Source: Lishizhenia tianjinensis
Lineage (GTDB): Bacteria; Bacteroidota; Bacteroidia; Flavobacteriales_D; Crocinitomicaceae
Length of the DNA: 64,000 nucleotides
Direction: 5' to 3'
NCBI RefSeq assembly: GCF_900116425.1
Contig: NZ_FPAS01000001.1
Coordinates: 682,001 to 746,000 of the forward strand
Part shown: positions 1 to 64,000 of the stretch, piece after piece
How positions within the stretch are numbered: position 1 is the first letter of the stretch
Layout of the letters: each line of letters begins with the position of its first letter
Notes under the pieces: generated by a model
Told to the model about the DNA's origin: nothing
The model's input: the letters and a program-made list of their open reading frames with translations, nothing else
Databases searched by the model: none
Position numbers and translations under genes: made by a program

Positions 1-978
1 AGTAACAAATTTACCTTCTTGTCCAAAGAAAGGTGAATCGTTAATAGAGAACAACATACTCATTGTTGGCTCATCAATAGCGATAGTTTCTAATGGCTCT
101 GGGTTTTCTGCATCACAGATAGAATCTCCAATTTCGAAACCTTCGATACCTGTAATTGCACAAATATCTCCTGGTTGTACTTCGTCTACTTTAATACGCT
201 CAGTACCTTCGAAAACGAATACTTCTTTGATTCTGTGTTTTTGTTGCTCACCATCTCCTTTCGCTAAAACGATAGGTTGGTTTGCTTTCAATACACCTCT
301 AGACAATCTACCGATGGCAATACGACCAACGAAAGAAGAGTAATCTAATGATGTAATCAACATTTGTGTATTTCCTTCCTCAATTTTACGAGGCGGGAAG
401 TAATTCAAGATCTCATCCAATAAAGGAGCTACTGAATCAGTTTGATTTTTCCAATCTGTAGACATCCATCCGTTTTTCGCAGAACCATAAATCGTTGGGA
501 ATTCCAACTGATCTTCGTTTGCGTCTAATTCGAACATCAAATCGAAAACTTTTTCGTGTACTTCATCAGGAGTACAGTTTTCTTTATCTACTTTATTTAC
601 TACTACCAATGGCTTAATACCCATTGATAATGCTTTTTGCAATACGAAACGTGTTTGCGGCATCGGTCCTTCAAAGGCATCTACCAACAAACAAACACCA
701 TCAGCCATGTTCAATACACGCTCTACCTCACCACCAAAGTCGGCGTGACCAGGAGTATCGATAATGTTGATTTTTGTGTTTTTGTAAGTAACAGAAACGT
801 TTTTAGAAACGATAGTAATCCCTCTTTCTCTTTCAAGGTCATTGTTATCCATCATTAACTCACCTGAGTTATTTCTGTCTCTTTCTGTGAAGCTTTCTCC
901 AGCTTCAATCATTCTATCAACCAAAGTTGTCTTACCGTGGTCAACGTGTGCGATAATCGCAATGTTTCTAATTTCCAT
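1..978 (-). CDS. typA: Ribosome-associated GTPase TypA/BipA, N-terminal part (cut by window edge)
   Basis: The reverse strand reads an open frame of 326 codons from an ATG at 978 to the window edge without a stop, so only the N-terminal half is present. It opens MEIRNIAIIAHVDHGKTTLV, giving the G1 loop of a translational GTPase, followed by RERGITIVSKN (switch I), DTPGHADFGGEVER (G3), NKVDKE (G4), and the start of the EF-Tu-like domain 2. The RERGITI and AHVDHGKTTLVD pattern with a short N-terminus is typical of TypA/BipA rather than EF-G or LepA. Family role: a ribosome-binding GTPase that affects 50S assembly and stress adaptation. No perfect -7 promoter box was found just upstream. Confidence 0.95.
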   Translation of the reverse strand, partial: MEIRNIAIIAHVDHGKTTLVDRMIEAGESFTERDRNNSGELMMDNNDLERERGITIVSKNVSVTYKNTKINIIDTPGHADFGGEVERVLNMADGVCLLVDAFEGPMPQTRFVLQKALSMGIKPLVVVNKVDKENCTPDEVHEKVFDLMFELDANEDQLEFPTIYGSAKNGWMSTDWKNQTDSVAPLLDEILNYFPPRKIEEGNTQMLITSLDYSSFVGRIAIGRLSRGVLKANQPIVLAKGDGEQQKHRIKEVFVFEGTERIKVDEVQPGDICAITGIEGFEIGDSICDAENPEPLETIAIDEPTMSMLFSINDSPFFGQEGKFVT

Positions 979-1079
979 TGAATAATTCTAAAATCGGTGC
1001 GAGGTTCTTTCTTCAACCGAACACCAAATTTGTCATTTTTTACTTTACTCTATATTAAGGTCACATTAAACTTTATAGA

Positions 1080-1107
1080 AGTAGGAAGAAGTTGCCTCCC
1101 TCCTACT
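1080..1107 (-). terminator. Weak hairpin downstream of the DEAD-box helicase gene
   Basis: AGTAGGA (1080-1086) pairs with TCCTACT (1101-1107) around a 14-base loop. On the minus strand it follows the helicase stop by about 80 bases but is trailed by only a poor T-tract, so termination is uncertain. The rest of the 979-1189 spacer shows nothing gene-like. Confidence 0.3.
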
Positions 1108-1189
1108 ATTAAGCTTTGCTTTCTTAATCTTTTGTTTGATTTAAAATCTTCATTCAACTTTTTGAACGTATCATTCTAAATCAGATATT

Positions 1190-2995
1190 CTATCGTCTAG
1201 CGCTAGATCTTCTGTTTCCACCTCCAGAACGACTCCCTGGTCTTCTGTCTCTAGAACCAGCGTTTCCTCTTCCTCCGCCTGAGCGACCTCCGAATCCACC
1301 TGATGATCTACCTCCACGTCCACCAGAAGAACGACCACCACCTGAGCGACCTCCACCTGATTTCTCTTTCGATAATTCTATCTTCATTTCTTTACCTTCG
1401 AAGTCAGCTCCGTTGGCTTTTGCTAAGATTTGATCGATGTCTGTTTTGTCTGCATCAAAGAAAGAGTAAGACCCCATTACGTCAATACGACCAATAGAAC
1501 CAGAATTGATTCCTGTTGAATCGCAGATTACACGCAATAATCCACCTTTATTTAATCCATCCTTCTCACCTAAAGTAACAAAGAATCTAGCTTTGTTTTC
1601 ATCGGTTCTACCACGTCCGTTAGAACGACCACCTCTATCACCTCTGTCAGATCTATCTTCTCTGTCAGATGCACTTGCATTAAGGTCTCCCGCATGCTTG
1701 TAGTAGTCTAAGAATCTATTGAACTCAGCAGATACAAATCTTTTGATTACTTCTTCCTTCGTTAAATCTTCGAAGTCAGAAAGTATAGCTGGTAAAAACT
1801 TCTCTATATCAGATTCTTTTACCTCTGTGCTTTTAACTTTGTCTATCATTGCCGTTAACTGAATACCACAAATTGCTTGTGCATCCGGAATATTAGCAAA
1901 TGTAAACTCTGTTCTAATAACACGCTCTATAGCTCTAATCTTACCTTTTTCTCTTGTATTGATCAATACTAAAGATTCACCTTTTCTACCTGCACGTGCT
2001 GTACGTCCAGAACGGTGTGTATAGTTTTCTATATCATCCGGTAAGTTGTAGTTAATTACGTGTGTAATATCGTCTACGTCAATACCACGAGCAGCAACAT
2101 CAGTAGCTACCAACAATTGTAAAGATCTGTTACGGAAAGAATCCATAACTCTATCTCTTTGCGCTTGCGATAAATCACCGTGTAATGCTTCTGCATTGTA
2201 TCCGTCTCTTCCTAATTTTTCAGCTACCATCTGCGTTTCTCTACGCGTACGGCAGAATACTAAACCAAAAATTGAAGGGTTAAAGTCAATCAAACGCTTT
2301 AATGCATGATATCTATCTTTTTCTTTCACACAGAAATAGATGTGCTCAATGTTTGCGTTTGTTTCGTTTTTATGTCCTATCGTTACTTCTAACGGATTTG
2401 ACATATAGTTTTTCGAAATGTTTGCCACTTCTTTTGGCATTGTTGCTGAAAACAACCATACGTTTTTCGACGGTGGTGTTTCTTTTAAGATGAAATCCAA
2501 ATCTTCTTTGAACCCCATGTTCAGCATTTCGTCAGCCTCATCTAAAACAACGTATTCAACGTCGTCTAATCTTGCCGCTTTTCTGTTGATTAAGTCACAC
2601 AGACGTCCTGGTGTTGCTACTATAATAGAGACACCATCTTTCAAAGCTTTCATTTGGCGACGGATATCCGTACCCCCATAAACTGCTTCTACACGTATAG
2701 ACTTATCGTACTTGGAGAAATTTTTAAGGTCGTTTGCAATCTGCAAACACAACTCCCTGGTTGGACAAATAACAAGGCCTTTAGGAGACTTTCCTGGCGA
2801 TGTAATGTTGTTAATCAATGGCAAACCAAATGCGGCTGTTTTCCCCGTCCCTGTTTGAGCCAATCCTACAAAGTCGCTTTCCGTTTGTAATAAATGTGGA
2901 ATTGCTTGTTCTTGAATTGGTGTTGGTGACTCAAAACCAAGGTCTGCTATCGACTTAACTACCTCGCTTCTAAGCCCTAATTCACTAAAGGTCAT
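1190..2995 (-). CDS. DEAD-box ATP-dependent RNA helicase with DbpA-type RNA-binding domain and RG-rich tail
   Basis: 601 residues. The two RecA-like domains show the Q motif region (TPIQEQAIP), Walker A AQTGTGKT, PTREL, TPGR, DEAD as VLDEADEML, SAT, and motif VI HRSGRTARAG. A DbpA/CsdA-type RRM fold follows at about residues 470-550 (FFVTLGEKDGLNKGGLLR). The last 50 residues are almost only Gly, Arg and Ser, an unstructured RNA-binding tail. The arrangement matches the CsdA/DeaD class that unwinds structured RNA in ribosome assembly and cold adaptation. It is single-gene, divergent from the PKD/T9SS gene, with a perfect -7 box 26 bases upstream of its ATG. I leave the symbol blank because DeaD, RhlE and CsdA cannot be separated by eye. 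Confidence 0.93.
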   Translation of the reverse strand: MTFSELGLRSEVVKSIADLGFESPTPIQEQAIPHLLQTESDFVGLAQTGTGKTAAFGLPLINNITSPGKSPKGLVICPTRELCLQIANDLKNFSKYDKSIRVEAVYGGTDIRRQMKALKDGVSIIVATPGRLCDLINRKAARLDDVEYVVLDEADEMLNMGFKEDLDFILKETPPSKNVWLFSATMPKEVANISKNYMSNPLEVTIGHKNETNANIEHIYFCVKEKDRYHALKRLIDFNPSIFGLVFCRTRRETQMVAEKLGRDGYNAEALHGDLSQAQRDRVMDSFRNRSLQLLVATDVAARGIDVDDITHVINYNLPDDIENYTHRSGRTARAGRKGESLVLINTREKGKIRAIERVIRTEFTFANIPDAQAICGIQLTAMIDKVKSTEVKESDIEKFLPAILSDFEDLTKEEVIKRFVSAEFNRFLDYYKHAGDLNASASDREDRSDRGDRGGRSNGRGRTDENKARFFVTLGEKDGLNKGGLLRVICDSTGINSGSIGRIDVMGSYSFFDADKTDIDQILAKANGADFEGKEMKIELSKEKSGGGRSGGGRSSGGRGGRSSGGFGGRSGGGRGNAGSRDRRPGSRSGGGNRRSSARR

Positions 2996-3020
2996 AAAAT
3001 ATATTATCTAAAATTGACTG

Positions 3021-3028
3021 CAAAGATA
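3021..3028 (-). promoter_or_regulatory. -7 promoter box of the RNA helicase gene
   Basis: Minus strand reads TATCTTTG, a perfect match to the Bacteroidota TAnnTTTG box. A TTG lies 22 bases further upstream as a possible -33 element. The predicted leader is about 20 bases. Confidence 0.7.
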
Positions 3029-3155
3029 CCACATTTAAATGAAACGAGTGCAAAAGCAAGAAAATAAAAGAGTTACTAAAGTTTTAACAACCAAAAGTTT
3101 ACAAGTTCAGACAACCAAATAGAAAACACAAAGTACTTAAACTAAACACTTTATC

Positions 3156-4040
3156 ATGAAAACAATTTTACTTTCAATTACTGCGCTGTTCATAGGAGTA
3201 GCCGCTTACGCTCAAAACTGTGTTGCCGACTTCAGCATTACCAATGTTGGCAATAGTTTTACTTTTAATTTCACCGGGAATCAACCTACCAATGCTAGTA
3301 TTTACTGGAATATTGCTGGTCAGAATTACACCGGAACAACGGTAACAGCAACCATTCCTGGTCCGAGTATGGACTTTGTAAGCTGTCAAGTAACCTTAAT
3401 TGACTCAGTCAATAACTTATTTTGTTCAGATTCTAAATTAGACACTTTATTTATCCCTGGATCTACCAACAATTATTGTATGGCCGATTTTGACCTTTTA
3501 CAAGATTCTACGAGTATCAACGATTATTACTTAATCAATCAATCTACCTATAGTTCTAATTTACAATATGTCATGTGGGATTTTGGTGATGGTACAGCGA
3601 CCAACGATCCGTATCCTTCACACAATTATGCTAATGTAGGTACCTATGTTATCTCCCTTTTCATTTATACGGATTCTTGTTGGTCTATTGCAACAGATAC
3701 CTTAGAGGTAACTTCAAAGTCTACAGGTACGTGGGTTTATGTTATAGATGAAGCATCACTTGCTACGCAAGCGGTAGGTAACTTTGTTGAACTCAAACTC
3801 TATCCCAACCCGTCTAAAGGAATAGATATGAACCTTTCATTCAGTGCTCAAGTAGCTTCTGACATACAGGTCTCAATTTACTCTGTAACGGGATCTAGCG
3901 TTCATAATCAAACGTTAACCTCTAAAATCGGCCGTAATGATTTACGCCTTCCTACACATCAACTTTCTAAAGGAATGTATTTTGTGGAGATAACTGACTT
4001 CAAAGGAAATAAAGAAACTTTGAGATTTGTGGTAGAATAA
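3156..4040 (+). CDS. Secreted PKD-domain protein with type IX secretion C-terminal sorting domain
   Basis: 294 residues. A Sec signal peptide (MKTILLSITALFIGVAAYAQ) is cut after AQ. Residues about 108-185 form a PKD-like beta-sandwich containing WDFGDGT and a tyrosine-rich strand. The C-terminus (about 220-294) carries LKLYPNPSKG, then MYFVEITDFKGNKETLRFVVE, the hallmark of a type A T9SS sorting domain, so the protein should cross the outer membrane and be cleaved or anchored there. No catalytic domain is visible; the first 100 residues are a second, unassigned beta-rich module. It is a lone gene that converges on the PH-domain gene through a shared terminator. Function is unknown; an adhesive or structural surface role is inference. 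Confidence 0.88.
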   Translation: MKTILLSITALFIGVAAYAQNCVADFSITNVGNSFTFNFTGNQPTNASIYWNIAGQNYTGTTVTATIPGPSMDFVSCQVTLIDSVNNLFCSDSKLDTLFIPGSTNNYCMADFDLLQDSTSINDYYLINQSTYSSNLQYVMWDFGDGTATNDPYPSHNYANVGTYVISLFIYTDSCWSIATDTLEVTSKSTGTWVYVIDEASLATQAVGNFVELKLYPNPSKGIDMNLSFSAQVASDIQVSIYSVTGSSVHNQTLTSKIGRNDLRLPTHQLSKGMYFVEITDFKGNKETLRFVVE

Positions 4041-4061
4041 TTACGGTTTGAAGAAAAAGAG

Positions 4062-4097
4062 AATAAAGGTGTACTTCGGTATGCCTTTATTGTTTTT
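4062..4097. terminator. Bidirectional terminator with UUCG tetraloop
   Basis: A 13-pair stem (4062-4074 with 4079-4091, two G-T wobbles) closes on the very stable C(TTCG)G tetraloop, with T-tracts on both sides (TGTTTTTGG on plus, TTCTCTTTTTCTTC on minus). It serves both convergent genes, and the stop codon of the minus-strand gene (4087-4089) lies inside the stem. Confidence 0.8.
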
Positions 4098-4518
4098 GGG
4101 TTACTATTATTCCCGCATTTCTTTTGAGAAGTTCTTGAATGAATTCGTCTTCGTTTTTGGGACTAATATAAATCTCGTTGTACTTCTCATACTTAATCAC
4201 TAGTCCTTTTCTAGCCGTTGCTGGTCTTATGCCAGACCACAGCATAGTATTTCTTTCTATGTGCGTAATAGTATTTATCAATAAGCTACCTTTCATTGGT
4301 CCCCAACTGTACCTCAGAACATTGTTCTCTAGGGTATATTTACAGGTTAGAGAAAACCAAAGGATACACAACATAGTAATCCCCAAACATATTGACCCCA
4401 CAAAACTTTCGGGTGAATCAGGTTGAATAACTTCCATATAAAACACCCAAACAAATAGGGCGAGTAAGAGGAACATTAATCCGGCAAAGAAAGTGTCGAT
4501 TCTACTTTTAAAAACCAT
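4087..4518 (-). CDS. PH-domain-like membrane protein, uncharacterised
   Basis: 143 residues from the ATG at 4518 (MVFKSRIDTFFAG). An upstream in-frame ATG at 4557 would add 13 residues, but MVFKSRID followed at once by a membrane helix looks like the usual family start. Two membrane helices (about residues 9-28 and 37-56) are followed by a small beta-rich domain resembling bacterial PH domains, ending in a motif around YNEIYISPKNEDEFIQELLK that I recognise from many Bacteroidota membrane proteins of this size. No enzyme motif is present. Its role is unknown. It is divergent from the membrane protein/XRE pair, so the two may share control elements in the spacer. Confidence 0.7.
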   Translation of the reverse strand: MVFKSRIDTFFAGLMFLLLALFVWVFYMEVIQPDSPESFVGSICLGITMLCILWFSLTCKYTLENNVLRYSWGPMKGSLLINTITHIERNTMLWSGIRPATARKGLVIKYEKYNEIYISPKNEDEFIQELLKRNAGIIVTQKQ

Positions 4519-4568
4519 TGTTTCAATAATTTGCTGCGAAAATAATAAGATTTTCATAAATGTTAAAA

Positions 4569-4586
4569 TGTAATAAAAACATTACA
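4569..4586. promoter_or_regulatory. Dyad 1 upstream of the membrane protein/XRE pair
   Basis: TGTAAT and ATTACA separated by six bases, equivalent to GTAA-N8-TTAC (4570-4585). It lies 50-67 bases before the ATG of the membrane protein gene and is a candidate operator for the regulator encoded downstream. Confidence 0.5.
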
Positions 4587-4590
4587 CTAT

Positions 4591-4606
4591 GTAAAGTTTT
4601 CTTTAC
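4591..4606. promoter_or_regulatory. Dyad 2, same GTAA-N8-TTAC layout
   Basis: GTAAAG-TTTT-CTTTAC is a perfect dyad with the same GTAA-N8-TTAC layout as dyad 1, displaced by exactly 21 bases (two helical turns). It overlaps TACTTTTT (4604-4611), a one-mismatch -7 box for the plus-strand gene. Confidence 0.5.
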
Positions 4607-4619
4607 TTTTTTAGAGAAC

Positions 4620-4633
4620 TGTAAAAAATTACA
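4620..4633. promoter_or_regulatory. Dyad 3 directly before the start codon
   Basis: TGTAA-AAAA-TTACA, two bases before the ATG at 4636. It has the same half-sites as dyads 1 and 2, but the inner spacing is 4 rather than 8 bases. Confidence 0.35.
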
Positions 4634-4635
4634 CC

Positions 4636-5115
4636 ATGAAAATCAATTATTTACTCCCCCATTCCTTTAAGAAAATTGGACTTATATTAATTATACCCTC
4701 TCTGCTACTTGGCATACTAGGACTTTTTTTAGATTTTAAAATTGATGCTTTAACACTTGAAGTTCCCGCTTTGTTCGCAGATAATTTTCTAGCACCGGGA
4801 AAAGATAACTTTAGGTTTATCACCAATAATTTAACAGATGAACTAGCAGCCATAGTTTTTTTACTCGGAGCAATATTCATTGCATTTTCCAGAGAAAAAA
4901 CCGAAGATGAATTCATCACTAAAATTCGATTAGAAAGTCTAGTGTGGGCCGTATACATTAATTACGGAATCTTATTTTTATGCTTTCTTTTCATCTATAA
5001 CTTCTCCTTTTTAAACGTTATGATTTACAATCTCTTTACAGTTTTAATCATATTTATACTCAGGTATTACTGGAAGCTATTTCTACTTAAAAAACAACTG
5101 GGACATGAAGAATAA
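4636..5115 (+). CDS. Four-helix membrane protein paired with an XRE regulator
   Basis: 159 residues with four predicted membrane helices (about 14-32, 69-84, 101-121, 125-143), basic ends, and no catalytic motif. I do not recognise a named family. The gene overlaps the downstream XRE regulator by 11 bases, so the two are translationally coupled. The pattern small integral membrane protein plus YozG/YgzD-like XRE protein recurs in Firmicutes and Bacteroidota, where the membrane partner is generally uncharacterised. Three GTAA/TTAC dyads precede it, suggesting autoregulation. A membrane-stress or signal role is inference. Confidence 0.75.
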   Translation: MKINYLLPHSFKKIGLILIIPSLLLGILGLFLDFKIDALTLEVPALFADNFLAPGKDNFRFITNNLTDELAAIVFLLGAIFIAFSREKTEDEFITKIRLESLVWAVYINYGILFLCFLFIYNFSFLNVMIYNLFTVLIIFILRYYWKLFLLKKQLGHEE

Positions 5116-5308
5116 TTTAAAAGTAGAACGCGCAAAAAAGGATATGACACAGGCGCAATTGGCAGAAAAAATCGGCGTGAGCAGACAAACCATTAACGCT
5201 ACAGAAAAAGGGAAATATATACCTTCTACTCTACTTGCACTTAAAATGGCATCTGTTTTTGAATGTAAAGTAGAAGATATTTTTGAGATAGAAGCCAGTG
5301 ACCTTTAA
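5105..5308 (+). CDS. Small XRE/Cro-CI family transcriptional regulator
   Basis: 67 residues, essentially one helix-turn-helix domain. MTQAQLAEKIGVSRQTINATEKGKYIPSTLLALKMASVFECKVEDIF covers all five helices of the Cro/CI fold, with the recognition helix at SRQTINATEKG. There is no sensory domain, as in YozG/YgzD-like regulators, so activity is probably set by abundance or by its membrane partner encoded just upstream (11-base overlap). The candidate binding sites are the GTAA-N8-TTAC dyads at 4569-4606. Its stop overlaps the stop of the convergent M28 peptidase gene by four bases. Confidence 0.9.
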   Translation: MKNNLKVERAKKDMTQAQLAEKIGVSRQTINATEKGKYIPSTLLALKMASVFECKVEDIFEIEASDL

Positions 5309-6225
5309 TCTGTCAGCATTTCATAAACGGCATTTATCACCAAGGACATACGGTGAAAATCTAGGTTTTCCATTACATCCGTACTTTGGTGATAGTGCTT
5401 ATTTCTAAAAAACGCAGTATCTGTGATCATTAGTGCTGGAATATTAAAATGCCAATAATTTCTATGATCTGAAAAAGCAATACCTACCAAACTCTCTGGT
5501 CCTTTAAAACGTTTGGTTCTTACTTTAGCTTTTCGTTTATATTTTCTACACCACTTATCAACGCTTGAATGTCCACCAATTTTCTGAACCAAGGTGATGT
5601 AATTTCCGCGTTTACCGTAAAATAGTGATAGAAATTTAGCGGGGTAGTCTTGTGTATTTTTTTGATCTTTAAAATAAGCGATCATCTCTAAACTTACCAT
5701 AATCTCAACCTCAACACTGTCTTTCACTAAGCTTTGAGCATGTATAAAACTCCCCATATTTTGGGTTCCATAGTAAGGAGGCTCTTCTAATGTATAGGCT
5801 ACTAAATCTACCCTTTTGCTTAATTCTTTCCCCTGCAGCATACGGGCTAATTCTAATAAACCGACCACCCCACTTGCATTATCATCAGCGCCTTCCGAAA
5901 TTCCACATACATCGTAATGCGCGCCAATAATAGTGCGTTTAGCAGTTATAGGACCAAAGGAACATATCACATTTTTATACTTTCTACCATCAACTTCAAA
6001 GGACTGATACCAAACTGTATCACTATAACTTTCAAAAACAGATTTCAGGTAGGCCGCTACCCTATTCAGTTCTTTAACATTTTTATAATGCCTGTATTCG
6101 CCAGATTTTGTGATAGTCGTGAAGTGCTTTTTGATAAACGTTGTATCACTCTCTTGAGCATGAGAAAGCTCAGTTAATAATACACTTAGAATAAAAAGCA
6201 AAGACGTGGCTATACATTTTGTCAT
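5305..6225 (-). CDS. Secreted M28-family zinc aminopeptidase
   Basis: 306 residues from the ATG at 6225; a longer frame from 6300 adds 25 residues that precede an obvious signal peptide (MTKCIATSLLFILSVLLTELSHAQ), so the inner start is chosen. Metal ligands of M28 peptidases are seen in order: GAHYDVCG (His/Asp), GADDNASGV (bridging Asp), TLEEPPY (Glu-Glu catalytic and ligand pair), and the late HYHQSTD histidine. It probably removes N-terminal residues from peptides in the periplasm or outside the cell. No T9SS tail and no PA domain are present, so periplasmic location is likely. It converges on the XRE gene with a 4-base overlap. Confidence 0.9.
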   Translation of the reverse strand: MTKCIATSLLFILSVLLTELSHAQESDTTFIKKHFTTITKSGEYRHYKNVKELNRVAAYLKSVFESYSDTVWYQSFEVDGRKYKNVICSFGPITAKRTIIGAHYDVCGISEGADDNASGVVGLLELARMLQGKELSKRVDLVAYTLEEPPYYGTQNMGSFIHAQSLVKDSVEVEIMVSLEMIAYFKDQKNTQDYPAKFLSLFYGKRGNYITLVQKIGGHSSVDKWCRKYKRKAKVRTKRFKGPESLVGIAFSDHRNYWHFNIPALMITDTAFFRNKHYHQSTDVMENLDFHRMSLVINAVYEMLTD

Positions 6226-6341
6226 GGGAAAGGATTTTCTGTGATAAGAGTTACAGAGCAAGATAAATAAAATCTCGAAATTTATTCCATCTTTCAACAA
6301 AGGACAACAGTATTATTTAGACATTTGTAAAAACACTGTAT

Positions 6342-7193
6342 ATGCATACACTTCCAATTTATACCATAAAAGAGTTCAAAACAAAAACCAGTGAATTTTA
6401 TGTGAATGATTTGAGTGAGCATTTACATACCCATCATTTTATTCACAAACCGCATAAGCACGACTTTTACATTTGCGTGCTCTTCACCAAAGGAAGAGGA
6501 AGGCATGAAATTGATTTTAAATCTTATGAAGTAGAACCGGGCAGTGTATTTTTCTTAAAACCCGGAAGTATGCATCACTGGACCTTTGAAGAAAAAGCTG
6601 AAGGATACATCTTTTTTCATTCCAAGAGTTTTTACGATCTCAATTACCAGAATAGGCAATTACATGACTTTCCTTTTTATTTCTCCTTGTATAATCCACC
6701 CGTGATTTACCTTACTCCTGAGGATGTAAAACAGACCTTACCGCTATTGGAGTTATTGAGAAAAGAAGAAAATGAAGACAGCTACACAGCCATCAAACGG
6801 GCTTCTTTGATAGATTTAATTTATATCAATTTTGCAAGATTGTATTCGCATCAGCAGGGAAAACAAGAAAGTAAAGCCAGTTATCTTTTAAAACTTCAAG
6901 CATTTGAAGCCTTGGTGAATCAAAATTATCAACTTGAAAAGTCGCCAAATTTCTATGCTGAAAAGCTCAATGTTTCCATTAAACACCTGAACAGAATAGT
7001 AAAAGATACCTTAAACATAACTGCCTCACAGTTTATTGCAGATCGTATAATACTTGAAGCTAAAAAACTGCTTATACACGCAGATTATCGCGTAGTTGAG
7101 GTTGCAGATACCTTAGGTTATGATGATGCCTCTTACTTTATTCGCTTCTTTAAAAAACACACGGGTTTAACCCCCAATAAATTTGCAGGATAA
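6342..7193 (+). CDS. AraC-family transcriptional regulator with cupin sensor domain
   Basis: 283 residues. The N-terminal half (about 1-150) is an AraC-type cupin: paired histidines in HTHHFIHKPHKHDFYICVLF, and EVEPGSVFFLKPGSMHHW, a typical ligand pocket. The C-terminal 95 residues hold the two helix-turn-helix units (KSPNFYAEKLNVSIKHLNRIVKD and VVEVADTLGYDDASYFIRFFKK), ending PNKF as usual. It is monocistronic, transcribed away from the M28 gene and converging on the recF operon. The target and inducer cannot be read from the sequence; divergent control of the M28 peptidase gene is a reasonable guess. Confidence 0.9.
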   Translation: MHTLPIYTIKEFKTKTSEFYVNDLSEHLHTHHFIHKPHKHDFYICVLFTKGRGRHEIDFKSYEVEPGSVFFLKPGSMHHWTFEEKAEGYIFFHSKSFYDLNYQNRQLHDFPFYFSLYNPPVIYLTPEDVKQTLPLLELLRKEENEDSYTAIKRASLIDLIYINFARLYSHQQGKQESKASYLLKLQAFEALVNQNYQLEKSPNFYAEKLNVSIKHLNRIVKDTLNITASQFIADRIILEAKKLLIHADYRVVEVADTLGYDDASYFIRFFKKHTGLTPNKFAG

Positions 7194-7200
7194 AAGGAAC

Positions 7201-7497
7201 TTATCCGAACCACACATCTTTGATCATTTCAAAGCCAGCACGTTGGTTAACACGTTGAATAATTACTTGTTTTCCATGCATTAATTCATCGCGCATCACT
7301 GAAGAATTCAAGGTTAAATACAAAACTTCATTCTTTATGACCATCTTTTCAGTTCTGTTGGCAACGGCCTTCCCCATCATTTCTTCCCACGCTTCAATAA
7401 TGGTCATTTCTGCCATTTTATCATCTAACTTGTAAGCCTTTAACAATTTATTAATTGCATCACCCAAAGTTACTTCACCCTTTCCTCTTTCACTCAT
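7201..7497 (-). CDS. DUF721 (DciA-like) protein
   Basis: 98 residues. The pattern LGDAINKLLKAYKLDDKMAEMTIIEAWEEMMGKAVANRTEKM followed by LYLTLNSSVMRDELMHGKQVII is the DUF721 domain, related to the DnaB helicase loader DciA. The gene is the last of the recF operon and overlaps recF by 8 bases; the recF-DUF721 pair is conserved in Bacteroidota, consistent with a DNA replication or repair role. The C-terminal extension of longer DciA proteins is missing, so direct helicase loading is inference. Confidence 0.87.
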   Translation of the reverse strand: MSERGKGEVTLGDAINKLLKAYKLDDKMAEMTIIEAWEEMMGKAVANRTEKMVIKNEVLYLTLNSSVMRDELMHGKQVIIQRVNQRAGFEMIKDVWFG

Positions 7498-8602
7498 GAT
7501 TTACCTCCTCTAATTCGTTCTTTTCTATCTCAAATAATCGTATGGGCACTTCAATTGCCTTGAAGATTTGCTCCACTCTTTCCTTATCTGTATCCGTTAC
7601 TAAAACTTGCCCAAATTCATGCTTGTGGACCAACTCCATGAGTCGTTGAACCCTTTCGTTATCTAATTTATCAAAAATATCATCTAACATGAGTATGGGA
7701 ACCACATTTAATTGTTCCTTCAACCATTCAAACTGTGCAAGTCTAAGAGCGGTAAGGTAAGATTTTTGTTGACCTTGGCTACCAAATTTCTTAATGGGAT
7801 GACCGTTAATGGTAAAAATCAAATCATCTTTGTGCACCCCTACGGTAGAATACTGTTTTCTTAAATCATTGCGCTCTGCTTGGCGCACCAATTCCATAAA
7901 ATCAGCATTGTGCAATTGACTTTTATATTCAAAACCTACCTCTTCCTTGCTACCCGAAATTAGGGCATAATACTTTTGAAAAACCGGCGTGAAATCAGAA
8001 ATAAAATCCTTTCTTCTTTCATAAACCATTTGTCCGTAACGCACCAATTGATCATCCCAAACATCTATACTTTCGCGGTTAAAGAAACCAAAGTTTCCCA
8101 TTTGCTTAAGAACGGCGTTACGTTGATCTACAACCTTTATGTATTTGGTAAGATTATCTAGGAAACTTCTATCAAATTGGGAGATAATTCCATCCATCCA
8201 CTTACGGCGCAATTCACTTCCTTCGGAAATTAAATTTCTATCGTAGGGTGAAATCATAACTGACGGAAACAAACCAATGTGCTGAGCTAATTTCTCGTAT
8301 TCTACCTTGTTTTTTTTGAAAACTTTTTTACTTCCAGCCTTTACAGCACAATAGATATCAATTTTCTTTTGTTCCTTGTACCATTCGCCTTGCAATACAA
8401 AAAACTTTTCTTCGAAATTGATGTTTTGTCTGTCTACAGGGTTAAGGTAAGATTTGCACATACTTAAATAATGAACGGCATCTAAGAGGTTTGTTTTACC
8501 TGCACCATTCATCCCCACAAAGCAATTCACTTCTGGAGAAAGTTCAAACTCTGCTTGCTTGTAGTTTTTAAAATTTACAAGCGATAATTTATTTAAGTAC
8601 AT
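7490..8602 (-). CDS. recF: DNA replication and repair protein RecF
   Basis: 370 residues, normal for RecF. Walker A is GMNGAGKTNLLDAVHYLSMC near residue 35, the ABC-type signature is FGSQGQQKSYLTALRLAQ, and Walker B is ILMLDDIFDKLD. RecF binds gapped DNA with RecR and helps RecO load RecA. The N-terminal MYLNKLSLVNFKNYK is the usual start. The gene begins immediately at the end of the aminotransferase gene (no spacer) and overlaps the DUF721 gene at its end, so it is read from the rhomboid promoter. Confidence 0.97.
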   Translation of the reverse strand: MYLNKLSLVNFKNYKQAEFELSPEVNCFVGMNGAGKTNLLDAVHYLSMCKSYLNPVDRQNINFEEKFFVLQGEWYKEQKKIDIYCAVKAGSKKVFKKNKVEYEKLAQHIGLFPSVMISPYDRNLISEGSELRRKWMDGIISQFDRSFLDNLTKYIKVVDQRNAVLKQMGNFGFFNRESIDVWDDQLVRYGQMVYERRKDFISDFTPVFQKYYALISGSKEEVGFEYKSQLHNADFMELVRQAERNDLRKQYSTVGVHKDDLIFTINGHPIKKFGSQGQQKSYLTALRLAQFEWLKEQLNVVPILMLDDIFDKLDNERVQRLMELVHKHEFGQVLVTDTDKERVEQIFKAIEVPIRLFEIEKNELEEVNHE

Positions 8603-9475
8603 CTAGTTTTCTTCTGTATTTTCTTGAAGTTCCACAACAGACTTATTTAAAAGATCTGTTAATTTCTTGGACATGTTATTGAAGTACCTCTTGGTTCTAT
8701 AACCACCTACCCAAGTAATTCCCTTCACGGCATTGGTCATGAAAATCTCATCTGCAGCCAGTAAATTTTGTGGCATAATGTTGCATTCATAAACCTTAAT
8801 ACCATTGGCAAGCGCAAGGTTAATGATTTTCATTCGCATCACACCAGCTAAACAACCTTCCTCCAAACCTGGTGTATATAATACGCCATTGCTCACCACA
8901 AACAAGTTAGCACTAGAACCTTCAAGAATTTCCCCTTTTGGGTTTAAAATCAATAAATCGTCGAGTTGTTTTTCTGCTGCGGCTATAGATGCCATAACAT
9001 ATACCAAAGCGTTCTTGGTTTTGAAATTAGCTAGTATGTCATTCTGCTTTCGCATATCCATGAACAAATCCACCTCATATCCTTTATAATTTAAGGTGTA
9101 GGCATTGTGTTCTAAGGGGTATACTTCTAAAAAGTAGTTGGCTTCATTACTTTCAGGTTTATACGTTCCACCTACTGCTCTATCTAGAGAAATACGCACC
9201 CTACCACCTTGTGTTATTCCTGAAAGATCTAATAACTCTTGTATTTTCTCCTCAAAGAATTCGGCGGTGTAATAATTTGGAATTCTAATTTTCAACACCT
9301 TGGCACCTTCTACCATACGGTTAATGTGGGCCTCAACATTTTGAGGTTTTCCATTCAAAACACGTAAACTCTCAAACAAACCATCCCCATATAAATGTCC
9401 TCTATTTCCAGACTGGATGGTTGCACCTGTATTGGCTCTTACTTCTCCGTTGTTGTTGATGTAAATCTCTGACAT
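8603..9475 (-). CDS. Class IV PLP-dependent aminotransferase (PabC/Dat/IlvE-like)
   Basis: 290 residues with fold-type IV features: the early HLYGDGLFESLRV segment, the lysine in NFKTKNALVYVMAS as the PLP-binding residue candidate, EGSSANLFVV, and LEEGCLAGVMRMKII. This superfamily includes aminodeoxychorismate lyase, D-amino acid transaminase and branched-chain aminotransferase; the length and FESLRV are closest to PabC/Dat, but substrate cannot be assigned by eye. Its ATG overlaps the rhomboid stop codon by one base, and its stop abuts recF, so it is in the middle of a tight operon. In Bacteroidota this neighbourhood is common and does not indicate folate genes nearby. Confidence 0.85.
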   Translation of the reverse strand: MSEIYINNNGEVRANTGATIQSGNRGHLYGDGLFESLRVLNGKPQNVEAHINRMVEGAKVLKIRIPNYYTAEFFEEKIQELLDLSGITQGGRVRISLDRAVGGTYKPESNEANYFLEVYPLEHNAYTLNYKGYEVDLFMDMRKQNDILANFKTKNALVYVMASIAAAEKQLDDLLILNPKGEILEGSSANLFVVSNGVLYTPGLEEGCLAGVMRMKIINLALANGIKVYECNIMPQNLLAADEIFMTNAVKGITWVGGYRTKRYFNNMSKKLTDLLNKSVVELQENTEEN

Positions 9476-10098
9476 TAATTAAAGATATATGAAATGAAAG
9501 CTTGTCCTTTTTCAAAATTAATTAAAAGAACATACAAGATACCAAACACGGCACCCCCAAAATGGGCATCATGTCCAATATTCGACGTACCTTTTTTGGC
9601 CATAAAATATTCGTAGGCCAAATAGGCAATTCCTAACAGCCACGCTGGAATATCCCAAAAAGGGAGAATAATCAAATTCAAAGTTGCCCCTGGGTTCCAT
9701 AAGATGTAGGCAAAGAAAACCGAAGAAACGGCACCAGAAGCCCCTAAACTTAGGTAATTGGGGTTATCGGCATTTTTCGACATGGGCCAAAGGGTTGCAA
9801 ACAAACCTCCCGCAATATATAAGATTAAATAGTGAAAAGTACCCAAGGAACTCCCATATTTAAAATCCAACATATATTCCATTACTTGTCCAAAGTTGTA
9901 AAGGACAAACATGTTAAAAAACAAGTGCATTAAATCGGCATGCACCACCATATAACTTAAAAAACGGTAACCTTCTTTATGATGCTTAACATTATAAGGA
10001 TAAAACATCATTTTATACTTGAGGTCATTATCCTGAAAAGCACGCCAAGAAATCAAGGCGGTAATAATGATAATAACAAGGGTAATTGAGAAACTCAT
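9475..10098 (-). CDS. Rhomboid-family intramembrane serine protease
   Basis: 207 residues with six predicted membrane helices. The catalytic serine is in LSLGASGAVSSVFFA (Ser121), and the partner histidine in HDAHFGGAVFG (His179). The loop-1 region HADLMHLFFNMFVLYNFG matches the conserved HxxHxxxNM pattern of rhomboids. The enzyme cleaves membrane helices of substrate proteins; the substrate here is unknown. It is first in the operon that continues into the aminotransferase, recF and DUF721 genes, with a -7 box about 30 bases upstream. Confidence 0.93.
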   Translation of the reverse strand: MSFSITLVIIIITALISWRAFQDNDLKYKMMFYPYNVKHHKEGYRFLSYMVVHADLMHLFFNMFVLYNFGQVMEYMLDFKYGSSLGTFHYLILYIAGGLFATLWPMSKNADNPNYLSLGASGAVSSVFFAYILWNPGATLNLIILPFWDIPAWLLGIAYLAYEYFMAKKGTSNIGHDAHFGGAVFGILYVLLINFEKGQAFISYIFN

Positions 10099-10127
10099 AA
10101 AGTCGAAAATATACCTAATTTTAAGAA

Positions 10128-10135
10128 CAAAGCTA
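10128..10135 (-). promoter_or_regulatory. -7 promoter box of the rhomboid-recF operon
   Basis: Minus strand reads TAGCTTTG, a perfect TAnnTTTG match, 30 bases before the rhomboid ATG. A separate AT-rich dyad with 8-base arms (10158-10179) lies just upstream; its meaning is unclear. Confidence 0.65.
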
Positions 10136-10269
10136 AGGATTAAGAATTTTTTATCAATCTTTATTCGTTAAAATAAAGAACTACTTATTTTTCATTATTT
10201 TAGAACTAATATTCATGCACTACTATATATTAACTGATTTTACACCTGCGATAGAATAAGCTATTAAAA

Positions 10270-11823
10270 ATGAGAAACCTACTATTATATACCGCTGTCT
10301 TCATCCTTCTTGTCGGATGTAACTCTCCTAGCTCTAAACCCGAAGAGTTACCCATCGAACAGGAACGCTTTGAACAACAACTTAAAGCTTCCAATTTTAA
10401 GCAACTTAAGTTAGACCCCGCTCAATTTAAATTTCTGAATACTTTCTATGCAGCGAATGACTACCAAAGATTTTGGGTGAACGACAGCCTATTGTTACCC
10501 GACGGTGATACGCTACAACATTTACTCAACAATTACTATTATTTCTGCACCCCGCTTAACAGGTACAAAGAACTCCCGTCTTTTCATGATTTAGACCTTA
10601 TCGAACAAGAAAATCTAATCACCTTAAAACTTGCTTATTTATTGAACGATTTAAAAGAGGGCTTCATAGATACGGTGCAAAAGCAAATCAAACCACTATC
10701 TCCCTTATCTCCTGATCATTTAAGCAAATTTATTAAGGAAGAGAAAATAGGTACATGGGAACAAAACATACTTCGTCATAGTACTCCGCACGAAAATTTC
10801 ACCAAGACTTTGGAGGGAATTAATGCCTTTGTAAAGACTTATAAACTCGACACAATAGCCTACAAAATCTCCTCGGCCAAAGAAGATAGCATACAAAGTA
10901 AACAAGAAGCTAAACTTGCTTTGTACACCAAAGGTTTTACTGATGGACCCGAAATAGACGATTCCATTTACACCCTTGCTTTAATGAAATTCCAAACCAT
11001 GAATGGATTAGAAGCAGATGGTGTTTTGGGAAAAAATACGGTAGAAGCATTGAATGAATCGAATGCCAGTAAATACAATAGAACTGTGCTTGCTCTAGAT
11101 AAATGGCGCTGGAAAGATTCCTTACCTGATAAATACATTTGGGTGAACATACCCGCGTATGAATTAAGTTTGTACATCAACGATAGTTTAAAACGTCAAC
11201 ACCGCGTGGTGGTAGGTACACGTTTTAACAGAACACCTCAGTTTACGGCGGATATGAAAACCATAGTTGCCTACCCTTTCTGGCATGTTCCTTACTCTAT
11301 TTCTTCGAAAGAAATACTACCTCACCTTAAGAAAGACAGTAATTATTTGGCTAAAAATAATTATAAAATCTTCAAGGACGGATCTCGTGTAGATGCATCA
11401 CAGGTGGATTGGTCGAAAATTGGTAGAAACTCCTTCCCTTACAGTGTTCGTCAGGATGGAGGTAGTTATAATAGTTTAGGCTTGGTGAAGCTATTGTTCC
11501 CTAACGAACACAGTGTTTATATACATGATACACCCTCAAAGAAATTCTTTGACAAGGCAGTTAGATCATATTCTCACGGATGTATTCGATGTCAAAACCC
11601 ACTAGAATTAGCAGGGTATATTTTAGAAAGAGATACCAATGTTTATAACAGAGACAGTTTGGATGTTTTGATCGCAAGAAGAACGCAAAAAACCATTCCT
11701 TTAAACCATCCTTTTCCAGTGTTTGTAGACTACATCAGTGTTGGAACGGATAGTAATGATGCTATAGTTTTTTACTTAAATGTTTACAACAAAGATGAAG
11801 AATGGCTTCGTCTTTTGAAATAG
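10270..11823 (+). CDS. L,D-transpeptidase lipoprotein (YcbB-like, YkuD domain)
   Basis: 517 residues. A lipoprotein signal peptide ends at the lipobox LLVGC (Cys near residue 16). A scaffold region is followed by a peptidoglycan-binding repeat (LMKFQTMNGLEADGVLGKNTVEALN, about 236-262) and a YkuD catalytic domain whose active-site motif is SHGCIRC, with Cys438 as nucleophile. This order (long helical N-terminus, PG-binding, YkuD) matches the YcbB/LdtD type that makes 3-3 peptidoglycan crosslinks or attaches proteins to the wall. The product should be anchored in a membrane facing the periplasm. Its 3' end overlaps the convergent membrane-protein gene by 40 bases. Confidence 0.93.
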   Translation: MRNLLLYTAVFILLVGCNSPSSKPEELPIEQERFEQQLKASNFKQLKLDPAQFKFLNTFYAANDYQRFWVNDSLLLPDGDTLQHLLNNYYYFCTPLNRYKELPSFHDLDLIEQENLITLKLAYLLNDLKEGFIDTVQKQIKPLSPLSPDHLSKFIKEEKIGTWEQNILRHSTPHENFTKTLEGINAFVKTYKLDTIAYKISSAKEDSIQSKQEAKLALYTKGFTDGPEIDDSIYTLALMKFQTMNGLEADGVLGKNTVEALNESNASKYNRTVLALDKWRWKDSLPDKYIWVNIPAYELSLYINDSLKRQHRVVVGTRFNRTPQFTADMKTIVAYPFWHVPYSISSKEILPHLKKDSNYLAKNNYKIFKDGSRVDASQVDWSKIGRNSFPYSVRQDGGSYNSLGLVKLLFPNEHSVYIHDTPSKKFFDKAVRSYSHGCIRCQNPLELAGYILERDTNVYNRDSLDVLIARRTQKTIPLNHPFPVFVDYISVGTDSNDAIVFYLNVYNKDEEWLRLLK

Positions 11824-12536
11824 TAATCTGTATACAAAACAAGGGGTACGATGAAATGCGGAAATCTGTACAAGGTTCCTAAAACTCCTTTGATTAGATC
11901 GGCTTCAAAACCGTAAACAAATCTTGCAAGACTGGTTAAGACGCCCCAGACCACCATATACATGAGGGCCGGACCCTTTGCCTTTTGGGTAAAAATGAAT
12001 ATTGCTGCGAGGAAATCCAATATTCCCATGGTCAACAAAAAGCTTTTGATGTAAACACCTTCAAGACCTAAAATAAATTGAGTCATAGCAGAGAAATGAC
12101 TCGGGATATGATTCCAGCTTACCGCAAAAGCACCATGTCCTACAAAGGTTAAAGACACCGCCAACATTAACTTCCTTAGATTTTTTTCCAAGCCCTGTTT
12201 CAACACCACCAAGTAAAGCAATGGCGTAAACATCATTAAAGTATGTTCTATAAATTGATGCGGTAAAAAGGAAGATAAATAAAAGCTGTTACAGTTATCT
12301 AAGAAAAGAATTGTGAAGGAAAGATATGCTGTAAACTGTTTTAAAGACCAATTAGGAGCATGTAATAAGCAGGCAGCAAGAAGCAAAGGTACTCCAAGGT
12401 AAGTGGTATTCAAAAAGGAGCTATCCAAAAAGTTTTCGGGGTATAAAAGATAAGCTATACCCTTTGCGCTAAGTAAGAAAAAGCTGGCCCATTTGAGCCA
12501 GCTTTCATACGCTATTTCTGAATTAGTATTGTTCAT
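11784..12536 (-). CDS. Polytopic membrane protein of unknown function
   Basis: 250 residues from the ATG at 12536 ([20 protein letters not shown]); an upstream ATG at 12554 would place more of the start inside panB. Seven or so hydrophobic segments fill the protein, with no transporter or enzyme motif I recognise; histidines occur in helices ([28 protein letters not shown]). The gene starts 14 bases inside the 3' end of panB, so it is cotranscribed and translationally coupled with it, although no functional link to pantothenate synthesis is known. The 3' end overlaps the L,D-transpeptidase gene on the other strand. Confidence 0.7.
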
Positions 12537-13341
12537 TTTCGTTCGGGAAATCACCTGACTTCACATCTTCGATATAACGGTGGAAAGAACCTAACATTTC
12601 TTCGTAAAGGTTATGGTACTTTCTTAAAAATCTCGGGTTAAACTCATTGTTAATCCCTAACATATCGTGCACCACCAAAACTTGACCATCAACGCCATTA
12701 CCTGCACCAATTCCTATGATAGGAATAGAAACTTCTTGAGCTACCTTAGCCGCTAAATGTGCCGGAATTTTCTCCAAGACGATAGAGAAACAACCTGCTG
12801 CTTCTAAGGCTTTGGCATCTTCTATCAATCTAGCTGCCTCTTCCTCTTCTTTGGCCCTTACCACGTAAGTTCCGAATTTGTAAATAGACTGTGGCGTTAA
12901 TCCAAGGTGCCCCATAACCGGAATACCAGCAGTAAGGATACGCTCTATAGATTCAATAATTTCTTGACCACCTTCCATTTTCACGGCATGACCACCAGAT
13001 TCTTTCATAATCTTTATGGCGCTAGACAAGGCTTCTTTCGAGTTACCTTGGTAGGCACCAAAAGGCATATCTACAACCACCAAGGCTCTTTCTACAGCCC
13101 TAACAACTGAAGAAGCGTGGTAAATCATTTGGTCTAAAGTAATCGGCAATGTAGTTTCATGACCTGCCATTACATTCGATGCTGAATCTCCAACTAAAAT
13201 AACATCTATTCCAGCTGTATCTATAATGCGTGCCATAGAGAAATCATATCCTGTTAACATAGATATTTTCTCTCCCCTGTTTTTCATTTCCTGAAGAACA
13301 TGTGTTGTAACACGCTTTGCTTTATTATTATGAACTGACAT
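12523..13341 (-). CDS. panB: 3-methyl-2-oxobutanoate hydroxymethyltransferase
   Basis: 272 residues. Near the N-terminus, [45 protein letters not shown] is the PanB signature (Mg-binding Asp in GDS), with [16 protein letters not shown] and [11 protein letters not shown] later. The enzyme adds a hydroxymethyl group from methylene-tetrahydrofolate to ketoisovalerate, the first committed step of pantothenate and CoA synthesis. It is preceded by a perfect -7 box and overlaps the following membrane-protein gene by 14 bases. No other pan gene lies in the window. Confidence 0.97.
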
Positions 13342-13360
13342 TTTTTCTGCGTTTAGGTAG

Positions 13361-13368
13361 CAAATTTA
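13361..13368 (-). promoter_or_regulatory. -7 promoter box of panB
   Basis: Minus strand reads TAAATTTG, a perfect TAnnTTTG match, 20 bases upstream of the panB ATG. The predicted leader is about 15 bases. Confidence 0.65.
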
Positions 13369-13424
13369 AAGGAATTTTAAACATTTCCTTATAAAAGAAG
13401 CTTGAGTATTTGTCATCCAAACTC

Positions 13425-15263
13425 TTAATTCTCTCTTAAGTAAAAGGCCAAACCTGCTCTTAGTTCTAAACCTGAAAAACTTAACTCAGAACTTTGACTG
13501 ATAATGCTTCTATTTCGCCATTTCTTTTGCGTAACATCTACCATGTAGGAAGCTTCTAAAAATAAGGTGACTGGGAAAAACTTAAGGTGAAACCCTGTGG
13601 TTAAGCCCAAATTAAAAAAAGGATTCTTGTAGGTTCTTTTCTCTGTGTCAAAACCATATAAAAACTCATCTTTTCCTACTACCAATTCCTCGCGCAATTT
13701 GGCTTGTCCTGCCTCTAACTTGAGACCATGATACAAAGAAAAGTTCTTTACAAAAATGGAATTAAATCCTATATTTTCTGAAACACTCCATTGGGTATAC
13801 TTATAACTCGCACTATCTAAAGATGCCTCTACAGGAAGAGTATAATTAAACCTAAAATTAATGTGATTGGTTCCCGTGCTATAAAAATACCCCAGACTTA
13901 AACTCGGATTATTGGATGTTATAAAATTGAATCCCAAATCATTGTTCAAGTTTTTATAATTAACCATGCGTTGAGAAACAGACATTTCTAAAATGGACAC
14001 TTCTTCAAAATTATCCTTGTAATCTTTGAGTAGCTCATCCTTACTTTCTTTATTACTAAAGAGTTTATCCTCCATCACATTCATAGTATTGATGTAATAG
14101 AATTTTGGCTTCTTCTCCTCCTCTTTGTATTCCAAAAGTTCGGCCTTAGTTTGATAAATGTAAATATTTCCTTTCTCTAAGACATGTTTTAATTTGCGAA
14201 CAGTTGTGTTTTCATGCAGTGCAACATCATCTTCGTTTAAATAAATTATAGGAATGATAGCAACTTCCTTCTCATACAAACTATCCTTTTGAATACGGCG
14301 AACAAAGGAATCTAAATCTATGCTGTAACACGGAAATGAAAATTCATCGTTGCGTATATGACAACGACCAAATTGTCCGCTAATCTTTGCTGTGCTATCT
14401 GACTTAAGAATATCCTTGGCTTTTTGGGCCAAATGTCTTTCTCTACCGGTATGAATTTGATAGGTCATTCCATCACCCCTATACCAATCTAAGGTGATAT
14501 CTATTTCATGCATTAGAAAATCAAATTTCTTAAATTCATCCTCAGGCAATAGTCGTTGAAATTCCTTTCTATCTTGCGCATATTCTAACAAAAGCTTCTT
14601 CACAGAGAGTTGAAAAAGTTTGTTGGTGTAACTTTTAAAATTAGCGGTGATATCAAAGGTTTCAATTCTACGGGTACCTTCTTGAAAACCATATTCATCT
14701 TCAGAATCCTGAGCATTGGCAATTACGCGTATATCCTCATAGTAAATTGGCAAAGAATCTTGCAGGTTATTTTTTTCGAGTATATAGGCCATAGCATCTA
14801 GGGAATACGTTGGATATCTTGTGTAATCCAACCCTACCATTTTGATTTGATTGGCTTCTTCTTTCCCTTGGTTAAAGTTCTTTAAACGCTCCAACAACCA
14901 ATACATGGGATAGCCCTCATAATTATCTGAACGAAACAATAGCTTCAACAATTGCTCGTCGCCTGTGTGAATGTACTCGTTACACAAATAACCTATTCCC
15001 TCCCCTAATTCTATGGTGAGATAGCGAAATCCTTTGTCGTACAAGTACATAGCTTGTTTGTACTTCAAAGAGTTATTGGAAAAGGAATACCTATGATTTT
15101 CTCCACTAAAAACCATACGTTTATCACCCACATAGTCATCAAAGACTTCGAATCCATCGTATTGAGCGCTAGAATCTAATTGGATTTTTTGCAATCCTTC
15201 AACTTCCTGAGCAAAAGTTAAACTTGCGACGAAAAGCGAAAGTATAAGAGCAACATTCTTCAT
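13425..15263 (-). CDS. Erythromycin-esterase/ChaN-like protein with C-terminal putative beta-barrel
   Basis: 612 residues with signal peptide MKNVALILSLFVASLTFAQ. Residues about 40-340 resemble the EreA/ChaN-like hydrolase clan: VFSGENHRYSFSNNSLKYKQ, followed by RYLTIELGEGIGYL, MVGLDYTRYP and GRCHIRNDEF, supplying the His/Glu pattern of that fold. The last 200 residues lack those motifs and read as alternating amphipathic strands (NINFRFNYTLPV style, ending in FSGLELRAGLAFYLREN), typical of a small outer-membrane barrel. No macrolide-resistance role should be assumed; chromosomal members of the clan are mostly uncharacterised. It is a lone gene between panB and the GH113-like lipoprotein. Confidence 0.65.
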   Translation of the reverse strand: MKNVALILSLFVASLTFAQEVEGLQKIQLDSSAQYDGFEVFDDYVGDKRMVFSGENHRYSFSNNSLKYKQAMYLYDKGFRYLTIELGEGIGYLCNEYIHTGDEQLLKLLFRSDNYEGYPMYWLLERLKNFNQGKEEANQIKMVGLDYTRYPTYSLDAMAYILEKNNLQDSLPIYYEDIRVIANAQDSEDEYGFQEGTRRIETFDITANFKSYTNKLFQLSVKKLLLEYAQDRKEFQRLLPEDEFKKFDFLMHEIDITLDWYRGDGMTYQIHTGRERHLAQKAKDILKSDSTAKISGQFGRCHIRNDEFSFPCYSIDLDSFVRRIQKDSLYEKEVAIIPIIYLNEDDVALHENTTVRKLKHVLEKGNIYIYQTKAELLEYKEEEKKPKFYYINTMNVMEDKLFSNKESKDELLKDYKDNFEEVSILEMSVSQRMVNYKNLNNDLGFNFITSNNPSLSLGYFYSTGTNHINFRFNYTLPVEASLDSASYKYTQWSVSENIGFNSIFVKNFSLYHGLKLEAGQAKLREELVVGKDEFLYGFDTEKRTYKNPFFNLGLTTGFHLKFFPVTLFLEASYMVDVTQKKWRNRSIISQSSELSFSGLELRAGLAFYLREN

Positions 15264-15322
15264 TAAAGCTTATTTTTAGTGAAAATACCAATAATTAAGG
15301 AGTATTCTTACCTATAGAAACT

Positions 15323-16351
15323 ATGAATAAGTTATTTTATTTCTTTGGCCTTTTGATTTTTTTGTCTTGTTCAGACTCGGGTAAAATAGCGAGTAAGAGA
15401 GAAGTTAAGTCCCTATCCTATTCCGAAGAAAAAGTAAATGGAATAAGCATGGTATCTCCAAAATCTTATTTGGAGGAGGAGGATTTTGCTCCTTTGGTGG
15501 AATACAATTTTAATTGGGTGGCCGTTTCACCCTTTGCCTTTGTTCGAAAAAACAATGCTCAAATCATCTATAATGCTCCTTTTCAGTGGGAAAGTGAAAA
15601 ACCACTTGGTGTGGTGAAAGCCATTCAATCTGCGCAAGGTCAAGGTTTAAAAGTGATGCTAAAACCACAGTTGTGGGGACATGATCTATTTACCGGTCAC
15701 ATCCATTTCAACTCCGATACTGAATGGCAACAATTTGAGAACGACTACAGCAAGTACATTTTTCAAATGGCCCATATCGCTGATTCTTGTGGGATAGACA
15801 TCTTTTGTATAGGCACTGAACTCGCTAACTTTGTGGCGCAGCGTCCTCAATATTGGACAGGAATAATAGACAGCGTCAAAGCTATATATTCTGGAAAATT
15901 AACTTACGCAGAAAACTGGGATCAAGTAGAAAAAGTTCACTTCTGGCAATCCTTAGATTACATAGGAAGCGATGCTTATTATCCTTTGAGTTCTGCAGAT
16001 AAACCAAGTGTAGATAACCTAAATGAAGGTTGGGAGAAATGGTGCAAATCATTATCTGAACTCTCTAAACGTGTCAACAAAAAAGTCCTTTTTACCGAAT
16101 GGGGATACAGATCCATAGAAAAAAATGCACACGAGCCTTGGAAACATGATCACCAAGAAAAAGTAAACCTCAGTAACCAAACCAATGCCTACAGGAGTTA
16201 CTTTCAAAGTGTTTACCACCAAGATTGGTTTGCAGGAGGTTTTTTATGGAAGTGGTACCCCAACTCACACGGTTTACCCCAAAGTAAAGATGGCTATACA
16301 CCACAGGGAAAGCCAAGTTTAGAGGTTTTTAAGCAATTGCAAAAAAAATAG
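15323..16351 (+). CDS. GH113-like glycoside hydrolase lipoprotein
   Basis: 342 residues. A lipoprotein signal ends at LIFLSC, so the enzyme is probably membrane-anchored and possibly surface-exposed. The body is a TIM barrel: NGISMVSPKSY at strand 1, VMLKPQLWGHD, then CIGTELANF with the candidate acid/base Glu166, and VLFTEWGYRS with the candidate nucleophile Glu259, then FAGGFLWKWYPN. This layout is that of GH113, known for endo-beta-1,4-mannanases, and related GH5-clan enzymes. No SusC/SusD pair or other carbohydrate enzyme is beside it, so substrate is unproven. It ends at a terminator shared with pepT. Confidence 0.8.
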   Translation: MNKLFYFFGLLIFLSCSDSGKIASKREVKSLSYSEEKVNGISMVSPKSYLEEEDFAPLVEYNFNWVAVSPFAFVRKNNAQIIYNAPFQWESEKPLGVVKAIQSAQGQGLKVMLKPQLWGHDLFTGHIHFNSDTEWQQFENDYSKYIFQMAHIADSCGIDIFCIGTELANFVAQRPQYWTGIIDSVKAIYSGKLTYAENWDQVEKVHFWQSLDYIGSDAYYPLSSADKPSVDNLNEGWEKWCKSLSELSKRVNKKVLFTEWGYRSIEKNAHEPWKHDHQEKVNLSNQTNAYRSYFQSVYHQDWFAGGFLWKWYPNSHGLPQSKDGYTPQGKPSLEVFKQLQKK

Positions 16352-16378
16352 CCACATCCTAAGGACATGGCTATTTCT
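16346..16378. terminator. Bidirectional terminator between the GH113-like gene and pepT
   Basis: AAATAGCCA pairs with TGGCTATTT around an inner TCC-TAA-GGA helix. The A-run before and the T-rich sequence after give U-tracts in both directions for the convergent genes. Confidence 0.75.
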
Positions 16379-16395
16379 GTTTATTTTAAAATTAA

Positions 16396-17637
16396 TTATT
16401 CTGCGTTTCTTTCCCAGATTTGAACCAATTCTTTCATGGTAGCTACAGCCTTCTCCATGTCTTGAACACTTACATATTCGTGTCTTGAGTGAATGGCCAT
16501 TTCTCCTGTAAAGATGTTTGGACAAGGTAATCCCATGAAAGACAATCGGCTTCCATCAGTACCTCCACGGATAATTACATTTTTAGGAGTAACTCCAACA
16601 TTTTCCATCGCTTCGATTGCATAGTTGGTAACAAAAGGAACCGTTTTCAATACTTCCTTCATATTTCTGTATTGTTCCTTAACTTCAAAAGTATACGAAC
16701 ATCCAGCGTATTTCTCTACAACCTCCTTAACTATTGCTTCTAAGCGCGCTTCATATTCGGCCAATTTAGAAGTTTCGTGGTCTCTTATAATGAATTGAAC
16801 TGTACATTCTTCCATGGCTCCATTTACAGCAACAGGATGCACAAATCCTTCTCTACCTGAAGTAGTTTCAGGAGACCAAGCATCTTTTGGTAAAGCATCG
16901 ATAAATTCACTTGCCAACTTCAAGGCATTCACCATTTTATTCTTGGCGTAACCTGGGTGAGCACTAATACCTTGAATTTTCACGGTTACAGCATCTGCAG
17001 AGAAACTTTCGTCTTCTATACTCCCAAGAACTCCACCATCTAAAGTATAACCGTAATCTGCATTCAATTTATCCATGTCTAATTTATCCACACCTCTACC
17101 CACTTCTTCGTCTGGTGTAAATAAAATACGTATATCTCCGTGAACCACAGATGGATCTTTCATCAAGTGCTCTGCAAAATCCATGATACAAGCAACTCCT
17201 GCCTTATCATCCGCTCCCAATAAAGTTAACCCACTCGCTGTAATTAAATCATCTCCAATTTTCTCCTTTAAATAAGGATGTCTATCTGTAGTGATAACCT
17301 GAGAATTATCGTCTGGTAAAACGATAGGTGATCCATCGTAATTTTTGTGTAGAATAGGTTTTACATTTTTCCCTGTAACATCTGGAGCAGTGTCCATATG
17401 TGCACAAAAACAAATGGTAGGTACTTTCTTCGTGGTATTTGAAGGAATGGTTGCAAACACATATCCCCACTCATCCATATAGGCATCTTCAATTCCAAGA
17501 TCTTTTAATTCTTGAACTAAAATCTCTGCCAAATCTTTTTGCTTCATTGTAGAAGGGAAAGTTTCTGACGTCGGATCTGCCTCTGTATCTACTTGAACGT
17601 ATTTCATTAAACGCTCTGCTACTCCTATCGTATCCAT
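16396..17637 (-). CDS. pepT: Peptidase T (tripeptidase)
   Basis: 413 residues, M20 fold. Zinc ligands and catalytic residues are visible in order: FCAHMDTAPD, LLGADDKAGVACI, FTPDEEVGRGVD (Glu-Glu), and the distal HSRHEYV histidine. YVQVDTEADPTSETFPS near the start and IIRGGTDGSRLSFMGLPCPN are PepT signatures. It removes N-terminal residues from tripeptides in the cytoplasm. It lies 19 bases downstream of the MutS-like gene on the same strand and is probably cotranscribed; the link looks like operon packing rather than shared function. Confidence 0.96.
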   Translation of the reverse strand: MDTIGVAERLMKYVQVDTEADPTSETFPSTMKQKDLAEILVQELKDLGIEDAYMDEWGYVFATIPSNTTKKVPTICFCAHMDTAPDVTGKNVKPILHKNYDGSPIVLPDDNSQVITTDRHPYLKEKIGDDLITASGLTLLGADDKAGVACIMDFAEHLMKDPSVVHGDIRILFTPDEEVGRGVDKLDMDKLNADYGYTLDGGVLGSIEDESFSADAVTVKIQGISAHPGYAKNKMVNALKLASEFIDALPKDAWSPETTSGREGFVHPVAVNGAMEECTVQFIIRDHETSKLAEYEARLEAIVKEVVEKYAGCSYTFEVKEQYRNMKEVLKTVPFVTNYAIEAMENVGVTPKNVIIRGGTDGSRLSFMGLPCPNIFTGEMAIHSRHEYVSVQDMEKAVATMKELVQIWERNAE

Positions 17638-17656
17638 ATATATTATTTATGCTGTA

Positions 17657-19426
17657 TTAAACTAATTTCATTTGTTCGAGCAAGAAACTTGCATTCATGT
17701 TTTTCACCACCCCATCATGTATGGTGTAACTAAAACTAATATTATCTCCTGCTATGATGCTGTCAAAATATTGATTCTTTATTCTGTCATCAGCATCTGC
17801 TAGGGTTGTAAGCGACAAATCATGGGTTGCAATAATTCCTTTTGTGTTTAAAACAATCAGCTTTTTTAAGAATTTAGCAGAACCTTCTTCTTTGTCCTTA
17901 CTGTTGGTTCCTTTTAAAATCTCATCCAAAACAATAAAGATTTTCTCCCCCCTATCAATAGCATCCACTATAAAACGCAAACGTATCAATTCTGCATGGA
18001 AATATGAACTTTCTTCGGTTAAATTATCAGCCGTTCGCATACTTGAATACAACTTAAGGTTAGGGAATTCAAATTCTTGTGCCACCACAGCAAATCCCGC
18101 TTTTGCCATAGCTAGGTTCACACCCACACTACGCAAAAAGGTTGATTTTCCCGCCATATTTGGACCTGTGATAATCACAAACTGCTCTTTTTCTTTGAGT
18201 CCAAAGTCATTACTCACCATAGCGCCACTTAATAAAAAGGGATGACCAATAGCCTGTACCTTTATCTCCGCATGTGGGTTATTCAAGAGTTTCGGGTAAC
18301 AAAGTTGGTCTGAATAATTATAGCGGAAATTCATTTGTGAGATGAGTACCTCCATTTGTAGAAGTTCTGCTTCCCATTCACCTATATGTGTGGCATAATT
18401 TTGCTTCCATTTGTGCAGACTATGCATCATTTGCAAATCATAAGCACCAAACATGTTAAAGACAATAGAAACCATAAAATTCATGCGCAAATCAAAGCGT
18501 TCGAGGGTTTTCTTAAGTTGTTCCAATGCGTGATCAGCACTGTGATTGCCTTCAAATAATTTTGACTTGGCATTATCTATCAACGCGCTAGAAGCTTTCA
18601 ATTCTCGCATTAAGGTTAACTGTCCGCGCAACGCATCTAACCTGCCTTGAATTTTAGAAAGTTTACTGGCTTGTTCGTTCGTTCTTTTCAATAAAAGTCC
18701 AACCGGCAGCAAACAAAACATTAAAACGAGCATGAAGCTACTATCTGAAATTCTTTCTAGAATTTTAGCCAGCAAAGCCAACACAGCAATGATGGGAAAA
18801 ACTATTCTGGAAACATTTACCCATTTAGGAAGCTTAAGCTCCTCCTTAGACCAGGTGTCTATGTATATTTCATCCTTCCCTTCGTCTATCTTACCTTTTG
18901 CTCTAAATTCCTGTGTCCAAGTAAGTTCATTTAAAAGTGCTTCCGTAGCAGCATGATACTCCTCAACCTGTTCCACTCCTTCACTCAATTGATGGGCAAG
19001 CAAGGCCTTTCCTTTTACAGATACGGCTCTATTTAAATATTGATAGATACTTTTTGTTCCAAAAAAATCCATGTCATACGTAAAAGGATGCTGTGGATTT
19101 TTGAACTGTTCTCCATTATCAAAGGCGCTAAAATCACCTTCTAGAACTTTTAATTCATCAGTATTGATTTGAACCAAAGCGGTGTTGAACTTGATATGCG
19201 TTTTAACATCTATGCTTTTTCTAACCACGTAAAGGAATATTCCAAAACAAAATAGAGCACTTAAAACGGCCAAGTACAAAGTGTTAAAGAAGAAATAAAT
19301 ACAAAAAGGAATGGCCAAAAAGAACAGTAACCTTAACGCTACATAGCGGTTGGCTTGCTTTTGAAGTAGGGCTAGTTTTTCTTGTAGAAAGGTTATTCTT
19401 TCTTGGTAATATTGTTTGGGCGACAC
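17657..19426 (-). CDS. Membrane-anchored MutS-family ATPase
   Basis: 589 residues if started at the GTG at 19426. The longest frame begins at a TTG (19438) that is itself the end of a perfect -7 box, so that start is unlikely. Two membrane helices sit near residues 35-75 and a further pair near 210-260, unusual for a mismatch repair protein. The C-terminal third is the MutS ATPase (domain V): ITGPNMAGKSTFLRSVGVNLA (Walker A), SSMRTADNLTEESSYFHAEL, IVLDEILKGTNSKDK (Walker B) and ATHDLSLT. Mismatch-recognition domain I is missing, so it is a MutS homologue rather than true MutS. Such membrane forms recur in Bacteroidota with unknown function. Confidence 0.82.
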   Translation of the reverse strand: MSPKQYYQERITFLQEKLALLQKQANRYVALRLLFFLAIPFCIYFFFNTLYLAVLSALFCFGIFLYVVRKSIDVKTHIKFNTALVQINTDELKVLEGDFSAFDNGEQFKNPQHPFTYDMDFFGTKSIYQYLNRAVSVKGKALLAHQLSEGVEQVEEYHAATEALLNELTWTQEFRAKGKIDEGKDEIYIDTWSKEELKLPKWVNVSRIVFPIIAVLALLAKILERISDSSFMLVLMFCLLPVGLLLKRTNEQASKLSKIQGRLDALRGQLTLMRELKASSALIDNAKSKLFEGNHSADHALEQLKKTLERFDLRMNFMVSIVFNMFGAYDLQMMHSLHKWKQNYATHIGEWEAELLQMEVLISQMNFRYNYSDQLCYPKLLNNPHAEIKVQAIGHPFLLSGAMVSNDFGLKEKEQFVIITGPNMAGKSTFLRSVGVNLAMAKAGFAVVAQEFEFPNLKLYSSMRTADNLTEESSYFHAELIRLRFIVDAIDRGEKIFIVLDEILKGTNSKDKEEGSAKFLKKLIVLNTKGIIATHDLSLTTLADADDRIKNQYFDSIIAGDNISFSYTIHDGVVKNMNASFLLEQMKLV

Positions 19427-19435
19427 TTTTATTTC

Positions 19436-19443
19436 CAAAGATA
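19436..19443 (-). promoter_or_regulatory. -7 promoter box of the MutS-like gene
   Basis: Minus strand reads TATCTTTG, a perfect match. It ends 9 bases before the GTG at 19426, leaving a leader of only a few bases. Confidence 0.65.
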
Positions 19444-19467
19444 AAAGAGAATATCAACTCAGCAAGT

Positions 19468-19475
19468 TACCTTTG
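19468..19475 (+). promoter_or_regulatory. -7 promoter box of the EamA transporter gene
   Basis: TACCTTTG is a perfect TAnnTTTG match ending 7 bases before the ATG at 19483, so the transcript would be almost leaderless. It is back-to-back with the MutS-like promoter 24 bases away. Confidence 0.6.
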
Positions 19476-19482
19476 CGGCCAA

Positions 19483-20379
19483 ATGAACAAAGGAATACTA
19501 TACATCGTCCTCTCAGGATTAATGTTTTTAATCGTAAATGTTTTCGTAAAAACACTTGGAGCAGGATCTGATGCCTTACTTCCAGGTCTACAAGTCTACC
19601 CTGTACATGAAATCGTTCTTTTCCGTTCTATTATCTCCTTAATCATTAGCTATGCGATAATAAAACGAAAAAATCTACCGGTTTTTGGAGTGAATAAAAA
19701 ATGGTTAATTATACGCGGTATTTGTGGTGTTACAGCATTAACGAGTTTCTTTTACACCCTCAATCACCTGCCCATAGCCATTGCCGTAACTGTTCAATAC
19801 TTATCACCAGTTTTCACGGTTTTCTTTACCTATCTTTTTCTTAAAGAAAAGGTTACCAAAAAACAATGGTTGTTTAGTTTAATTGCTTTAACGGGTGTGT
19901 TTATTATAGGAATCTCTAAATACCTTAGCAGCAATACCAAGGTAAGTGAAATTGACCCAATTTGGGTAGGACTTGGAATTTTCTCTGCATTAAGTGCTGG
20001 AGTGGCTTACTTGGCGATTATTAAATGTAAGGAGACAGATAGCCCTATCAACGTGGTCATTTATTTCCCCATGGTTGCGTTTCCCATCATGTTAGTACTC
20101 TCCTTTTTTGAATTTGTTGTACCTGTGGGGATAGAATGGTTTATCTTATTGATCATAGGTGTATTTACACAATTTGCTCAAATCTTTATGACCAAAGCCT
20201 TGCATTACGGTCCGGCTGCCACAGTAATGCCCTTTAAATATCTAGGAAGTATTTATGCTTTAATGGTAGGTATGTTCATTTTTGGAGAATTCATCTCCTT
20301 TTACGCCTATTTGGGTATTACCATAGTACTCATTGGAATACTCGGTAACACCATGCTTAAAAAGGCTAAAAAAGCTTAG
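19483..20379 (+). CDS. EamA/DMT-superfamily transporter
   Basis: 298 residues with ten predicted membrane helices arranged as two EamA repeats. The first repeat contains RGICGVTALTSFFYTLNHLPIAIAVTVQYLSPVFT, the classic drug/metabolite exporter signature, and the second has the matching TKALHYGPAATVMPFKYLGSIYALMVG. Members export or import small metabolites or amino acids; the substrate here is unknown. The gene is divergent from the MutS-like gene and converges on the response regulator with a 4-base stop overlap. Confidence 0.9.
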   Translation: MNKGILYIVLSGLMFLIVNVFVKTLGAGSDALLPGLQVYPVHEIVLFRSIISLIISYAIIKRKNLPVFGVNKKWLIIRGICGVTALTSFFYTLNHLPIAIAVTVQYLSPVFTVFFTYLFLKEKVTKKQWLFSLIALTGVFIIGISKYLSSNTKVSEIDPIWVGLGIFSALSAGVAYLAIIKCKETDSPINVVIYFPMVAFPIMLVLSFFEFVVPVGIEWFILLIIGVFTQFAQIFMTKALHYGPAATVMPFKYLGSIYALMVGMFIFGEFISFYAYLGITIVLIGILGNTMLKKAKKA

Positions 20380-20780
20380 AAAAACTCACCAACAATTTTC
20401 CTTACAACACTTTCTTCTAGGGGCTTATTGATAAAATCTTGAACTATTCCATCTTGATTTGCCTTGTGCTTATCATCTGGATTTACAGAGGTTGTCAACA
20501 TGATCATTACATGTTTTCCTTTCTGACTTATTGGAAGTTTATTGTACTCTTCTAAAAACTCCCAACCATTCATAACGGGCATATTGATATCTAGAAATAT
20601 GATGTCAGGCTGAGGATGTTCTCCTTCTTCTTCAGATTTCAAAAATTCCAAGGCCTCCTCTGCATTTTGCATGGCAATAATTTCATCGGCGATATCCATG
20701 TCTTCTAACAAGATCTGGTGGAGGTAATTTGTTGGTTCATCATCGTCGATCAACAAAATACAATTAACTTTCTTTTTCAT
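20376..20780 (-). CDS. Single-domain response regulator
   Basis: 134 residues, only a receiver domain. Acidic cluster IDDDEP, phospho-acceptor Asp64 in IIFLDINMPVMNGWEFL, the conserved Thr in IMLTTSVNPDD, and Lys in FINKPLEES are all present. No output domain follows, so it should act by protein contact or as a phosphorelay step. The gene begins 17 bases before the end of the upstream histidine kinase gene, so kinase and regulator are a coupled pair. Confidence 0.93.
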   Translation of the reverse strand: MKKKVNCILLIDDDEPTNYLHQILLEDMDIADEIIAMQNAEEALEFLKSEEEGEHPQPDIIFLDINMPVMNGWEFLEEYNKLPISQKGKHVMIMLTTSVNPDDKHKANQDGIVQDFINKPLEESVVRKIVGEFF

Positions 20781-22722
20781 ATAAATGTGTTAAAGTTGAG
20801 AGGGTAAATTTGAAGCAACTACCTGGTTCCCCATTGTTTTCTACCCAGATTCTACCTCTGTGTAAATTCACAATTTTCTCACAGTGTGCCAAGCCTATAC
20901 CCGTTCCTTCGTACTCGTTATTTAAATGTAATCGCTGGAAAATAGTAAATATTTTCTTACTATGCTCCGGTTTTATTCCAATTCCATTATCCTGAACGGT
21001 GAATTCCCATTCATTTTTCAATTTTCTAGCGCTTATTTCTATCACAGGATCAACACCTTCCTTTCTAAATTTCACAGAATTAGAAATTAAATTCTGAAAA
21101 ACCAGCGAAACGTTCGTCTTGTAACAAGATAAGGTAGGTAAATCATGTACAATTAACTTTGCTTTATTCTCGGTCAATAATTGTTGCAAGTCATTACTCA
21201 GCTGACTTAATAAATCATTTAGGTTTACCTTTTCCAGCGTCAAACTTGTACCTATTCTACTGTAATCCAAAAGCGCCTTAATAAGGTCTTTCATACGCGC
21301 TGTAGCCTGAGTCATGAAATCCATAGACTTCAAGCCCATCTCATCAAAATTACTACTGTATTTTTTCTTTAACAGATTCACTAATCCTGTAACCGTTCTC
21401 AAAGGTTCTTGAAGATCATGTGAGGCTATGTAGGTAAATTGTTCTAACTCTTTATTTTTCTGTTCTAGTTTCTTGATATAATCCTCTTGTTGTTCAATTT
21501 CAATCTCTTTTCTTCGGGTTATATCTTGCTTAATAATAAGGTATTGATGCGTTTCATTTTCTTTATTCTTAAAGGGAATGATAAAATTCTGTGTCCAAAT
21601 TTTCCTACCTGATCTCGTAACATTTGCACGTTCACCCTCCCAAATTCTATCACTATATTTTTCTGTCCATTCTGGTGTAAAAAAACGTTTATCATCCTTA
21701 CCTGAAGGAAGTAATTTGACCAAATAATTATTCAAGGCATCTTCTTCGTAAACACCTGTTATTTCTGTGAATTTCTGATTTACCTCCTGAACAATTCCCT
21801 GCTTATCTACAAGGATCACCATGGCAATTTGATCCAGAGCATCCTTGTAAGTTTTCAGCTCTAAATGAGACGTGTCTACCTTTTCAATTAATTCGTTCTT
21901 CTTTAAATTGTTAACGTTAAGCAAGTATGCCAATATAAGTGCGGTTACCAACCCTACAGTAGAAATTATGACCGTATAGAGAACGAGTACTTCACTGGTA
22001 CTTAATTCGTGTTTACGTATAAGTAAAATAAAAACATAACTAAGTATAACCGGAATAAAAACAACGGGTATAACCATTTTTCTGAACACAACACTTCCTT
22101 CTAACTCTCCCAAAAACACTTTGGCAATGCCAATTTTTTCGGACAAGGAGAAAATGATTACAGTTTGCAGAAGAAACAGTAAAGAGGTTTCAAACGACAA
22201 GGTATCTATATAACTAATTGACTTTCCTAAAGGACTATTGAGTAAAAAACTAATAAGTACTAAAAGAGAAGTTACAAAAACGACCAATAAAAATAACTGT
22301 GCTGCCCAACGCCATTTCGCTTTTACATTCTGAGAAATTAATATGGCGCTACCTAATCCTATGAAGTTCGTTGCTGTAAAAATCGACATTCTTCCTTGGA
22401 ATTGTGCACTTAAATGGTCGTGCACAATTAGGGTGTCAATAGAAGGTAAACTTATGTACCACTCCAAACAAGTGTAAGCTCCTATTAATACCACCAATAC
22501 CCCGTAGACGTTGGAAAGAACCTTTTTTCTTCTGTAAAAAATAGCCCCTCCAACCAGTGCAAAGCACAGGGCAGTATTGAATTTCATGGTAGCTGTTTCG
22601 GAAATAAGAGTAATCACCCCATTCCATTCAAACCACCATGCTAACATGATAAAAAGAGAATAGTATATACTTAGGCGCAATACTATTTTTTGAACAATTT
22701 CAATAAAACCCAATTTAGTCAT
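20764..22722 (-). CDS. Membrane PAS sensor histidine kinase
   Basis: 652 residues. About nine membrane helices fill residues 15-270 and form the sensor, without a recognisable ligand domain. One PAS domain spans about 295-405 (IVQEVNQKFTEITGVYEED), followed by HisKA with the phospho-accepting His435 in YIASHDLQEPLRTVTGL, and HATPase_c with NLISNSVKFR (N box), VQDNGIGI (G1) and GTGIGLAHCEKIV (G2). It transfers phosphate to the receiver encoded by the overlapping downstream gene. A 14-base palindrome (AACTAAATTTAGTT, 22744-22757) overlaps its presumed promoter region. Confidence 0.93.
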   Translation of the reverse strand: MTKLGFIEIVQKIVLRLSIYYSLFIMLAWWFEWNGVITLISETATMKFNTALCFALVGGAIFYRRKKVLSNVYGVLVVLIGAYTCLEWYISLPSIDTLIVHDHLSAQFQGRMSIFTATNFIGLGSAILISQNVKAKWRWAAQLFLLVVFVTSLLVLISFLLNSPLGKSISYIDTLSFETSLLFLLQTVIIFSLSEKIGIAKVFLGELEGSVVFRKMVIPVVFIPVILSYVFILLIRKHELSTSEVLVLYTVIISTVGLVTALILAYLLNVNNLKKNELIEKVDTSHLELKTYKDALDQIAMVILVDKQGIVQEVNQKFTEITGVYEEDALNNYLVKLLPSGKDDKRFFTPEWTEKYSDRIWEGERANVTRSGRKIWTQNFIIPFKNKENETHQYLIIKQDITRRKEIEIEQQEDYIKKLEQKNKELEQFTYIASHDLQEPLRTVTGLVNLLKKKYSSNFDEMGLKSMDFMTQATARMKDLIKALLDYSRIGTSLTLEKVNLNDLLSQLSNDLQQLLTENKAKLIVHDLPTLSCYKTNVSLVFQNLISNSVKFRKEGVDPVIEISARKLKNEWEFTVQDNGIGIKPEHSKKIFTIFQRLHLNNEYEGTGIGLAHCEKIVNLHRGRIWVENNGEPGSCFKFTLSTLTHLYEKES

Positions 22723-22743
22723 TAAACCCGAATACGTGATAGC

Positions 22744-22757
22744 AACTAAATTTAGTT
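22744..22757. promoter_or_regulatory. 14-base palindrome upstream of the histidine kinase gene
   Basis: AACTAAATTTAGTT is a perfect palindrome that contains TAAATTTA, a one-mismatch -7 box for the minus-strand gene starting at 22722. It could be an operator over the promoter. AT-rich chance palindromes are common, so confidence is low. Confidence 0.3.
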
Positions 22758-22818
22758 CAATTATTCAATAAGTTGAATGTTTTAATGAAAAAAAGTAAAG
22801 TAGAAGAAAATGAAGCCC

Positions 22819-23751
22819 TTACTTAACGCGCAAGGTTCTTCCTATCTTCAAAGTAGTTGTCGGACGAATACCGTTTAACCTACACAAGGCGCTTACAGAA
22901 GTGTGGTATTTACTGGCTAAATGTCCGAGCGTATCTCCAGATCTAATTTTGTGATATTTCTTTGCCTCCCCATTAATATTTAAATCAGAATCCGCCAAGA
23001 AGGAAGGCTCTGCTCCTGGTCTAAACAAAGAACCATAAATAAATAAGTTCTGATCTCTAACCACTTTATTCTTAAAGTCTATGATTTCCTCAGGGTTCAT
23101 TGGCGCGTCAAAAAACCTTACCTCAAAGTGTAAGTGCGAACCGTAGGAATGCCCAGTGTTTCCACCTAAACCTATAGGGTCTCCTGCTTTCACCCAAGTA
23201 TTTGGAGCAACCAAGTGTTTCGATAAATGGGCATAGAAGGTTTCCAAGCCGTTGTAGTGACGTATAATTACCAAATTCCCAAATCCTTCTGGGTTGTATT
23301 TTGCATATCTTACTTTTCCATCAAAGGCAGCATAAACAGTATCACCGGTAACTAAATCTATGTCAATACCATTGTGGTAACGTCCTCTCCTATATCCGTA
23401 ACGAGAAGTAATTTTACCATCGAATGGCATTACAAAAGTATTGTAAGAAGAATCTAACACACAGGTCCAAACTGTATCTTTAATTTTAGAAGGATCATTC
23501 TTTTTGTTAGAAGTATAACACACTTCATTATCCCACGTTTGCACAAAATTGTACAGAGAATCTTCACAGAACATGCTGTAAATTTCGTCATTTAAAACAC
23601 CGTCGAAATTTAGATCTTCTAGGTATTCCCAAGTTCTATCATCGTAAATTACAACATCTCCATTTTCAGATTTAATGGTGTCCATTATATTTTGTGCCCA
23701 CAAAGCGGCTGGAGCTATACATGCTAACAGTAGAAATAATTTCGTCTTCAT
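22819..23751 (-). CDS. M23-family murein endopeptidase with C-terminal LysM domain
   Basis: 310 residues with signal peptide MKTKLFLLLACIAPAALWAQ. The LytM/M23 zinc site is complete: HNGIDIDLVTGD supplies His and Asp, and SHLHFEVRF the HxH. A LysM repeat closes the protein (HKIRSGDTLGHLASKYHTSVSALCRLNGI), binding peptidoglycan. The enzyme should cut or remodel peptide crosslinks in the periplasm, or act as a LytM divisome/envelope factor. The N-terminal 90 residues are unassigned. Its ATG lies only 3 bases after the T-tract of the tRNA terminator, which leaves little room for its own promoter. Confidence 0.93.
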   Translation of the reverse strand: MKTKLFLLLACIAPAALWAQNIMDTIKSENGDVVIYDDRTWEYLEDLNFDGVLNDEIYSMFCEDSLYNFVQTWDNEVCYTSNKKNDPSKIKDTVWTCVLDSSYNTFVMPFDGKITSRYGYRRGRYHNGIDIDLVTGDTVYAAFDGKVRYAKYNPEGFGNLVIIRHYNGLETFYAHLSKHLVAPNTWVKAGDPIGLGGNTGHSYGSHLHFEVRFFDAPMNPEEIIDFKNKVVRDQNLFIYGSLFRPGAEPSFLADSDLNINGEAKKYHKIRSGDTLGHLASKYHTSVSALCRLNGIRPTTTLKIGRTLRVK

Positions 23752-23753
23752 AT

Positions 23754-23786
23754 CAAAAAGAAAAAATGTCCGAATTTACCGGACAT
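23754..23786 (-). terminator. Rho-independent terminator of tRNA-Pro
   Basis: On the minus strand ATGTCCG pairs with CGGACAT (23780-23786 with 23766-23772) around seven bases, followed by TTTTTTCTTTTT. It sits between the tRNA and the M23 start codon. Confidence 0.85.
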
Positions 23787-23808
23787 CATCATTGCAATAA
23801 AACAGTAG

Positions 23809-23883
23809 TCGGGATGAGAGGATTCGAACCTCCGATCTCGCGCCCCCCAGACGCGCACTTTAACCGGACTAAGCTACATCCCG
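23809..23883 (-). tRNA. tRNA-Pro, anticodon GGG
   Basis: A full cloverleaf of 75 bases including the discriminator A. Acceptor CGGGATG pairs with CATCCCG, the D stem is GCTT/AAGT, the anticodon stem CGCGT/GCGCG encloses loop CTGGGGG (anticodon GGG), there is a 5-base variable loop, and the T arm is GGAGG-TTCGAAT-CCTCT. C1-G72 is the proline identity pair. CCA is not encoded. A terminator follows 23 bases downstream. Confidence 0.96.
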
Positions 23884-24129
23884 AATTATAGCTTGCAAAT
23901 ATAACTTCCTTTTCCCCTTTTACAAATAGAGCCGAAAATTATGCTCAACAAAAATGTGTTAAAAACTGCAAAAGTTTTCAAGAAAACTTCACATTAATCC
24001 ACAAATGACCTTTTTCAGGCCAGAAAAGCTGCTTAGAATAGAAATCCTTTGTTACATTTAATGAAACTAGTATTATGGAGTTAGAGACTAGCTCTATGAA
24101 TCGATCAAATTCTTTAAATAACTGCTAAA

Positions 24130-27100
24130 ATGAAATTAAAACTTATCGCTTTTGTTTCTTTTCTATCCTTGGGTGTAGGCGCACAGGAACTTCCTTCAGA
24201 AAAAAGTTTACTCTGGGAAATTTCTGGTAATGGACTAGAAAAGAACTCTTATCTCTATGGAACCATGCACGTGAGTGCTAAAATTGCCTTCCGACTAGAC
24301 GATGTATTTTTTAAAGCCTTGAACGGAGCCGATATGGTGGCTTTGGAAACAGATCCTTCTACCTGGTTAGAACATTATAATGAAGATGGTTACTACTCCA
24401 ACTATTACAGTCCATGGGGATATCGCCAATCGGGTTTCTATAAAGACGGTTTTTCTGTAGACAATCCAAAAAAGGAATTAGTAGGTAACTTAATGTCTTT
24501 TGACAACAACCTATTAAACGGTATTCTTTACCGTTCGAGCAGTCAGATGCAAGACTTTCAAGAGGACACTTACCTGGACATGTTCATTTACCAAGCGGGT
24601 AAAAAACAAAACAAGACCATTGTTGCTTTAGAAGATTTAGACGAGTCACAAATGTTGGTTGACATAGCCTCTGAAAACTCGAGAAAAGATAAACCTGAGG
24701 TATGGCTGCAGAAATTATTGGTAGACGATAACTACTACAGCATTATGCAAGAGGCGTATCGTACCCGTAATATTAGTTTACTAGATTCTTTAGACAGAGG
24801 TTTACATACAGATCATTACATGGATTACATGCTCTACAAGCGTAATCACAACATGGTGGAAGTAATGGACAGCATCATGAAAAAAGGATCTGTATTCTCT
24901 GCAATAGGTGCCGCTCACCTACCTGGTGAAGAAGGAGTAATTAAACTTTTAAGAGATTTAGGTTACACCGTAAAAGCCTATACTTCTGAAAGAACAGAAG
25001 TGGCCGAAAACGAGCAAGAAAAACTTGAGGAGTTATTTATAGCACAAAACTATACGCCCCAAACGGTAGATGATGAGTACTTTACCATCAATCTTCCTGA
25101 CAAACTGTTTAACTTAGGGAGTCAAGAAAATACCACGAACTATATTTCAACGGACTTAACCAATGGTTCATTTATTACGATAACAAGAATTAGCACTAAA
25201 CAATTTTTAAAGGACGACCAAAACATAGATTTGGAAGTAATCCGTGATTTGCTTTTCGAAAATATACCTGGAGATATAGAGTCTAAAAAAGACATCACTA
25301 ACGGACCATGGTCTGGAATTGAAGTGAAAAACAAATTAAAGAACGGCGACTACCAGCATTACCAAATGTTTGTAACACCGATGGAAGTGATCATCTTCAA
25401 ACTATCGGGTAAAAAGACCTTTGCACAGCAATATGGAGATCAATTATTTGCGAGCTTGAAATTCAAGAACATCGAAGATAATAAGATGGTTACCATAAAC
25501 AGTGCATACAAAGACTTCTCTTTCGAAGTGCCAGAAAACTACAGTTTTGTGAACATGAAGAAAGCGGGTAACCGAGAAATGGAAGCGCACAATGCCGCAA
25601 CAAACGATTACTACTTTATGAAACGCGTTCAATTAAATGATACCCGCTTGTTTGAAGTAGACACCTTCGAATTGAAACAAATACAAAAACGTTTTTATGA
25701 AGATTTAGAAGTTTACGGAGACGCCAATTATGGTGACTTTGGTACGTTAAGATACAGTAGAACCTTACGTTCAAGTGCTCAAGTAGATAGTGCTTCTGAT
25801 GTAAAGTTGCATTTAATGACGCTCAAACAAGGTATGTATTTCTACTTGGTTGGGATCAAAACTAAAAATGACCAAACAGCAGAAAACTTTTTTAACAGCT
25901 TCAAATTAGCACCAGTTCAATACGAGGGAGCTTACAAACCTGTAGTGGATACCTTTGTTCACTTTTCTACGGTTTCTTTCTTAGATATGTCGAAAAAATC
26001 GAATACCAATTTAAACCGTTTTGCCGATGACGATGACAAGAAGAAACCTTACGAAGAATTTTATAAGTCTAACAGGTACATCACAGAAAATGGTGATAAG
26101 ATTAACGTAAACATGTTGCGTTACCACGATTTCGAAATGTTCTACAATGCAGATAGTTTGTGGAATTATTACGAAAGAAGGTATGAAGATGACTACATTA
26201 TAAGTTTTAAAGAAAGAGGTATAGAACACGGTAACCCTTACCACGTTATGATAATCTCAGACACTGCATGTAGTAAAGCCATCAAGGTGAAAAATGTAAT
26301 TAAGCATGGGGTGAAGTATAGACTAGAAGCTACTATAGACACTTCTTTTGCGAGCAACAAATTTATTGATGAGTTCTTCAATAACTTTAAACCTGCAGAC
26401 ACTTTAATAGGTAGAGATATCTTCGAAGATAAAACGGATGAATTTTTCGCAGCTTTAAGAGCAAACGACTCTATAGTTTTAGATTCTTATGGCAGTTTAA
26501 TTTTCACCAAAGAAGACATAGATTCTTTAAAAGCCTTTGTAGATCATTTTGATTTCCCGGATGATAAAAAATTCTTAAAAGAGAAATTCATTTACAGAAT
26601 TGGTTCTTTCTGGGAAGAAGATGAAACCGTAATACCTTATTTGGTTGATTTATACAACAAGTCGTACGAAAACTCTGAAATTCAAACCGACATCTTAAGG
26701 TTCTTTGCAAGACAACGAACAAAAGGAGCTACGGAACAAATGATGGAATTGTTGAGCAATGATATTCCTTTATCTGCTTACTCATCAGGTATTAACTACG
26801 TGTTCTCTTCTTATTACGACACCTTAGAGTTGGCTGCAGAACTTTTCCCTAGTTTAATGGACTACCAATCTATAGATGAATACAGAAAGCCAATTTTTGG
26901 TTTGCTCACAGATCTTAGAACGGAAGGAATAATGAAAACCAAAAGTGTTAAGAAGTACAGAAATCAAATTCTAAATGACGCACGTATTGAGTTGAAAAGA
27001 CAACTGGCTAAAAAGAACAATAACAACAACAATTCTTATTACAGCGGTTATGGAGGATACAACTCTTACAGTTCAAATACTTCGTCAAAACGCGAACTTT

Positions 27101-27759
27101 CTGAATTAGAACAATACATAGTCTTGCTCTTCCCTTTCAGAAATGAAAAGAATATGAAAGCGTTTTTTGAACGTCTATTGAGTTTAGAAGATGATAGAGT
27201 GATTACAACTTACATAGGACTTCAGGCAAAATACAACGATGAAGTTGATCAAGAATTAATACAAGAATTTGCAAAAGACATCAACAAGCGTTACAACTTG
27301 TACCAGGCGTTGATGGAAGTAAATCGATTGGATTTATTCCCTGAAGAATACAAAAATCAAAGGTCGATTTTGGAGTCTTACGTTTACAAGAACAACGAAT
27401 ACAAACCAGAAAACGATACCATCGCCTTTTTAGAAAAAAGAGATTTTGAATTTGAAGGTAAATCTTACTCCACTTACTTCTTTAAAACATCAGAGAAAAC
27501 AGGATGGAACAAAGATGAATGGTACATCAAGTCTTACACCATTGCCAATTTTGAAAACAAAAAGGAAAAAGACCAAGTAGAGGTTAAAAACACCAATGGC
27601 GTAAAAGCTTTCCCTGTGTATACTGAATCTAGAAAACTTTTAGAAACGGTAGAATTGGACAAACAATTGAGTAAATTAATTGAAGCTTTCGAATTAAAAG
27701 ATCACCCAAGAGCATCAAGTGAATTGGAAGAAAATTCGAGATACTACGGTTACTATTAA
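24130..27759 (+). CDS. Giant TraB/GumN-family secreted protein
   Basis: 1209 residues, several times longer than a usual TraB/GumN protein (about 300). A signal peptide (MKLKLIAFVSFLSLGVGAQ) is followed by a TraB/GumN (TIKI-like) domain at about 25-300, with both GxxH motifs (YGTMHVSAK and IGAAHLPGEEG) and MVALETDP between them. In TIKI proteins these residues form a metal-dependent protease. The remaining 900 residues have no domain I can name: they contain three stretches that look alike (F.E.Y.F.N, DSxxVKLHLMTLKQGMYFYLVG type), helical repeats around 800-1130, and an Asn/Tyr/Gly-rich linker near residue 962. No T9SS tail is seen. Monocistronic, with a strong terminator. Confidence 0.75.
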   Translation: MKLKLIAFVSFLSLGVGAQELPSEKSLLWEISGNGLEKNSYLYGTMHVSAKIAFRLDDVFFKALNGADMVALETDPSTWLEHYNEDGYYSNYYSPWGYRQSGFYKDGFSVDNPKKELVGNLMSFDNNLLNGILYRSSSQMQDFQEDTYLDMFIYQAGKKQNKTIVALEDLDESQMLVDIASENSRKDKPEVWLQKLLVDDNYYSIMQEAYRTRNISLLDSLDRGLHTDHYMDYMLYKRNHNMVEVMDSIMKKGSVFSAIGAAHLPGEEGVIKLLRDLGYTVKAYTSERTEVAENEQEKLEELFIAQNYTPQTVDDEYFTINLPDKLFNLGSQENTTNYISTDLTNGSFITITRISTKQFLKDDQNIDLEVIRDLLFENIPGDIESKKDITNGPWSGIEVKNKLKNGDYQHYQMFVTPMEVIIFKLSGKKTFAQQYGDQLFASLKFKNIEDNKMVTINSAYKDFSFEVPENYSFVNMKKAGNREMEAHNAATNDYYFMKRVQLNDTRLFEVDTFELKQIQKRFYEDLEVYGDANYGDFGTLRYSRTLRSSAQVDSASDVKLHLMTLKQGMYFYLVGIKTKNDQTAENFFNSFKLAPVQYEGAYKPVVDTFVHFSTVSFLDMSKKSNTNLNRFADDDDKKKPYEEFYKSNRYITENGDKINVNMLRYHDFEMFYNADSLWNYYERRYEDDYIISFKERGIEHGNPYHVMIISDTACSKAIKVKNVIKHGVKYRLEATIDTSFASNKFIDEFFNNFKPADTLIGRDIFEDKTDEFFAALRANDSIVLDSYGSLIFTKEDIDSLKAFVDHFDFPDDKKFLKEKFIYRIGSFWEEDETVIPYLVDLYNKSYENSEIQTDILRFFARQRTKGATEQMMELLSNDIPLSAYSSGINYVFSSYYDTLELAAELFPSLMDYQSIDEYRKPIFGLLTDLRTEGIMKTKSVKKYRNQILNDARIELKRQLAKKNNNNNNSYYSGYGGYNSYSSNTSSKRELSELEQYIVLLFPFRNEKNMKAFFERLLSLEDDRVITTYIGLQAKYNDEVDQELIQEFAKDINKRYNLYQALMEVNRLDLFPEEYKNQRSILESYVYKNNEYKPENDTIAFLEKRDFEFEGKSYSTYFFKTSEKTGWNKDEWYIKSYTIANFENKKEKDQVEVKNTNGVKAFPVYTESRKLLETVELDKQLSKLIEAFELKDHPRASSELEENSRYYGYY

Positions 27760-27776
27760 CAAACAACAATGCAACA

Positions 27777-27813
27777 AAAAGCCCCCCGAAGTTTATTCGA
27801 GGGGCTTTTTTAT
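27777..27813. terminator. Strong bidirectional terminator
   Basis: AGCCCC-CGAA pairs with TTCG-GGGGCT around a short loop with one mismatch, flanked by an A-run before and TTTTTTATTTT after. It separates the convergent TraB/GumN and GSCFA genes. Confidence 0.85.
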
Positions 27814-27833
27814 TTTGCTAATACTACGAAGTA

Positions 27834-28772
27834 CTACTGATGTTTTATATTGGGATGATTCTCTAAAAAGTCTTTAAATTTCCCTTCTTGTTTTTGCACA
27901 ATAGAAATATGTTCATCACTCTCTGGATGCAAGGCTTTGTGGGCAAAAAAGTGTTTAAAGCTAAGATACTGTTGCATCGTTTTTTGTGTGTCTTTAGAAA
28001 AGTAAGTTTCGAAAAAGTACTCCCATACTCTCTGAACCGCAAATGCATTTGGGTGAACTCCATCCGCTTCAAAATAGGCATAGTCACGGCATTCATCCAT
28101 AACCAATTCATAGGCTGGGAAATAAGTACAGTCTTCGTGCTCTAAGGCTGTAACAAGTTCAAACAAACGTGCCTTACTTCTATTGTTTTCTATCAAACCA
28201 TCTTTTATATGGCGCACAGGACTAACCGTAAACACTATCCTAAGCCTTGGATTTTGTTCTTTTAAAACCGCTAATACTCGTCTCCAAACTACAAGCATTT
28301 CATCCACAGTTAAAAGTTCCTTTTCAAATTCACTTTGCACTACTTTATGACAATTTGCCACACGAGTTTGCGTCGCTTTATACTTGTAGACAAAAGAACT
28401 TCCAAAGGTTATGAACAGTACATCTGCTGATGCCAAATTCTGGTTAAAATCTTCTAGTAGCTTGGTTACTTCTTCCTGAAAGCTCTCCAAACCATTGGCA
28501 CCATAAACTTTAGAGTTTGCATGCCAATTCAAATGAATATTGTCTTTTTGCAGAAAAGAACTCTCCTTTAGAATTTCGCTGGGGTTGGTTAAAACATGGG
28601 CTACGGAAATAGGATTGAACAAAACACCTAAGGGATTATTTACTACATTGAATCCACAGTTACGCATGCGCTCGGCTATGTTTTCTGAAAAACAACTTCC
28701 TACAAAAACGCATTTCGAATCGTAATCCAAACTAAGCTTGTTCTTTAAGGCTTTTACCTCCGTTTTACGCAT
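27834..28772 (-). CDS. GSCFA-domain protein
   Basis: 312 residues. FVGSCFSENIAERM near residue 25 is the GSCFA motif that names the family, within an SGNH-like esterase fold; FITFGSSFVYKYKAT, FTVSPVRHIKDGL and ADGVHPNAFAV look like the later SGNH blocks, the last carrying an Asp-x-x-His catalytic pair. Members are suspected carbohydrate esterases or acyltransferases. It is last of four minus-strand genes, overlapping the polysaccharide deacetylase gene by 8 bases, so a joint role in modifying a surface glycan is plausible but unproven. Confidence 0.88.
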   Translation of the reverse strand: MRKTEVKALKNKLSLDYDSKCVFVGSCFSENIAERMRNCGFNVVNNPLGVLFNPISVAHVLTNPSEILKESSFLQKDNIHLNWHANSKVYGANGLESFQEEVTKLLEDFNQNLASADVLFITFGSSFVYKYKATQTRVANCHKVVQSEFEKELLTVDEMLVVWRRVLAVLKEQNPRLRIVFTVSPVRHIKDGLIENNRSKARLFELVTALEHEDCTYFPAYELVMDECRDYAYFEADGVHPNAFAVQRVWEYFFETYFSKDTQKTMQQYLSFKHFFAHKALHPESDEHISIVQKQEGKFKDFLENHPNIKHQ

Positions 28773-30060
28773 CTTTATTCAATTCTATCATTAAATCATG
28801 TACTTCTCTCCACCCCTTCCAAATGCCGTAATCACCAAGCGTTTCATTGTGCCAAAGCGAGATAAAATCTCCTCCGTAACGCTTACATTCTTCAAACAAT
28901 TGTTGAACAACTAATTTGGCCTCAGGTATAGTAAATCCAAGGTATTGATTCAAGGTTCCATCCATATAGGCAATACTATGCAACTTCAACTCAGTTTGGT
29001 AATTCTTCTTTAAATCAAAGAAATGAACTGGTCGGGCTGTTCCCAATCTAAATCCGTACAAATCTGCATAGCCGGTAGAATAGTCATCCTTAAAACCGGC
29101 CTTCATCATTTGATTATAGGTAGTTGGTACCACTAGTTTTAAGAAATGTTGTCTGGAGCTTTCTACCTCTTTAAGAATTATAGACTCTAAACGGCGCTTT
29201 TCTTCTTGCAACTGAGAGAAATCATAATTACTCTTATAACTCGGGTGCAAATAAACATCTACTTCTCTACTTAAGTTGCGTATATGTCGTTGATGCCTTA
29301 CATCATTCCAAGCTATATTTCTATCGTACTTTCCGTAATCTCCCAGCAAATAAAACACAATAGGTTGAAGTCCGTGCTCCTTTAAGCCCACAATGTAATC
29401 AAAGGTATCATAAGGGTCTTTCTTATCACCACTTAAGACGTATTGACGTTCTATTTTTCTTCTTCTATCTTGCTTGATAAGGTCTTTAACTCGACTCAAA
29501 TAAGAGCGCAAACCATCCTTTAGCTTGTATGCAAAGGTGTTATCTATATCAAAACTGGGTATCCAACGAAAAGGTAATTTCTTGACTTCAAATTCAAATC
29601 CATTGCGAAGGAGTATATCTAAAAAAGCCTCACACCATCGCTCTGCAATTAACTTGTCGTTAAGTTGGTATTGAGCCGCTAAAGAGAGTGAACCCAAGGC
29701 TCTGTTGTGTTCATCTCTCTCTTTATTAATTTGATTGGTATAGTCTGAAATAAAGTAAAATATGGAAGCCCAGATATCCGGAATTCTTTCGAAGGCAAAT
29801 ACCTGAACACCTTCCCATTCTACATATTCTATTTTTTCTTCAATGTGATAATCTACGTCCTCTTCTAACAAGAGTTTGGCCGGGTAAATTTGAAAACCAT
29901 CGGCATCCGGATAATGGGAGTAACAGATTTTAGGTCCTTCTAAAGACTCATACTTTTTAAAATCGTTAATCACTTCATACTCCACACCTCTATCTTCAAA
30001 AATAAAGGCCAAAGTAAAGAGCAAACGCTCGGTTATACTATCCGAATATATAGTTATCAA
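28765..30060 (-). CDS. Polysaccharide-deacetylase-family protein (DUF7033-like)
   Basis: 431 residues with no signal peptide. The centre has the carbohydrate esterase 4-like core: WIPSFDIDNTFAYK (Asp-Asp catalytic/metal motif), VDVYLHPSYKSNYD (His ligand), and LKLHSIAYMDGTL, while FISLWHNETLGDYG supplies the late histidine. The N-terminal 110 residues form a separate alpha/beta domain typical of the Bacteroidota subgroup. Its ATG overlaps the wecB stop by 4 bases, and it overlaps GSCFA at its end. Together with the epimerase, the context suggests N-acetylhexosamine processing in a cytoplasmic or inner-membrane glycan pathway; this is inference. Confidence 0.82.
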   Translation of the reverse strand: MITIYSDSITERLLFTLAFIFEDRGVEYEVINDFKKYESLEGPKICYSHYPDADGFQIYPAKLLLEEDVDYHIEEKIEYVEWEGVQVFAFERIPDIWASIFYFISDYTNQINKERDEHNRALGSLSLAAQYQLNDKLIAERWCEAFLDILLRNGFEFEVKKLPFRWIPSFDIDNTFAYKLKDGLRSYLSRVKDLIKQDRRRKIERQYVLSGDKKDPYDTFDYIVGLKEHGLQPIVFYLLGDYGKYDRNIAWNDVRHQRHIRNLSREVDVYLHPSYKSNYDFSQLQEEKRRLESIILKEVESSRQHFLKLVVPTTYNQMMKAGFKDDYSTGYADLYGFRLGTARPVHFFDLKKNYQTELKLHSIAYMDGTLNQYLGFTIPEAKLVVQQLFEECKRYGGDFISLWHNETLGDYGIWKGWREVHDLMIELNKDA

Positions 30061-31202
30061 TTCAACGCGATTATTTCCTTACAAATAAATTCTGCTGCAT
30101 GTCCATCTCCATAAAAAGAAGGGAAATCCATATCTACCCCCTTAATAAAACGAAACGCTGCTTCCTTTATTTTTTCTCTATCTGCATCCGCCAAAACTGC
30201 GTTTCCATTTTCAACAATCTCCACCCATTCGGTTTCTTTTCTTAAAACTACACAAGGTTTATTGAAGAAAAAGGCTTCTTTTTGTAGACCTCCACTATCT
30301 GTAATAACAAACAAACAGTTTTGTTCCAAAGCGGTGATATTAAAGAAAGAAACTGGGTCAATAATTTTTAATGTCGCTGTATTCTCTACCTCCTTCAATA
30401 CATCAGGTCTGAGGCTTGTAGCCAACATTTTCTTGGTTCTTGGATGTAAAGGTAAAACCACTTCCTTTCCATGGTGAGCCACCTCCAGTAAAGCTTCGAA
30501 AATTGCAGTTAATCGTTCTGGACTGTCTGTATTTGAAGGGCGGTGTATAGTACACAAAACAAAAGTACCAGGTACTAAATTATGTTCTTTCAAAACAGTA
30601 GCTTTTTCTTTCGCTAATTCTGCAAAATACATGCTATTGTCATACATTACATCACCACATTTAAACACCTTAGGGTTATCTGCGTTGTAGGGAGCAGAAG
30701 CTTCTACATCAAAACCTTCTTTCACCAAATTTTCCACACCACTATCGGTAGGAGAAAACAACAAAGTAGATAAATGATCACAAACTACGCGGTTTATTTC
30801 TTCTGGCATGGCCTTGTTGTAAGATCGCAAACCAGCTTCTACGTGGATTACAGGAATTCCCATCTTACTGGCAGCAGTAGCTCCGGCAAGAGTGGAGTTT
30901 GTATCACCATAAACCAAAAGAGCATCTGGAGCTTCTTTTATTAAAATCTCCTCTATACCCTTTAACATTTCTGCTGTTTGAACCCCATGAGATCCAGAAC
31001 CTATGGCCAAGTTGTAGTTAGGAGCTGCAATATTCATTTCACCGAAAAAAACATCAGACATATTCTCGTCGTAATGCTGCCCGGTGTGTACAATAATTTC
31101 TTCTAATTGATCTGCAAACTTTTCTCGTACCGCTCTATTAATAGCTGAAGATTTAATAATCTGCGGTCGCGCCCCTATAATTGTAACTACTTTCTTTTTC
31201 AT
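30057..31202 (-). CDS. wecB: UDP-N-acetylglucosamine 2-epimerase (non-hydrolysing)
   Basis: 381 residues from the ATG at 31202 (MKKKVVTIIGARPQIIKSSA); the frame extends 15 codons upstream but those lack family similarity. GDTNSTLAGATAA, HVEAGLRSYNKAMPEEINR, CTIHRPSNTDSPERL and ITDSGGLQKEAFFF are the WecB signatures (GT-B fold, UDP site). It interconverts UDP-GlcNAc and UDP-ManNAc, feeding surface polysaccharide synthesis. No other sugar nucleotide gene lies nearby except the deacetylase-like and GSCFA genes that follow in the same operon. Confidence 0.95.
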   Translation of the reverse strand: MKKKVVTIIGARPQIIKSSAINRAVREKFADQLEEIIVHTGQHYDENMSDVFFGEMNIAAPNYNLAIGSGSHGVQTAEMLKGIEEILIKEAPDALLVYGDTNSTLAGATAASKMGIPVIHVEAGLRSYNKAMPEEINRVVCDHLSTLLFSPTDSGVENLVKEGFDVEASAPYNADNPKVFKCGDVMYDNSMYFAELAKEKATVLKEHNLVPGTFVLCTIHRPSNTDSPERLTAIFEALLEVAHHGKEVVLPLHPRTKKMLATSLRPDVLKEVENTATLKIIDPVSFFNITALEQNCLFVITDSGGLQKEAFFFNKPCVVLRKETEWVEIVENGNAVLADADREKIKEAAFRFIKGVDMDFPSFYGDGHAAEFICKEIIALN

Positions 31203-31252
31203 ACGTGACCAAAAATAAGGAAATCTAGGATAAACGGAAGTACTCAACGCAA

Positions 31253-31939
31253 TTATATCATCCCATTATCCATCATAGAAGTATAGCTATCTCCAGCCAC
31301 TATTATGTGGTCTATTAACTCGAGGTCTATGAGTTTTCCAAATTCCACAAACCTTTTGGTCATACGTATATCTTCATGACTCGGATCTAAATTTCCAGAA
31401 GGGTGATTGTGTGCGAAAATGGCACCGGTAGCATTTTGGTCTACCAAGAATTTGAAAATGATTTTACCATCTGCTATGGTTCCATTCTTACCTCCTTTTG
31501 AGACGCATTGAATTTTTAAAACGCGGTTGGAACGATTTAAGGCCATCACATAAAATTCTTCGTGTTCTAAATCCATGAGATAGGGTGCAAATAAATCATA
31601 GGCCACCCTACTACTGTCGATTTGAACAAGCTCTACTTTCTCATCACTTTTACGGCGCCTACCCAATTCTAGGGCTGCTAATATGTTTATGGCTTTGGCC
31701 TCTCCTATTCCTTTAAAACGCATGAGTTCTTCTATGCTCAGTTTAGAGAGTTGGTGCAAACAATTGTGAGAAAAAGTAAGAATTTCTTGGGCCAATTCAA
31801 CGGCGCTTTTTTGACGAGATCCTGAACCTATGAGTATGGCAATGAGTTCAGCATTGCTCAGTACACCTCGGCCTTTAAGCATCATTTTTTCTCTGGGCCT
31901 ATCATCTTCGGCCCAGTGTTTTATCGTTAGGTTTTCCAT
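31253..31939 (-). CDS. radC: RadC-family JAB/MPN protein
   Basis: 228 residues from the ATG at 31939 (MENLTIKHWAEDDRPREKMM); the longer frame from 32020 runs through the terminator of the upstream gene and is rejected. A helix-hairpin-helix region (LMRFKGIGEAKAINILAALELGRR) is followed by the MPN+ domain with FAHNHPSGNLDPSHEDIRMT, the JAMM zinc motif. Despite the name, a DNA repair role of RadC is not established. First of the minus-strand run radC-wecB-deacetylase-GSCFA, 50 bases before wecB. Confidence 0.94.
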   Translation of the reverse strand: MENLTIKHWAEDDRPREKMMLKGRGVLSNAELIAILIGSGSRQKSAVELAQEILTFSHNCLHQLSKLSIEELMRFKGIGEAKAINILAALELGRRRKSDEKVELVQIDSSRVAYDLFAPYLMDLEHEEFYVMALNRSNRVLKIQCVSKGGKNGTIADGKIIFKFLVDQNATGAIFAHNHPSGNLDPSHEDIRMTKRFVEFGKLIDLELIDHIIVAGDSYTSMMDNGMI

Positions 31940-31980
31940 GGGGGTTGATTTTGACCAGAAGTTACGAAAATTTAAAACAC

Positions 31981-32015
31981 AAAAAAAGAGGTCCTTCTCC
32001 AAGAACCTCTTTTTC
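31981..32015 (-). terminator. Terminator of the large T9SS protein gene
   Basis: AAAAAGAGGT and ACCTCTTTTT arms with an inner CTT/AAG helix; the minus strand continues with a T-run into TTTTTTTGTG. It lies between the 32033 stop and the radC start. Confidence 0.8.
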
Positions 32016-32032
32016 TTCATCTATTTTCTAGC

Positions 32033-34108
32033 TTAGTGCTTTACAAATCTCAAAGTTTGCGTAGTAGCTTCTCCTATCAACTGAACAAAGTAAATTCCAT
32101 TGTCGAATTGACTCATATCTACACTTAAAACAGCAGTCTGATCGAATGCTCTTACATGTGTAAATACCACTCTTCCTTTGCTGTCGATTATGTTAACATC
32201 AGCAACTAAATCTGTTGGAGCTTCAATGTTGATAAGGTTTTGCGTTGGGTTAGGATAAACACTAACCGCTTGCATCATCTCTTCTTCAAGTCCTAAATAA
32301 TCACAACTACCTACGTTAATGACTAATAAAGATGTATCCTCCGGACAAACTCCATTACTCGCGTAATATCTGTAGTTAAAGCTACCTGGAATAGATGGTG
32401 CTATAGGCTGAGATGATGCCAAAACTTGATTTTGGTAATCTACCCAAGTACCTCCTAAATCTATATTTCCAGCCAAACCTTCGTACAAGTTAATAGGTTG
32501 ATTTTTACAAACATCTATCATTCCATCACCTCCAGCTGAAGACAATTGGTAAATAGAGAAATCTGCAAATGTTGTATCCGAAATACCACATCCTGTCTCC
32601 AAAATATACATCGCACGGTAGTTATCTTGAGGAAGACCTTGAATGTTAATCAAACTATCATCATATAAATCAATTGGACTAGCTGGGAAATACCAAGCAC
32701 CGTTGTTGTAATTTTTAGTAGCTACTTCATTTAAGTTCAATACTGAATCTGTCATACAAACATTCTGTTGTCCATCCACACCTGGTGTTGGAATACATAC
32801 TTCTATACACACATCGTCGATGAAAAGTCTGTATCCATCTAATCCTCCAGGAGGAACATTAAACGCAATGTAAACTTGACCTGTATAGTTTGATAAATCA
32901 AGAGAAGTATCCATGTATGTAGTATTATCATAGGTATCCAAAGCCATTAGAGTGTCTGTAAAATCTGCAGGGTTACTTCCTGTTGTAGATAATAACACTT
33001 GAAAATCATTCGCTTCATACGAACTTTGAACACGGTAAGAGAATTTGAACACCTCGTTTCCTGTTAAAATTAAATTTGGAGAGATTAAGTAGTCATCATT
33101 ATTCCCTGAATTATAATCTGTATACAACATCGCAACTTGATCTCCTGAATTTGTATTGTACTGGTAATTCAAATCCCAAGTGTCTCCGTCATTGTTGTTA
33201 TCTAATACTCTCCAACAGTTTTCGTTTTGAGAATCAGAATCGAAAGATTCACAGTAACCCAAACCATTCATTGCTAAACAATTGGTATTGAAAGTAACTA
33301 CGTTTGAATAAATAGATGTATCACCAACTCCACAAAGTCCTCTTACATATACATCGTAAGCCGTATTCGGATTTAATCCGCTCAATGTTCCAGTGTTACT
33401 CGTTTCAATTTGTGTTAACCCTGTACCTGGAGTAAACCCTGCTGGTCCATACTCCAACTCCCATGCAGGTTCTGAACCCATTACAGTCCATGTAACTCCT
33501 GCACTATAAGCATCTATAGTAGTAAGCGTTAAAAGCTCTGGTTCTGGACAGGTAGGTGCTGCATTTAATGAAAAATCATCGATGTAAAATTCATGTTGAA
33601 AATCTCCCGAATACTTAAAAGCAATGTGTATGGTTTGACCCGCATAAGCACTTAAAGAAGATACGTACTCTGTCCAAACATCCTCTGAGAACCCTGTAGA
33701 CGAAGTTGCATTGAATTCCTCAATCTCTGTAAAGTCTCCCGGGTTAGTAATAGGATCATTACTTGCCGTTGAAATATGTACACCACTGTAATTGTAATAA
33801 GAACCTGTGAAATTTTGTCTAAACCAGAAAATCAATTCATCATTACTTCCACATGTGTAAGCTGGAGAAACCATCCAAGATGTTGATGTTAACGCTAAGT
33901 TATTATCATCGTGAAAGAAAGAAGATGAACCAGAATGTGCTTGTGAGCTTGTTTGTACAAATCCAGGATCATCAGATTCAGTTTGGTAAAAAGTCCACCC
34001 GGTTAAAGGAGTGGTTTCAAAATCTTCGGTTATCTGACCAAAGGAGCTAGAAGCTAACGACAGCACGAGTGATGCTGTAAACGCAAGCCTTTGCGTAAAT
34101 TTTTGCAT
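32033..34108 (-). CDS. T9SS-secreted protein with choice-of-anchor J and fibronectin-like domains
   Basis: 691 residues from the ATG at 34108 (MQKFTQRLAFTASLVLSLASSSFGQ, a signal peptide); the frame upstream contains the promoter. Two MAM-like choice-of-anchor J modules (about 30-165 and 255-420, with FYIDDFSLN and LFIDDVCIE at their ends) flank a fibronectin type III module (about 170-250). Later come Ig-like segments with paired cysteines, and the T9SS sorting domain (VSVYPNPTQNLINIEAP ... GIYFVQLIGEATTQTLRFVKH). No catalytic residues are seen, so a surface adhesion or glycan-binding role is inferred. Confidence 0.88.
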   Translation of the reverse strand: MQKFTQRLAFTASLVLSLASSSFGQITEDFETTPLTGWTFYQTESDDPGFVQTSSQAHSGSSSFFHDDNNLALTSTSWMVSPAYTCGSNDELIFWFRQNFTGSYYNYSGVHISTASNDPITNPGDFTEIEEFNATSSTGFSEDVWTEYVSSLSAYAGQTIHIAFKYSGDFQHEFYIDDFSLNAAPTCPEPELLTLTTIDAYSAGVTWTVMGSEPAWELEYGPAGFTPGTGLTQIETSNTGTLSGLNPNTAYDVYVRGLCGVGDTSIYSNVVTFNTNCLAMNGLGYCESFDSDSQNENCWRVLDNNNDGDTWDLNYQYNTNSGDQVAMLYTDYNSGNNDDYLISPNLILTGNEVFKFSYRVQSSYEANDFQVLLSTTGSNPADFTDTLMALDTYDNTTYMDTSLDLSNYTGQVYIAFNVPPGGLDGYRLFIDDVCIEVCIPTPGVDGQQNVCMTDSVLNLNEVATKNYNNGAWYFPASPIDLYDDSLINIQGLPQDNYRAMYILETGCGISDTTFADFSIYQLSSAGGDGMIDVCKNQPINLYEGLAGNIDLGGTWVDYQNQVLASSQPIAPSIPGSFNYRYYASNGVCPEDTSLLVINVGSCDYLGLEEEMMQAVSVYPNPTQNLINIEAPTDLVADVNIIDSKGRVVFTHVRAFDQTAVLSVDMSQFDNGIYFVQLIGEATTQTLRFVKH

Positions 34109-34132
34109 GTTGTTATTTTTAGTATTGGCTCG

Positions 34133-34140
34133 CAAAATTA
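34133..34140 (-). promoter_or_regulatory. -7 promoter box of the choice-of-anchor J gene
   Basis: Minus strand reads TAATTTTG, a perfect match, 25 bases before the ATG at 34108. It supports the inner start because it lies within the longer open frame. Confidence 0.65.
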
Positions 34141-34283
34141 AACGCTTCATCATGTTAAGATTAACTACATATTAATTAAATATTGTTTAATTTTTAAACG
34201 GAAGATTTCATGCATAAACGGTAACTACTTAAAAATCAAAATAAAACATTTTGTTAGAAAAATTCAATTTAAATTAAATTCAC

Positions 34284-34316
34284 AAAAAAAGCCCTGAGAA
34301 TTCACTCAGGGCTTTG
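34284..34316 (-). terminator. Terminator of ffh
   Basis: AAAGCCCTGAG pairs with CTCAGGGCTTT around a 6-base loop; on the minus strand TTTTTTT follows. It lies 20 bases past the ffh stop. Confidence 0.85.
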
Positions 34317-34335
34317 AATATTATCAGTACAAGAA

Positions 34336-35685
34336 TTACATACCTGGCATACCTCCACGCATACCTTTCATTTGTTTCATCATGCTCATCATGTTCTTCT
34401 TGTTGCTCATCATTTTCATCATCTTACGCGTATCCTGGAATTGCTTCAATAATTTGTTCACTTCTTGGATATTTGTACCAGAACCTTTTGCGATACGTTT
34501 CTTACGAGATCCATCAATAACCGCTGGGTTTTCTCTTTCTAACGGACTCATAGATAAGATAATTGCTTCGATGTGTTTAAAGGCATCGTCTTCTATCTCT
34601 ACTCCTTTCAAGGCTTTCCCCATTCCTGGTATCATTCCCATCAAGTCTTTAACGTTACCCATTTTCTTGATCTGTTGTAACTGACCTAGGAAATCGTTAA
34701 AATCGAATTGGTTCTTTTGAATTTTCTTTTGAAGTTTTCTCGCTTCTTCTTCGTCGAATTGCTCTTGCGCTCTTTCTACTAAGGAAACAACGTCTCCCAT
34801 TCCAAGAATACGATCAGCCATACGTTTTGGGTAGAAAACATCCAATGCTTCCATTTTCTCTCCCGTACCTACAAACTTGATTGGCTTATCAACAACCGTT
34901 TTAATGGTTAAGGCAGCTCCACCTCGTGTATCACCATCTAACTTCGTTAAAACAACTCCGTCAAAATCTATTCTATCGTTAAAGGCTTTAGCCGTATTTA
35001 CAGCATCCTGCCCCGTCATCGAGTCAACAACAAATAAAGTCTCCGTTGGCTTAATTGCATTTTTAACGTCTGCAATCTCGTTCATCATCTGCTCGTCTAT
35101 CGCTAAACGACCTGCTGTATCGACAATTACTACGTTAAATCCTTTGCTTTTTGCATGCTGTATAGCCGCCTCAGCAATTTTAACTGGATTCTTTTCTTCT
35201 TTGTTTGAGTAAACCTCTACGCCCAATTGCTCACCCAATACGTGCAACTGGTCTATGGCTGCCGGACGGTAAACGTCACACGCTACCAATAAAGGATTCT
35301 TCCCTTTTTTATTCTTTAAGAAGTTGGCTAATTTTCCAGAGAAAGTAGTTTTACCAGAACCTTGTAGACCCGACATCAAAATGATACCTGGGTTTCCTTG
35401 GTACTTTAATTCTACTTCTTCTCCACCCATTAAGTTCACCAATTCTTCGTGAAGAATCTTCGTCATTAATTGACCTGGAGAAACCGCTGTTAATACATCT
35501 CTACCTAAAGCTTTTTCCTTTACAGTATTCGTAAATTCTTTGGCTGTTTTAAAGTTAACATCGGCATCCAATAACGCTCTACGCACCTCTTTCAAGGTTT
35601 CCGCTACGTTAATTTCAGTAATTTGTCCTTGTCCTTTTAATACTTTAAACGCTCTTTCAAACTTCTCGGTAAGATTATCAAACAT
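34336..35685 (-). CDS. ffh: Signal recognition particle protein Ffh (SRP54)
   Basis: 449 residues. N domain at 1-90, then the G domain with GLQGSGKTTFSGKLA, DTAGRLAIDEQMM, and TKLDGDTRGGAAL, then the methionine-rich M domain. The C-terminus is unusually Met-rich (MMKMMSNKKNMMSMMKQMKG), the signal-sequence groove and RNA-binding site. It binds nascent membrane-protein chains on the ribosome and delivers them to FtsY. Monocistronic, with its own -7 box and terminator. No 4.5S RNA gene was recognised next to it. Confidence 0.97.
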   Translation of the reverse strand: MFDNLTEKFERAFKVLKGQGQITEINVAETLKEVRRALLDADVNFKTAKEFTNTVKEKALGRDVLTAVSPGQLMTKILHEELVNLMGGEEVELKYQGNPGIILMSGLQGSGKTTFSGKLANFLKNKKGKNPLLVACDVYRPAAIDQLHVLGEQLGVEVYSNKEEKNPVKIAEAAIQHAKSKGFNVVIVDTAGRLAIDEQMMNEIADVKNAIKPTETLFVVDSMTGQDAVNTAKAFNDRIDFDGVVLTKLDGDTRGGAALTIKTVVDKPIKFVGTGEKMEALDVFYPKRMADRILGMGDVVSLVERAQEQFDEEEARKLQKKIQKNQFDFNDFLGQLQQIKKMGNVKDLMGMIPGMGKALKGVEIEDDAFKHIEAIILSMSPLERENPAVIDGSRKKRIAKGSGTNIQEVNKLLKQFQDTRKMMKMMSNKKNMMSMMKQMKGMRGGMPGM

Positions 35686-35708
35686 AATTTTTCTCTTTTA
35701 TCGGGGAG

Positions 35709-35716
35709 CAAAGATA
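35709..35716 (-). promoter_or_regulatory. -7 promoter box of ffh
   Basis: Minus strand reads TATCTTTG, a perfect match, 24 bases before the ffh ATG. Confidence 0.7.
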
Positions 35717-36077
35717 ATATTTTAAGGTTAGTTTACCATGAAAATAGCCGCTAGAGTTTAAGCCGAATTAAGTCATTTAAACAACAAGCCCTAACATCCT
35801 TATACAAAAGGTGTTGAAAGTTCATTTTTAGTTGGCAAACTGTCGCTTTCTTAATTTAAGAAATTAAAAATGCGCCACCGGGTCATCCGCTTAAGTAGCT
35901 TTCTCGCTTTTAAGTATCCCTAAAAGTAAAACAACTTCCGGCGGTCGTTACCTTACTTTAAGGGCTACTAAAAAAATCTGTAAAGCCAGCTACCGCTTCT
36001 CCCCCTGTTTGATAGCACTTCCTTTAAAATTCATAGATAAACTGGAGGCAGGATTCTTCAAAAAATCAAATAAAACC
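35717..36077 (-). ncRNA. Gene-free structured spacer, candidate minus-strand small RNA
   Basis: About 360 bases without a plausible gene, the longest non-coding stretch of the window. It contains three hairpins in a row: an 18-pair stem (35918-35935 with 35947-35964, 11-base loop), a palindrome with 8-base arms (35847-35863), and a bulged stem (35793-35815). In the big stem three pairs are G-U only if read on the minus strand and would be A-C mismatches on the plus strand, so a minus-strand transcript is favoured. I could not match it to 4.5S, 6S, tmRNA or RNase P RNA. TATCTATG near 36030 is a weak -7 candidate. No terminator is obvious. Confidence 0.35.
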
Positions 36078-36085
36078 TATCTTTG
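36078..36085 (+). promoter_or_regulatory. -7 promoter box of rpe
   Basis: TATCTTTG, a perfect TAnnTTTG match, 19 bases before the rpe ATG at 36105; a TTC lies 18 bases upstream. It lies inside the longer open frame and so supports the inner start. Confidence 0.7.
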
Positions 36086-36104
36086 TTGCAAATTAAAAAC
36101 AGAC

Positions 36105-36755
36105 ATGGCACATAAAATTGCTCCTTCAGTATTATCCTGTGATTTTGCAAACATCCAAAGAGATGTAGAAATGATTAATGACGGAAACGCAGATTGGTTC
36201 CACATCGATATCATGGATGGTTCATTTGTACCTAACATTTCTTTCGGTTTTCCAGTAATGAAAGCAATTCACAAACACGCTAAAAAACCTTTAGACGTAC
36301 ACTTGATGATAGACAATCCAGATCAGTACATCCAAGATTTTAAAGATGCTGGAGCTGAAATTTTAACAGTTCACTACGAGGCATGTACGCACTTGCACAG
36401 AACTATCCAAGCCATTAAAGCGGCAGGAATGAAAGCGGGTGTTGCCATCAATCCACATACACCTGTAGAGGTTTTGGAGAATGTAATTGAAGATATAGAT
36501 TTGGCTTTAATTATGTCTGTAAACCCTGGTTTTGGCGGACAAAAATTCATTAAAAACGCCATTTGGAAAGTAGAACAGTTGTCTAACCTTATCCACAAAA
36601 GAGGTTCTCATGCCTTAATTGAAGTAGATGGAGGTGTAAATGCAGACAATGCAGGAGACTTGATCAAAGCTGGAGCTGATGTTTTAGTAGCAGGTAGTTT
36701 TGTTTTCAACTCTGAAAATCCAAACGCAACTATAGACAAATTAAAAGCACTTTAA
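36105..36755 (+). CDS. rpe: Ribulose-phosphate 3-epimerase
   Basis: 216 residues from the ATG at 36105 (MAHKIAPSVLSCDFANIQRD). TIM-barrel motifs are complete: HIDIMDGSFVPNISFG, DVHLMIDNPDQYI, MSVNPGFGGQKFI, and IEVDGGVN, covering the metal-binding His/Asp residues and phosphate loop. It interconverts ribulose-5-phosphate and xylulose-5-phosphate in the pentose phosphate pathway. Likely leads a short operon with the DinB-like gene 11 bases downstream. Confidence 0.97.
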   Translation: MAHKIAPSVLSCDFANIQRDVEMINDGNADWFHIDIMDGSFVPNISFGFPVMKAIHKHAKKPLDVHLMIDNPDQYIQDFKDAGAEILTVHYEACTHLHRTIQAIKAAGMKAGVAINPHTPVEVLENVIEDIDLALIMSVNPGFGGQKFIKNAIWKVEQLSNLIHKRGSHALIEVDGGVNADNAGDLIKAGADVLVAGSFVFNSENPNATIDKLKAL

Positions 36756-36766
36756 TTTCGTAGATT

Positions 36767-37210
36767 TTGAAGGCTTTTTTAGAAGATAAATTAGCATACG
36801 ATATGGCGTGTAACCTTGATTGGTCGCGCCATATTTGTTTACACGATGATCATATCAACGGCGCGGTAAAAAAAGAGATGTCGCACATCATCAACTACCA
36901 CCATCAACTCAATCAATCGCTGTTAAAAGAAGAACAAGAGTCAGAATTGTGGGACAGTTTTTCCATTTATGATTTTGAGGCTTTGCATCATGATAATTAC
37001 TTAAGAACACAGAGTATCTTAGAACAAGACATCCCTCAATACACTTTGGAGAATAATCTGGGCTTTTACCACAACTACAAAATAGAAGACCTTCTTTTTG
37101 ATTTATTTCAACACAGCGCCCACCACAGAGGAAAAATAAGTTTACTTTTTAAACAATTAGAACTTCCCGCTAAAACACACAGTTATCTACTCTACAAAAG
37201 AGGACTTTAA
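36767..37210 (+). CDS. DinB-like metal-binding four-helix protein
   Basis: 147 residues if started at the TTG at 36767 (TTG AAG GCT TTT), which restores the usual F-x5-YD-x5-N opening of DinB-like proteins; an ATG at 36803 would cut the first helix short. Histidines likely to hold a metal are present in EMSHIINYHHQLNQ and the C-terminal FQHSAHHRGKISLLFK, the DinB/DUF1572-type motif. The fold includes thiol transferases and DNA-damage-inducible proteins, so no reaction can be assigned. It follows rpe by 11 bases. Confidence 0.72.
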   Translation: MKAFLEDKLAYDMACNLDWSRHICLHDDHINGAVKKEMSHIINYHHQLNQSLLKEEQESELWDSFSIYDFEALHHDNYLRTQSILEQDIPQYTLENNLGFYHNYKIEDLLFDLFQHSAHHRGKISLLFKQLELPAKTHSYLLYKRGL

Positions 37211-37246
37211 ACCGCAATCACTCTCCTTTTTTAGTACTTTTAAAAA

Positions 37247-37639
37247 GTGGAAATTACAAAGGTATATTATGATGGTGATTGTGGATTTTGCAATGCGTCC
37301 GTGGCATTTATTTTAAAAAATAGAAAGCACGATGCTTATCGCTTTATTCCCCTTCAATCTAAAAAGGCCAAAGAAGAATTAATTCCTTTTGGAATAGATC
37401 TAACCGACCTCTCCACAATTTACACGTTAAAATCCGGTAAACTCCGAAAGAAATCGAGTGCAGTTTTACGTCTTGCTACGGACTTAAAATTTCCGGTAAA
37501 TATATGCTCCGTGGTCTTGATTGTACCAAAGCCCATACGCGATTTTGTTTATAATTGGATTGCTAAGCATAGATTAAAGCTTAGCAGGCAAAAATGTTAT
37601 GTGCCAAATCCGGAGGAAAAAAGTATGTTCGAGTATTAA
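37247..37639 (+). CDS. DCC-family (DUF393) thiol-disulfide oxidoreductase-like protein
   Basis: 130 residues from a GTG (37247). YYDGDCGFCNASVAFILKNRK has the DGxCxxC motif of the DCC family (thioredoxin-like), followed by FIPLQS and TIYTLKSGKLRKKSSAVLRLA, as in typical members. The enzyme activity is inferred from the CxxC motif only. It converges, with a 4-base stop overlap, on the Cys-rich mini-protein gene; both being thiol proteins is suggestive but may be chance. Confidence 0.85.
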   Translation: MEITKVYYDGDCGFCNASVAFILKNRKHDAYRFIPLQSKKAKEELIPFGIDLTDLSTIYTLKSGKLRKKSSAVLRLATDLKFPVNICSVVLIVPKPIRDFVYNWIAKHRLKLSRQKCYVPNPEEKSMFEY

Positions 37640-37788
37640 AACTTCGGACAACTTTTACAAGGCTTGCCTTTCTTCTTATACTTCTTACAGCATTTTTTCT
37701 TGCCACAACAAAAAGAAAATTCAGACTCTTCTTGCATAAATACCTGAGTTGAAAGTAAAGAAGTGCGCTCTTGTTGTTCTATCTTCAT
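37636..37788 (-). CDS. 50-residue Cys/Lys-rich mini-protein under a Fur-like palindrome
   Basis: ATG at 37788 to TAA at 37636, 50 residues. The N-terminal half is acidic and Gln-rich (MKIEQQERTSLL); the second half is FCCGKKKCCKKYKKKGKPCK followed by SCPKF: six cysteines and thirteen lysines in the last 24 residues. No signal peptide and no membrane helix. Expression support is unusually good for its size: a perfect -7 box (TACTTTTG) 22 bases upstream and a 17-base perfect palindrome between that box and the ATG. Clustered cysteines with a strong positive charge could bind metal or nucleic acid. I do not recognise a named family. A short C-terminal motif of this type may recur in Flavobacteriia, from memory only. 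Confidence 0.75.
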   Translation of the reverse strand: MKIEQQERTSLLSTQVFMQEESEFSFCCGKKKCCKKYKKKGKPCKSCPKF

Positions 37789-37792
37789 TTTA

Positions 37793-37809
37793 TTTAGATT
37801 AAATCTAAA
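37793..37809. promoter_or_regulatory. Palindromic operator at the Cys-rich mini-protein start site
   Basis: TTTAGATT-A-AATCTAAA, an 8-1-8 perfect palindrome, starts right after the -7 box and so covers the transcription start. Its layout is like Fur-family (Fur/PerR/Zur) boxes, and DtxR/MntR sites are also possible. The only other copy of TTTAGA-N5-TCTAAA that I found in the window is at the TonB receptor gene (63190-63206). Confidence 0.65.
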
Positions 37810-37817
37810 CAAAAGTA
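37810..37817 (-). promoter_or_regulatory. -7 promoter box of the Cys-rich mini-protein gene
   Basis: Minus strand reads TACTTTTG, a perfect TAnnTTTG match immediately upstream of the palindrome; no clear -33 TTG is seen. Confidence 0.65.
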
Positions 37818-37878
37818 AACATTAATATTTATTCGCCACTTTTTTATGTGTAAATTTATGAGACAAAATATAAACCCT

Positions 37879-40485
37879 ATGAAATTTGTAATAACCCTGA
37901 TGATGAGTTGCGCGCTCATAATGTTTTCTTCGGCTCAGGAGAAAGCTTTTGCCCCCCAACAACTACTCGTGCAACTTCAACCTCACACCAACCTTCAAGC
38001 TTTTCAAAGTGAATTAGCTCAAAATGGATTAGAACAAACAGACATTAGTTTGCTTTCCAAAAACATGAGTATTTACCTTTTAGTTTGGTCAGACGCTACT
38101 ATATCAAATGCACAGGCCATGTCTAAAGTTAGAGCTTGTAAAGGCGTAATCAACTTACAAAACAATCACTTTATTCAAGAAAGAGAGACGATCCCAACAG
38201 ATCCTTCATTTGCCAATACTTGGCACCATAAAAACACAGGGCAAACCGGAGGTACAACCGATAATGATATAGACACGCCAGATGCTTGGGATATTACCAC
38301 AGGTGGAGTAACTGCCACAGGCGATACCATTGTCGTTTGTATTTTGGAAGGTGGAGGTGCCAATATGAACCATCCAGATTTGGTTAACAACATCTACCAC
38401 AATCACCATGAAATACCCAACAACAATATAGATGATGACGGGAATGGTTATGTAGATGATGTAAACGGATGGAATGTCAATTTAAATTCAGACACCCACT
38501 CTTCTGGAAATCATGGTACAGCTGTTATGGGTATGATAGGAGCATCAGCCAATAACGGAATTGGATCAACAGGTGTTAATCATAATGTAAAAATGATGTT
38601 AGTGTCAGGCTTTAACATGTCAGAGTCTAGTGTAATAGCTGCCTATGACTATCCCCTAACACAAAGAAAATTATACAATCAATCTGCTGGTAGTAACGGT
38701 GCCTTTGTTGTGGCAACCAATGCTTCTTGGGGTATTGATGGAGCCAATCCTGCAAACTACCCTTTATGGTGTGCATACTACGATACATTAGGTGTTCATG
38801 GAATACTCAACTGTGGTGCAACCACCAACCAAAACTTTAACGTAGATACTGGTGGAGACATGCCTACTGCATGTGGATCAGATTACATGATATCTGTAAC
38901 GGCTTCTAACCACAACGACCAAAGAACGTTCTCCGGATATGGAGCTACAACCATAGATTTAGCAGCGCCAGGTGAAAGCGTCTTATTGCCATCAGGTTCG
39001 AGCAGTTATGCTACAACTTCAGGTACTAGTTTTGCTTCACCATGTGTAGCTGGAGCGATAGCCCTGGCCTACTCAGCTCCTTGTGCTTCTTTTGCGTCTA
39101 TTTACGCTTCAAACCCTCAAGCAGGAGCCAATTACGTGCGCTTAAACCTGCTCAATACGGTTGATGCTGTTCCATCTTTGGCAAGTGAGTGTGTTACTGG
39201 AGGAAGGTTGAATGTAAACAACATGATACTCCAAATCATGGGAAACTGTGGTACGGGATGTATTACTCCTTATACCTCTTCTTTAGTTAGCAATGACGGT
39301 GGAATGGCAGAATTTAATGTTGGAAGCTTTAGTCCGAACAACTATATATACATCAAAGAACAAGGCGCTACTACTTGGGATTCTGTTGGCTTTTCTGGCA
39401 GTAACATAAGCATAAGTAACCTTACCTATTGTACAGATTACATGGTCCGCTTTGCCGGTGATTGTTCAGGTAACCTTAGCAATTATTCAGATACGCTTTA
39501 CTTTAAAACCGACGGATGTTGTGACGCCCCTCAAGCAGCTATAAGTGTTCTTGGTGCTGCTGATGCCAGTATAAGTTGGCCTTCTGTAACTGTGGGTACA
39601 GCCTACACCTTAGAATATGCACCGACCGGAAGTGGTGCTTGGACGAGTATAAACAATGTAAGTTCACCTTATGCATTAACAGGCTTGGATACGTGTACAG
39701 TGTATGACATACAAATGAGCACAACTTGTGCAGACAGCTCCTCTACAAACTCTAACATAGAACAGTTTGAAACCACAGGATGTGGTGCATGTACAGACGT
39801 GGCATATTGTGCGGTTGACAATGGAAACACCCAATATGAATTCATCAATAAAATCATGATTAATAATTTCAATTTAATTACAGGAGATAATGATGGATAC
39901 AGGCCTACAGAAAACACAGGAGTAATACTTCACCCAGGAAATACATATCCTTTTTCTATTCAACCTGGCTATACCGGTGGAGCTTTTACAGATGATCTTT
40001 TAGCGTGGATAGACTTCAACCAAAATGGAATTTTTGAAAACAGTGAATTAATCATGGATTTTTCTAGCAATTCACAAGTAACACAAAATGTAACCATCCC
40101 TACGGATGCAGTTCTAGGAAGAACCCGAGTAAGGTTTATGATTTTTGGAAGCTCTTCAACAGCATCTCCATGTTTCGCACAAAACTTTTGGGGAGAAGTA
40201 GAAGACTACTGTATCAATATCAACAGTAACGTAGGTGTGGATGCAGTGGACCTTGAAAATCAAATTTCTATAGCGCCAAACCCGAACACAGGTAGTTTTG
40301 TATTGTATGGTGTTCCGCTAAACACGAACATCAGCATATTTAGTGTGGATGGAAGGCAAATGGGGAATTTTTCAGAATACCAAGCCGGTGAAACGTTGGA
40401 TATTAGTTCTTATCCAAAAGGAGTTTACCTCATTAAGTTAAGTGTAAACAATCAAAGCATTACCAAGAGAATTGTAAAACAATAA
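37879..40485 (+). CDS. Secreted S8-family (subtilisin-like) protein with GEVED and T9SS sorting domains
   Basis: 868 residues from the ATG at 37879 (MKFVITLMMSCALIMFSSAQ signal peptide); a start at 37846 adds 11 residues before it. A propeptide region (about 20-105) precedes the S8 domain with VVCILEGGGANMNHPDL, GNHGTAVMG (His212), TNASWG (oxyanion Asn281) and GTSFASPCVAG (Ser384). The catalytic Asp position is Glu157, an odd substitution. Then come two fibronectin-like modules, a GEVED domain (FWGEVEDYCININ near residue 790), and a T9SS type A tail (SIAPNPNTGSFVLYGVP ... GVYLIKLSVNNQSITKRIVKQ). It is divergent from the Cys-rich mini-protein gene. Confidence 0.88.
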   Translation: MKFVITLMMSCALIMFSSAQEKAFAPQQLLVQLQPHTNLQAFQSELAQNGLEQTDISLLSKNMSIYLLVWSDATISNAQAMSKVRACKGVINLQNNHFIQERETIPTDPSFANTWHHKNTGQTGGTTDNDIDTPDAWDITTGGVTATGDTIVVCILEGGGANMNHPDLVNNIYHNHHEIPNNNIDDDGNGYVDDVNGWNVNLNSDTHSSGNHGTAVMGMIGASANNGIGSTGVNHNVKMMLVSGFNMSESSVIAAYDYPLTQRKLYNQSAGSNGAFVVATNASWGIDGANPANYPLWCAYYDTLGVHGILNCGATTNQNFNVDTGGDMPTACGSDYMISVTASNHNDQRTFSGYGATTIDLAAPGESVLLPSGSSSYATTSGTSFASPCVAGAIALAYSAPCASFASIYASNPQAGANYVRLNLLNTVDAVPSLASECVTGGRLNVNNMILQIMGNCGTGCITPYTSSLVSNDGGMAEFNVGSFSPNNYIYIKEQGATTWDSVGFSGSNISISNLTYCTDYMVRFAGDCSGNLSNYSDTLYFKTDGCCDAPQAAISVLGAADASISWPSVTVGTAYTLEYAPTGSGAWTSINNVSSPYALTGLDTCTVYDIQMSTTCADSSSTNSNIEQFETTGCGACTDVAYCAVDNGNTQYEFINKIMINNFNLITGDNDGYRPTENTGVILHPGNTYPFSIQPGYTGGAFTDDLLAWIDFNQNGIFENSELIMDFSSNSQVTQNVTIPTDAVLGRTRVRFMIFGSSSTASPCFAQNFWGEVEDYCININSNVGVDAVDLENQISIAPNPNTGSFVLYGVPLNTNISIFSVDGRQMGNFSEYQAGETLDISSYPKGVYLIKLSVNNQSITKRIVKQ

Positions 40486-40490
40486 ACATT

Positions 40491-40523
40491 AAAAAGGAGG
40501 CTAAATTTAGCCTCCTTTTTTTA
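40491..40523. terminator. Terminator of the S8 protease gene
   Basis: AAAGGAGGCTAAATTTAGCC and its continuation form a near-perfect palindrome ending in TTTTTTT. The plus strand serves the protease gene; the A-run before it may also serve the small minus-strand gene beyond. Confidence 0.85.
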
Positions 40524-40676
40524 TTAGTTTAAAAATAAAACTAATCCTTCTTTTCTATTCTTTTTCAGCTCTGTGCTTTTGCTGTAGTTGAGTATAAACT
40601 CTAAACTTTCTTTACTTGGTCCTTTTTTCAACTCCTTAGACACCGGAGCAATAGTTGTATTGTATCTGTTTAACAT
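40524..40676 (-). CDS. Small basic protein, possibly conserved in Flavobacteriia
   Basis: 50 residues from the ATG at 40676 (MLNRYNTTIAPVSKELKKGP); an earlier start at 40724 adds 16 residues. The pattern RYNT, ..SKELKKGPSKESLEFILNYSKS resembles short cytoplasmic proteins I have seen in Flavobacteriia: Pro-Ser-Lys-Glu before a helix ending ILNYSK. No Cys, no signal peptide. It has no clear -7 box, and function is unknown. It sits between the S8 terminator and the PEBP gene on the same strand as the latter, 69 bases away. Confidence 0.5.
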   Translation of the reverse strand: MLNRYNTTIAPVSKELKKGPSKESLEFILNYSKSTELKKNRKEGLVLFLN

Positions 40677-40745
40677 ACGCGATGTGTTTTTGGTTCTTTC
40701 CTTAAAAACGCATCCAACTATCACTTATTGCACAAGTCAAAAAAA

Positions 40746-41219
40746 TTATCTACCAAAATAACTTACTAAACTGGCCTTGGCCAAAACACTGTCTTTTATC
40801 ATAAACATTACCATAGCTGGCGTAGTGTCTTTATCCAAATCTAAATGAGCTTCTTTGATGGCGTAAACGGTAAAAGTATACGCGTGATCACCATGACCTG
40901 GAGGCGGACAAGCTCCACCGTATCCATAACTTCCAAAGTCATTTTTTGTTTCAACTACCGTATTCGGAAGGTTGGTTCCACCCTCCTCTATCTCTAGGCA
41001 TGTTGCCGGAATATTAAACGCACACCAATGCCACCATCCAGATGGTGTTGGCGCATCGGCATCATGACAAATAATAACAAAACTACCCGTACCCTCTGGT
41101 ACACCTGTTAAACTCAACTCCGGAGATAAATTATCACCTGATAAACCAAAGTCATTAAAGACTTGTCTATTGCTCATCTGGCTTTCTAAACTTGTACTTG
41201 TTACTTTAAAATTCTTCAT
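40746..41219 (-). CDS. YbhB/YbcL-family PEBP (Raf kinase inhibitor-like) protein
   Basis: 157 residues, cytoplasmic. The PEBP ligand-site motifs are complete: VIICHDADAPTPSGWWHWCAFNIP, GTNLPNTVVETKNDFGSYGYGGACPPPGHGDHAYTFTVYAI. Bacterial members bind small anions or phospho-ligands; the physiological role is unclear. Preceded by the terminator of the next upstream gene, so it has its own transcription unit with the small basic gene. Confidence 0.92.
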   Translation of the reverse strand: MKNFKVTSTSLESQMSNRQVFNDFGLSGDNLSPELSLTGVPEGTGSFVIICHDADAPTPSGWWHWCAFNIPATCLEIEEGGTNLPNTVVETKNDFGSYGYGGACPPPGHGDHAYTFTVYAIKEAHLDLDKDTTPAMVMFMIKDSVLAKASLVSYFGR

Positions 41220-41229
41220 ACTTTCAAAA

Positions 41230-41262
41230 ATAAAAAAAGGGATGAATAATAATTCATCCCTT
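41230..41262 (-). terminator. Terminator of the 349-residue T9SS protein gene
   Basis: AAGGGATGAA pairs with TTCATCCCTT around a 6-base loop; on the minus strand a run of seven T follows. It lies 22 bases after the stop codon of that gene. Confidence 0.82.
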
Positions 41263-41283
41263 CATCGATTAAAAGTAATCTTC

Positions 41284-42333
41284 TTATTGTATCACCACAC
41301 GTTCTACTTTACGTGTTGTGTTTCCTTCTATTTTCACTAAGTAAACTCCTTGAGAGTATTCAGAAACATCAAATTTTGCATCCATTCCTTTCTTCACAGT
41401 TCTAGAAGTTACTAACTCACCTGTCATAGAGTAAATACTTACTTGAGCGTCTTCTCCAACCGTAACATTTAATTTACTCGTCGCTGGATTTGGGAAAACT
41501 TTAGTTTCACATCCCGTTGGACATTCCACTGATTCAACACCAACAAACCCTACTGGTAAAATAGATGATAATACTACTTTAGACTCTGATAAGGGGTTTG
41601 TAGCTCCCTGCATTTTTATTTTGAAGTAAACAATACTAAAGATAGGTAATTTGCTTGTTGCGTAATCGTAGTAATCGTATTGTCTTCTCACTAATTCTAA
41701 AGTAGAACCTATAGCAGCAATTGTTGCCACAGATGTGTCTATTGTAGTTACTCTTTTTACGTTATTGAAAGTGTTTCCTTGCGCTAACATTAAAGTACCT
41801 TCTCCATCAAAAGTTGTACTAACCGTACCAATTGTAGCTGAACTTGTAGGTATTCCATTAAAACTGTAGTACAAAGTTCCTGCGTAAGAATCAATCACTT
41901 GGTCAGAAACATTCATAGGGTAAGATGCAATCTGAGCTTCATCAGCATCTAATACCAAACGCATCTCTCCAAAACTTACTTCATTGAAAACAAATCCTTG
42001 AGAATTTGCTTCAGTTGCAGTAGAGTTACTAAATCTTGTTAAACCATCTTGCAAGCTCATAGCTGAAGTTGAACTCGCATAAGTAGATGCATTTGGTGTT
42101 GAGGCAGGATCTACATTTTCTAGTAATCTAGCATATGATGCTCCATATCCTCCGTATGTGCTGTAGTCCCAAGTAACACCATTACCGGTAACGTTTTCAT
42201 ATTCGGGTGCTAATGAATCTATAATGTATAGGTTTATCGATGCACCTACTGCTGGCTCATCTGCTTGTGTAATTTGAGCACCTACATAACTAGTTCCTAG
42301 TAATAAAGCTGCTAATAGTATATTTTTCTTCAT
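41284..42333 (-). CDS. T9SS-sorted secreted protein, otherwise uncharacterised
   Basis: 349 residues. A signal peptide (MKKNILLAALLLGTSYVGAQ) is followed by about 240 residues of beta-rich, Ser/Thr-rich sequence with no recognisable domain, then the type A sorting domain (CETKVFPNPATSKLNVTVGEDAQVSIYSMTG ... YSQGVYLVKIEGNTTRKVERVVIQ). CPTGCET is the only cysteine-containing segment. The protein should be exported through the outer membrane. Own promoter and terminator flank it, so it is a single-gene unit. Confidence 0.85.
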   Translation of the reverse strand: MKKNILLAALLLGTSYVGAQITQADEPAVGASINLYIIDSLAPEYENVTGNGVTWDYSTYGGYGASYARLLENVDPASTPNASTYASSTSAMSLQDGLTRFSNSTATEANSQGFVFNEVSFGEMRLVLDADEAQIASYPMNVSDQVIDSYAGTLYYSFNGIPTSSATIGTVSTTFDGEGTLMLAQGNTFNNVKRVTTIDTSVATIAAIGSTLELVRRQYDYYDYATSKLPIFSIVYFKIKMQGATNPLSESKVVLSSILPVGFVGVESVECPTGCETKVFPNPATSKLNVTVGEDAQVSIYSMTGELVTSRTVKKGMDAKFDVSEYSQGVYLVKIEGNTTRKVERVVIQ

Positions 42334-42362
42334 CGATAATGAGGTTGTATTTTACTTGTCAA

Positions 42363-42370
42363 CAAATATA
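42363..42370 (-). promoter_or_regulatory. -7 promoter box of the 349-residue T9SS protein gene
   Basis: Minus strand reads TATATTTG, a perfect TAnnTTTG match, 30 bases before the ATG. Confidence 0.65.
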
Positions 42371-42431
42371 AGTAATTCTTAATTAATTTTTTCTTTCGGT
42401 TTTTAAGTCCAATTAACAAACTTTTAAACCT

Positions 42432-42439
42432 TAGTTTTG
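42432..42439 (+). promoter_or_regulatory. -7 promoter box of the MMPL exporter gene
   Basis: TAGTTTTG, a perfect TAnnTTTG match, 23 bases before the ATG at 42463. Confidence 0.6.
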
Positions 42440-42462
42440 TTACCTCAAGAAACGAAATTAGA

Positions 42463-44736
42463 ATGAAAAAGGTTGGCTCGAGTTCCTTCAAAAAATTGTC
42501 TTTTATTATTTGTGGTAGTATTTTCCTTTTAACGGTGTTATTTTCCTACCAAGCTACCCAACTTCAATTCAATTACAATTTTGAAGAATTTTTCCCAGCC
42601 AATGATGAAGAGGCCGATTACTTTTATGACTACCGTCAAAATTTTTCTACAGACAATGATTTCATACTCATCTCCGTGGAAAATAAAGGTGGAATTTTCA
42701 ACCTTCCTTTCTTAGAAGAGTTAGAAGCTTTCCGAAAAGAAATAGAAGAACTAGACCTTGTAAAAAATGCACGTGCCATTACCAACGAACAAGAGTTTTT
42801 CGTCTATAAAAATGGTAAAACAAGTCAAAGACCGTACATAAGCTGGTCAGACACTACACTGAGCACTGACTCTACCAATATTTATGAAAATAAGGAACTT
42901 TTAAACACCCTTGTAAGCCATGATGCTAAAGCTGCTGCACTTATCATACAACACCAAAATTATTTAAGTAAGGTAAAAAGTGACAGAATCAACCGCGAGC
43001 TCGACAGCATTGCACGTACCCATACATTTGATAAGGTAAGAATGTCTGGTAGAGTAATAGGGCAAAAATTCTACATAGATACCATGACCGTAGAGTTGCG
43101 TTTCTTTCTGGCGCTGAGCATACTGCTTATAATCCTTGTACTTTGGTTGGCATTTCGTTCTCTATGGGGACTCATACTCCCCTTACTAGTTATAGTGCTT
43201 TCGCTTATTTGGATACTGGGCATCATGTCATTACTCAACGAACCCATCAACATATTGCTTACTGTTCTTCCGTCCATCATGTTTGTTGTTGGGATGTCTG
43301 ACGTTATACATTTTGTATCCAAGTACATAGAATTATTGCGCCAAGGGATTGCTAAAAATGAAGCGATTCGTACCACTTTAAAAGAAGTTGGGTTGGCAAC
43401 CTTTCTAACCTCTCTAACCACAGCAGTTGGTTTCTTTAGTTTGTTCTTAGTAGAAGTAAAACCCGTTCAGAAATTCGGAATGGCAACGGGAATAGGTGTT
43501 TTTGTTGCTTTCATCCTTACCTTTTCTTTACTCCCTATACTGTTCTATTTTACAAAAACTCCTAAAATAGTTCACCGCAAAGCCAAAGGAGGAAACTGGT
43601 ATAAATTTCTGCACAAAGCATTTGCCTTTACACTAAAGAGAAGAAAACAAATAACCCTGTTTAGTCTCCTCTTTTTAATCATCTGTAGTTATGGAGCTAG
43701 TCTTTTAAAACAAGACAATTTCTTAATGGATGATTTAAAAGAATCTTCAGCAATCAAGCAAAACTTTAATTTTTTAGACGATACCTTTGGAGGGGTACGT
43801 CCTTTCGAATTAGCGATAGAAGCACCTGATTCTAATTTCAATTTCTTCGATAAAAACGCATTACTTGAGATCAATACAATAGAAAAATACCTAACGCAAG
43901 AATACGGTGTAAATGTTAAGCTCAGTCTTCCCTTTGTGCTTTCCATTGCAAACAGATCTGCACACGCGGGTGATACTTCCTATTTCAAGCTACCTCAAAA
44001 ACAAAAGGAAATCAACACTTTCTACCGTCAATTAAAAATGAACGAAAGCAAAACTCATTTGTTATCCAGTTTAATTGACAGCACATCTCGTATCACAAGA
44101 ATTTCAGGAACATTACCAGATCTTGGAAACATAGAAACAACGGGCAGAAATAAAGCTTTTTACGACTTTATTGAAAAGGAATTTCCTTATTCATCTTTCA
44201 AATATAAATTGGCGAGTACTGCGCATATTTTAGACAAGAATATGTCTTACCTCTCTGGTTCCTTGGTTAAAGGACTCTTACTGGCAACCCTCATTGTTGC
44301 ACTTATCATGGGCTTGCTTTTTAAAGATTTTAAAATGGTCGTGATTTCCATCATCCCTAATATTTTACCCTTGGTACTCATAGCGGCTGTAATGGGCTAT
44401 TTCGGGATAGAATTAAAAATTACAACGGCCATTGTTTACACCATATCTTTTGGAATCGCAGTAGATGATACGATACATTTCTTAAGTAAATTTAAGCTAG
44501 AAATGAACAAAGGTAAAAGTGTGCTTTATGCAATTAAAAGAAGCTATCTGAGCACGGGAAGAGCCATCATCCTCACTTCTATCATTTTATGTTCAGGCTT
44601 CCTTTTACTCATCTTTTCAGATTTCTTAGGTACCGTTTACATGGGAATGATGATCAGTATTACCCTGGTTTCTGCTGTGATTGCCGATTTATTTATCCTT
44701 CCCCTTCTTCTGCTTTATTTCTATAAAAAGAAGTAA
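42463..44736 (+). CDS. RND-superfamily (MMPL-type) transporter
   Basis: 757 residues, with twelve membrane helices in two equal halves: one at the start, a block of five at about 205-370, another helix near 395, and a last block of five at about 615-755. VVGMSDVIHFVSKYIELL and the matching second-half GIAVDDTIHFLSKFKLEM carry the intramembrane Asp residues of RND/MMPL proton relays. Large extracytoplasmic loops (about 30-200 and 420-610) lie after each first helix. Such exporters move hydrophobic or lipid substrates; the substrate here is unknown. Single gene, ending immediately before the HsdR-N stop. Confidence 0.88.
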   Translation: MKKVGSSSFKKLSFIICGSIFLLTVLFSYQATQLQFNYNFEEFFPANDEEADYFYDYRQNFSTDNDFILISVENKGGIFNLPFLEELEAFRKEIEELDLVKNARAITNEQEFFVYKNGKTSQRPYISWSDTTLSTDSTNIYENKELLNTLVSHDAKAAALIIQHQNYLSKVKSDRINRELDSIARTHTFDKVRMSGRVIGQKFYIDTMTVELRFFLALSILLIILVLWLAFRSLWGLILPLLVIVLSLIWILGIMSLLNEPINILLTVLPSIMFVVGMSDVIHFVSKYIELLRQGIAKNEAIRTTLKEVGLATFLTSLTTAVGFFSLFLVEVKPVQKFGMATGIGVFVAFILTFSLLPILFYFTKTPKIVHRKAKGGNWYKFLHKAFAFTLKRRKQITLFSLLFLIICSYGASLLKQDNFLMDDLKESSAIKQNFNFLDDTFGGVRPFELAIEAPDSNFNFFDKNALLEINTIEKYLTQEYGVNVKLSLPFVLSIANRSAHAGDTSYFKLPQKQKEINTFYRQLKMNESKTHLLSSLIDSTSRITRISGTLPDLGNIETTGRNKAFYDFIEKEFPYSSFKYKLASTAHILDKNMSYLSGSLVKGLLLATLIVALIMGLLFKDFKMVVISIIPNILPLVLIAAVMGYFGIELKITTAIVYTISFGIAVDDTIHFLSKFKLEMNKGKSVLYAIKRSYLSTGRAIILTSIILCSGFLLLIFSDFLGTVYMGMMISITLVSAVIADLFILPLLLLYFYKKK

Positions 44737-45183
44737 TTAAAGCGTAGAGAATTTAGGTATGTTTTGAATATATTCTAGCTTTTGCTCCGCTGCGTTTATT
44801 TTACAAACGATGGTTTGAAGTCCGTTAGTGAGTAACAAATAATCTACTTGCAGCTTAAAATTATACTGTGCAACTTGGTGCATCACTTTTTCATCCAAGG
44901 GTATATGCGGAGCTTTACACTCTACTATGAGTACAGGCTTTCCATCTTTAAATACTACGCCATCACACCTACGCGTGAGTCCGTTAATGTTTAAAGCATG
45001 TTCTGCACTAATCAAATGCAAAGGATATTCTGCATGATTAACCATGGCCAATAAAATATGTTGCCTCACCCACTCCTCTGGGGTTAAGACCAGTTGCTTC
45101 TTGCGAAAAGCATCCCATACGTAAACTACTCCATCTTTACGAGTGAGTTTTAAGGGAACTTTCGGCAAATTCAACGGACGCAT
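44737..45183 (-). CDS. Stand-alone HsdR N-terminal (PD-(D/E)XK-like) protein
   Basis: 148 residues starting at 45183 (MRPLNLPKVPLK). Earlier in-frame ATGs exist at 45201 and 45279, but a perfect -7 box at 45206-45213 leaves only the later one with a transcribed leader. The fold is HsdR_N: LTPEEWVRQH, then RRCDGVVFKDGKPVLIVECK supplies the Asp ... Glu-x-Lys nuclease residues. The helicase and methylase of a type I restriction system are absent here, so this is a small conserved Bacteroidota protein of unknown role, not evidence for a restriction system. Confidence 0.85.
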   Translation of the reverse strand: MRPLNLPKVPLKLTRKDGVVYVWDAFRKKQLVLTPEEWVRQHILLAMVNHAEYPLHLISAEHALNINGLTRRCDGVVFKDGKPVLIVECKAPHIPLDEKVMHQVAQYNFKLQVDYLLLTNGLQTIVCKINAAEQKLEYIQNIPKFSTL

Positions 45184-45205
45184 AATTTCTTCTGGACGCA
45201 TGGAG

Positions 45206-45213
45206 CAAAAATA
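45206..45213 (-). promoter_or_regulatory. -7 promoter box of the HsdR-N gene
   Basis: Minus strand reads TATTTTTG, a perfect TAnnTTTG match. It ends 4 bases before the ATG at 45201, which argues for the in-frame ATG at 45183 as the start. Confidence 0.6.
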
Positions 45214-45367
45214 GCATAAGAAAAGAAGGTAAAAACGTCTGTATCTAAGAAATAAAACAGACAAATAGTCAGTGTACAACGTATTTACATGCCATATTTT
45301 CCGATAATCATCCTAAAAATTCACTTGGATTCAAATTTGACAAGAAGAGAGAAAAAAGAACATCACA

Positions 45368-47986
45368 ATGGATATAAATAAATTAACAACCAAAACCCAA
45401 GAAGTAATTGGAGGTGCACAGCAGATGGCAACTGAGCTCGGTCACCAAGCCATTGAAACTGGGCATATTTTGAGTTCCATGTTTAAGGTGGATGAAAATG
45501 TTCTTCCTTTCCTTCTACAGCAACTCAACATTAATGCAAACATATTTGAGCAATTGAATCAACAAATTGTTCAATCTTATCCTAAGGTTTCGGGTGGACA
45601 AGTGTATTTGAGTCAAAATGCCAACAAAGCCATTACCGCAGGATTTAAACTTATGAACGAATTCAAAGACGAATTTCTAAGTATAGAGATTTTGTTCATG
45701 GGATTATTAGAAGGATCAGATCAAGTAGCCAACTTGATGAAAGATCAAAAGATTACTAAAAAAGAACTCAAAGCTGCAATCATGAATTTAAGAAATGGAG
45801 ACAGTGTAAAATCACAGAGTCAAGAAGGAACATACAAATCTTTAGACAAATACGCCAACAACCTAAACGCCTTGGCCAAGGAGGGGAAATTAGACCCGGT
45901 AATTGGTAGAGATGACGAAATTAGAAGGGTGTTGCAAATTCTTACCAGAAGAACAAAAAACAACCCCATACTTATAGGTGAACCCGGTGTTGGTAAAACA
46001 GCCATCGCAGAGGGTATTGCCCACAGAATTATATCGGGAGACGTACCTGAAAACCTAAAAACGAAGGTAGTTTACGCCCTAGACATGGGTGCTTTGGTAG
46101 CCGGAGCCAAATACAAAGGTGAATTTGAGGAAAGATTAAAATCTGTAATCAAAGAGGTAACCAAATCGGATGGAGAAATCATATTATTCATCGATGAGAT
46201 ACACACTTTAGTAGGTGCTGGAGGTGGTGAAGGCGCTATGGATGCCGCTAACATCTTAAAACCAGCCTTAGCTAGAGGTGAACTAAGAGCTGTGGGTGCC
46301 ACTACTTTGAATGAGTATCAAAAGTACTTTGAAAAAGACAAAGCATTGGTGAGACGTTTCCAAACGGTATTGGTAGATGAACCCTCTACAGAGGATGCTA
46401 TTTCTATCTTAAGAGGTATTAAGGAAAAGTATGAAAATCACCACAAGGTTTTGATTAAAGATGCAGCGATAATCTCAGCTGTAGAATTATCTCAACGTTA
46501 TATTTCGGACAGACATTTACCCGATAAAGCTATAGATTTAATAGACGAAGCAGCGTCAAAATTACGTATGGAAATCAATTCTAAACCAGAGGAGTTAGAT
46601 GAGATAGAAAGACGTATTATGCAGCTTGAAATTGAAAGAGAGGCAATAAAGCGTGAAAAGGATGAAAAGAAATTAGCTAACATCTCTGCTGAATTAGCCA
46701 ACCTTACAGAACAGAAAGATAGCTTCATGGCCAAGTGGAAATCGGAGAAAGACATCATCGATAACATACAACAAGCTAAAGAAGACATTGAGCAATTCAA
46801 ACTGGAAGCGGAACAAGCTGAAAGAGCGGGTGACTATGGAAAAGTAGCCGAGATTAGATACGGAAGAATTAAAGAAGCAGAAGAAAGTTTAGCGCAGAAC
46901 AAACAAAAGTTAGCCGAACTTCAAGCCAATACTAAAATGATTAAAGAGGAGGTAGACGTTTCTGAGATTGCAGATGTAATTTCAAAATGGACGGGAATAC
47001 CTGTATCTAAAATGCTAGAATCTGAGCGTTCTAAATTGTTAAGGTTAGAAGATGAATTGGGGCGCAGAGTGGTAGGACAAACCGAGGCTGTTGAAGCGGT
47101 GAGTGACGCAGTAAGAAGGAGTCGCGCCGGTGTGCAAGATGAACGCCGACCTATAGGATCTTTCCTTTTTATGGGTACAACCGGAGTTGGTAAAACAGAA
47201 TTAGCCAAAGCCTTAGCAGAATTCATGTTTAATGACGAGTTAGCAATGACGCGTATAGACATGAGTGAATACCAAGAAAAACACAGTGTGAGTAGATTGG
47301 TAGGAGCGCCTCCGGGATACGTTGGATACGATGAAGGTGGTCAGCTTACCGAAGCGGTGAGAAGAAAGCCCTACTCTATTGTATTGTTGGATGAGATAGA
47401 AAAAGCACATCCTGATGTTTTCAACATTTTGCTACAAGTTTTGGATGATGGAAGATTAACAGACAATAAAGGTAGAGTGGTCAACTTTAAGAATACCATT
47501 ATTATCATGACAACCAACATGGGATCTAACATCATACAAGAGAAATTTGATGCCATGATACCAGGAACTGAAGAGGAAACTAAAGAACAAGTAGAACGTG
47601 AAGTTTTCAATCTTTTAAAACACAGTGTTCGTCCAGAATTCTTAAACAGAATAGACGAAACTATACTCTTTACTCCGCTTTCTAAGGCAGATGTCGTTAG
47701 CATAGTAGACATTCAATTGATGCAATTAAAAGAGCGTTTATTGAAAAACGACATCAACCTAGTGTTTAAGCAAGACGCGATAGATTTCATAGCTGATACA
47801 GGATTTGACCCGCACTTTGGAGCGCGTCCTATTAAAAGAGTAATACAGAAAAAAGTATTAAATGCCTTGTCAAAAGAGATCTTAGCCGGACGAATAGACA
47901 CAAGTCAAAATGTTGTAATGGACTTAATAGATAACCAAATCATCTTTAGAAAGCCCATCAACGAAGAAGAAGAAATACAACTTTAA
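45368..47986 (+). CDS. clpB: ATP-dependent chaperone ClpB
   Basis: 872 residues, full length. N-terminal Clp repeat domain (1-150), first AAA+ module with [10 protein letters not shown] near residue 204 and [12 protein letters not shown], a long coiled-coil middle domain (about 400-530) specific to ClpB, and the second AAA+ module with GTTGVGKTE near residue 603, [13 protein letters not shown], and the C-terminal domain ending in EEEIQL. The hexamer threads aggregated proteins with DnaK. No clear heat-shock element or perfect -7 box was seen; CAAATTTG upstream is a one-mismatch candidate. A strong terminator follows. Confidence 0.97.
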
Positions 47987-48011
47987 GTTAAAGTTCATAA
48001 TAGTTATAGAG

Positions 48012-48048
48012 CACAAAAAAGGGAGGTTCCTACGCCTCCCTTTTTTTA
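48012..48048. terminator. Bidirectional terminator after clpB
   Basis: AAAAAAGGGAGG pairs with CCTCCCTTTTTT around an 8-base loop, with U-tracts both ways for clpB and the convergent LamG gene. Confidence 0.88.
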
Positions 48049-48063
48049 TGATCAAATTTTAGA

Positions 48064-49764
48064 TTATTCCACAATCATTTTAAGAGTCTGCTTTCTTACT
48101 TCCCTAGTCAAGGTCACAAAATAAAATCCACGTTCAAAAGTCTGTTCAATATTTATTTCCTCCGTATTTACAAAAACATTGGCATAAACCACCTTTCCGT
48201 TTACGGCGGTGATTGTAAGTCCTATTTTCTCAACCTTTTTTCCTAAGTCTAACTGAAATGTTCCTTTATTTGGGTTCGGGTAAAGTTCAACACCTAACAA
48301 TTCTTCATCTTCTAGACCTATCGTAGAAATCGAAAAGCACGCAGAGGTATCAGAACAATTATCACTATTGGTTAATATTAAGGCATAATTCCCATTAGAA
48401 GTTGCAGTAAAAGTTGCTGCTGTTTCTCCTGAAATTGGTGCATAATTATTATCACAATCTACCCATTGATACCCACTTCCATTATTCACAGATGTTAGTG
48501 TGATTTCATTTTGCGAAACAAGGGCTTCCGCAGGGGTAAAAATCAAATCTATGGTAATAATAGAATCACAACCAGAAGTATTAGGTATTGTATCTGTGTA
48601 GGTTCCTGGGGAGAGATAGACCTGACCAGAGGGAGAGGTATAAGAATCACAGGCAGAAGCATTCAATGAACTTGAGGATTCTGATAATATGGTTAGATCT
48701 AGGGTTAAGGTTGAATCACATCCACCTACGGTTTGGAGGTTTTCTGTATACATTCCTGAACTCGTATAGGTCACACCAGAATTGCTCGTATAATCTCCAC
48801 AACTTGTTTCTACTACCGTAGCGGAAGAATTCCCACTCCCCACAGTTAAGTTAATTAGATAAACAGTATCACCACAACCTGTAGCCGATGGCAACGTATC
48901 ATAGTAGACACCTGAGGTTGTCCAAACCTGTCCAGATGGAGAAGTATAACTCAAACAAGAACTTTCCAATAAATAGTAATTCACATCTCCAGAAACCGTT
49001 GCCCCACCAACGTAATTAGAAGTAGCTCCTAAAAGGGCAAAATTATTCAAAACACCACTATTCCCATTCCCACTGTCATCGGTTAAGTTCACTTGGGATG
49101 CATTTCCTCCTTGAGGAGTACCTTGCTCGAAGGAATAATAAGCTTGCAAACCTGTTGGACTCTGTAAACAAGCTCCTGTATTCATGGATTGCACAATTTC
49201 GGCCTGTGTTCTAACCGTATTCCACACCCTTACTTCATCGATAATTCCATCAAAATAACTTTGATTGTATTGTGGCCTATACCCTATGGCTAACGGTTGT
49301 GTAGAAGCCGTCATTGGATAATCTGCAGTAGTTGAGGTAGACAACACACCGTCCACATAAATCTTTAAGAAACTTCCATCAAAAGTCATGGCAACGTGGG
49401 TCCAGGTATTCAGCGAAACTTCGTTGGCGCTCGTACTGTGTTGCACGGCATAGGGAAAGGTAGTTGTTCCGTAACCTATTTCTGCGGTTACCACGCCATT
49501 ATTCCCCAAGCTCAAGGCAAAACCATCATTGTCTTGAAAGGTATTGTTGATACGGTTTACGATTGCATTACTCGTGGAGGCAGATCCAAAGGAACCCGCT
49601 TTCACCCAAGCTTCTACTGTAAGGGCATTACCCGTAATGGCAGTGGAACTATTGGTACCACAATTCACGTAATCGTTACTTCCATCGAAGTCTAGACCGA
49701 CCTGAGCGTGACTTAAACTGCCCAAAAACAGGCAAGTTAGGAGTATTCGGTTTTTCAGTTTCAT
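48064..49764 (-). CDS. T9SS-secreted LamG-domain protein with three tandem repeats
   Basis: 566 residues. Signal peptide MKLKNRILLTCLFLGSLSHAQ, then a LamG (concanavalin-like) domain at about 23-210 (SNDYVNCG ... AMTFDGSFLKIYVDGV, IDEVRVWNTVRTQAEI). Residues about 268-306, 320-358 and 370-408 are three copies of a C-x2-YTSPSG ... GCDS ... L repeat with a period near 51 residues. An Ig-like module with paired cysteines (about 425-485) precedes the T9SS tail (VELYPNPNKGTFQLDLG ... RGFYFVTLTREVRKQTLKMIVE). Likely a cell-surface adhesin or glycan-binding protein; no enzyme residues seen. Confidence 0.87.
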   Translation of the reverse strand: MKLKNRILLTCLFLGSLSHAQVGLDFDGSNDYVNCGTNSSTAITGNALTVEAWVKAGSFGSASTSNAIVNRINNTFQDNDGFALSLGNNGVVTAEIGYGTTTFPYAVQHSTSANEVSLNTWTHVAMTFDGSFLKIYVDGVLSTSTTADYPMTASTQPLAIGYRPQYNQSYFDGIIDEVRVWNTVRTQAEIVQSMNTGACLQSPTGLQAYYSFEQGTPQGGNASQVNLTDDSGNGNSGVLNNFALLGATSNYVGGATVSGDVNYYLLESSCLSYTSPSGQVWTTSGVYYDTLPSATGCGDTVYLINLTVGSGNSSATVVETSCGDYTSNSGVTYTSSGMYTENLQTVGGCDSTLTLDLTILSESSSSLNASACDSYTSPSGQVYLSPGTYTDTIPNTSGCDSIITIDLIFTPAEALVSQNEITLTSVNNGSGYQWVDCDNNYAPISGETAATFTATSNGNYALILTNSDNCSDTSACFSISTIGLEDEELLGVELYPNPNKGTFQLDLGKKVEKIGLTITAVNGKVVYANVFVNTEEINIEQTFERGFYFVTLTREVRKQTLKMIVE

Positions 49765-49767
49765 AGT

Positions 49768-49801
49768 TGTTTATTTTCACACAAATTAGTGAAAATAAAC
49801 A
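49768..49801. promoter_or_regulatory. 13-base-arm inverted repeat in front of the LamG protein gene
   Basis: TGTTTATTTTCAC and GTGAAAATAAACA are perfect reverse complements around 8 bases (ACAAATTA), ending 3 bases before the start codon at 49764. No T-run follows toward the gene, so it is unlikely to be a terminator. It could be an operator or a leader-RNA hairpin. Confidence 0.5.
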
Positions 49802-49819
49802 GATGAAAAAAGTCGAAAT

Positions 49820-50587
49820 TTATTTAGATACTACGTAAAGTAATTCGGTCGGACTAATACGCATACGTTCAATTTTTTCCATGGCGAAATGCTTTGTTGG
49901 GTCGTATTCCTCCACTTTAAATCCGGCTTCTCTTAACCAATCTGGATAATCTAAAGCAAACAAACGTACGTGGTCTTTTTGCCAGAAATGCTTTTCTCTT
50001 TCTTCCGGAGAAGTGATACTTGGATCTTCGTAAGTTTTTTCTCTATTGATGTCTTGCGGTACCTGCATTATACCCCAACCACCAGGTTTCATAACACGGT
50101 GCAACTCACGCATACACTGCTTTGCATCATCAACATGCTCCAAAACGTGATTACAGAAAACAACATCAAAACGGTTATCCTCTAAAGGAATTTGGTGCAA
50201 ATCAAAGTGCATATCAGCTATAGGAGAAACCAAATCTCCCGTAAGGTAATCTAAGTTCTTTTGCTTTTTGAACCTACTGTGAAAACATTGTTCAGGAGCA
50301 ATGTGCAATACCTTTAAGTCATCGGTAAAAAAGTTGCTCTCATTTTTAAGATATAACCACATTAAACGGTGACGTTCTAGGGTAAGGTCGTAAGGACAAA
50401 GCACATTTTCTCTGTGTGCAACATTAGAACCATACGATAAAAACTTACTAAAGCTCTTCTCACAGACCGGACATTCCACCTTGTTTCCCTTGTATAATAA
50501 GGGCGCTACCATCTTAAAAGGATAACTCAAACGTATCAATAATGGACGTGGTAATTTATTGAGTAAGTACTTATATAGTTTTTTCAT
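49820..50587 (-). CDS. Class I SAM-dependent methyltransferase with N-terminal zinc-ribbon-like segment
   Basis: 255 residues. Residues 35-65 hold CPVCEKSFSKFLSYG and CPYDLTLERHRLMWLYL, four cysteines forming a putative zinc ribbon. The methyltransferase core follows: VLHIAPEQCF (motif I region), LDYLTGDLVSPIADMHFDLHQIPLEDNRFDVVFCNHVLEHV (motif II/III) and MRELHRVMKPGGW. The substrate is unknown; similar proteins lie near sugar or lipid modification genes, but here the neighbours are a T9SS protein and a peptidase. A perfect -7 box lies 28 bases upstream. Confidence 0.88.
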   Translation of the reverse strand: MKKLYKYLLNKLPRPLLIRLSYPFKMVAPLLYKGNKVECPVCEKSFSKFLSYGSNVAHRENVLCPYDLTLERHRLMWLYLKNESNFFTDDLKVLHIAPEQCFHSRFKKQKNLDYLTGDLVSPIADMHFDLHQIPLEDNRFDVVFCNHVLEHVDDAKQCMRELHRVMKPGGWGIMQVPQDINREKTYEDPSITSPEEREKHFWQKDHVRLFALDYPDWLREAGFKVEEYDPTKHFAMEKIERMRISPTELLYVVSK

Positions 50588-50614
50588 GTTGTTCTTAATT
50601 ATTGCAAAGCCTCA

Positions 50615-50622
50615 CAAAAATA
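50615..50622 (-). promoter_or_regulatory. -7 promoter box of the methyltransferase gene
   Basis: Minus strand reads TATTTTTG, a perfect TAnnTTTG match, 28 bases before the ATG. Confidence 0.65.
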
Positions 50623-50696
50623 TAAACTTGCGCGACAGTTTAAAGCAATAGCGAATAAAAAGCAGGAAATCTCTCATTTTTTCTACATTCGCAAAA

Positions 50697-52745
50697 ATGG
50701 AAAATACGATGAAAAGCAAAGCACCAATCGCACGTAAAGAGGCACATGAAATTACCACAAATGGTCATACAAGAACAGATCATTATTTCTGGATGAATCA
50801 GCGAGACAATGCAGAGGTATTGGCCTACATCAATGCAGAAAATGCTTATGCTAACACGTATTTCGAAGATACCCAAGAGTTACAGGAGAAAATTCTTCAG
50901 GAATTCGAAAAGAATATAGACCCGAATGACAAAGGGGCACCCTTTTTAATGGAAGGAAATTGGTACCAACGCGAAAATTTAGCGGATAAGGACTACCCTA
51001 TGTTTTATCGTTTAGAAGGAGAACAAAAATTCTTGTTTTTGGATGAGAATGAAAGAGCAAAGGGCCATAGTTATTACAATTTAGCCTCGTGGCTTCCTTC
51101 ACCCAACAATGAATTATTGGCTTTAGCTGAAGATACAGTGGGAAGACGTCAATATAAAATCACTTTTAGAAACAATACTACCAATGAATTTCTAAAAGAC
51201 GCTTTAGAAAACACTGACGGAAGTGTGGTTTGGGCCAATGATAATGAGCACGTGTTTTACGTTAAAAAAGATCCTGAAACTCTGCGTGAATTTCAGGTGT
51301 ACAGACACAAAATAGGAAGTCCGGTAAGCCAAGACAAACTAGTTTTTGAGGAATTGGATGAACGTTTTTATGTCTTTATTGCCAAAACAAAAGACAATAG
51401 ATATATACAAATCAACCTCTACTCTTCTACGCGATCTGAAACTTATTTCATAGACGCCAATACACCGGAGCAACATCCAGAAGTTTTCTTTGAAAAAGAA
51501 AAAGATCATTTATATGAAGTGGAATCTTTCGGAACAGGTTTTTTAGTGCTTTCGAACAAAGATGCGCTCAACAATGAACTCAGGTATTTTGCACAACACC
51601 CCTCGAAAGGAAATAACTACGAAATAATTCTGACACACAAACAAGAGGTTTTATTGGAAGAATTTAGTGTGTTTAAAGATTACGTAGTGGTGGTTTCTCG
51701 AGAAAATGGATTGAGGAGTTTAAACATCATCCACTGGAAGGATAAATCTTCACACAAGATAGCACTCAACGAAGAATGCTACAGCATTGCCTTATTTGTA
51801 AACGAAGATTTCAACAGTGATGTTTTATACTACAGCTACAATTCAATGACCACCCCTCCAAGTGTTATAGCCTACAATATGCGCACTCACCAGGAGAATA
51901 TACATTTTGTAAAAGCCCTTCCCAACCCCGATTTTAAATCAGAAGATTACAGCTCTCACAGAACTTGGGCCTTGGCCAATGATGGCACAAAAATTCCAAT
52001 TTCATTGGTGTATAAAAAAGACCTAGATTTCGCTAAAGCCCCCTTACTTCTTTATGCTTATGGTTCTTATGGAATAACGATACCTACAACATTTAGTGCA
52101 TATAGATTAAGTTTATTAGAAAGAGGTTTTGTATTTGCCATTGCCCACATTCGCGGAGGAAAATACATGGGAGAAAAATGGTACCAAGACGGAAAATGGT
52201 TAAAGAAGAAAAACACCTTTACTGATTTTATTAATTGTGCAGAACATTTAAAGCGCAACAACTTCTGTAAACCCGACGGATTGTACGCGCAAGGTGGTTC
52301 TGCCGGTGGTATGCTCATGGGAGGGATTGCCAATATGGCTCCTTACCTATTTAAAGGCATCATCGCACAAGTTCCTTTTGTTGATGTGGTGACCACTATG
52401 CTTGATGAGAGCATTCCGTTGACAGTTGGAGAATTTGAAGAATGGGGAAATCCTAAGGAAGAAGATTATTACCAATACATGCTGAGCTATTCTCCTTACG
52501 ATAACGTACAAGCCATGCACTACCCTTCTATGTTTGTTTCCACGGGTTACCACGACAGTCAAGTACAGTATTGGGAACCCTTAAAATGGATAGCGAAACT
52601 ACGCGAGTTAAAGCAAGATGATAATACTTTGATTTTCGATTGTAACATGGATGCAGGACACAGTGGTGGAAGTGGTCGTTCTACAGAGCGTAAAGAGATT
52701 GCTAAAAACTACGCCTACCTGCTTAAAGAAGAAAATTTACTTTAG
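50697..52745 (+). CDS. S9-family prolyl oligopeptidase (oligopeptidase B type)
   Basis: 682 residues, no signal peptide. A seven-bladed propeller (about 70-400) precedes the alpha/beta hydrolase. The nucleophile is Ser535 in YAQGGSAGGMLMGG, then the Asp in GYHDSQVQYWEP and the His in MDAGHSGGSGR. TDHYFWMN near the start and HIRGGKYMGEKWYQDGK are oligopeptidase B hallmarks (cleavage after basic residues). Cytoplasmic turnover of peptides is expected. It is divergent from the methyltransferase; TACATTCG (50684-50691), a one-mismatch -7 box, lies 6 bases before the start codon. Confidence 0.92.
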   Translation: MENTMKSKAPIARKEAHEITTNGHTRTDHYFWMNQRDNAEVLAYINAENAYANTYFEDTQELQEKILQEFEKNIDPNDKGAPFLMEGNWYQRENLADKDYPMFYRLEGEQKFLFLDENERAKGHSYYNLASWLPSPNNELLALAEDTVGRRQYKITFRNNTTNEFLKDALENTDGSVVWANDNEHVFYVKKDPETLREFQVYRHKIGSPVSQDKLVFEELDERFYVFIAKTKDNRYIQINLYSSTRSETYFIDANTPEQHPEVFFEKEKDHLYEVESFGTGFLVLSNKDALNNELRYFAQHPSKGNNYEIILTHKQEVLLEEFSVFKDYVVVVSRENGLRSLNIIHWKDKSSHKIALNEECYSIALFVNEDFNSDVLYYSYNSMTTPPSVIAYNMRTHQENIHFVKALPNPDFKSEDYSSHRTWALANDGTKIPISLVYKKDLDFAKAPLLLYAYGSYGITIPTTFSAYRLSLLERGFVFAIAHIRGGKYMGEKWYQDGKWLKKKNTFTDFINCAEHLKRNNFCKPDGLYAQGGSAGGMLMGGIANMAPYLFKGIIAQVPFVDVVTTMLDESIPLTVGEFEEWGNPKEEDYYQYMLSYSPYDNVQAMHYPSMFVSTGYHDSQVQYWEPLKWIAKLRELKQDDNTLIFDCNMDAGHSGGSGRSTERKEIAKNYAYLLKEENLL

Positions 52746-52769
52746 TCGCAAGATTAAATAAAGATTATT

Positions 52770-52787
52770 AGGAGGTTAATTCCTCCT
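52770..52787. promoter_or_regulatory. 18-base perfect palindrome after the oligopeptidase B gene
   Basis: AGGAGGTTAATTCCTCCT lies 25 bases after the stop and 4 bases before the -7 box of the next gene. It could fold as a short terminator hairpin or act as an operator in the promoter spacer. Confidence 0.45.
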
Positions 52788-52791
52788 ACTT

Positions 52792-52799
52792 TACTTTTG
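52792..52799 (+). promoter_or_regulatory. -7 promoter box of the DUF4421-DnaJ run
   Basis: TACTTTTG, a perfect TAnnTTTG match. It contains the TTG (52797) that opens the longest frame, and ends 6 bases before the GTG at 52806. Confidence 0.55.
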
Positions 52800-52805
52800 T
52801 GGACG

Positions 52806-53807
52806 GTGAAAAAAGGAGGAGGAATATTAGCGATTACATTGAGCTTACTGGTGAGCCTTTTTGTTCGTGCCCAAGAGTTGCCTTATGAAATGCACAAAGA
52901 CAGAATAATTGTGCACCCAAGTATGGGATTTAGAACCGCTCCTTTTTCCTTAAAGTCAGAATTCAATCAGGAAATTGATCGCATTAATTTCAGACCCAAC
53001 CTCAATGCTATTGCTGGTATTGGAATGACCTATAAATGGATCAGTTTTAATTTGCGTTTCAAGCTTCCGGGCTATTTGAGAAATACAGATAAATTTGGTA
53101 AAACAGAATACCTCGACTTAAGTGCTTCCTTCCCTTGGAAAGGCTGGTTTTTTAACGGAAACCTTAACACTTACAGAGGTTTTGCCATAAAAAATGCTGC
53201 AAACATTGATGCAAGTTTAGGCAATCAGCATTCGAATAACAAACTTCAAAACTCCACACAAAATTCATCCATTTCCATTGCTGCGTGGAAATTTTTTAAT
53301 CCAGAATTTAAAGTCAAACCCGCCATGGGAATTGCTGGAAGATATACAGCACAAGCACATTCCTTCTATGTTAAACCTACCATAGATGTACACGGTGTTT
53401 CAGATCCAGAACATATATTACCTTATCAGTTTTTTGATACTACTGTTTCTGTATACAGAGCACAAAATTTAAGTTCCATAGACATGGGGGCTGTACCCGG
53501 TTTTGCTTATGTAAACAATATCAACGGTTGGCAATATGGAGGCTGGGCCGGTGTAGGAGGAGTTTTACAGACCAAATTCTTTAGTGCTGATAAAGTTGCT
53601 CGTGGTTTTATCGGACTCTCCCCTCGTGTAGATATTAACCTTAAAGGAGGCTATAATGTAGATGATTGGTTTGTGATGCTTAACGCACAATACAACAACA
53701 AACGCATACGCTTCAATCAATTAAGTTATAGACAATCTTATTATTCTTTTACCTTAACCGGCGGATATCGCTTTAAATACAAGAAGAGAAAAAAAGATGA
53801 CGCTTAA
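52806..53807 (+). CDS. DUF4421 outer-membrane-type protein
   Basis: 333 residues from the GTG at 52806 (signal peptide VKKGGGILAITLSLLVSLFVRAQ; Val would be Met). The longer TTG start at 52797 lies inside the -7 box and is rejected. After the signal, repeated amphipathic strands (FNLRFKLPGYL, WFFNGNLNTYRG, FTLTGGYRFKYKKRK) match DUF4421, a predicted outer-membrane beta-barrel family of unknown function. It overlaps the DnaJ gene by 11 bases. The leader would be very short. Confidence 0.82.
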   Translation: MKKGGGILAITLSLLVSLFVRAQELPYEMHKDRIIVHPSMGFRTAPFSLKSEFNQEIDRINFRPNLNAIAGIGMTYKWISFNLRFKLPGYLRNTDKFGKTEYLDLSASFPWKGWFFNGNLNTYRGFAIKNAANIDASLGNQHSNNKLQNSTQNSSISIAAWKFFNPEFKVKPAMGIAGRYTAQAHSFYVKPTIDVHGVSDPEHILPYQFFDTTVSVYRAQNLSSIDMGAVPGFAYVNNINGWQYGGWAGVGGVLQTKFFSADKVARGFIGLSPRVDINLKGGYNVDDWFVMLNAQYNNKRIRFNQLSYRQSYYSFTLTGGYRFKYKKRKKDDA

Positions 53808-54582
53808 TATCAACACCTTACTACTAGAAATTGACACTGTTCAAACCGTTGTATTTATTTTGTTCCTCATGCTCGCAGTATTATGGGGAAAAAACTATTA
53901 CGAGAGTAGCTTCTGGACCAAAGGAGAAATACCTTTAAGCTTCGGTAAATCAAAAGAAAATTTTATTGAAATACTCATCGCTCTATCCTACAACGTGATG
54001 AAACTTCAACATGAGGGGTACAGAGAAAAGCAAAAATACCTGTACGACTACCTTAAAAAGTTTAACTACTTTGAAACGGCCTACGAATTTCAAAATTCTT
54101 TCGCTGCAACCACCAAAATGCCTTTAAAGTCGGCGAGCATTGTAAAATGGATCAACAAGCACTACCCTAATGAAAATCAACGATTAAACATCGCCTATTT
54201 TATAGCTGGCATGTGTTTTCAGGATGGAGAAATATCCCCCAAAGAAATGAAGTACCTCCACACCTTTACAAGAGGTTTAAAAATTGGACATCACTTTGAG
54301 GCCATCATTGGTAGCTATCAGCAAAAAGAAGAGCAGAAAAGAAAACAAAACACGAAAACTCAACACAGATCAACTCAAACCAACAACAACCTTGTTTTTA
54401 AGATATTAGAAATTCAACCGACAGAAGATTTTGCCAAAATCAAAAAGGCGTATAGAAAATTGGTTAAAATTCATCATCCCGATCGTTTAACCGACGCTTC
54501 TGAACTAGAAATCAGTATAGCTCAAGATAGATTTATAGAAATTCAAAAAGCGTACGAAATATTAGAGAAACGTTACGCATAA
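53797..54582 (+). CDS. Membrane-anchored DnaJ-domain protein (DjlA-like)
   Basis: 261 residues. One N-terminal membrane helix (about 15-32), a TerB-like helical domain (about 45-175), a linker rich in Gln/Lys/Thr, and a C-terminal J domain with the HPD triad at residues 227-229 (IHHPDRLTDA). This order matches DjlA, a DnaK co-chaperone at the inner membrane. Start overlaps the DUF4421 gene end. A chaperone for an outer-membrane protein encoded next door is a guess from context. Confidence 0.88.
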   Translation: MTLNINTLLLEIDTVQTVVFILFLMLAVLWGKNYYESSFWTKGEIPLSFGKSKENFIEILIALSYNVMKLQHEGYREKQKYLYDYLKKFNYFETAYEFQNSFAATTKMPLKSASIVKWINKHYPNENQRLNIAYFIAGMCFQDGEISPKEMKYLHTFTRGLKIGHHFEAIIGSYQQKEEQKRKQNTKTQHRSTQTNNNLVFKILEIQPTEDFAKIKKAYRKLVKIHHPDRLTDASELEISIAQDRFIEIQKAYEILEKRYA

Positions 54583-54630
54583 AGCATCTTTTTGGTCGTT
54601 AAAATCGGGCAGTTTACTTATATTTAGGGC

Positions 54631-55491
54631 ATGGATAAATTAAAAGTAATTGAGTGTCCGAGAGACGCCATGCAAGGGTTACACGATTTTATACCCACAG
54701 AACTTAAGGTAAAGTACATTAACCAACTTTTAAAGGTAGGTTTTGACACCATAGATTTCGGAAGTTTTGTAAGCCCAAAAGCCATTCCTCAGATGCGCGA
54801 TACGGCTGAGGTATTAAAGCAACTTGATTTATCTCAAACACAGTCTAAACTCTTGGCCATCGTTGCCAACAAAAGAGGTGCAACGGATGCTTCTCAATTC
54901 GAAGAGATAGATTACCTCGGTTACCCTTTTTCCATCTCTGAAACGTTTCAACAGCGTAACACCAACGCAAGCATAGAAGAAAGTTTAGGACGTTTAGAAG
55001 AAATTGTCAACATCACCCAAAAGGCGAAAAAAGAACTTGTGGTATACATAAGCATGGGCTTTGGAAATCCTTACGGAGATGCTTGGTCACCAGAATTAGT
55101 TACCCGTTGGTCGGAGCGTCTCTACAAAGAGTTAGGCATTAATATTTTAGCCTTGTCAGATACCATAGGCGTTGCCAATCCTGAAATTATCACCCAATTA
55201 TTTACCACTCTAATTCCAGCGCTTCCAGAAGTAGAATTTGGAGCACACTTACACTCTACTCCAACCGAGTATACAGAAAAAGTGAAAAGCGCATATGAAG
55301 CAGGATGTAGACGTTACGATGGAGCCATTAAAGGTTTTGGTGGTTGTCCTATGGCCAAAGATGATTTAACTGGAAACATGCCTACAGAAGGTATGTTGCA
55401 TTGGTTCGATAAACACGGCATAGAAACAGGTTTAGATTTAGATGCTTTTAGAGACAGTCTAGACCTCAGTTTACAAGTATTTCCCGTTTAA
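54631..55491 (+). CDS. Hydroxymethylglutaryl-CoA lyase
   Basis: 286 residues, DRE-TIM metallolyase fold. IECPRDAMQGLHDFIPTELK has the Arg-Asp catalytic pair, GAHLHSTPTEYTEK the metal-binding His-x-His, and FGGCPMAKDDLTGNMPTEGML corresponds to the catalytic Cys loop of HMG-CoA lyase. The enzyme splits HMG-CoA into acetoacetate and acetyl-CoA in leucine breakdown. The family also holds related aldolases, so substrate is probable but not certain. TATATTTA (54619-54626) is a one-mismatch -7 box ending 4 bases before the ATG, so this gene may also start its own transcript. Confidence 0.85.
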   Translation: MDKLKVIECPRDAMQGLHDFIPTELKVKYINQLLKVGFDTIDFGSFVSPKAIPQMRDTAEVLKQLDLSQTQSKLLAIVANKRGATDASQFEEIDYLGYPFSISETFQQRNTNASIEESLGRLEEIVNITQKAKKELVVYISMGFGNPYGDAWSPELVTRWSERLYKELGINILALSDTIGVANPEIITQLFTTLIPALPEVEFGAHLHSTPTEYTEKVKSAYEAGCRRYDGAIKGFGGCPMAKDDLTGNMPTEGMLHWFDKHGIETGLDLDAFRDSLDLSLQVFPV

Positions 55492-55503
55492 AATAAACTT
55501 TCG

Positions 55504-56178
55504 ATGAAACTTTTTTTCCTTTTTGCATTATTAAGCATAGGCTTTGGAATACAAGCACAAACTAAAAAATTAACAGATTTCTCTAAGCTAAAGATCAGCG
55601 GACGTATGGAAGCTACACTTTATGCGAGTGACTCTAACTATATAGAAATCATTAACAAAGGCAATGACTTTGATATAGACAAACTTGAGTTAGTTTACAA
55701 AGGAGATGAGTTAATTATTAAATACTTGGGTTCCACTTTAGTTGATTTAAACATAGAAATGGCAATTTACTCCAAAGGCTTGAAACAAATTAGCGCGCAC
55801 CAAGGTGCAATTGTAACCGGTAGTAAAAGCCTTAACCTTAATGGAGATAAATTGACACTAGAAGTTTTTGCAGGAGGAACGATAGAAGTAAATTCTAATG
55901 CAAATTGGATAGAAGCGAATGTAAAACAAGGAGGATCTATAAGTTTAAAAGGAAAAACTGACCATTTAGACTTATCTATCGCAACAGGTGGCTACATAGC
56001 CGCATCTTTCCTGGAAGCCAAGAAAGTTAAAGCAGAAATTAAGTTTGGTGGAGAGATTATTTGTCATGCCATAAATTACCTCGATGCTAAAATTGTAAGT
56101 GGTGGAGAAATCAACTACAAAGGAAATCCAGAAGTAAATAAAACCATAAAACTTGGAGGTAAAGTAGTTCAGCTATGA
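55504..56178 (+). CDS. GIN-domain (DUF2807) secreted protein
   Basis: 224 residues. Signal peptide MKLFFLFALLSIGFGIQAQ, then a right-handed beta-helix-like repeat region with regular turns (GSKSLNLNGDKLTLEVFAGGTIEVNSNANWIEANVKQGGSI), the GIN/DUF2807 domain of putative auto-transporter heads. It starts 12 bases after the HMG-CoA lyase stop and its stop overlaps the next ATG (ATGA), so it is coupled with the lipoprotein that follows. The role at the envelope is unknown. Confidence 0.85.
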   Translation: MKLFFLFALLSIGFGIQAQTKKLTDFSKLKISGRMEATLYASDSNYIEIINKGNDFDIDKLELVYKGDELIIKYLGSTLVDLNIEMAIYSKGLKQISAHQGAIVTGSKSLNLNGDKLTLEVFAGGTIEVNSNANWIEANVKQGGSISLKGKTDHLDLSIATGGYIAASFLEAKKVKAEIKFGGEIICHAINYLDAKIVSGGEINYKGNPEVNKTIKLGGKVVQL

Positions 56179-56870
56179 TATTGAATAATAAAATGTTAGA
56201 AATAATCATGTTAAGTATTGCAATAAGTGCTTGTTCCAATGAAGACACCTCTAAAACTAAGGTGGATGACACGCCTAACACAGCTATTTCGAAAGACATA
56301 ACAGCACCCAAAACCGCTACAGCAAACAGTTCTGAAAACAAGGTAGAAATTTCATCTACCTTCGAAAACAAGACCTTTCAAGACAGCATAGAAATGGCTT
56401 TGCTGAACGAAATCAATATTTGTTACGATACCCTTCATCCCGATGAAAGGAAAAAGGGAATGTCTTTGTGCTCTCCTGAGAATTTTGCTTTCTATACTTA
56501 CTCAGACAAGATTAGTTTGGAGAACGGCTTTTTACTTCAAGTAAAGGCAGGTGTGAACGACTACCCCATACGTCGTTTATTGTTTTTCATCCGAGAAAAT
56601 GGAAGATTAGTTAGCATGAACAACGTGCAAGGTTACTTGGTTGAAAAACGTCACAATCCGAGTGGTTTTGATGATTTAGTTGTTTCATTGGTTGATAATC
56701 TAGACGGTACTTATCAACGTTACGACGTACTCTTACAATACCAAGAAGGTAAATACCACTTGGTTGAAGCTTTGGCCGATTTGTATGGACCTATAGAGAC
56801 ACCCGAAATGAAAAAGAACGCCAAAGCATTTTTTGAGGAGCGTATTCGTAAAAATAAATTGATGTTTTAA
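56175..56870 (+). CDS. Lipoprotein of unknown function
   Basis: 231 residues. ATGA overlap with the GIN gene. The N-terminus (MILNNKMLEIIMLSIAISAC) is a lipoprotein signal with Cys20, followed by an acidic, Thr/Lys-rich linker to about residue 55. The rest looks like one alpha/beta domain (CYDTLHPDERKKG ... DLVVSLVDNLDGTYQRYDVLLQ). No family recognised. It overlaps the next lipoprotein gene by one base. Confidence 0.72.
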   Translation: MILNNKMLEIIMLSIAISACSNEDTSKTKVDDTPNTAISKDITAPKTATANSSENKVEISSTFENKTFQDSIEMALLNEINICYDTLHPDERKKGMSLCSPENFAFYTYSDKISLENGFLLQVKAGVNDYPIRRLLFFIRENGRLVSMNNVQGYLVEKRHNPSGFDDLVVSLVDNLDGTYQRYDVLLQYQEGKYHLVEALADLYGPIETPEMKKNAKAFFEERIRKNKLMF

Positions 56871-57295
56871 TGCGTAAATTGAGTCTATTACTACTCCCTA
56901 TTTTTCTTGGAGCCTGCATACACGAGAGTGAGTTAAAACCTATACTGCCCCTTGAGTTTTTACACGATGACAATTCCAAAGTTTGGGAGGTGGATCAGCA
57001 CAGTGAACGATTGGACGCAGAGCACCCGAACTTTAACACTTTGATATTTTACAATACGGGCTATGTATTTTTACACCCTAAAAACAACCTAGATGTGAGC
57101 ACGGGAAAGAAAGGTACTTATGCCCTATCCATTAACCCCTCAGACACGCTTTTAACCCTAGATTTCAATGGGGATAGAAAGTCTTATCAAATCACTCTAT
57201 TTAGCAAAGATGAGATTCGTTTTTATCCAAAAAAAATGGACACATCTTCTAAAGATGCATCCATTCATATCATTCCTTTTTCTATGCCTTATTAG
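56870..57295 (+). CDS. Small lipoprotein of unknown function
   Basis: 141 residues. MRKLSLLLLPIFLGACIHES is a lipoprotein signal with Cys16. The body is beta-rich and about 120 residues (FNTLIFYNTGYVFLHPKNN, KGTYALSINPSDTLLTLDFNGDRKSYQITLFS), reminiscent of lipocalin-like Bacteroidota lipoproteins, but this is a weak guess. The ATG overlaps the upstream stop (TAATG), and it is last of the run starting at 52806. Confidence 0.7.
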   Translation: MRKLSLLLLPIFLGACIHESELKPILPLEFLHDDNSKVWEVDQHSERLDAEHPNFNTLIFYNTGYVFLHPKNNLDVSTGKKGTYALSINPSDTLLTLDFNGDRKSYQITLFSKDEIRFYPKKMDTSSKDASIHIIPFSMPY

Positions 57296-57303
57296 GGCAC
57301 CTC

Positions 57304-58101
57304 TTATTGCTTCACGATTCTTTCAACTCCATACGATCCATTCACCTCATACTGCAAGAAGTATACTCCTTGTGGTAAATGTGCCATTGAACACTCAGTT
57401 CCAATTTGAGGCTCTATCACTACCTGCCCTTCTAGGTTAATTACTGAAAAATTAACTGCTTTCGAGCTAGAGATATACATCATATCTGAAGTTGGATTAG
57501 GAAAAACGGTTAACGCTACAAGCTTTTCATTTTCTATACTTAAAGGATCATCTATCCTCACTTTAACATCGTCAATAAACAACTTAAATCCATTGAAAGT
57601 TGTATTCACGAAAGCAAGGTAAACAGCCTGATCGTTGTAACCATTATCAGATAAATTCACTTCTCTTTCTAACCAATAAGGCACTTCATTATTTACCAAA
57701 ATAAGTGTATCGGTAAATGAACTGATGTTGTTATCTGTCGTAGATATCAATACTTTATAATCATCCGGGAAAGAAGGATCAGCAGACATAGCCTCCCAAT
57801 TTAGAATATTCCCATAGGCTCCTAAATTAATTGGAGGTGTTATTAACCAACGGTCTGCCCTATCAATGGGATCAAAATAAGAAGTACTTGCTGCAACAGT
57901 GTCTGCATACAAACTATCTTCTGTATACGTAATCCAGGCCGCATCAAATTCTACAACCGAAGAGTCTACGGTTAATCCATCGTTATCAACTATCGTCCAA
58001 GTTGATGGTACACCTTGTTGAAAATCTTCATTAAAAACCTCTGTTTGCCCCATAACAAAAGGCACTACAAACAAAGATGCAAAAAGCATAATTTTATTCA
58101 T
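57304..58101 (-). CDS. T9SS-secreted choice-of-anchor J protein
   Basis: 265 residues from the ATG at 58101 (MNKIMLFASLFVVPFVMGQ signal peptide); the track-like longer GTG start at 58107 lies inside the -7 box. One MAM-like choice-of-anchor J domain fills residues 20-170 (EDFQQGVPSTWTIVD ... FKLFIDDVKVRIDD), followed by the T9SS tail (VTVFPNPTSDMMYISSS ... GVYFLQYEVNGSYGVERIVKQ). It has no extra module, unlike the larger homologue at 32033. Its stop lies 8 bases from the convergent lipoprotein stop. Confidence 0.87.
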   Translation of the reverse strand: MNKIMLFASLFVVPFVMGQTEVFNEDFQQGVPSTWTIVDNDGLTVDSSVVEFDAAWITYTEDSLYADTVAASTSYFDPIDRADRWLITPPINLGAYGNILNWEAMSADPSFPDDYKVLISTTDNNISSFTDTLILVNNEVPYWLEREVNLSDNGYNDQAVYLAFVNTTFNGFKLFIDDVKVRIDDPLSIENEKLVALTVFPNPTSDMMYISSSKAVNFSVINLEGQVVIEPQIGTECSMAHLPQGVYFLQYEVNGSYGVERIVKQ

Positions 58102-58106
58102 AGTCA

Positions 58107-58114
58107 CAAAAATA
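58107..58114 (-). promoter_or_regulatory. -7 promoter box touching the choice-of-anchor J start codon
   Basis: Minus strand reads TATTTTTG, a perfect TAnnTTTG match ending 5 bases before the ATG at 58101, so transcription would begin about at the start codon. Confidence 0.6.
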
Positions 58115-58233
58115 GGAAAATTGCTGATGTATCATATACCCATGGGCACTCCCCTCAACTCTTTAACAAAGATTGTAAAAAAAGGATGTTTATAACTCTC
58201 GCAGCTCAAGCGAAATGTAGACCTCTCCTTCTT

Positions 58234-58241
58234 TATCTTTG
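58234..58241 (+). promoter_or_regulatory. -7 promoter box of the sodium symporter gene
   Basis: TATCTTTG, a perfect TAnnTTTG match, 13 bases before the ATG at 58255. The 120 bases between this and the divergent promoter hold nothing else recognised. Confidence 0.65.
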
Positions 58242-58254
58242 AAAGAAAAAAACG

Positions 58255-59727
58255 ATGTCGAGCACCCTAATATTAACGGTTATAGCCCTATACTTTGTTT
58301 TACTCATTAGTATTTCATTTATCACTTCCAAAGGAGCTAAAAACTCTACATTTTATTCGGGAGATAGAAATTCTAAATGGTATTTGGTAGCCTATGGAAT
58401 GATAGGAGCTTCTTTGTCTGGCGTAACCTTCATCTCTGTGCCGGGAGAGGTAGACAGTTTGGGGTTTAGTTATATGCAAATGGTTATTGGTTACTTAATT
58501 GGTTATGCCATAATAGCCTTTGTACTCATGCCTTTGTACTATCGCCTCAACGTTACTTCCATCTATGCTTATTTGGGAGAACGTTTTGGAAACACAGCCC
58601 ATAAAACAGGCGCGGCATTTTTTATAATTTCAAGAATACTCGGAGCATCTATACGTTTATTTTTAGTGGCGGACATACTACAATTCTTTGTTTTCAAAGA
58701 TATGGGGGTGAGTTTTTATGTAACGGTTTTCATTACCCTTGTTTTGATTTACCTCTACACCTACCGCGGTGGAATAAAAACCATTGTTTGGACAGACACC
58801 TTACAAACCACCTTTATGCTTGGTGCTTTAGGGATAAGCATTTACCTCATTTCGCAACAATTTGGTGCAGCGCAAAGTTGGGAGCATTTGGAAGGAATAG
58901 GTGCTATGGATTGGTTTGTAAGCGAGGATGGAAATGCAAAAAACTATTGGTTAAAGTATATTCTGGCGGGTATGTTTATCACCTTAGGAATGACAGGTTT
59001 AGACCAAGACATGATGCAAAAGAATTTAACCTGTAAAAACATCAAGGAAGCACAAAAAAATATGATGAGCTTCTCAGTGATTTTATTCTTTTCCAATTTA
59101 CTTTTCTTGGTTTTGGGAGGAATGCTTTTTCTGTACATTCAAGAGAGTCCTGAATTACTTGAAGTTTTCAACGCCATGGAGGCAGACAAGCGCAATGATC
59201 GCTTGTTCCCACTTATCGCCTTAAAAGGTGAATTGGGTACAGGATTAGGAATAACCTTTTTATTAGGTTTAATTGCTGCCGCTTACTCTAGTGCGGACTC
59301 TGCTTTAACCTCTTTAACCACCTCTGTAAGTCTGGATTTATTTAGAATAGACCGACTGGAGGAAAACAAATCTCAGCGCTACAGAAAGATTATTCAACTC
59401 TGTATCACACTTTTAATTTTTATCACCATTTGCCTGGCGAACATTTACAAGGAACAAAATGTTTTAAGAACATTGTTTGTGATGGCTTCCTATACGTACG
59501 GTCCTTTATTAGGATTGTTCTTCTTCGGAATTTTAAGCAAGCGAAAAGTAAACGCTACAGCATTGTTGATAATTTGTATAAGTATACCCACGGCATTAAT
59601 CGTACTGATGAACCATTCAAAAGATATTTTCGGTGATTTTTTAATCGGTTCAGAATTACTAGGTATTAACGGATTACTTTGTTATTCAGCCCTGTATGTA
59701 GCTTCATTGTTTAGTAAGCAAAATTAA
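58255..59727 (+). CDS. Sodium:solute symporter (SSS family)
   Basis: 490 residues with about thirteen membrane helices. SLSGVTFISVPGEVDSLGFSYMQMVIGYLIGYAIIAFVLMPLYYRL and YTYRGGIKTIVWTDTLQTTFML are SSS signatures, and AAAYSSADSALTSLTTSVSLDL carries the Ser/Asp sodium-site residues of helix 8. The substrate may be a sugar or sialic acid-like compound in this Bacteroidota subgroup; not determinable here. Monocistronic. Confidence 0.92.
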   Translation: MSSTLILTVIALYFVLLISISFITSKGAKNSTFYSGDRNSKWYLVAYGMIGASLSGVTFISVPGEVDSLGFSYMQMVIGYLIGYAIIAFVLMPLYYRLNVTSIYAYLGERFGNTAHKTGAAFFIISRILGASIRLFLVADILQFFVFKDMGVSFYVTVFITLVLIYLYTYRGGIKTIVWTDTLQTTFMLGALGISIYLISQQFGAAQSWEHLEGIGAMDWFVSEDGNAKNYWLKYILAGMFITLGMTGLDQDMMQKNLTCKNIKEAQKNMMSFSVILFFSNLLFLVLGGMLFLYIQESPELLEVFNAMEADKRNDRLFPLIALKGELGTGLGITFLLGLIAAAYSSADSALTSLTTSVSLDLFRIDRLEENKSQRYRKIIQLCITLLIFITICLANIYKEQNVLRTLFVMASYTYGPLLGLFFFGILSKRKVNATALLIICISIPTALIVLMNHSKDIFGDFLIGSELLGINGLLCYSALYVASLFSKQN

Positions 59728-59804
59728 TTTTGAAATGTGACGATGTTTTTTAATAATTCCACCTTTGATTTTATTAAATTGCTCCTCGCTAGAAGAAAAA
59801 ATCT

Positions 59805-62456
59805 ATGACTACACATCCTATATTAAGGAACGAGGAGAATTTATCCTTTATAAATGCTTTTGGAATAGACGGTTATTGGATATATGACCTTCAAAAAAAC
59901 GAAATCATTTTTGCATCTTCTCTACTCATAAAATTGTTTGGTTTTGATTATTTAAAAATCAATGCAATTGATAAAGCGCTAAAAGAAATTAATCTTAACA
60001 AAACGGCTTTAGCTCCTTATATAGAATATTTCAAATACAACAAAGAGAACAAAAGCGGAAGCATTAATTATATCACCTCTGCACAAAATAAATTGCATTT
60101 TCATCTTAACTGTAAACACTTTACACATGAGGATGGAACTTGTTACCTGATTGGAGCGCATTCCGAATTTAACAACGAAGAAAAATATACTCGAAACCAA
60201 CTGGTTCTGCAACAACAATTCGAGCGTTACAAGTTTATTATAGAAGGAACCGATATAGGAACCTGGGAATGGAACATACAAACGGGAGAAACAGTATTCA
60301 ATGAAAAATGGGCCGATATCATTGGCTATAACCTTGAAGAACTCGGAGTAACCAGCATAGATACTTGGATAAAATTTTGTCACCCAGATGATCTGGAACT
60401 TTCCAATCAACTCATAGAAGAACATATTCAAGGGAAAAGTCGCATCTACGATGTAGAAGCGCGTATGAAACACAAAAACGGGGACTGGATTTGGGTGCAC
60501 GATAAGGGTAAAGTGGTTTCATGGACAGAGGATGGCAAACCAGAATGGATGGTTGGTTCTCATCAAGATATAACGGATAAAATTATTGCCCGTGAACAAA
60601 ACAAGCGCTTTGTGGACCAAGCTCCTATTGCAATTGCCATGTTCAATAAAAACATAGAGTACCTTGCTGCCTCAGAAAAGTGGATATCCGATTACAACAT
60701 CAAGGATAATCACATCATAGGAAAATCGCACTATGAAGTATTTCCCGAAATTGGTGAGCAGTGGAAAAGAGACCATCAAGAAGCCTTACGCGGAAAACAT
60801 TTAAAAAGCGAAGGAGAATTATTTCTTAGAGCTGATGGCACTGAGCAATGGGTTAAGTGGGAATTAAAACCTTGGTATTACAAAGATCGAGAGATTGGAG
60901 GGATAACCATGTATTCTCAAGATATAACTGTTGCAAAAAAAGCGGAAGAGCAATTAAGAATTTCGGAAGAAACATTTAGAAATAACTTTGAAAATGCGGC
61001 TATAGGAATGGCTATCGTCTCACCTGAAGGTGCATTTACCAAAGTAAACAATAGTTTGTGCGAGATGCTTGGCTATGAACGTTCAGTTCTACTAAATCTA
61101 ACTTTTCAAGAAATTACCCATCCCGATGATTTAGATAAGGATTTAACATTACTCAAAGAAGTGGTGAACAACCAAAGAGATTCTTATCAAATGGAGAAAA
61201 GGTATTTCCATAAAAATGGTGAAATGATCTACATCGTACTTTCCGTTTCTGTTGTTAGAAAGGCGGACAAAACACCTTTGTATTTCATTTCGCAAATAAC
61301 GGACATAACGCCGAGGGTAAAGGCCCAAATTAGTTTGAGAAGTACCCTATCCAAATTGGAGAGTATCGTCAACGGTAGCACCCAGGTAAGTATCATTGGT
61401 ACAGATGCTGATGGTAAAATAAACTTGTTTAATGTAGGTGCTGAAAACTTACTTGGTTATAAAAAGGAGGAAGTATTACATAAAAGATCACCGGAAATTA
61501 TTCACAAGGCTTCTGAGATGGAAGCCCGTAGCGCTGAATTAACCCGCGAATTCAATAGACCTGTAAACGGCTATGATGTTTTTGTAGTAGTAGCCAATGA
61601 AGTAGGTTTTGAGTCTAGAGAATGGACCTATGTTAGAAAAGACGGCTCTGAGTTTAAAGTCCTTTTAACCGTAAACCCTATCAGAGAAGAAGGGCAAATT
61701 ATTGGTTACGTAGGTATTGCTGTTGACATTAGTCAGCTACACGAAGCACAAACCCAGATAAAAACGCTTTTAGAGTTGAAACAAACGCAAAATGAGCGTT
61801 TCTCTAATTTTGCTTATATCGTATCGCACAATTTAAAAACCTACACCAATAACCTAACAGGACTCATCAACTTGTTTGTGCGCCAAAATAAAAAGGAAGC
61901 GGAAAACAAAGTACTGAAATTCCTTGTACAATCTATAGAAGGACTTTCTGATACCGTTGAACATTTAAATGAAGTTTTGACGATAAGTAGTGAAAACATC
62001 GACTATACTAAAATAACCATCAACCATGTACTGAAGAGTTCCATCAATAACTTGGGAATGAACGCCGAAAAAGCCGATGTTCGTATCCTTAACAAACTAG
62101 AGAAAGAATACTACATTAAAGGTATAAATGCCTATGTAGAGAGCATCTTCTTTAACTTCATTTCTAATGCTTTAAAATACAGGGATGTAAAAAAAGATAG
62201 CTATGTAGAAATCTCCGCTGAGGAATTAGACAGATATATAGCGATAACATTCACAGACAACGGCCTCGGCATTAACTTGGAGAAACACAGAAATAAGCTA
62301 TTTGGAATGTACAATACCTTCCACAAACATGCCGAAGCAAGAGGTATAGGGTTATTTATCACCCATAATCAGGTAGAAGCGATGAAAGGGAAAATTGAGG
62401 TTAAAAGTGAAATAGGCAAAGGAACGTCGTTCACTGTTTATTTATTAAAAGCCTAA
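59805..62456 (+). CDS. Cytoplasmic multi-PAS sensor histidine kinase (orphan)
   Basis: 883 residues, no membrane helix. Four to five PAS domains in series: a partial one at about 15-115, then about 140-258 (GTWEWNIQTGETVFNEKWADIIGY), 270-380, 390-505 (VSPEGAFTKVNNSLCEMLGYERS), 520-650 (ADGKINLFNVGAENLLGYKKEE). The phospho-accepting His675 is in AYIVSHNLKTYTNNL, a HisKA_2-like variant. HATPase_c shows FNFISNALKYRD, FTDNGLGINLEKH and ARGIGLFITHNQVEAM. No response regulator is near. The chain of PAS folds suggests cytosolic redox, light or ligand sensing. It ends 26 bases inside the convergent small membrane gene. Confidence 0.92.
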   Translation: MTTHPILRNEENLSFINAFGIDGYWIYDLQKNEIIFASSLLIKLFGFDYLKINAIDKALKEINLNKTALAPYIEYFKYNKENKSGSINYITSAQNKLHFHLNCKHFTHEDGTCYLIGAHSEFNNEEKYTRNQLVLQQQFERYKFIIEGTDIGTWEWNIQTGETVFNEKWADIIGYNLEELGVTSIDTWIKFCHPDDLELSNQLIEEHIQGKSRIYDVEARMKHKNGDWIWVHDKGKVVSWTEDGKPEWMVGSHQDITDKIIAREQNKRFVDQAPIAIAMFNKNIEYLAASEKWISDYNIKDNHIIGKSHYEVFPEIGEQWKRDHQEALRGKHLKSEGELFLRADGTEQWVKWELKPWYYKDREIGGITMYSQDITVAKKAEEQLRISEETFRNNFENAAIGMAIVSPEGAFTKVNNSLCEMLGYERSVLLNLTFQEITHPDDLDKDLTLLKEVVNNQRDSYQMEKRYFHKNGEMIYIVLSVSVVRKADKTPLYFISQITDITPRVKAQISLRSTLSKLESIVNGSTQVSIIGTDADGKINLFNVGAENLLGYKKEEVLHKRSPEIIHKASEMEARSAELTREFNRPVNGYDVFVVVANEVGFESREWTYVRKDGSEFKVLLTVNPIREEGQIIGYVGIAVDISQLHEAQTQIKTLLELKQTQNERFSNFAYIVSHNLKTYTNNLTGLINLFVRQNKKEAENKVLKFLVQSIEGLSDTVEHLNEVLTISSENIDYTKITINHVLKSSINNLGMNAEKADVRILNKLEKEYYIKGINAYVESIFFNFISNALKYRDVKKDSYVEISAEELDRYIAITFTDNGLGINLEKHRNKLFGMYNTFHKHAEARGIGLFITHNQVEAMKGKIEVKSEIGKGTSFTVYLLKA

Positions 62457-62805
62457 CCCTTTTTCTCCAAAAATAATAAAGTAAAGCCCCTAAAAAATAG
62501 CATAAAACATCCCAATAATCTTGGGTGTACATATTTGAATATTGATTTGGTAAAACGAATTCAAACAAAACTGTACAGAGCAAAAAACTAAAGAATACCT
62601 GTGCGGCAGAAAGCTCTAATTGGGGTTGACCTTTGACCTTTCTTATGATCCAAAGCGACCAGGCGTTGATTAAAAAAAGGCAAACTAAATCTGAGAAATA
62701 ATTCCGCACCATCCAAGGCAATTCTACGCCACTTTGCTTAAGCAAGTAATAAGAGAGGTACAAGAGGTTGCACGCCAGAAAAAGGGGGTGTCTTAAAATA
62801 CTCAT
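62431..62805 (-). CDS. Small polytopic membrane protein, annotated in relatives as magnesium citrate transporter-like
   Basis: 124 residues from the ATG at 62805, which overlaps the upstream stop as ATGA. Four membrane helices. A Bacteroidota family of this size with WDVLCYFLGALLYYFW near the end (WDVxCY) and LPNQYSNMYTQD before it is often labelled magnesium citrate secondary transporter; that label is not backed by experiment, so function is open. The gene is coupled to the zinc-ribbon membrane protein and converges with the PAS kinase gene, overlapping by 26 bases. Confidence 0.72.
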   Translation of the reverse strand: MSILRHPLFLACNLLYLSYYLLKQSGVELPWMVRNYFSDLVCLFLINAWSLWIIRKVKGQPQLELSAAQVFFSFLLCTVLFEFVLPNQYSNMYTQDYWDVLCYFLGALLYYFWRKRVRLLINKQ

Positions 62806-63092
62806 GCAGAAGCTGCAATTGCCAAATAAAGCATGAACACTACCAAGCCCACATATATCCCCCATATCCCCATTACAATGTAGTACAACAAACGCACAAA
62901 GGGATTTTTAGAATTACGGGTCTTTTCAAAAAAAACAGCAAGTTTTCCGGGAGGTTTTGGTTTTTGAATTCCATGCTTTGCAATGTATTTCTCCTCGCGT
63001 ATAATGTGTTCATTTAATAGGTTTCCACAATGCTCACAGTTAAATTCATCCGTTGACCATTGTTTACATGACTTGCACAAAATCTGTTTCAT
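62802..63092 (-). CDS. Small zinc-ribbon membrane protein
   Basis: 96 residues. MKQILCKSCKQWSTDEFNCEHCGNLL is a CxxC...CxxC zinc ribbon at the N-terminus, then a basic linker, and one long or two short membrane helices (about 67-94). This looks like a membrane-tethered zinc-ribbon protein with unknown partner. ATGA overlap with the next gene implies coordinated synthesis. TATTTTTA upstream is a one-mismatch -7 box. Confidence 0.72.
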   Translation of the reverse strand: MKQILCKSCKQWSTDEFNCEHCGNLLNEHIIREEKYIAKHGIQKPKPPGKLAVFFEKTRNSKNPFVRLLYYIVMGIWGIYVGLVVFMLYLAIAASA

Positions 63093-63189
63093 ATCCCTGC
63101 TGTTACTGGGCTATAAAAATAAAGATTAAAGCCTAATCAACCCTACAATTCTCGTGGGTATTAAACGAAAAAAAAGAACGATCAATTTA

Positions 63190-63206
63190 TTTAGAATAAT
63201 TCTAAA
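63190..63206. promoter_or_regulatory. Palindromic operator upstream of the TonB receptor gene
   Basis: TTTAGAAT-A-ATTCTAAA is a perfect 8-1-8 palindrome (9-1-9 with the flanking A/T), sharing TTTAGA-N5-TCTAAA with the site at the Cys-rich mini-protein gene. Layout resembles Fur-family boxes. Confidence 0.65.
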
Positions 63207-63224
63207 TACCTACCTCTAGGTATT
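63205..63224. promoter_or_regulatory. Second palindrome adjoining the first at the TonB receptor promoter
   Basis: AATACCTA-CCTC-TAGGTATT, perfect 8-base arms and 4-base spacer, overlaps the first palindrome by two bases and reaches the candidate -33 TTG (63223-63225). It could be a separate regulator site or part of a composite operator. Confidence 0.45.
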
Positions 63225-63245
63225 GCACTTGCTCTATTCAAGCCC

Positions 63246-63253
63246 TTACTTTG
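63246..63253 (+). promoter_or_regulatory. Near-match -7 promoter box of the TonB receptor gene
   Basis: TTACTTTG differs from TAnnTTTG at one base; a TTG lies exactly 20 bases upstream (63223-63225), the expected spacing for the -33 element. The leader is about 17 bases. Confidence 0.55.
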
Positions 63254-63274
63254 CACAAAAAATTAGCTGTAAAA

Positions 63275-64000
63275 ATGTTACGTTATTTAGGAGTTTTCCT
63301 TTTCTTAGTTTTCACCAACACGCTCTTGTCCCAAAACCTCACTGTTTATGGAAAAGTAAGTGCAAACGGGAAAGTCATAGAAAATGCTAAGGTAAATTTT
63401 GGCAATGGAAAAGGCGCATATACCACTGCTACAGGAACATTTGAAGTAAATGGACTCAATTCGGGTGAATATACTATACAAGTAAGCGCTTTTGGTTATG
63501 AAAACTTTACGGCGCGCATTCAATTGCTAAAGGATACTACCCAACTCTCCCCCTTTAATTTAACACCTATAAAAGACATAGAAGGGGTTACTGTAAGTGC
63601 AGAAACCGATACCAAAATTACCCAACAAGAAGCCTATAATGTCACAGCCATAGACTTAAAGCCTGTACAAAACCTAAATTTAAATGTAAATGAAGTTTTA
63701 AATGGAACACCTGGCATTCGCGTAAGAGAGTCAGGGGGAACAGGATCTGATTTTAGCTTTTCTTTAAATGGTTTTACAGGAAAACAAGTGCGCTTTTTTA
63801 TTGATGGATTACCAACGGATTATTTGGGACAAGCTTTCGGACTTAACATCGTACCTGTAAATTTATTGGACAGAATTGAAGTGTACAAAGGCGTTGTTCC
63901 CGTGCGTTTGGGTGCTGACGTTTTGGGAGGAGCTGTTAACATAGTCACCAAAAACAAGAGCAAAGATTTTGTTGATGCCAGTTACAGTTTGGGTTCTTTT
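63275..64000 (+). CDS. TonB-dependent outer-membrane receptor, N-terminal part (cut by window edge)
   Basis: 242 codons from the ATG at 63275 to the window edge with no stop. Signal peptide MLRYLGVFLFLVFTNTLLSQ, then a carboxypeptidase-like regulatory domain (about 22-97: LTVYGKVSANGKVIENAKVNF, SGEYTIQVSAFGYENF), and the plug domain (VNEVLNGTPGIRVRESGG, VRFFIDGLPTDYLG, LLDRIEVYKGVVPVRLGADVLGGAVNIVTK). The barrel lies beyond the window. It is not part of a SusC/SusD pair as far as visible. Two palindromes in front of it point to metal- or siderophore-type control. Confidence 0.93.
   Translation, partial: MLRYLGVFLFLVFTNTLLSQNLTVYGKVSANGKVIENAKVNFGNGKGAYTTATGTFEVNGLNSGEYTIQVSAFGYENFTARIQLLKDTTQLSPFNLTPIKDIEGVTVSAETDTKITQQEAYNVTAIDLKPVQNLNLNVNEVLNGTPGIRVRESGGTGSDFSFSLNGFTGKQVRFFIDGLPTDYLGQAFGLNIVPVNLLDRIEVYKGVVPVRLGADVLGGAVNIVTKNKSKDFVDASYSLGSF

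Follow-up and report, generated by a model that had tools for sequence, protein, structure and literature searches.

To our knowledge, little has been published on how Bacteroidota control iron. The closest described operator is that of Riemerella anatipestifer YM, for which a Fur-box consensus, ATTTAGAATTATTCTAAAT, was predicted by software, and purified Fur shifted four target promoters in that species, the consensus itself not being used as a gel-shift probe in the available part of that paper (PMC5609570). A second paper, likewise in its available part, gives a different, E. coli-type box for R. anatipestifer, GATAATGATAATCATTATC (PMC7976709). Two further systems are relevant here. Operators of the NarL type are built from the heptamer TACYYMT (available text of PMC4886647); TACCCCTAAAGGGGTA is the sequence of an engineered NarL site, and the sites for NarL at napF and yeaR span -40 to -49 and -38 to -47, respectively (available text of PMC4549865). 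The ferric-siderophore reductase FhuF carries a C-terminal [2Fe-2S] motif, C-C-x10-C-x2-C, and is controlled by Fur (available text of PMC8068687).

The window, a 64-kb stretch of Lishizhenia tianjinensis DNA, contains the palindrome TTTAGATTAAATCTAAA at 37793-37809, in front of a gene for a cysteine-rich mini-protein, and the palindrome TTTAGAATAATTCTAAA at 63190-63206, in front of a TonB-dependent receptor gene. T9SS sorting domains and the -7 elements point to a member of Bacteroidota. Both palindromes are very probably Fur operators that would repress these two genes. An earlier sequence-only reading had linked the two genes through a shared palindrome, and the link is upheld by the comparison, which points to common Fur boxes that are conserved and situated at iron promoters. 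The features of the two promoters are as follows.

37636..37788 (including the stop codon), minus strand: gene for a 50-aa Cys/Lys-rich mini-protein (CC-X9-C-X2-CP), identified as an ORF with same-family matches
37793..37809, no strand: Fur-box variant TTTAGATT-A-AATCTAAA, spanning the point at which transcription of the mini-protein gene is expected to begin
37810..37817, minus strand: TACTTTTG, an exact TANNTTTG, as the -7 promoter element for the mini-protein gene
63189..63207, no strand: Fur box ATTTAGAATAATTCTAAAT, part of the 21-bp palindrome 63188-63208; its minus strand is the R. anatipestifer consensus
63205..63224, no strand: X-box AATACCTACCTCTAGGTATT, a TACC-N8-GGTA inverted repeat, likely an activator site, -33 region
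63246..63253, plus strand: -7-like element TTACTTTG, 21 bp after the X-box and one mismatch from TANNTTTG
63275..64000, plus strand, running past the window: TonB-dependent receptor gene, followed by a DUF4374 gene

The box at the receptor gene shares with that of R. anatipestifer the same 19 bp (on the minus strand), a distance of less than 100 bp from the start codon and an outer-membrane receptor gene, whereas the site at 37793-37809 has, in both arms and two bases out from the centre, a T in place of the A of the consensus. A further difference is that the Fur box of the window's receptor is joined to the X-box, of which the available text on R. anatipestifer makes no mention (PMC5609570). 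The type of Fur box is already known.

Probable Fur boxes in the window and the genome

The window sequence bears out both palindromes as the sequence-only reading had placed them. Its statement that they are the only two TTTAGA-N5-TCTAAA sites in 64 kb is correct for exact matches; a third match, at 55447-55463, appears once one mismatch is allowed, and at least three matches at this threshold also occurred in 5 of 100 shuffles. The whole 3.56-Mb genome holds three exact sites, two of which are the window pair while the third (G000:C2:764088) lies 16 bp upstream of a gene start. All three are intergenic and at promoters, in line with the earlier placement of both window sites. The palindrome at 63190-63206 is present as the reading had it, but its actual extent is larger, 21 bp in a 10-1-10 arrangement. 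The reversed control pattern also gave three exact genome matches, and with one mismatch the control was commoner (66 vs 43). Since the core is not commoner than its reversed control, neither its rarity nor its 12 fixed bases prove anything, and the case rests on position and conservation among relatives.

The 19-bp 9-1-9 palindrome ATTTAGAATNATTCTAAAT was used as the Fur-box consensus (Bacteroidota type). With up to three mismatches, it matched 17 genome sites, as against 5 for its reversed control; it recurs without a mismatch at the receptor site (63189-63207), and the site at 37792-37810 has three mismatches. Among the 17 sites are the promoters of the TonB receptor with its DUF4374 gene, of an HmuY and HemS haem operon, of an operon with DUF4856, imelysin and HTTM genes (where a 572-aa frame is also found), of a PepSY_TM gene, of an Fe-S_biosyn (SufA-like) gene and of two GerE regulators, a tally that covers all of the sites but C8:99738 and C8:276562. 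A gene near the SufA-like one is presumably SufB-like. The sequence-only reading had proposed a genome scan for matches upstream of metal or oxidative-stress genes; the scan with the 19-mer gave matches before iron and haem genes and several others at genes without an evident iron role or within ORFs.

Two strong Fur-like boxes with one mismatch were observed at G000:C3:58335, between what we take to be nqrA- and apaG-like genes, and at G000:C6:242105, about 120 bp upstream of a multihaem cytochrome gene. Both are possible iron-sparing targets.

The genome encodes a Fur protein of 151 aa (G000:C2:901600-902055) that exceeds the Pfam cut-off with an E-value of 2.1e-27; its best NCBIfam matches are Fur models, at scores below their cut-offs. 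Because iron and haem genes stand behind the other boxes, Fur is favoured over PerR as the predicted regulator. The earlier expectation of a Fur-family regulator accordingly gains support from the identity with the R. anatipestifer consensus, from these iron and haem genes and from the conservation of the mini-protein promoter.

A second palindrome beside the Fur-like boxes

The Fur box of the receptor gene overlaps by 3 bp with the X-box at 63205-63224, a second palindrome that was absent from the sequence-only reading. The receptor itself is likely a siderophore receptor, its best NCBIfam match being the siderophore receptor MxcH, below the cut-off of that model. In the genome, AATACC-N8-GGTATT has five exact copies (reversed control, 0), and 27 copies when one mismatch is allowed (control, 11). 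The five exact copies lie at the TonB receptor, a GerE gene, the imelysin operon, the SufA-like gene and the PepSY gene, all within 90 bp of a Fur-like box. Across 150 genomes of the family, 404 copies in 140 genomes were found, compared with 36 control matches in 32 genomes.

From these 404 copies, 79 distinct X-boxes were assembled, namely the five of the genome itself and 74 of relatives (from 30 loci and from 40 stretches taken in list order among the matches listed, not at random); copies with identical flanks were counted once, for which reason L210 was dropped, and five loci with two X-boxes had them counted apart. Fur-like boxes with up to three mismatches were located within 90 bp of 57 of the 74 X-boxes of relatives, the other 17 having none nearby. 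The reversed consensus occurred near 0 of the 79, none within four mismatches, and 117 segments located 600-1000 bp from the first 30 X-boxes contained no Fur-like box within three mismatches. Going by their translations, we take the genes beside the X-boxes of relatives to encode HmuY-like and SufA-like proteins, FeoA, FeoB, TonB receptors and DUF4856 proteins, Pfam scans of X-box neighbours having covered the genes of the L. tianjinensis genome. X-boxes were also present at 8 of 29 mini-protein loci of relatives, including one that lacks a Fur box (L067), and the window's own mini-protein promoter has none. When spacings from N2 to N15 were compared at 58 loci picked by protein similarity, only N8 was found, in nine copies.

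An X-box copy was detected in 131 of 198 genomes of the class. Outside the family, 2 of 20 fetched X-box loci had a Fur-like box nearby, both of them in family f84 (L235 and L237). The pairing of X-box and Fur box therefore looks mainly like a feature of the family itself, with these two loci hinting that it is not fully restricted to it. Neither this pairing at promoters of iron genes nor the family of mini-proteins seems to have been described in the literature searched, at the level of listings, and no published regulator was found there for the X-box operator.

The position of the X-box is precise. In 27 of 69 Fur-paired X-boxes, TANNTTTG was situated at a distance of precisely 21 bp, to one side or to both, rising to 44 of 69 with one mismatch, and no other offset from 8 to 40 exceeded 5 of 69; these are the paired members (69/87) of the 79 distinct X-boxes plus those at mini-protein loci. 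If transcription starts a few bases past the -7 element, the centre of the X-box would fall near -43, and thus, relative to such presumed starts, at an upstream activation position near -40. The centre-to-centre distance between Fur box and X-box varies from 16.5 to 66.5. The constant place of the X-box at -43 speaks for an activator, and the shifting place of the Fur box over the promoter for a repressor, so the X-box is most likely an activator site.

The symmetrised X-box consensus, approximately TACCWYA-WW-TRWGGTA, matches inverted heptamers 2 bp apart in a 7-2-7 arrangement. It resembles the NarL/NarP 7-2-7 operator in having TACC-N8-GGTA, as in the engineered NarL site, and a predicted centre near -43, as at napF and yeaR (available text of PMC4549865). 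It differs in its A/T-rich inner bases and in two inner heptamer positions that depart from TACYYMT (available text of PMC4886647), as well as in being tied to iron genes and Fur boxes instead of nitrate.

A candidate for the activator is a 224-aa protein with receiver and GerE domains in Pfam (G000:C2:1333634-1334308, minus strand), whose displayed NCBIfam matches are mainly NarL/FixJ-type models, all below cut-off. The gene is preceded by a Fur-like box with two mismatches. Among its relatives, 24 of 29 loci were resolved, the homologues having been picked by similarity to the 209-aa protein P0002 and not from a tree; a Fur-like box with up to three mismatches was present at 22 of these 24 (reversed consensus, 0/24) and began exactly 20 bp before the ATG in 16 of 24. 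An exact X-box lies upstream of two GerE genes, the genome's own 209-aa gene and L166, and the other 23 resolved loci are without one. We tentatively suggest that the 224-aa NarL-family protein binds the X-box, a proposal held at somewhat less than even confidence.

The 209-aa GerE protein P0002 was dropped as the X-box regulator: identity with its 29 best-matching relatives is only 31-38%, and the 224-aa paralogue makes the stronger candidate. Its gene (G000:C2:764113-764742), the one at the third exact core site, is located behind an X-box and a Fur-like box, its receiver domain is unrecognised by Pfam, and a one-mismatch X-box at C2:764734 overlaps its end.

The X-box regulator could quite possibly be a protein that is not NarL-like at all, such as a MerR-type iron activator resembling MliR from Bizionia argentinensis or a RirA/IscR-like Fe-S sensor of the Rrf2 type. 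Such a regulator would suit a set of targets that spans both uptake and Fe-S assembly (suf, feo, haem and siderophore genes, some of these names being presumptive). MliR is an iron-homeostasis activator in a Bacteroidetes species and is unrelated to Fur, although the main text of the MliR paper, as available, contains neither 'palindrom' nor 'inverted repeat' (PMC9478572), and a TACC-N8-GGTA repeat near -43 fits the NarL 7-2-7 sites at napF and yeaR (available text of PMC4549865).

The mini-protein gene and its promoter

At the mini-protein gene, TACTTTTG (37817-37810) directly adjoins the palindrome core at 37793-37809. The earlier view that the site covers the transcription start, with repression as the implication, agrees with this arrangement, the start being predicted from it. 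The 220 bp upstream of the mini-protein CC codons were searched for ATTTAGAATNATTCTAAAT with up to three mismatches, and a box was kept at 29 of 30 same-family loci, own included (8 with one mismatch, 14 with two and 7 with three); these are the best-scoring 30 of 70 matching genomes and are related, so the counts are not independent. The exception, L067, has eight mismatches at best. In other families, the box occurred at 10 of 16 mini-protein loci (reversed consensus, 0/16; shuffles, 1/320), the remaining six having none within three mismatches. These 16 are drawn from 23 outside loci, the seven weakest (L111-L117) having been excluded, six for want of a CC-x(8-11)-C-x2-C frame and L116 for a frame without a start codon. 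The best box starts at the G of TTTG in 17 of the 30 loci of the family, and in other families it is typically just upstream of an TATATTTG-like element. A box that moves but stays in this way is as expected of a roadblock operator. The promoters of L046 and L047 each hold two Fur-like boxes, the first next to the start, the second some 65 bp upstream.

Each arm of 37793-37809 departs from the Fur consensus by its T, two bases away from the centre, which raises the question of whether the site is instead a DtxR/MntR-type operator, distinct from the Fur box at 63190. The genome does encode one DtxR-family protein, which contains a FeoA domain, and a 425-aa neighbour has a further DtxR-type domain; beside them there is apparently a metal ABC transporter operon. 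Such an operator is nonetheless improbable, because six related mini-protein promoters (L055, L056, L063, L068, L070 and L071) carry the standard Fur form with one mismatch near the start, and because the mntR-like promoter contains TTTTTAGACAGGACTAAAAA, an even palindrome (TTTAG-N6-CTAAA) as opposed to the odd one (TTTAG-N7-CTAAA) of the window site. Inspection of this one promoter by eye thus found a form other than that of the window site at the regulator's own operon. Since relatives, too, have variants with this T (L047 and L072), 37793-37809 is taken as a variant of the Fur box and not as the site of another regulator. DtxR/MntR, which the sequence-only reading had kept as the alternative only, is disfavoured by the iron genes found and by the different spacing at the mntR-like promoter. 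The TTTTTAGACAGGACTAAAAA sequence, at L043:11700-11719 before the mntR-like gene, is a candidate MntR operator in the lineage.

Three PF01475 proteins are encoded in the genome, and the two short ones (124 aa and 138 aa) match Fur, Zur and PerR models weakly, which leaves a small chance that one of these Zur-/PerR-like proteins uses the boxes; the iron and haem genes behind the boxes speak against it, as does the binding of Fur to promoters with such boxes in R. anatipestifer (available text of PMC5609570). That the two palindromes match by mere chance in an AT-rich genome, for which the equal counts of core and reversed control might be cited, is extremely unlikely considering their retention at related promoters (29/30, compared with 0/30 for the reversed consensus and 0/600 for shuffles). 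Fur boxes are thus the preferred reading of both sites, and the box suggests that the mini-protein would be expressed at low iron.

A protein search matched the mini-protein, MKIEQQERTSLLSTQVFMQEESEFSFCCGKKKCCKKYKKKGKPCKSCPKF, in 70 of 150 genomes of the family, its own genome among them, spread over 18 of 24 genera, and a profile search also found it in other families of the class. Alignment of 19 members showed that C28, K30, K31, C33, C34, K35, K36, C44, C47 and P48 are invariant. For four members, Pfam models gave nothing at E <= 1 and NCBIfam models nothing but matches below threshold, and the string CCKKYKK had no occurrence in the published literature searched. Among the sub-threshold models, TIGR03950 (siderophore ferric-iron reductase) was weakly matched by three of the four (best E 0.0059; 16.5 bits vs a cut-off of 137.9) and was not accepted. 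The gene converges with another at 37247-37639 (plus strand), presumably DCC/DUF393-like, the two overlapping by four bases at their stop codons (37636-37639). A similar gene neighbours the mini-protein in 5 of 30 loci, own included. The largest neighbour clusters in the synteny comparison reach 9 of 30 loci, and the neighbour in nine of the 30 (L046, L047, L050, L061, L064, L068 and others) is what we take to be an SUI1/YciH translation factor-like protein.

The C-terminal segment of FhuF offers a likeness. In E. coli FhuF, which is 262 residues long, residues 241-259 read RRTCCQRYRLPDVQQCGDC. The mini-protein likewise has CC-x2-Y and, after a comparable gap, C-x2-C, and like FhuF it is presumably behind Fur (available text of PMC8068687 for FhuF). 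Unlike FhuF, the mini-protein stands alone and is about 43-50 aa long in its own family. The gap is CC-x9-C-x2-C in that family, whose members therefore do not contain the FhuF_C motif CC-x10-C-x2-C, and CC-x8, once CC-x10, in other families. PF11575 (FhuF_C) gave no match at the mini-protein of the genome at E <= 1 and scattered short matches over 59 relatives, and no FhuF-like ORF was seen among those listed at the sole match above cut-off (L074). A profile comparison with E. coli FhuF by hhalign returned an E-value of 0.05 and a probability of 1.1. In view of the missing own-genome PF11575 match and this hhalign probability, the mini-protein is not assigned to FhuF_C.

FbpA-C of Bacillus are small basic, lysine-rich, Fur-regulated proteins. 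Compared with them by description only, the mini-protein is likewise tiny, lysine-rich and apparently Fur-controlled, and it differs by its conserved cysteines. Metal or Fe-S binding is in our view its most likely role, the rival being that of a small basic RNA-binding protein.

Proposed circuit and its meaning for the family

The sequences, positions, conservation and gene sets are observed; from them we infer Fur binding, repression, the transcription start, and the activator with its identity, which together suggest the following circuit. When iron is sufficient, Fur-Fe would cover 37793-37809 behind TACTTTTG, over the start, and block the mini-protein gene, and Fur at 63189-63207 would block the promoter of the TonB-dependent receptor. 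When iron is short, both genes would be released. At the receptor promoter, Fur and the X-box activator may compete, as suggested by the 3-bp overlap of their sites and by the activator position 21 bp before the -7 element. The activator would be the putative NarL-family response regulator, and with its own gene behind a Fur box, a feed-forward loop would result.

More broadly, it is conceivable, though we would put it below an even chance, that iron acquisition and Fe-S assembly in the family have as their master activator a Fur-silenced NarL-family response regulator, which would work via AATACC-N8-GGTATT around -43 in a coherent feed-forward loop with Fur, the boxes of the latter lying alongside, and that the mini-protein serves the response to low iron as a minimal Cys-ligated module for Fe-S or iron handling. 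From the comparison the outline of a Fur regulon emerges, with a Cys-rich mini-protein family tied to it. It also brings out a second, precisely positioned operator common to siderophore, haem, Feo, imelysin and suf-type genes, and as the candidate activator is a single gene, the idea is directly testable.
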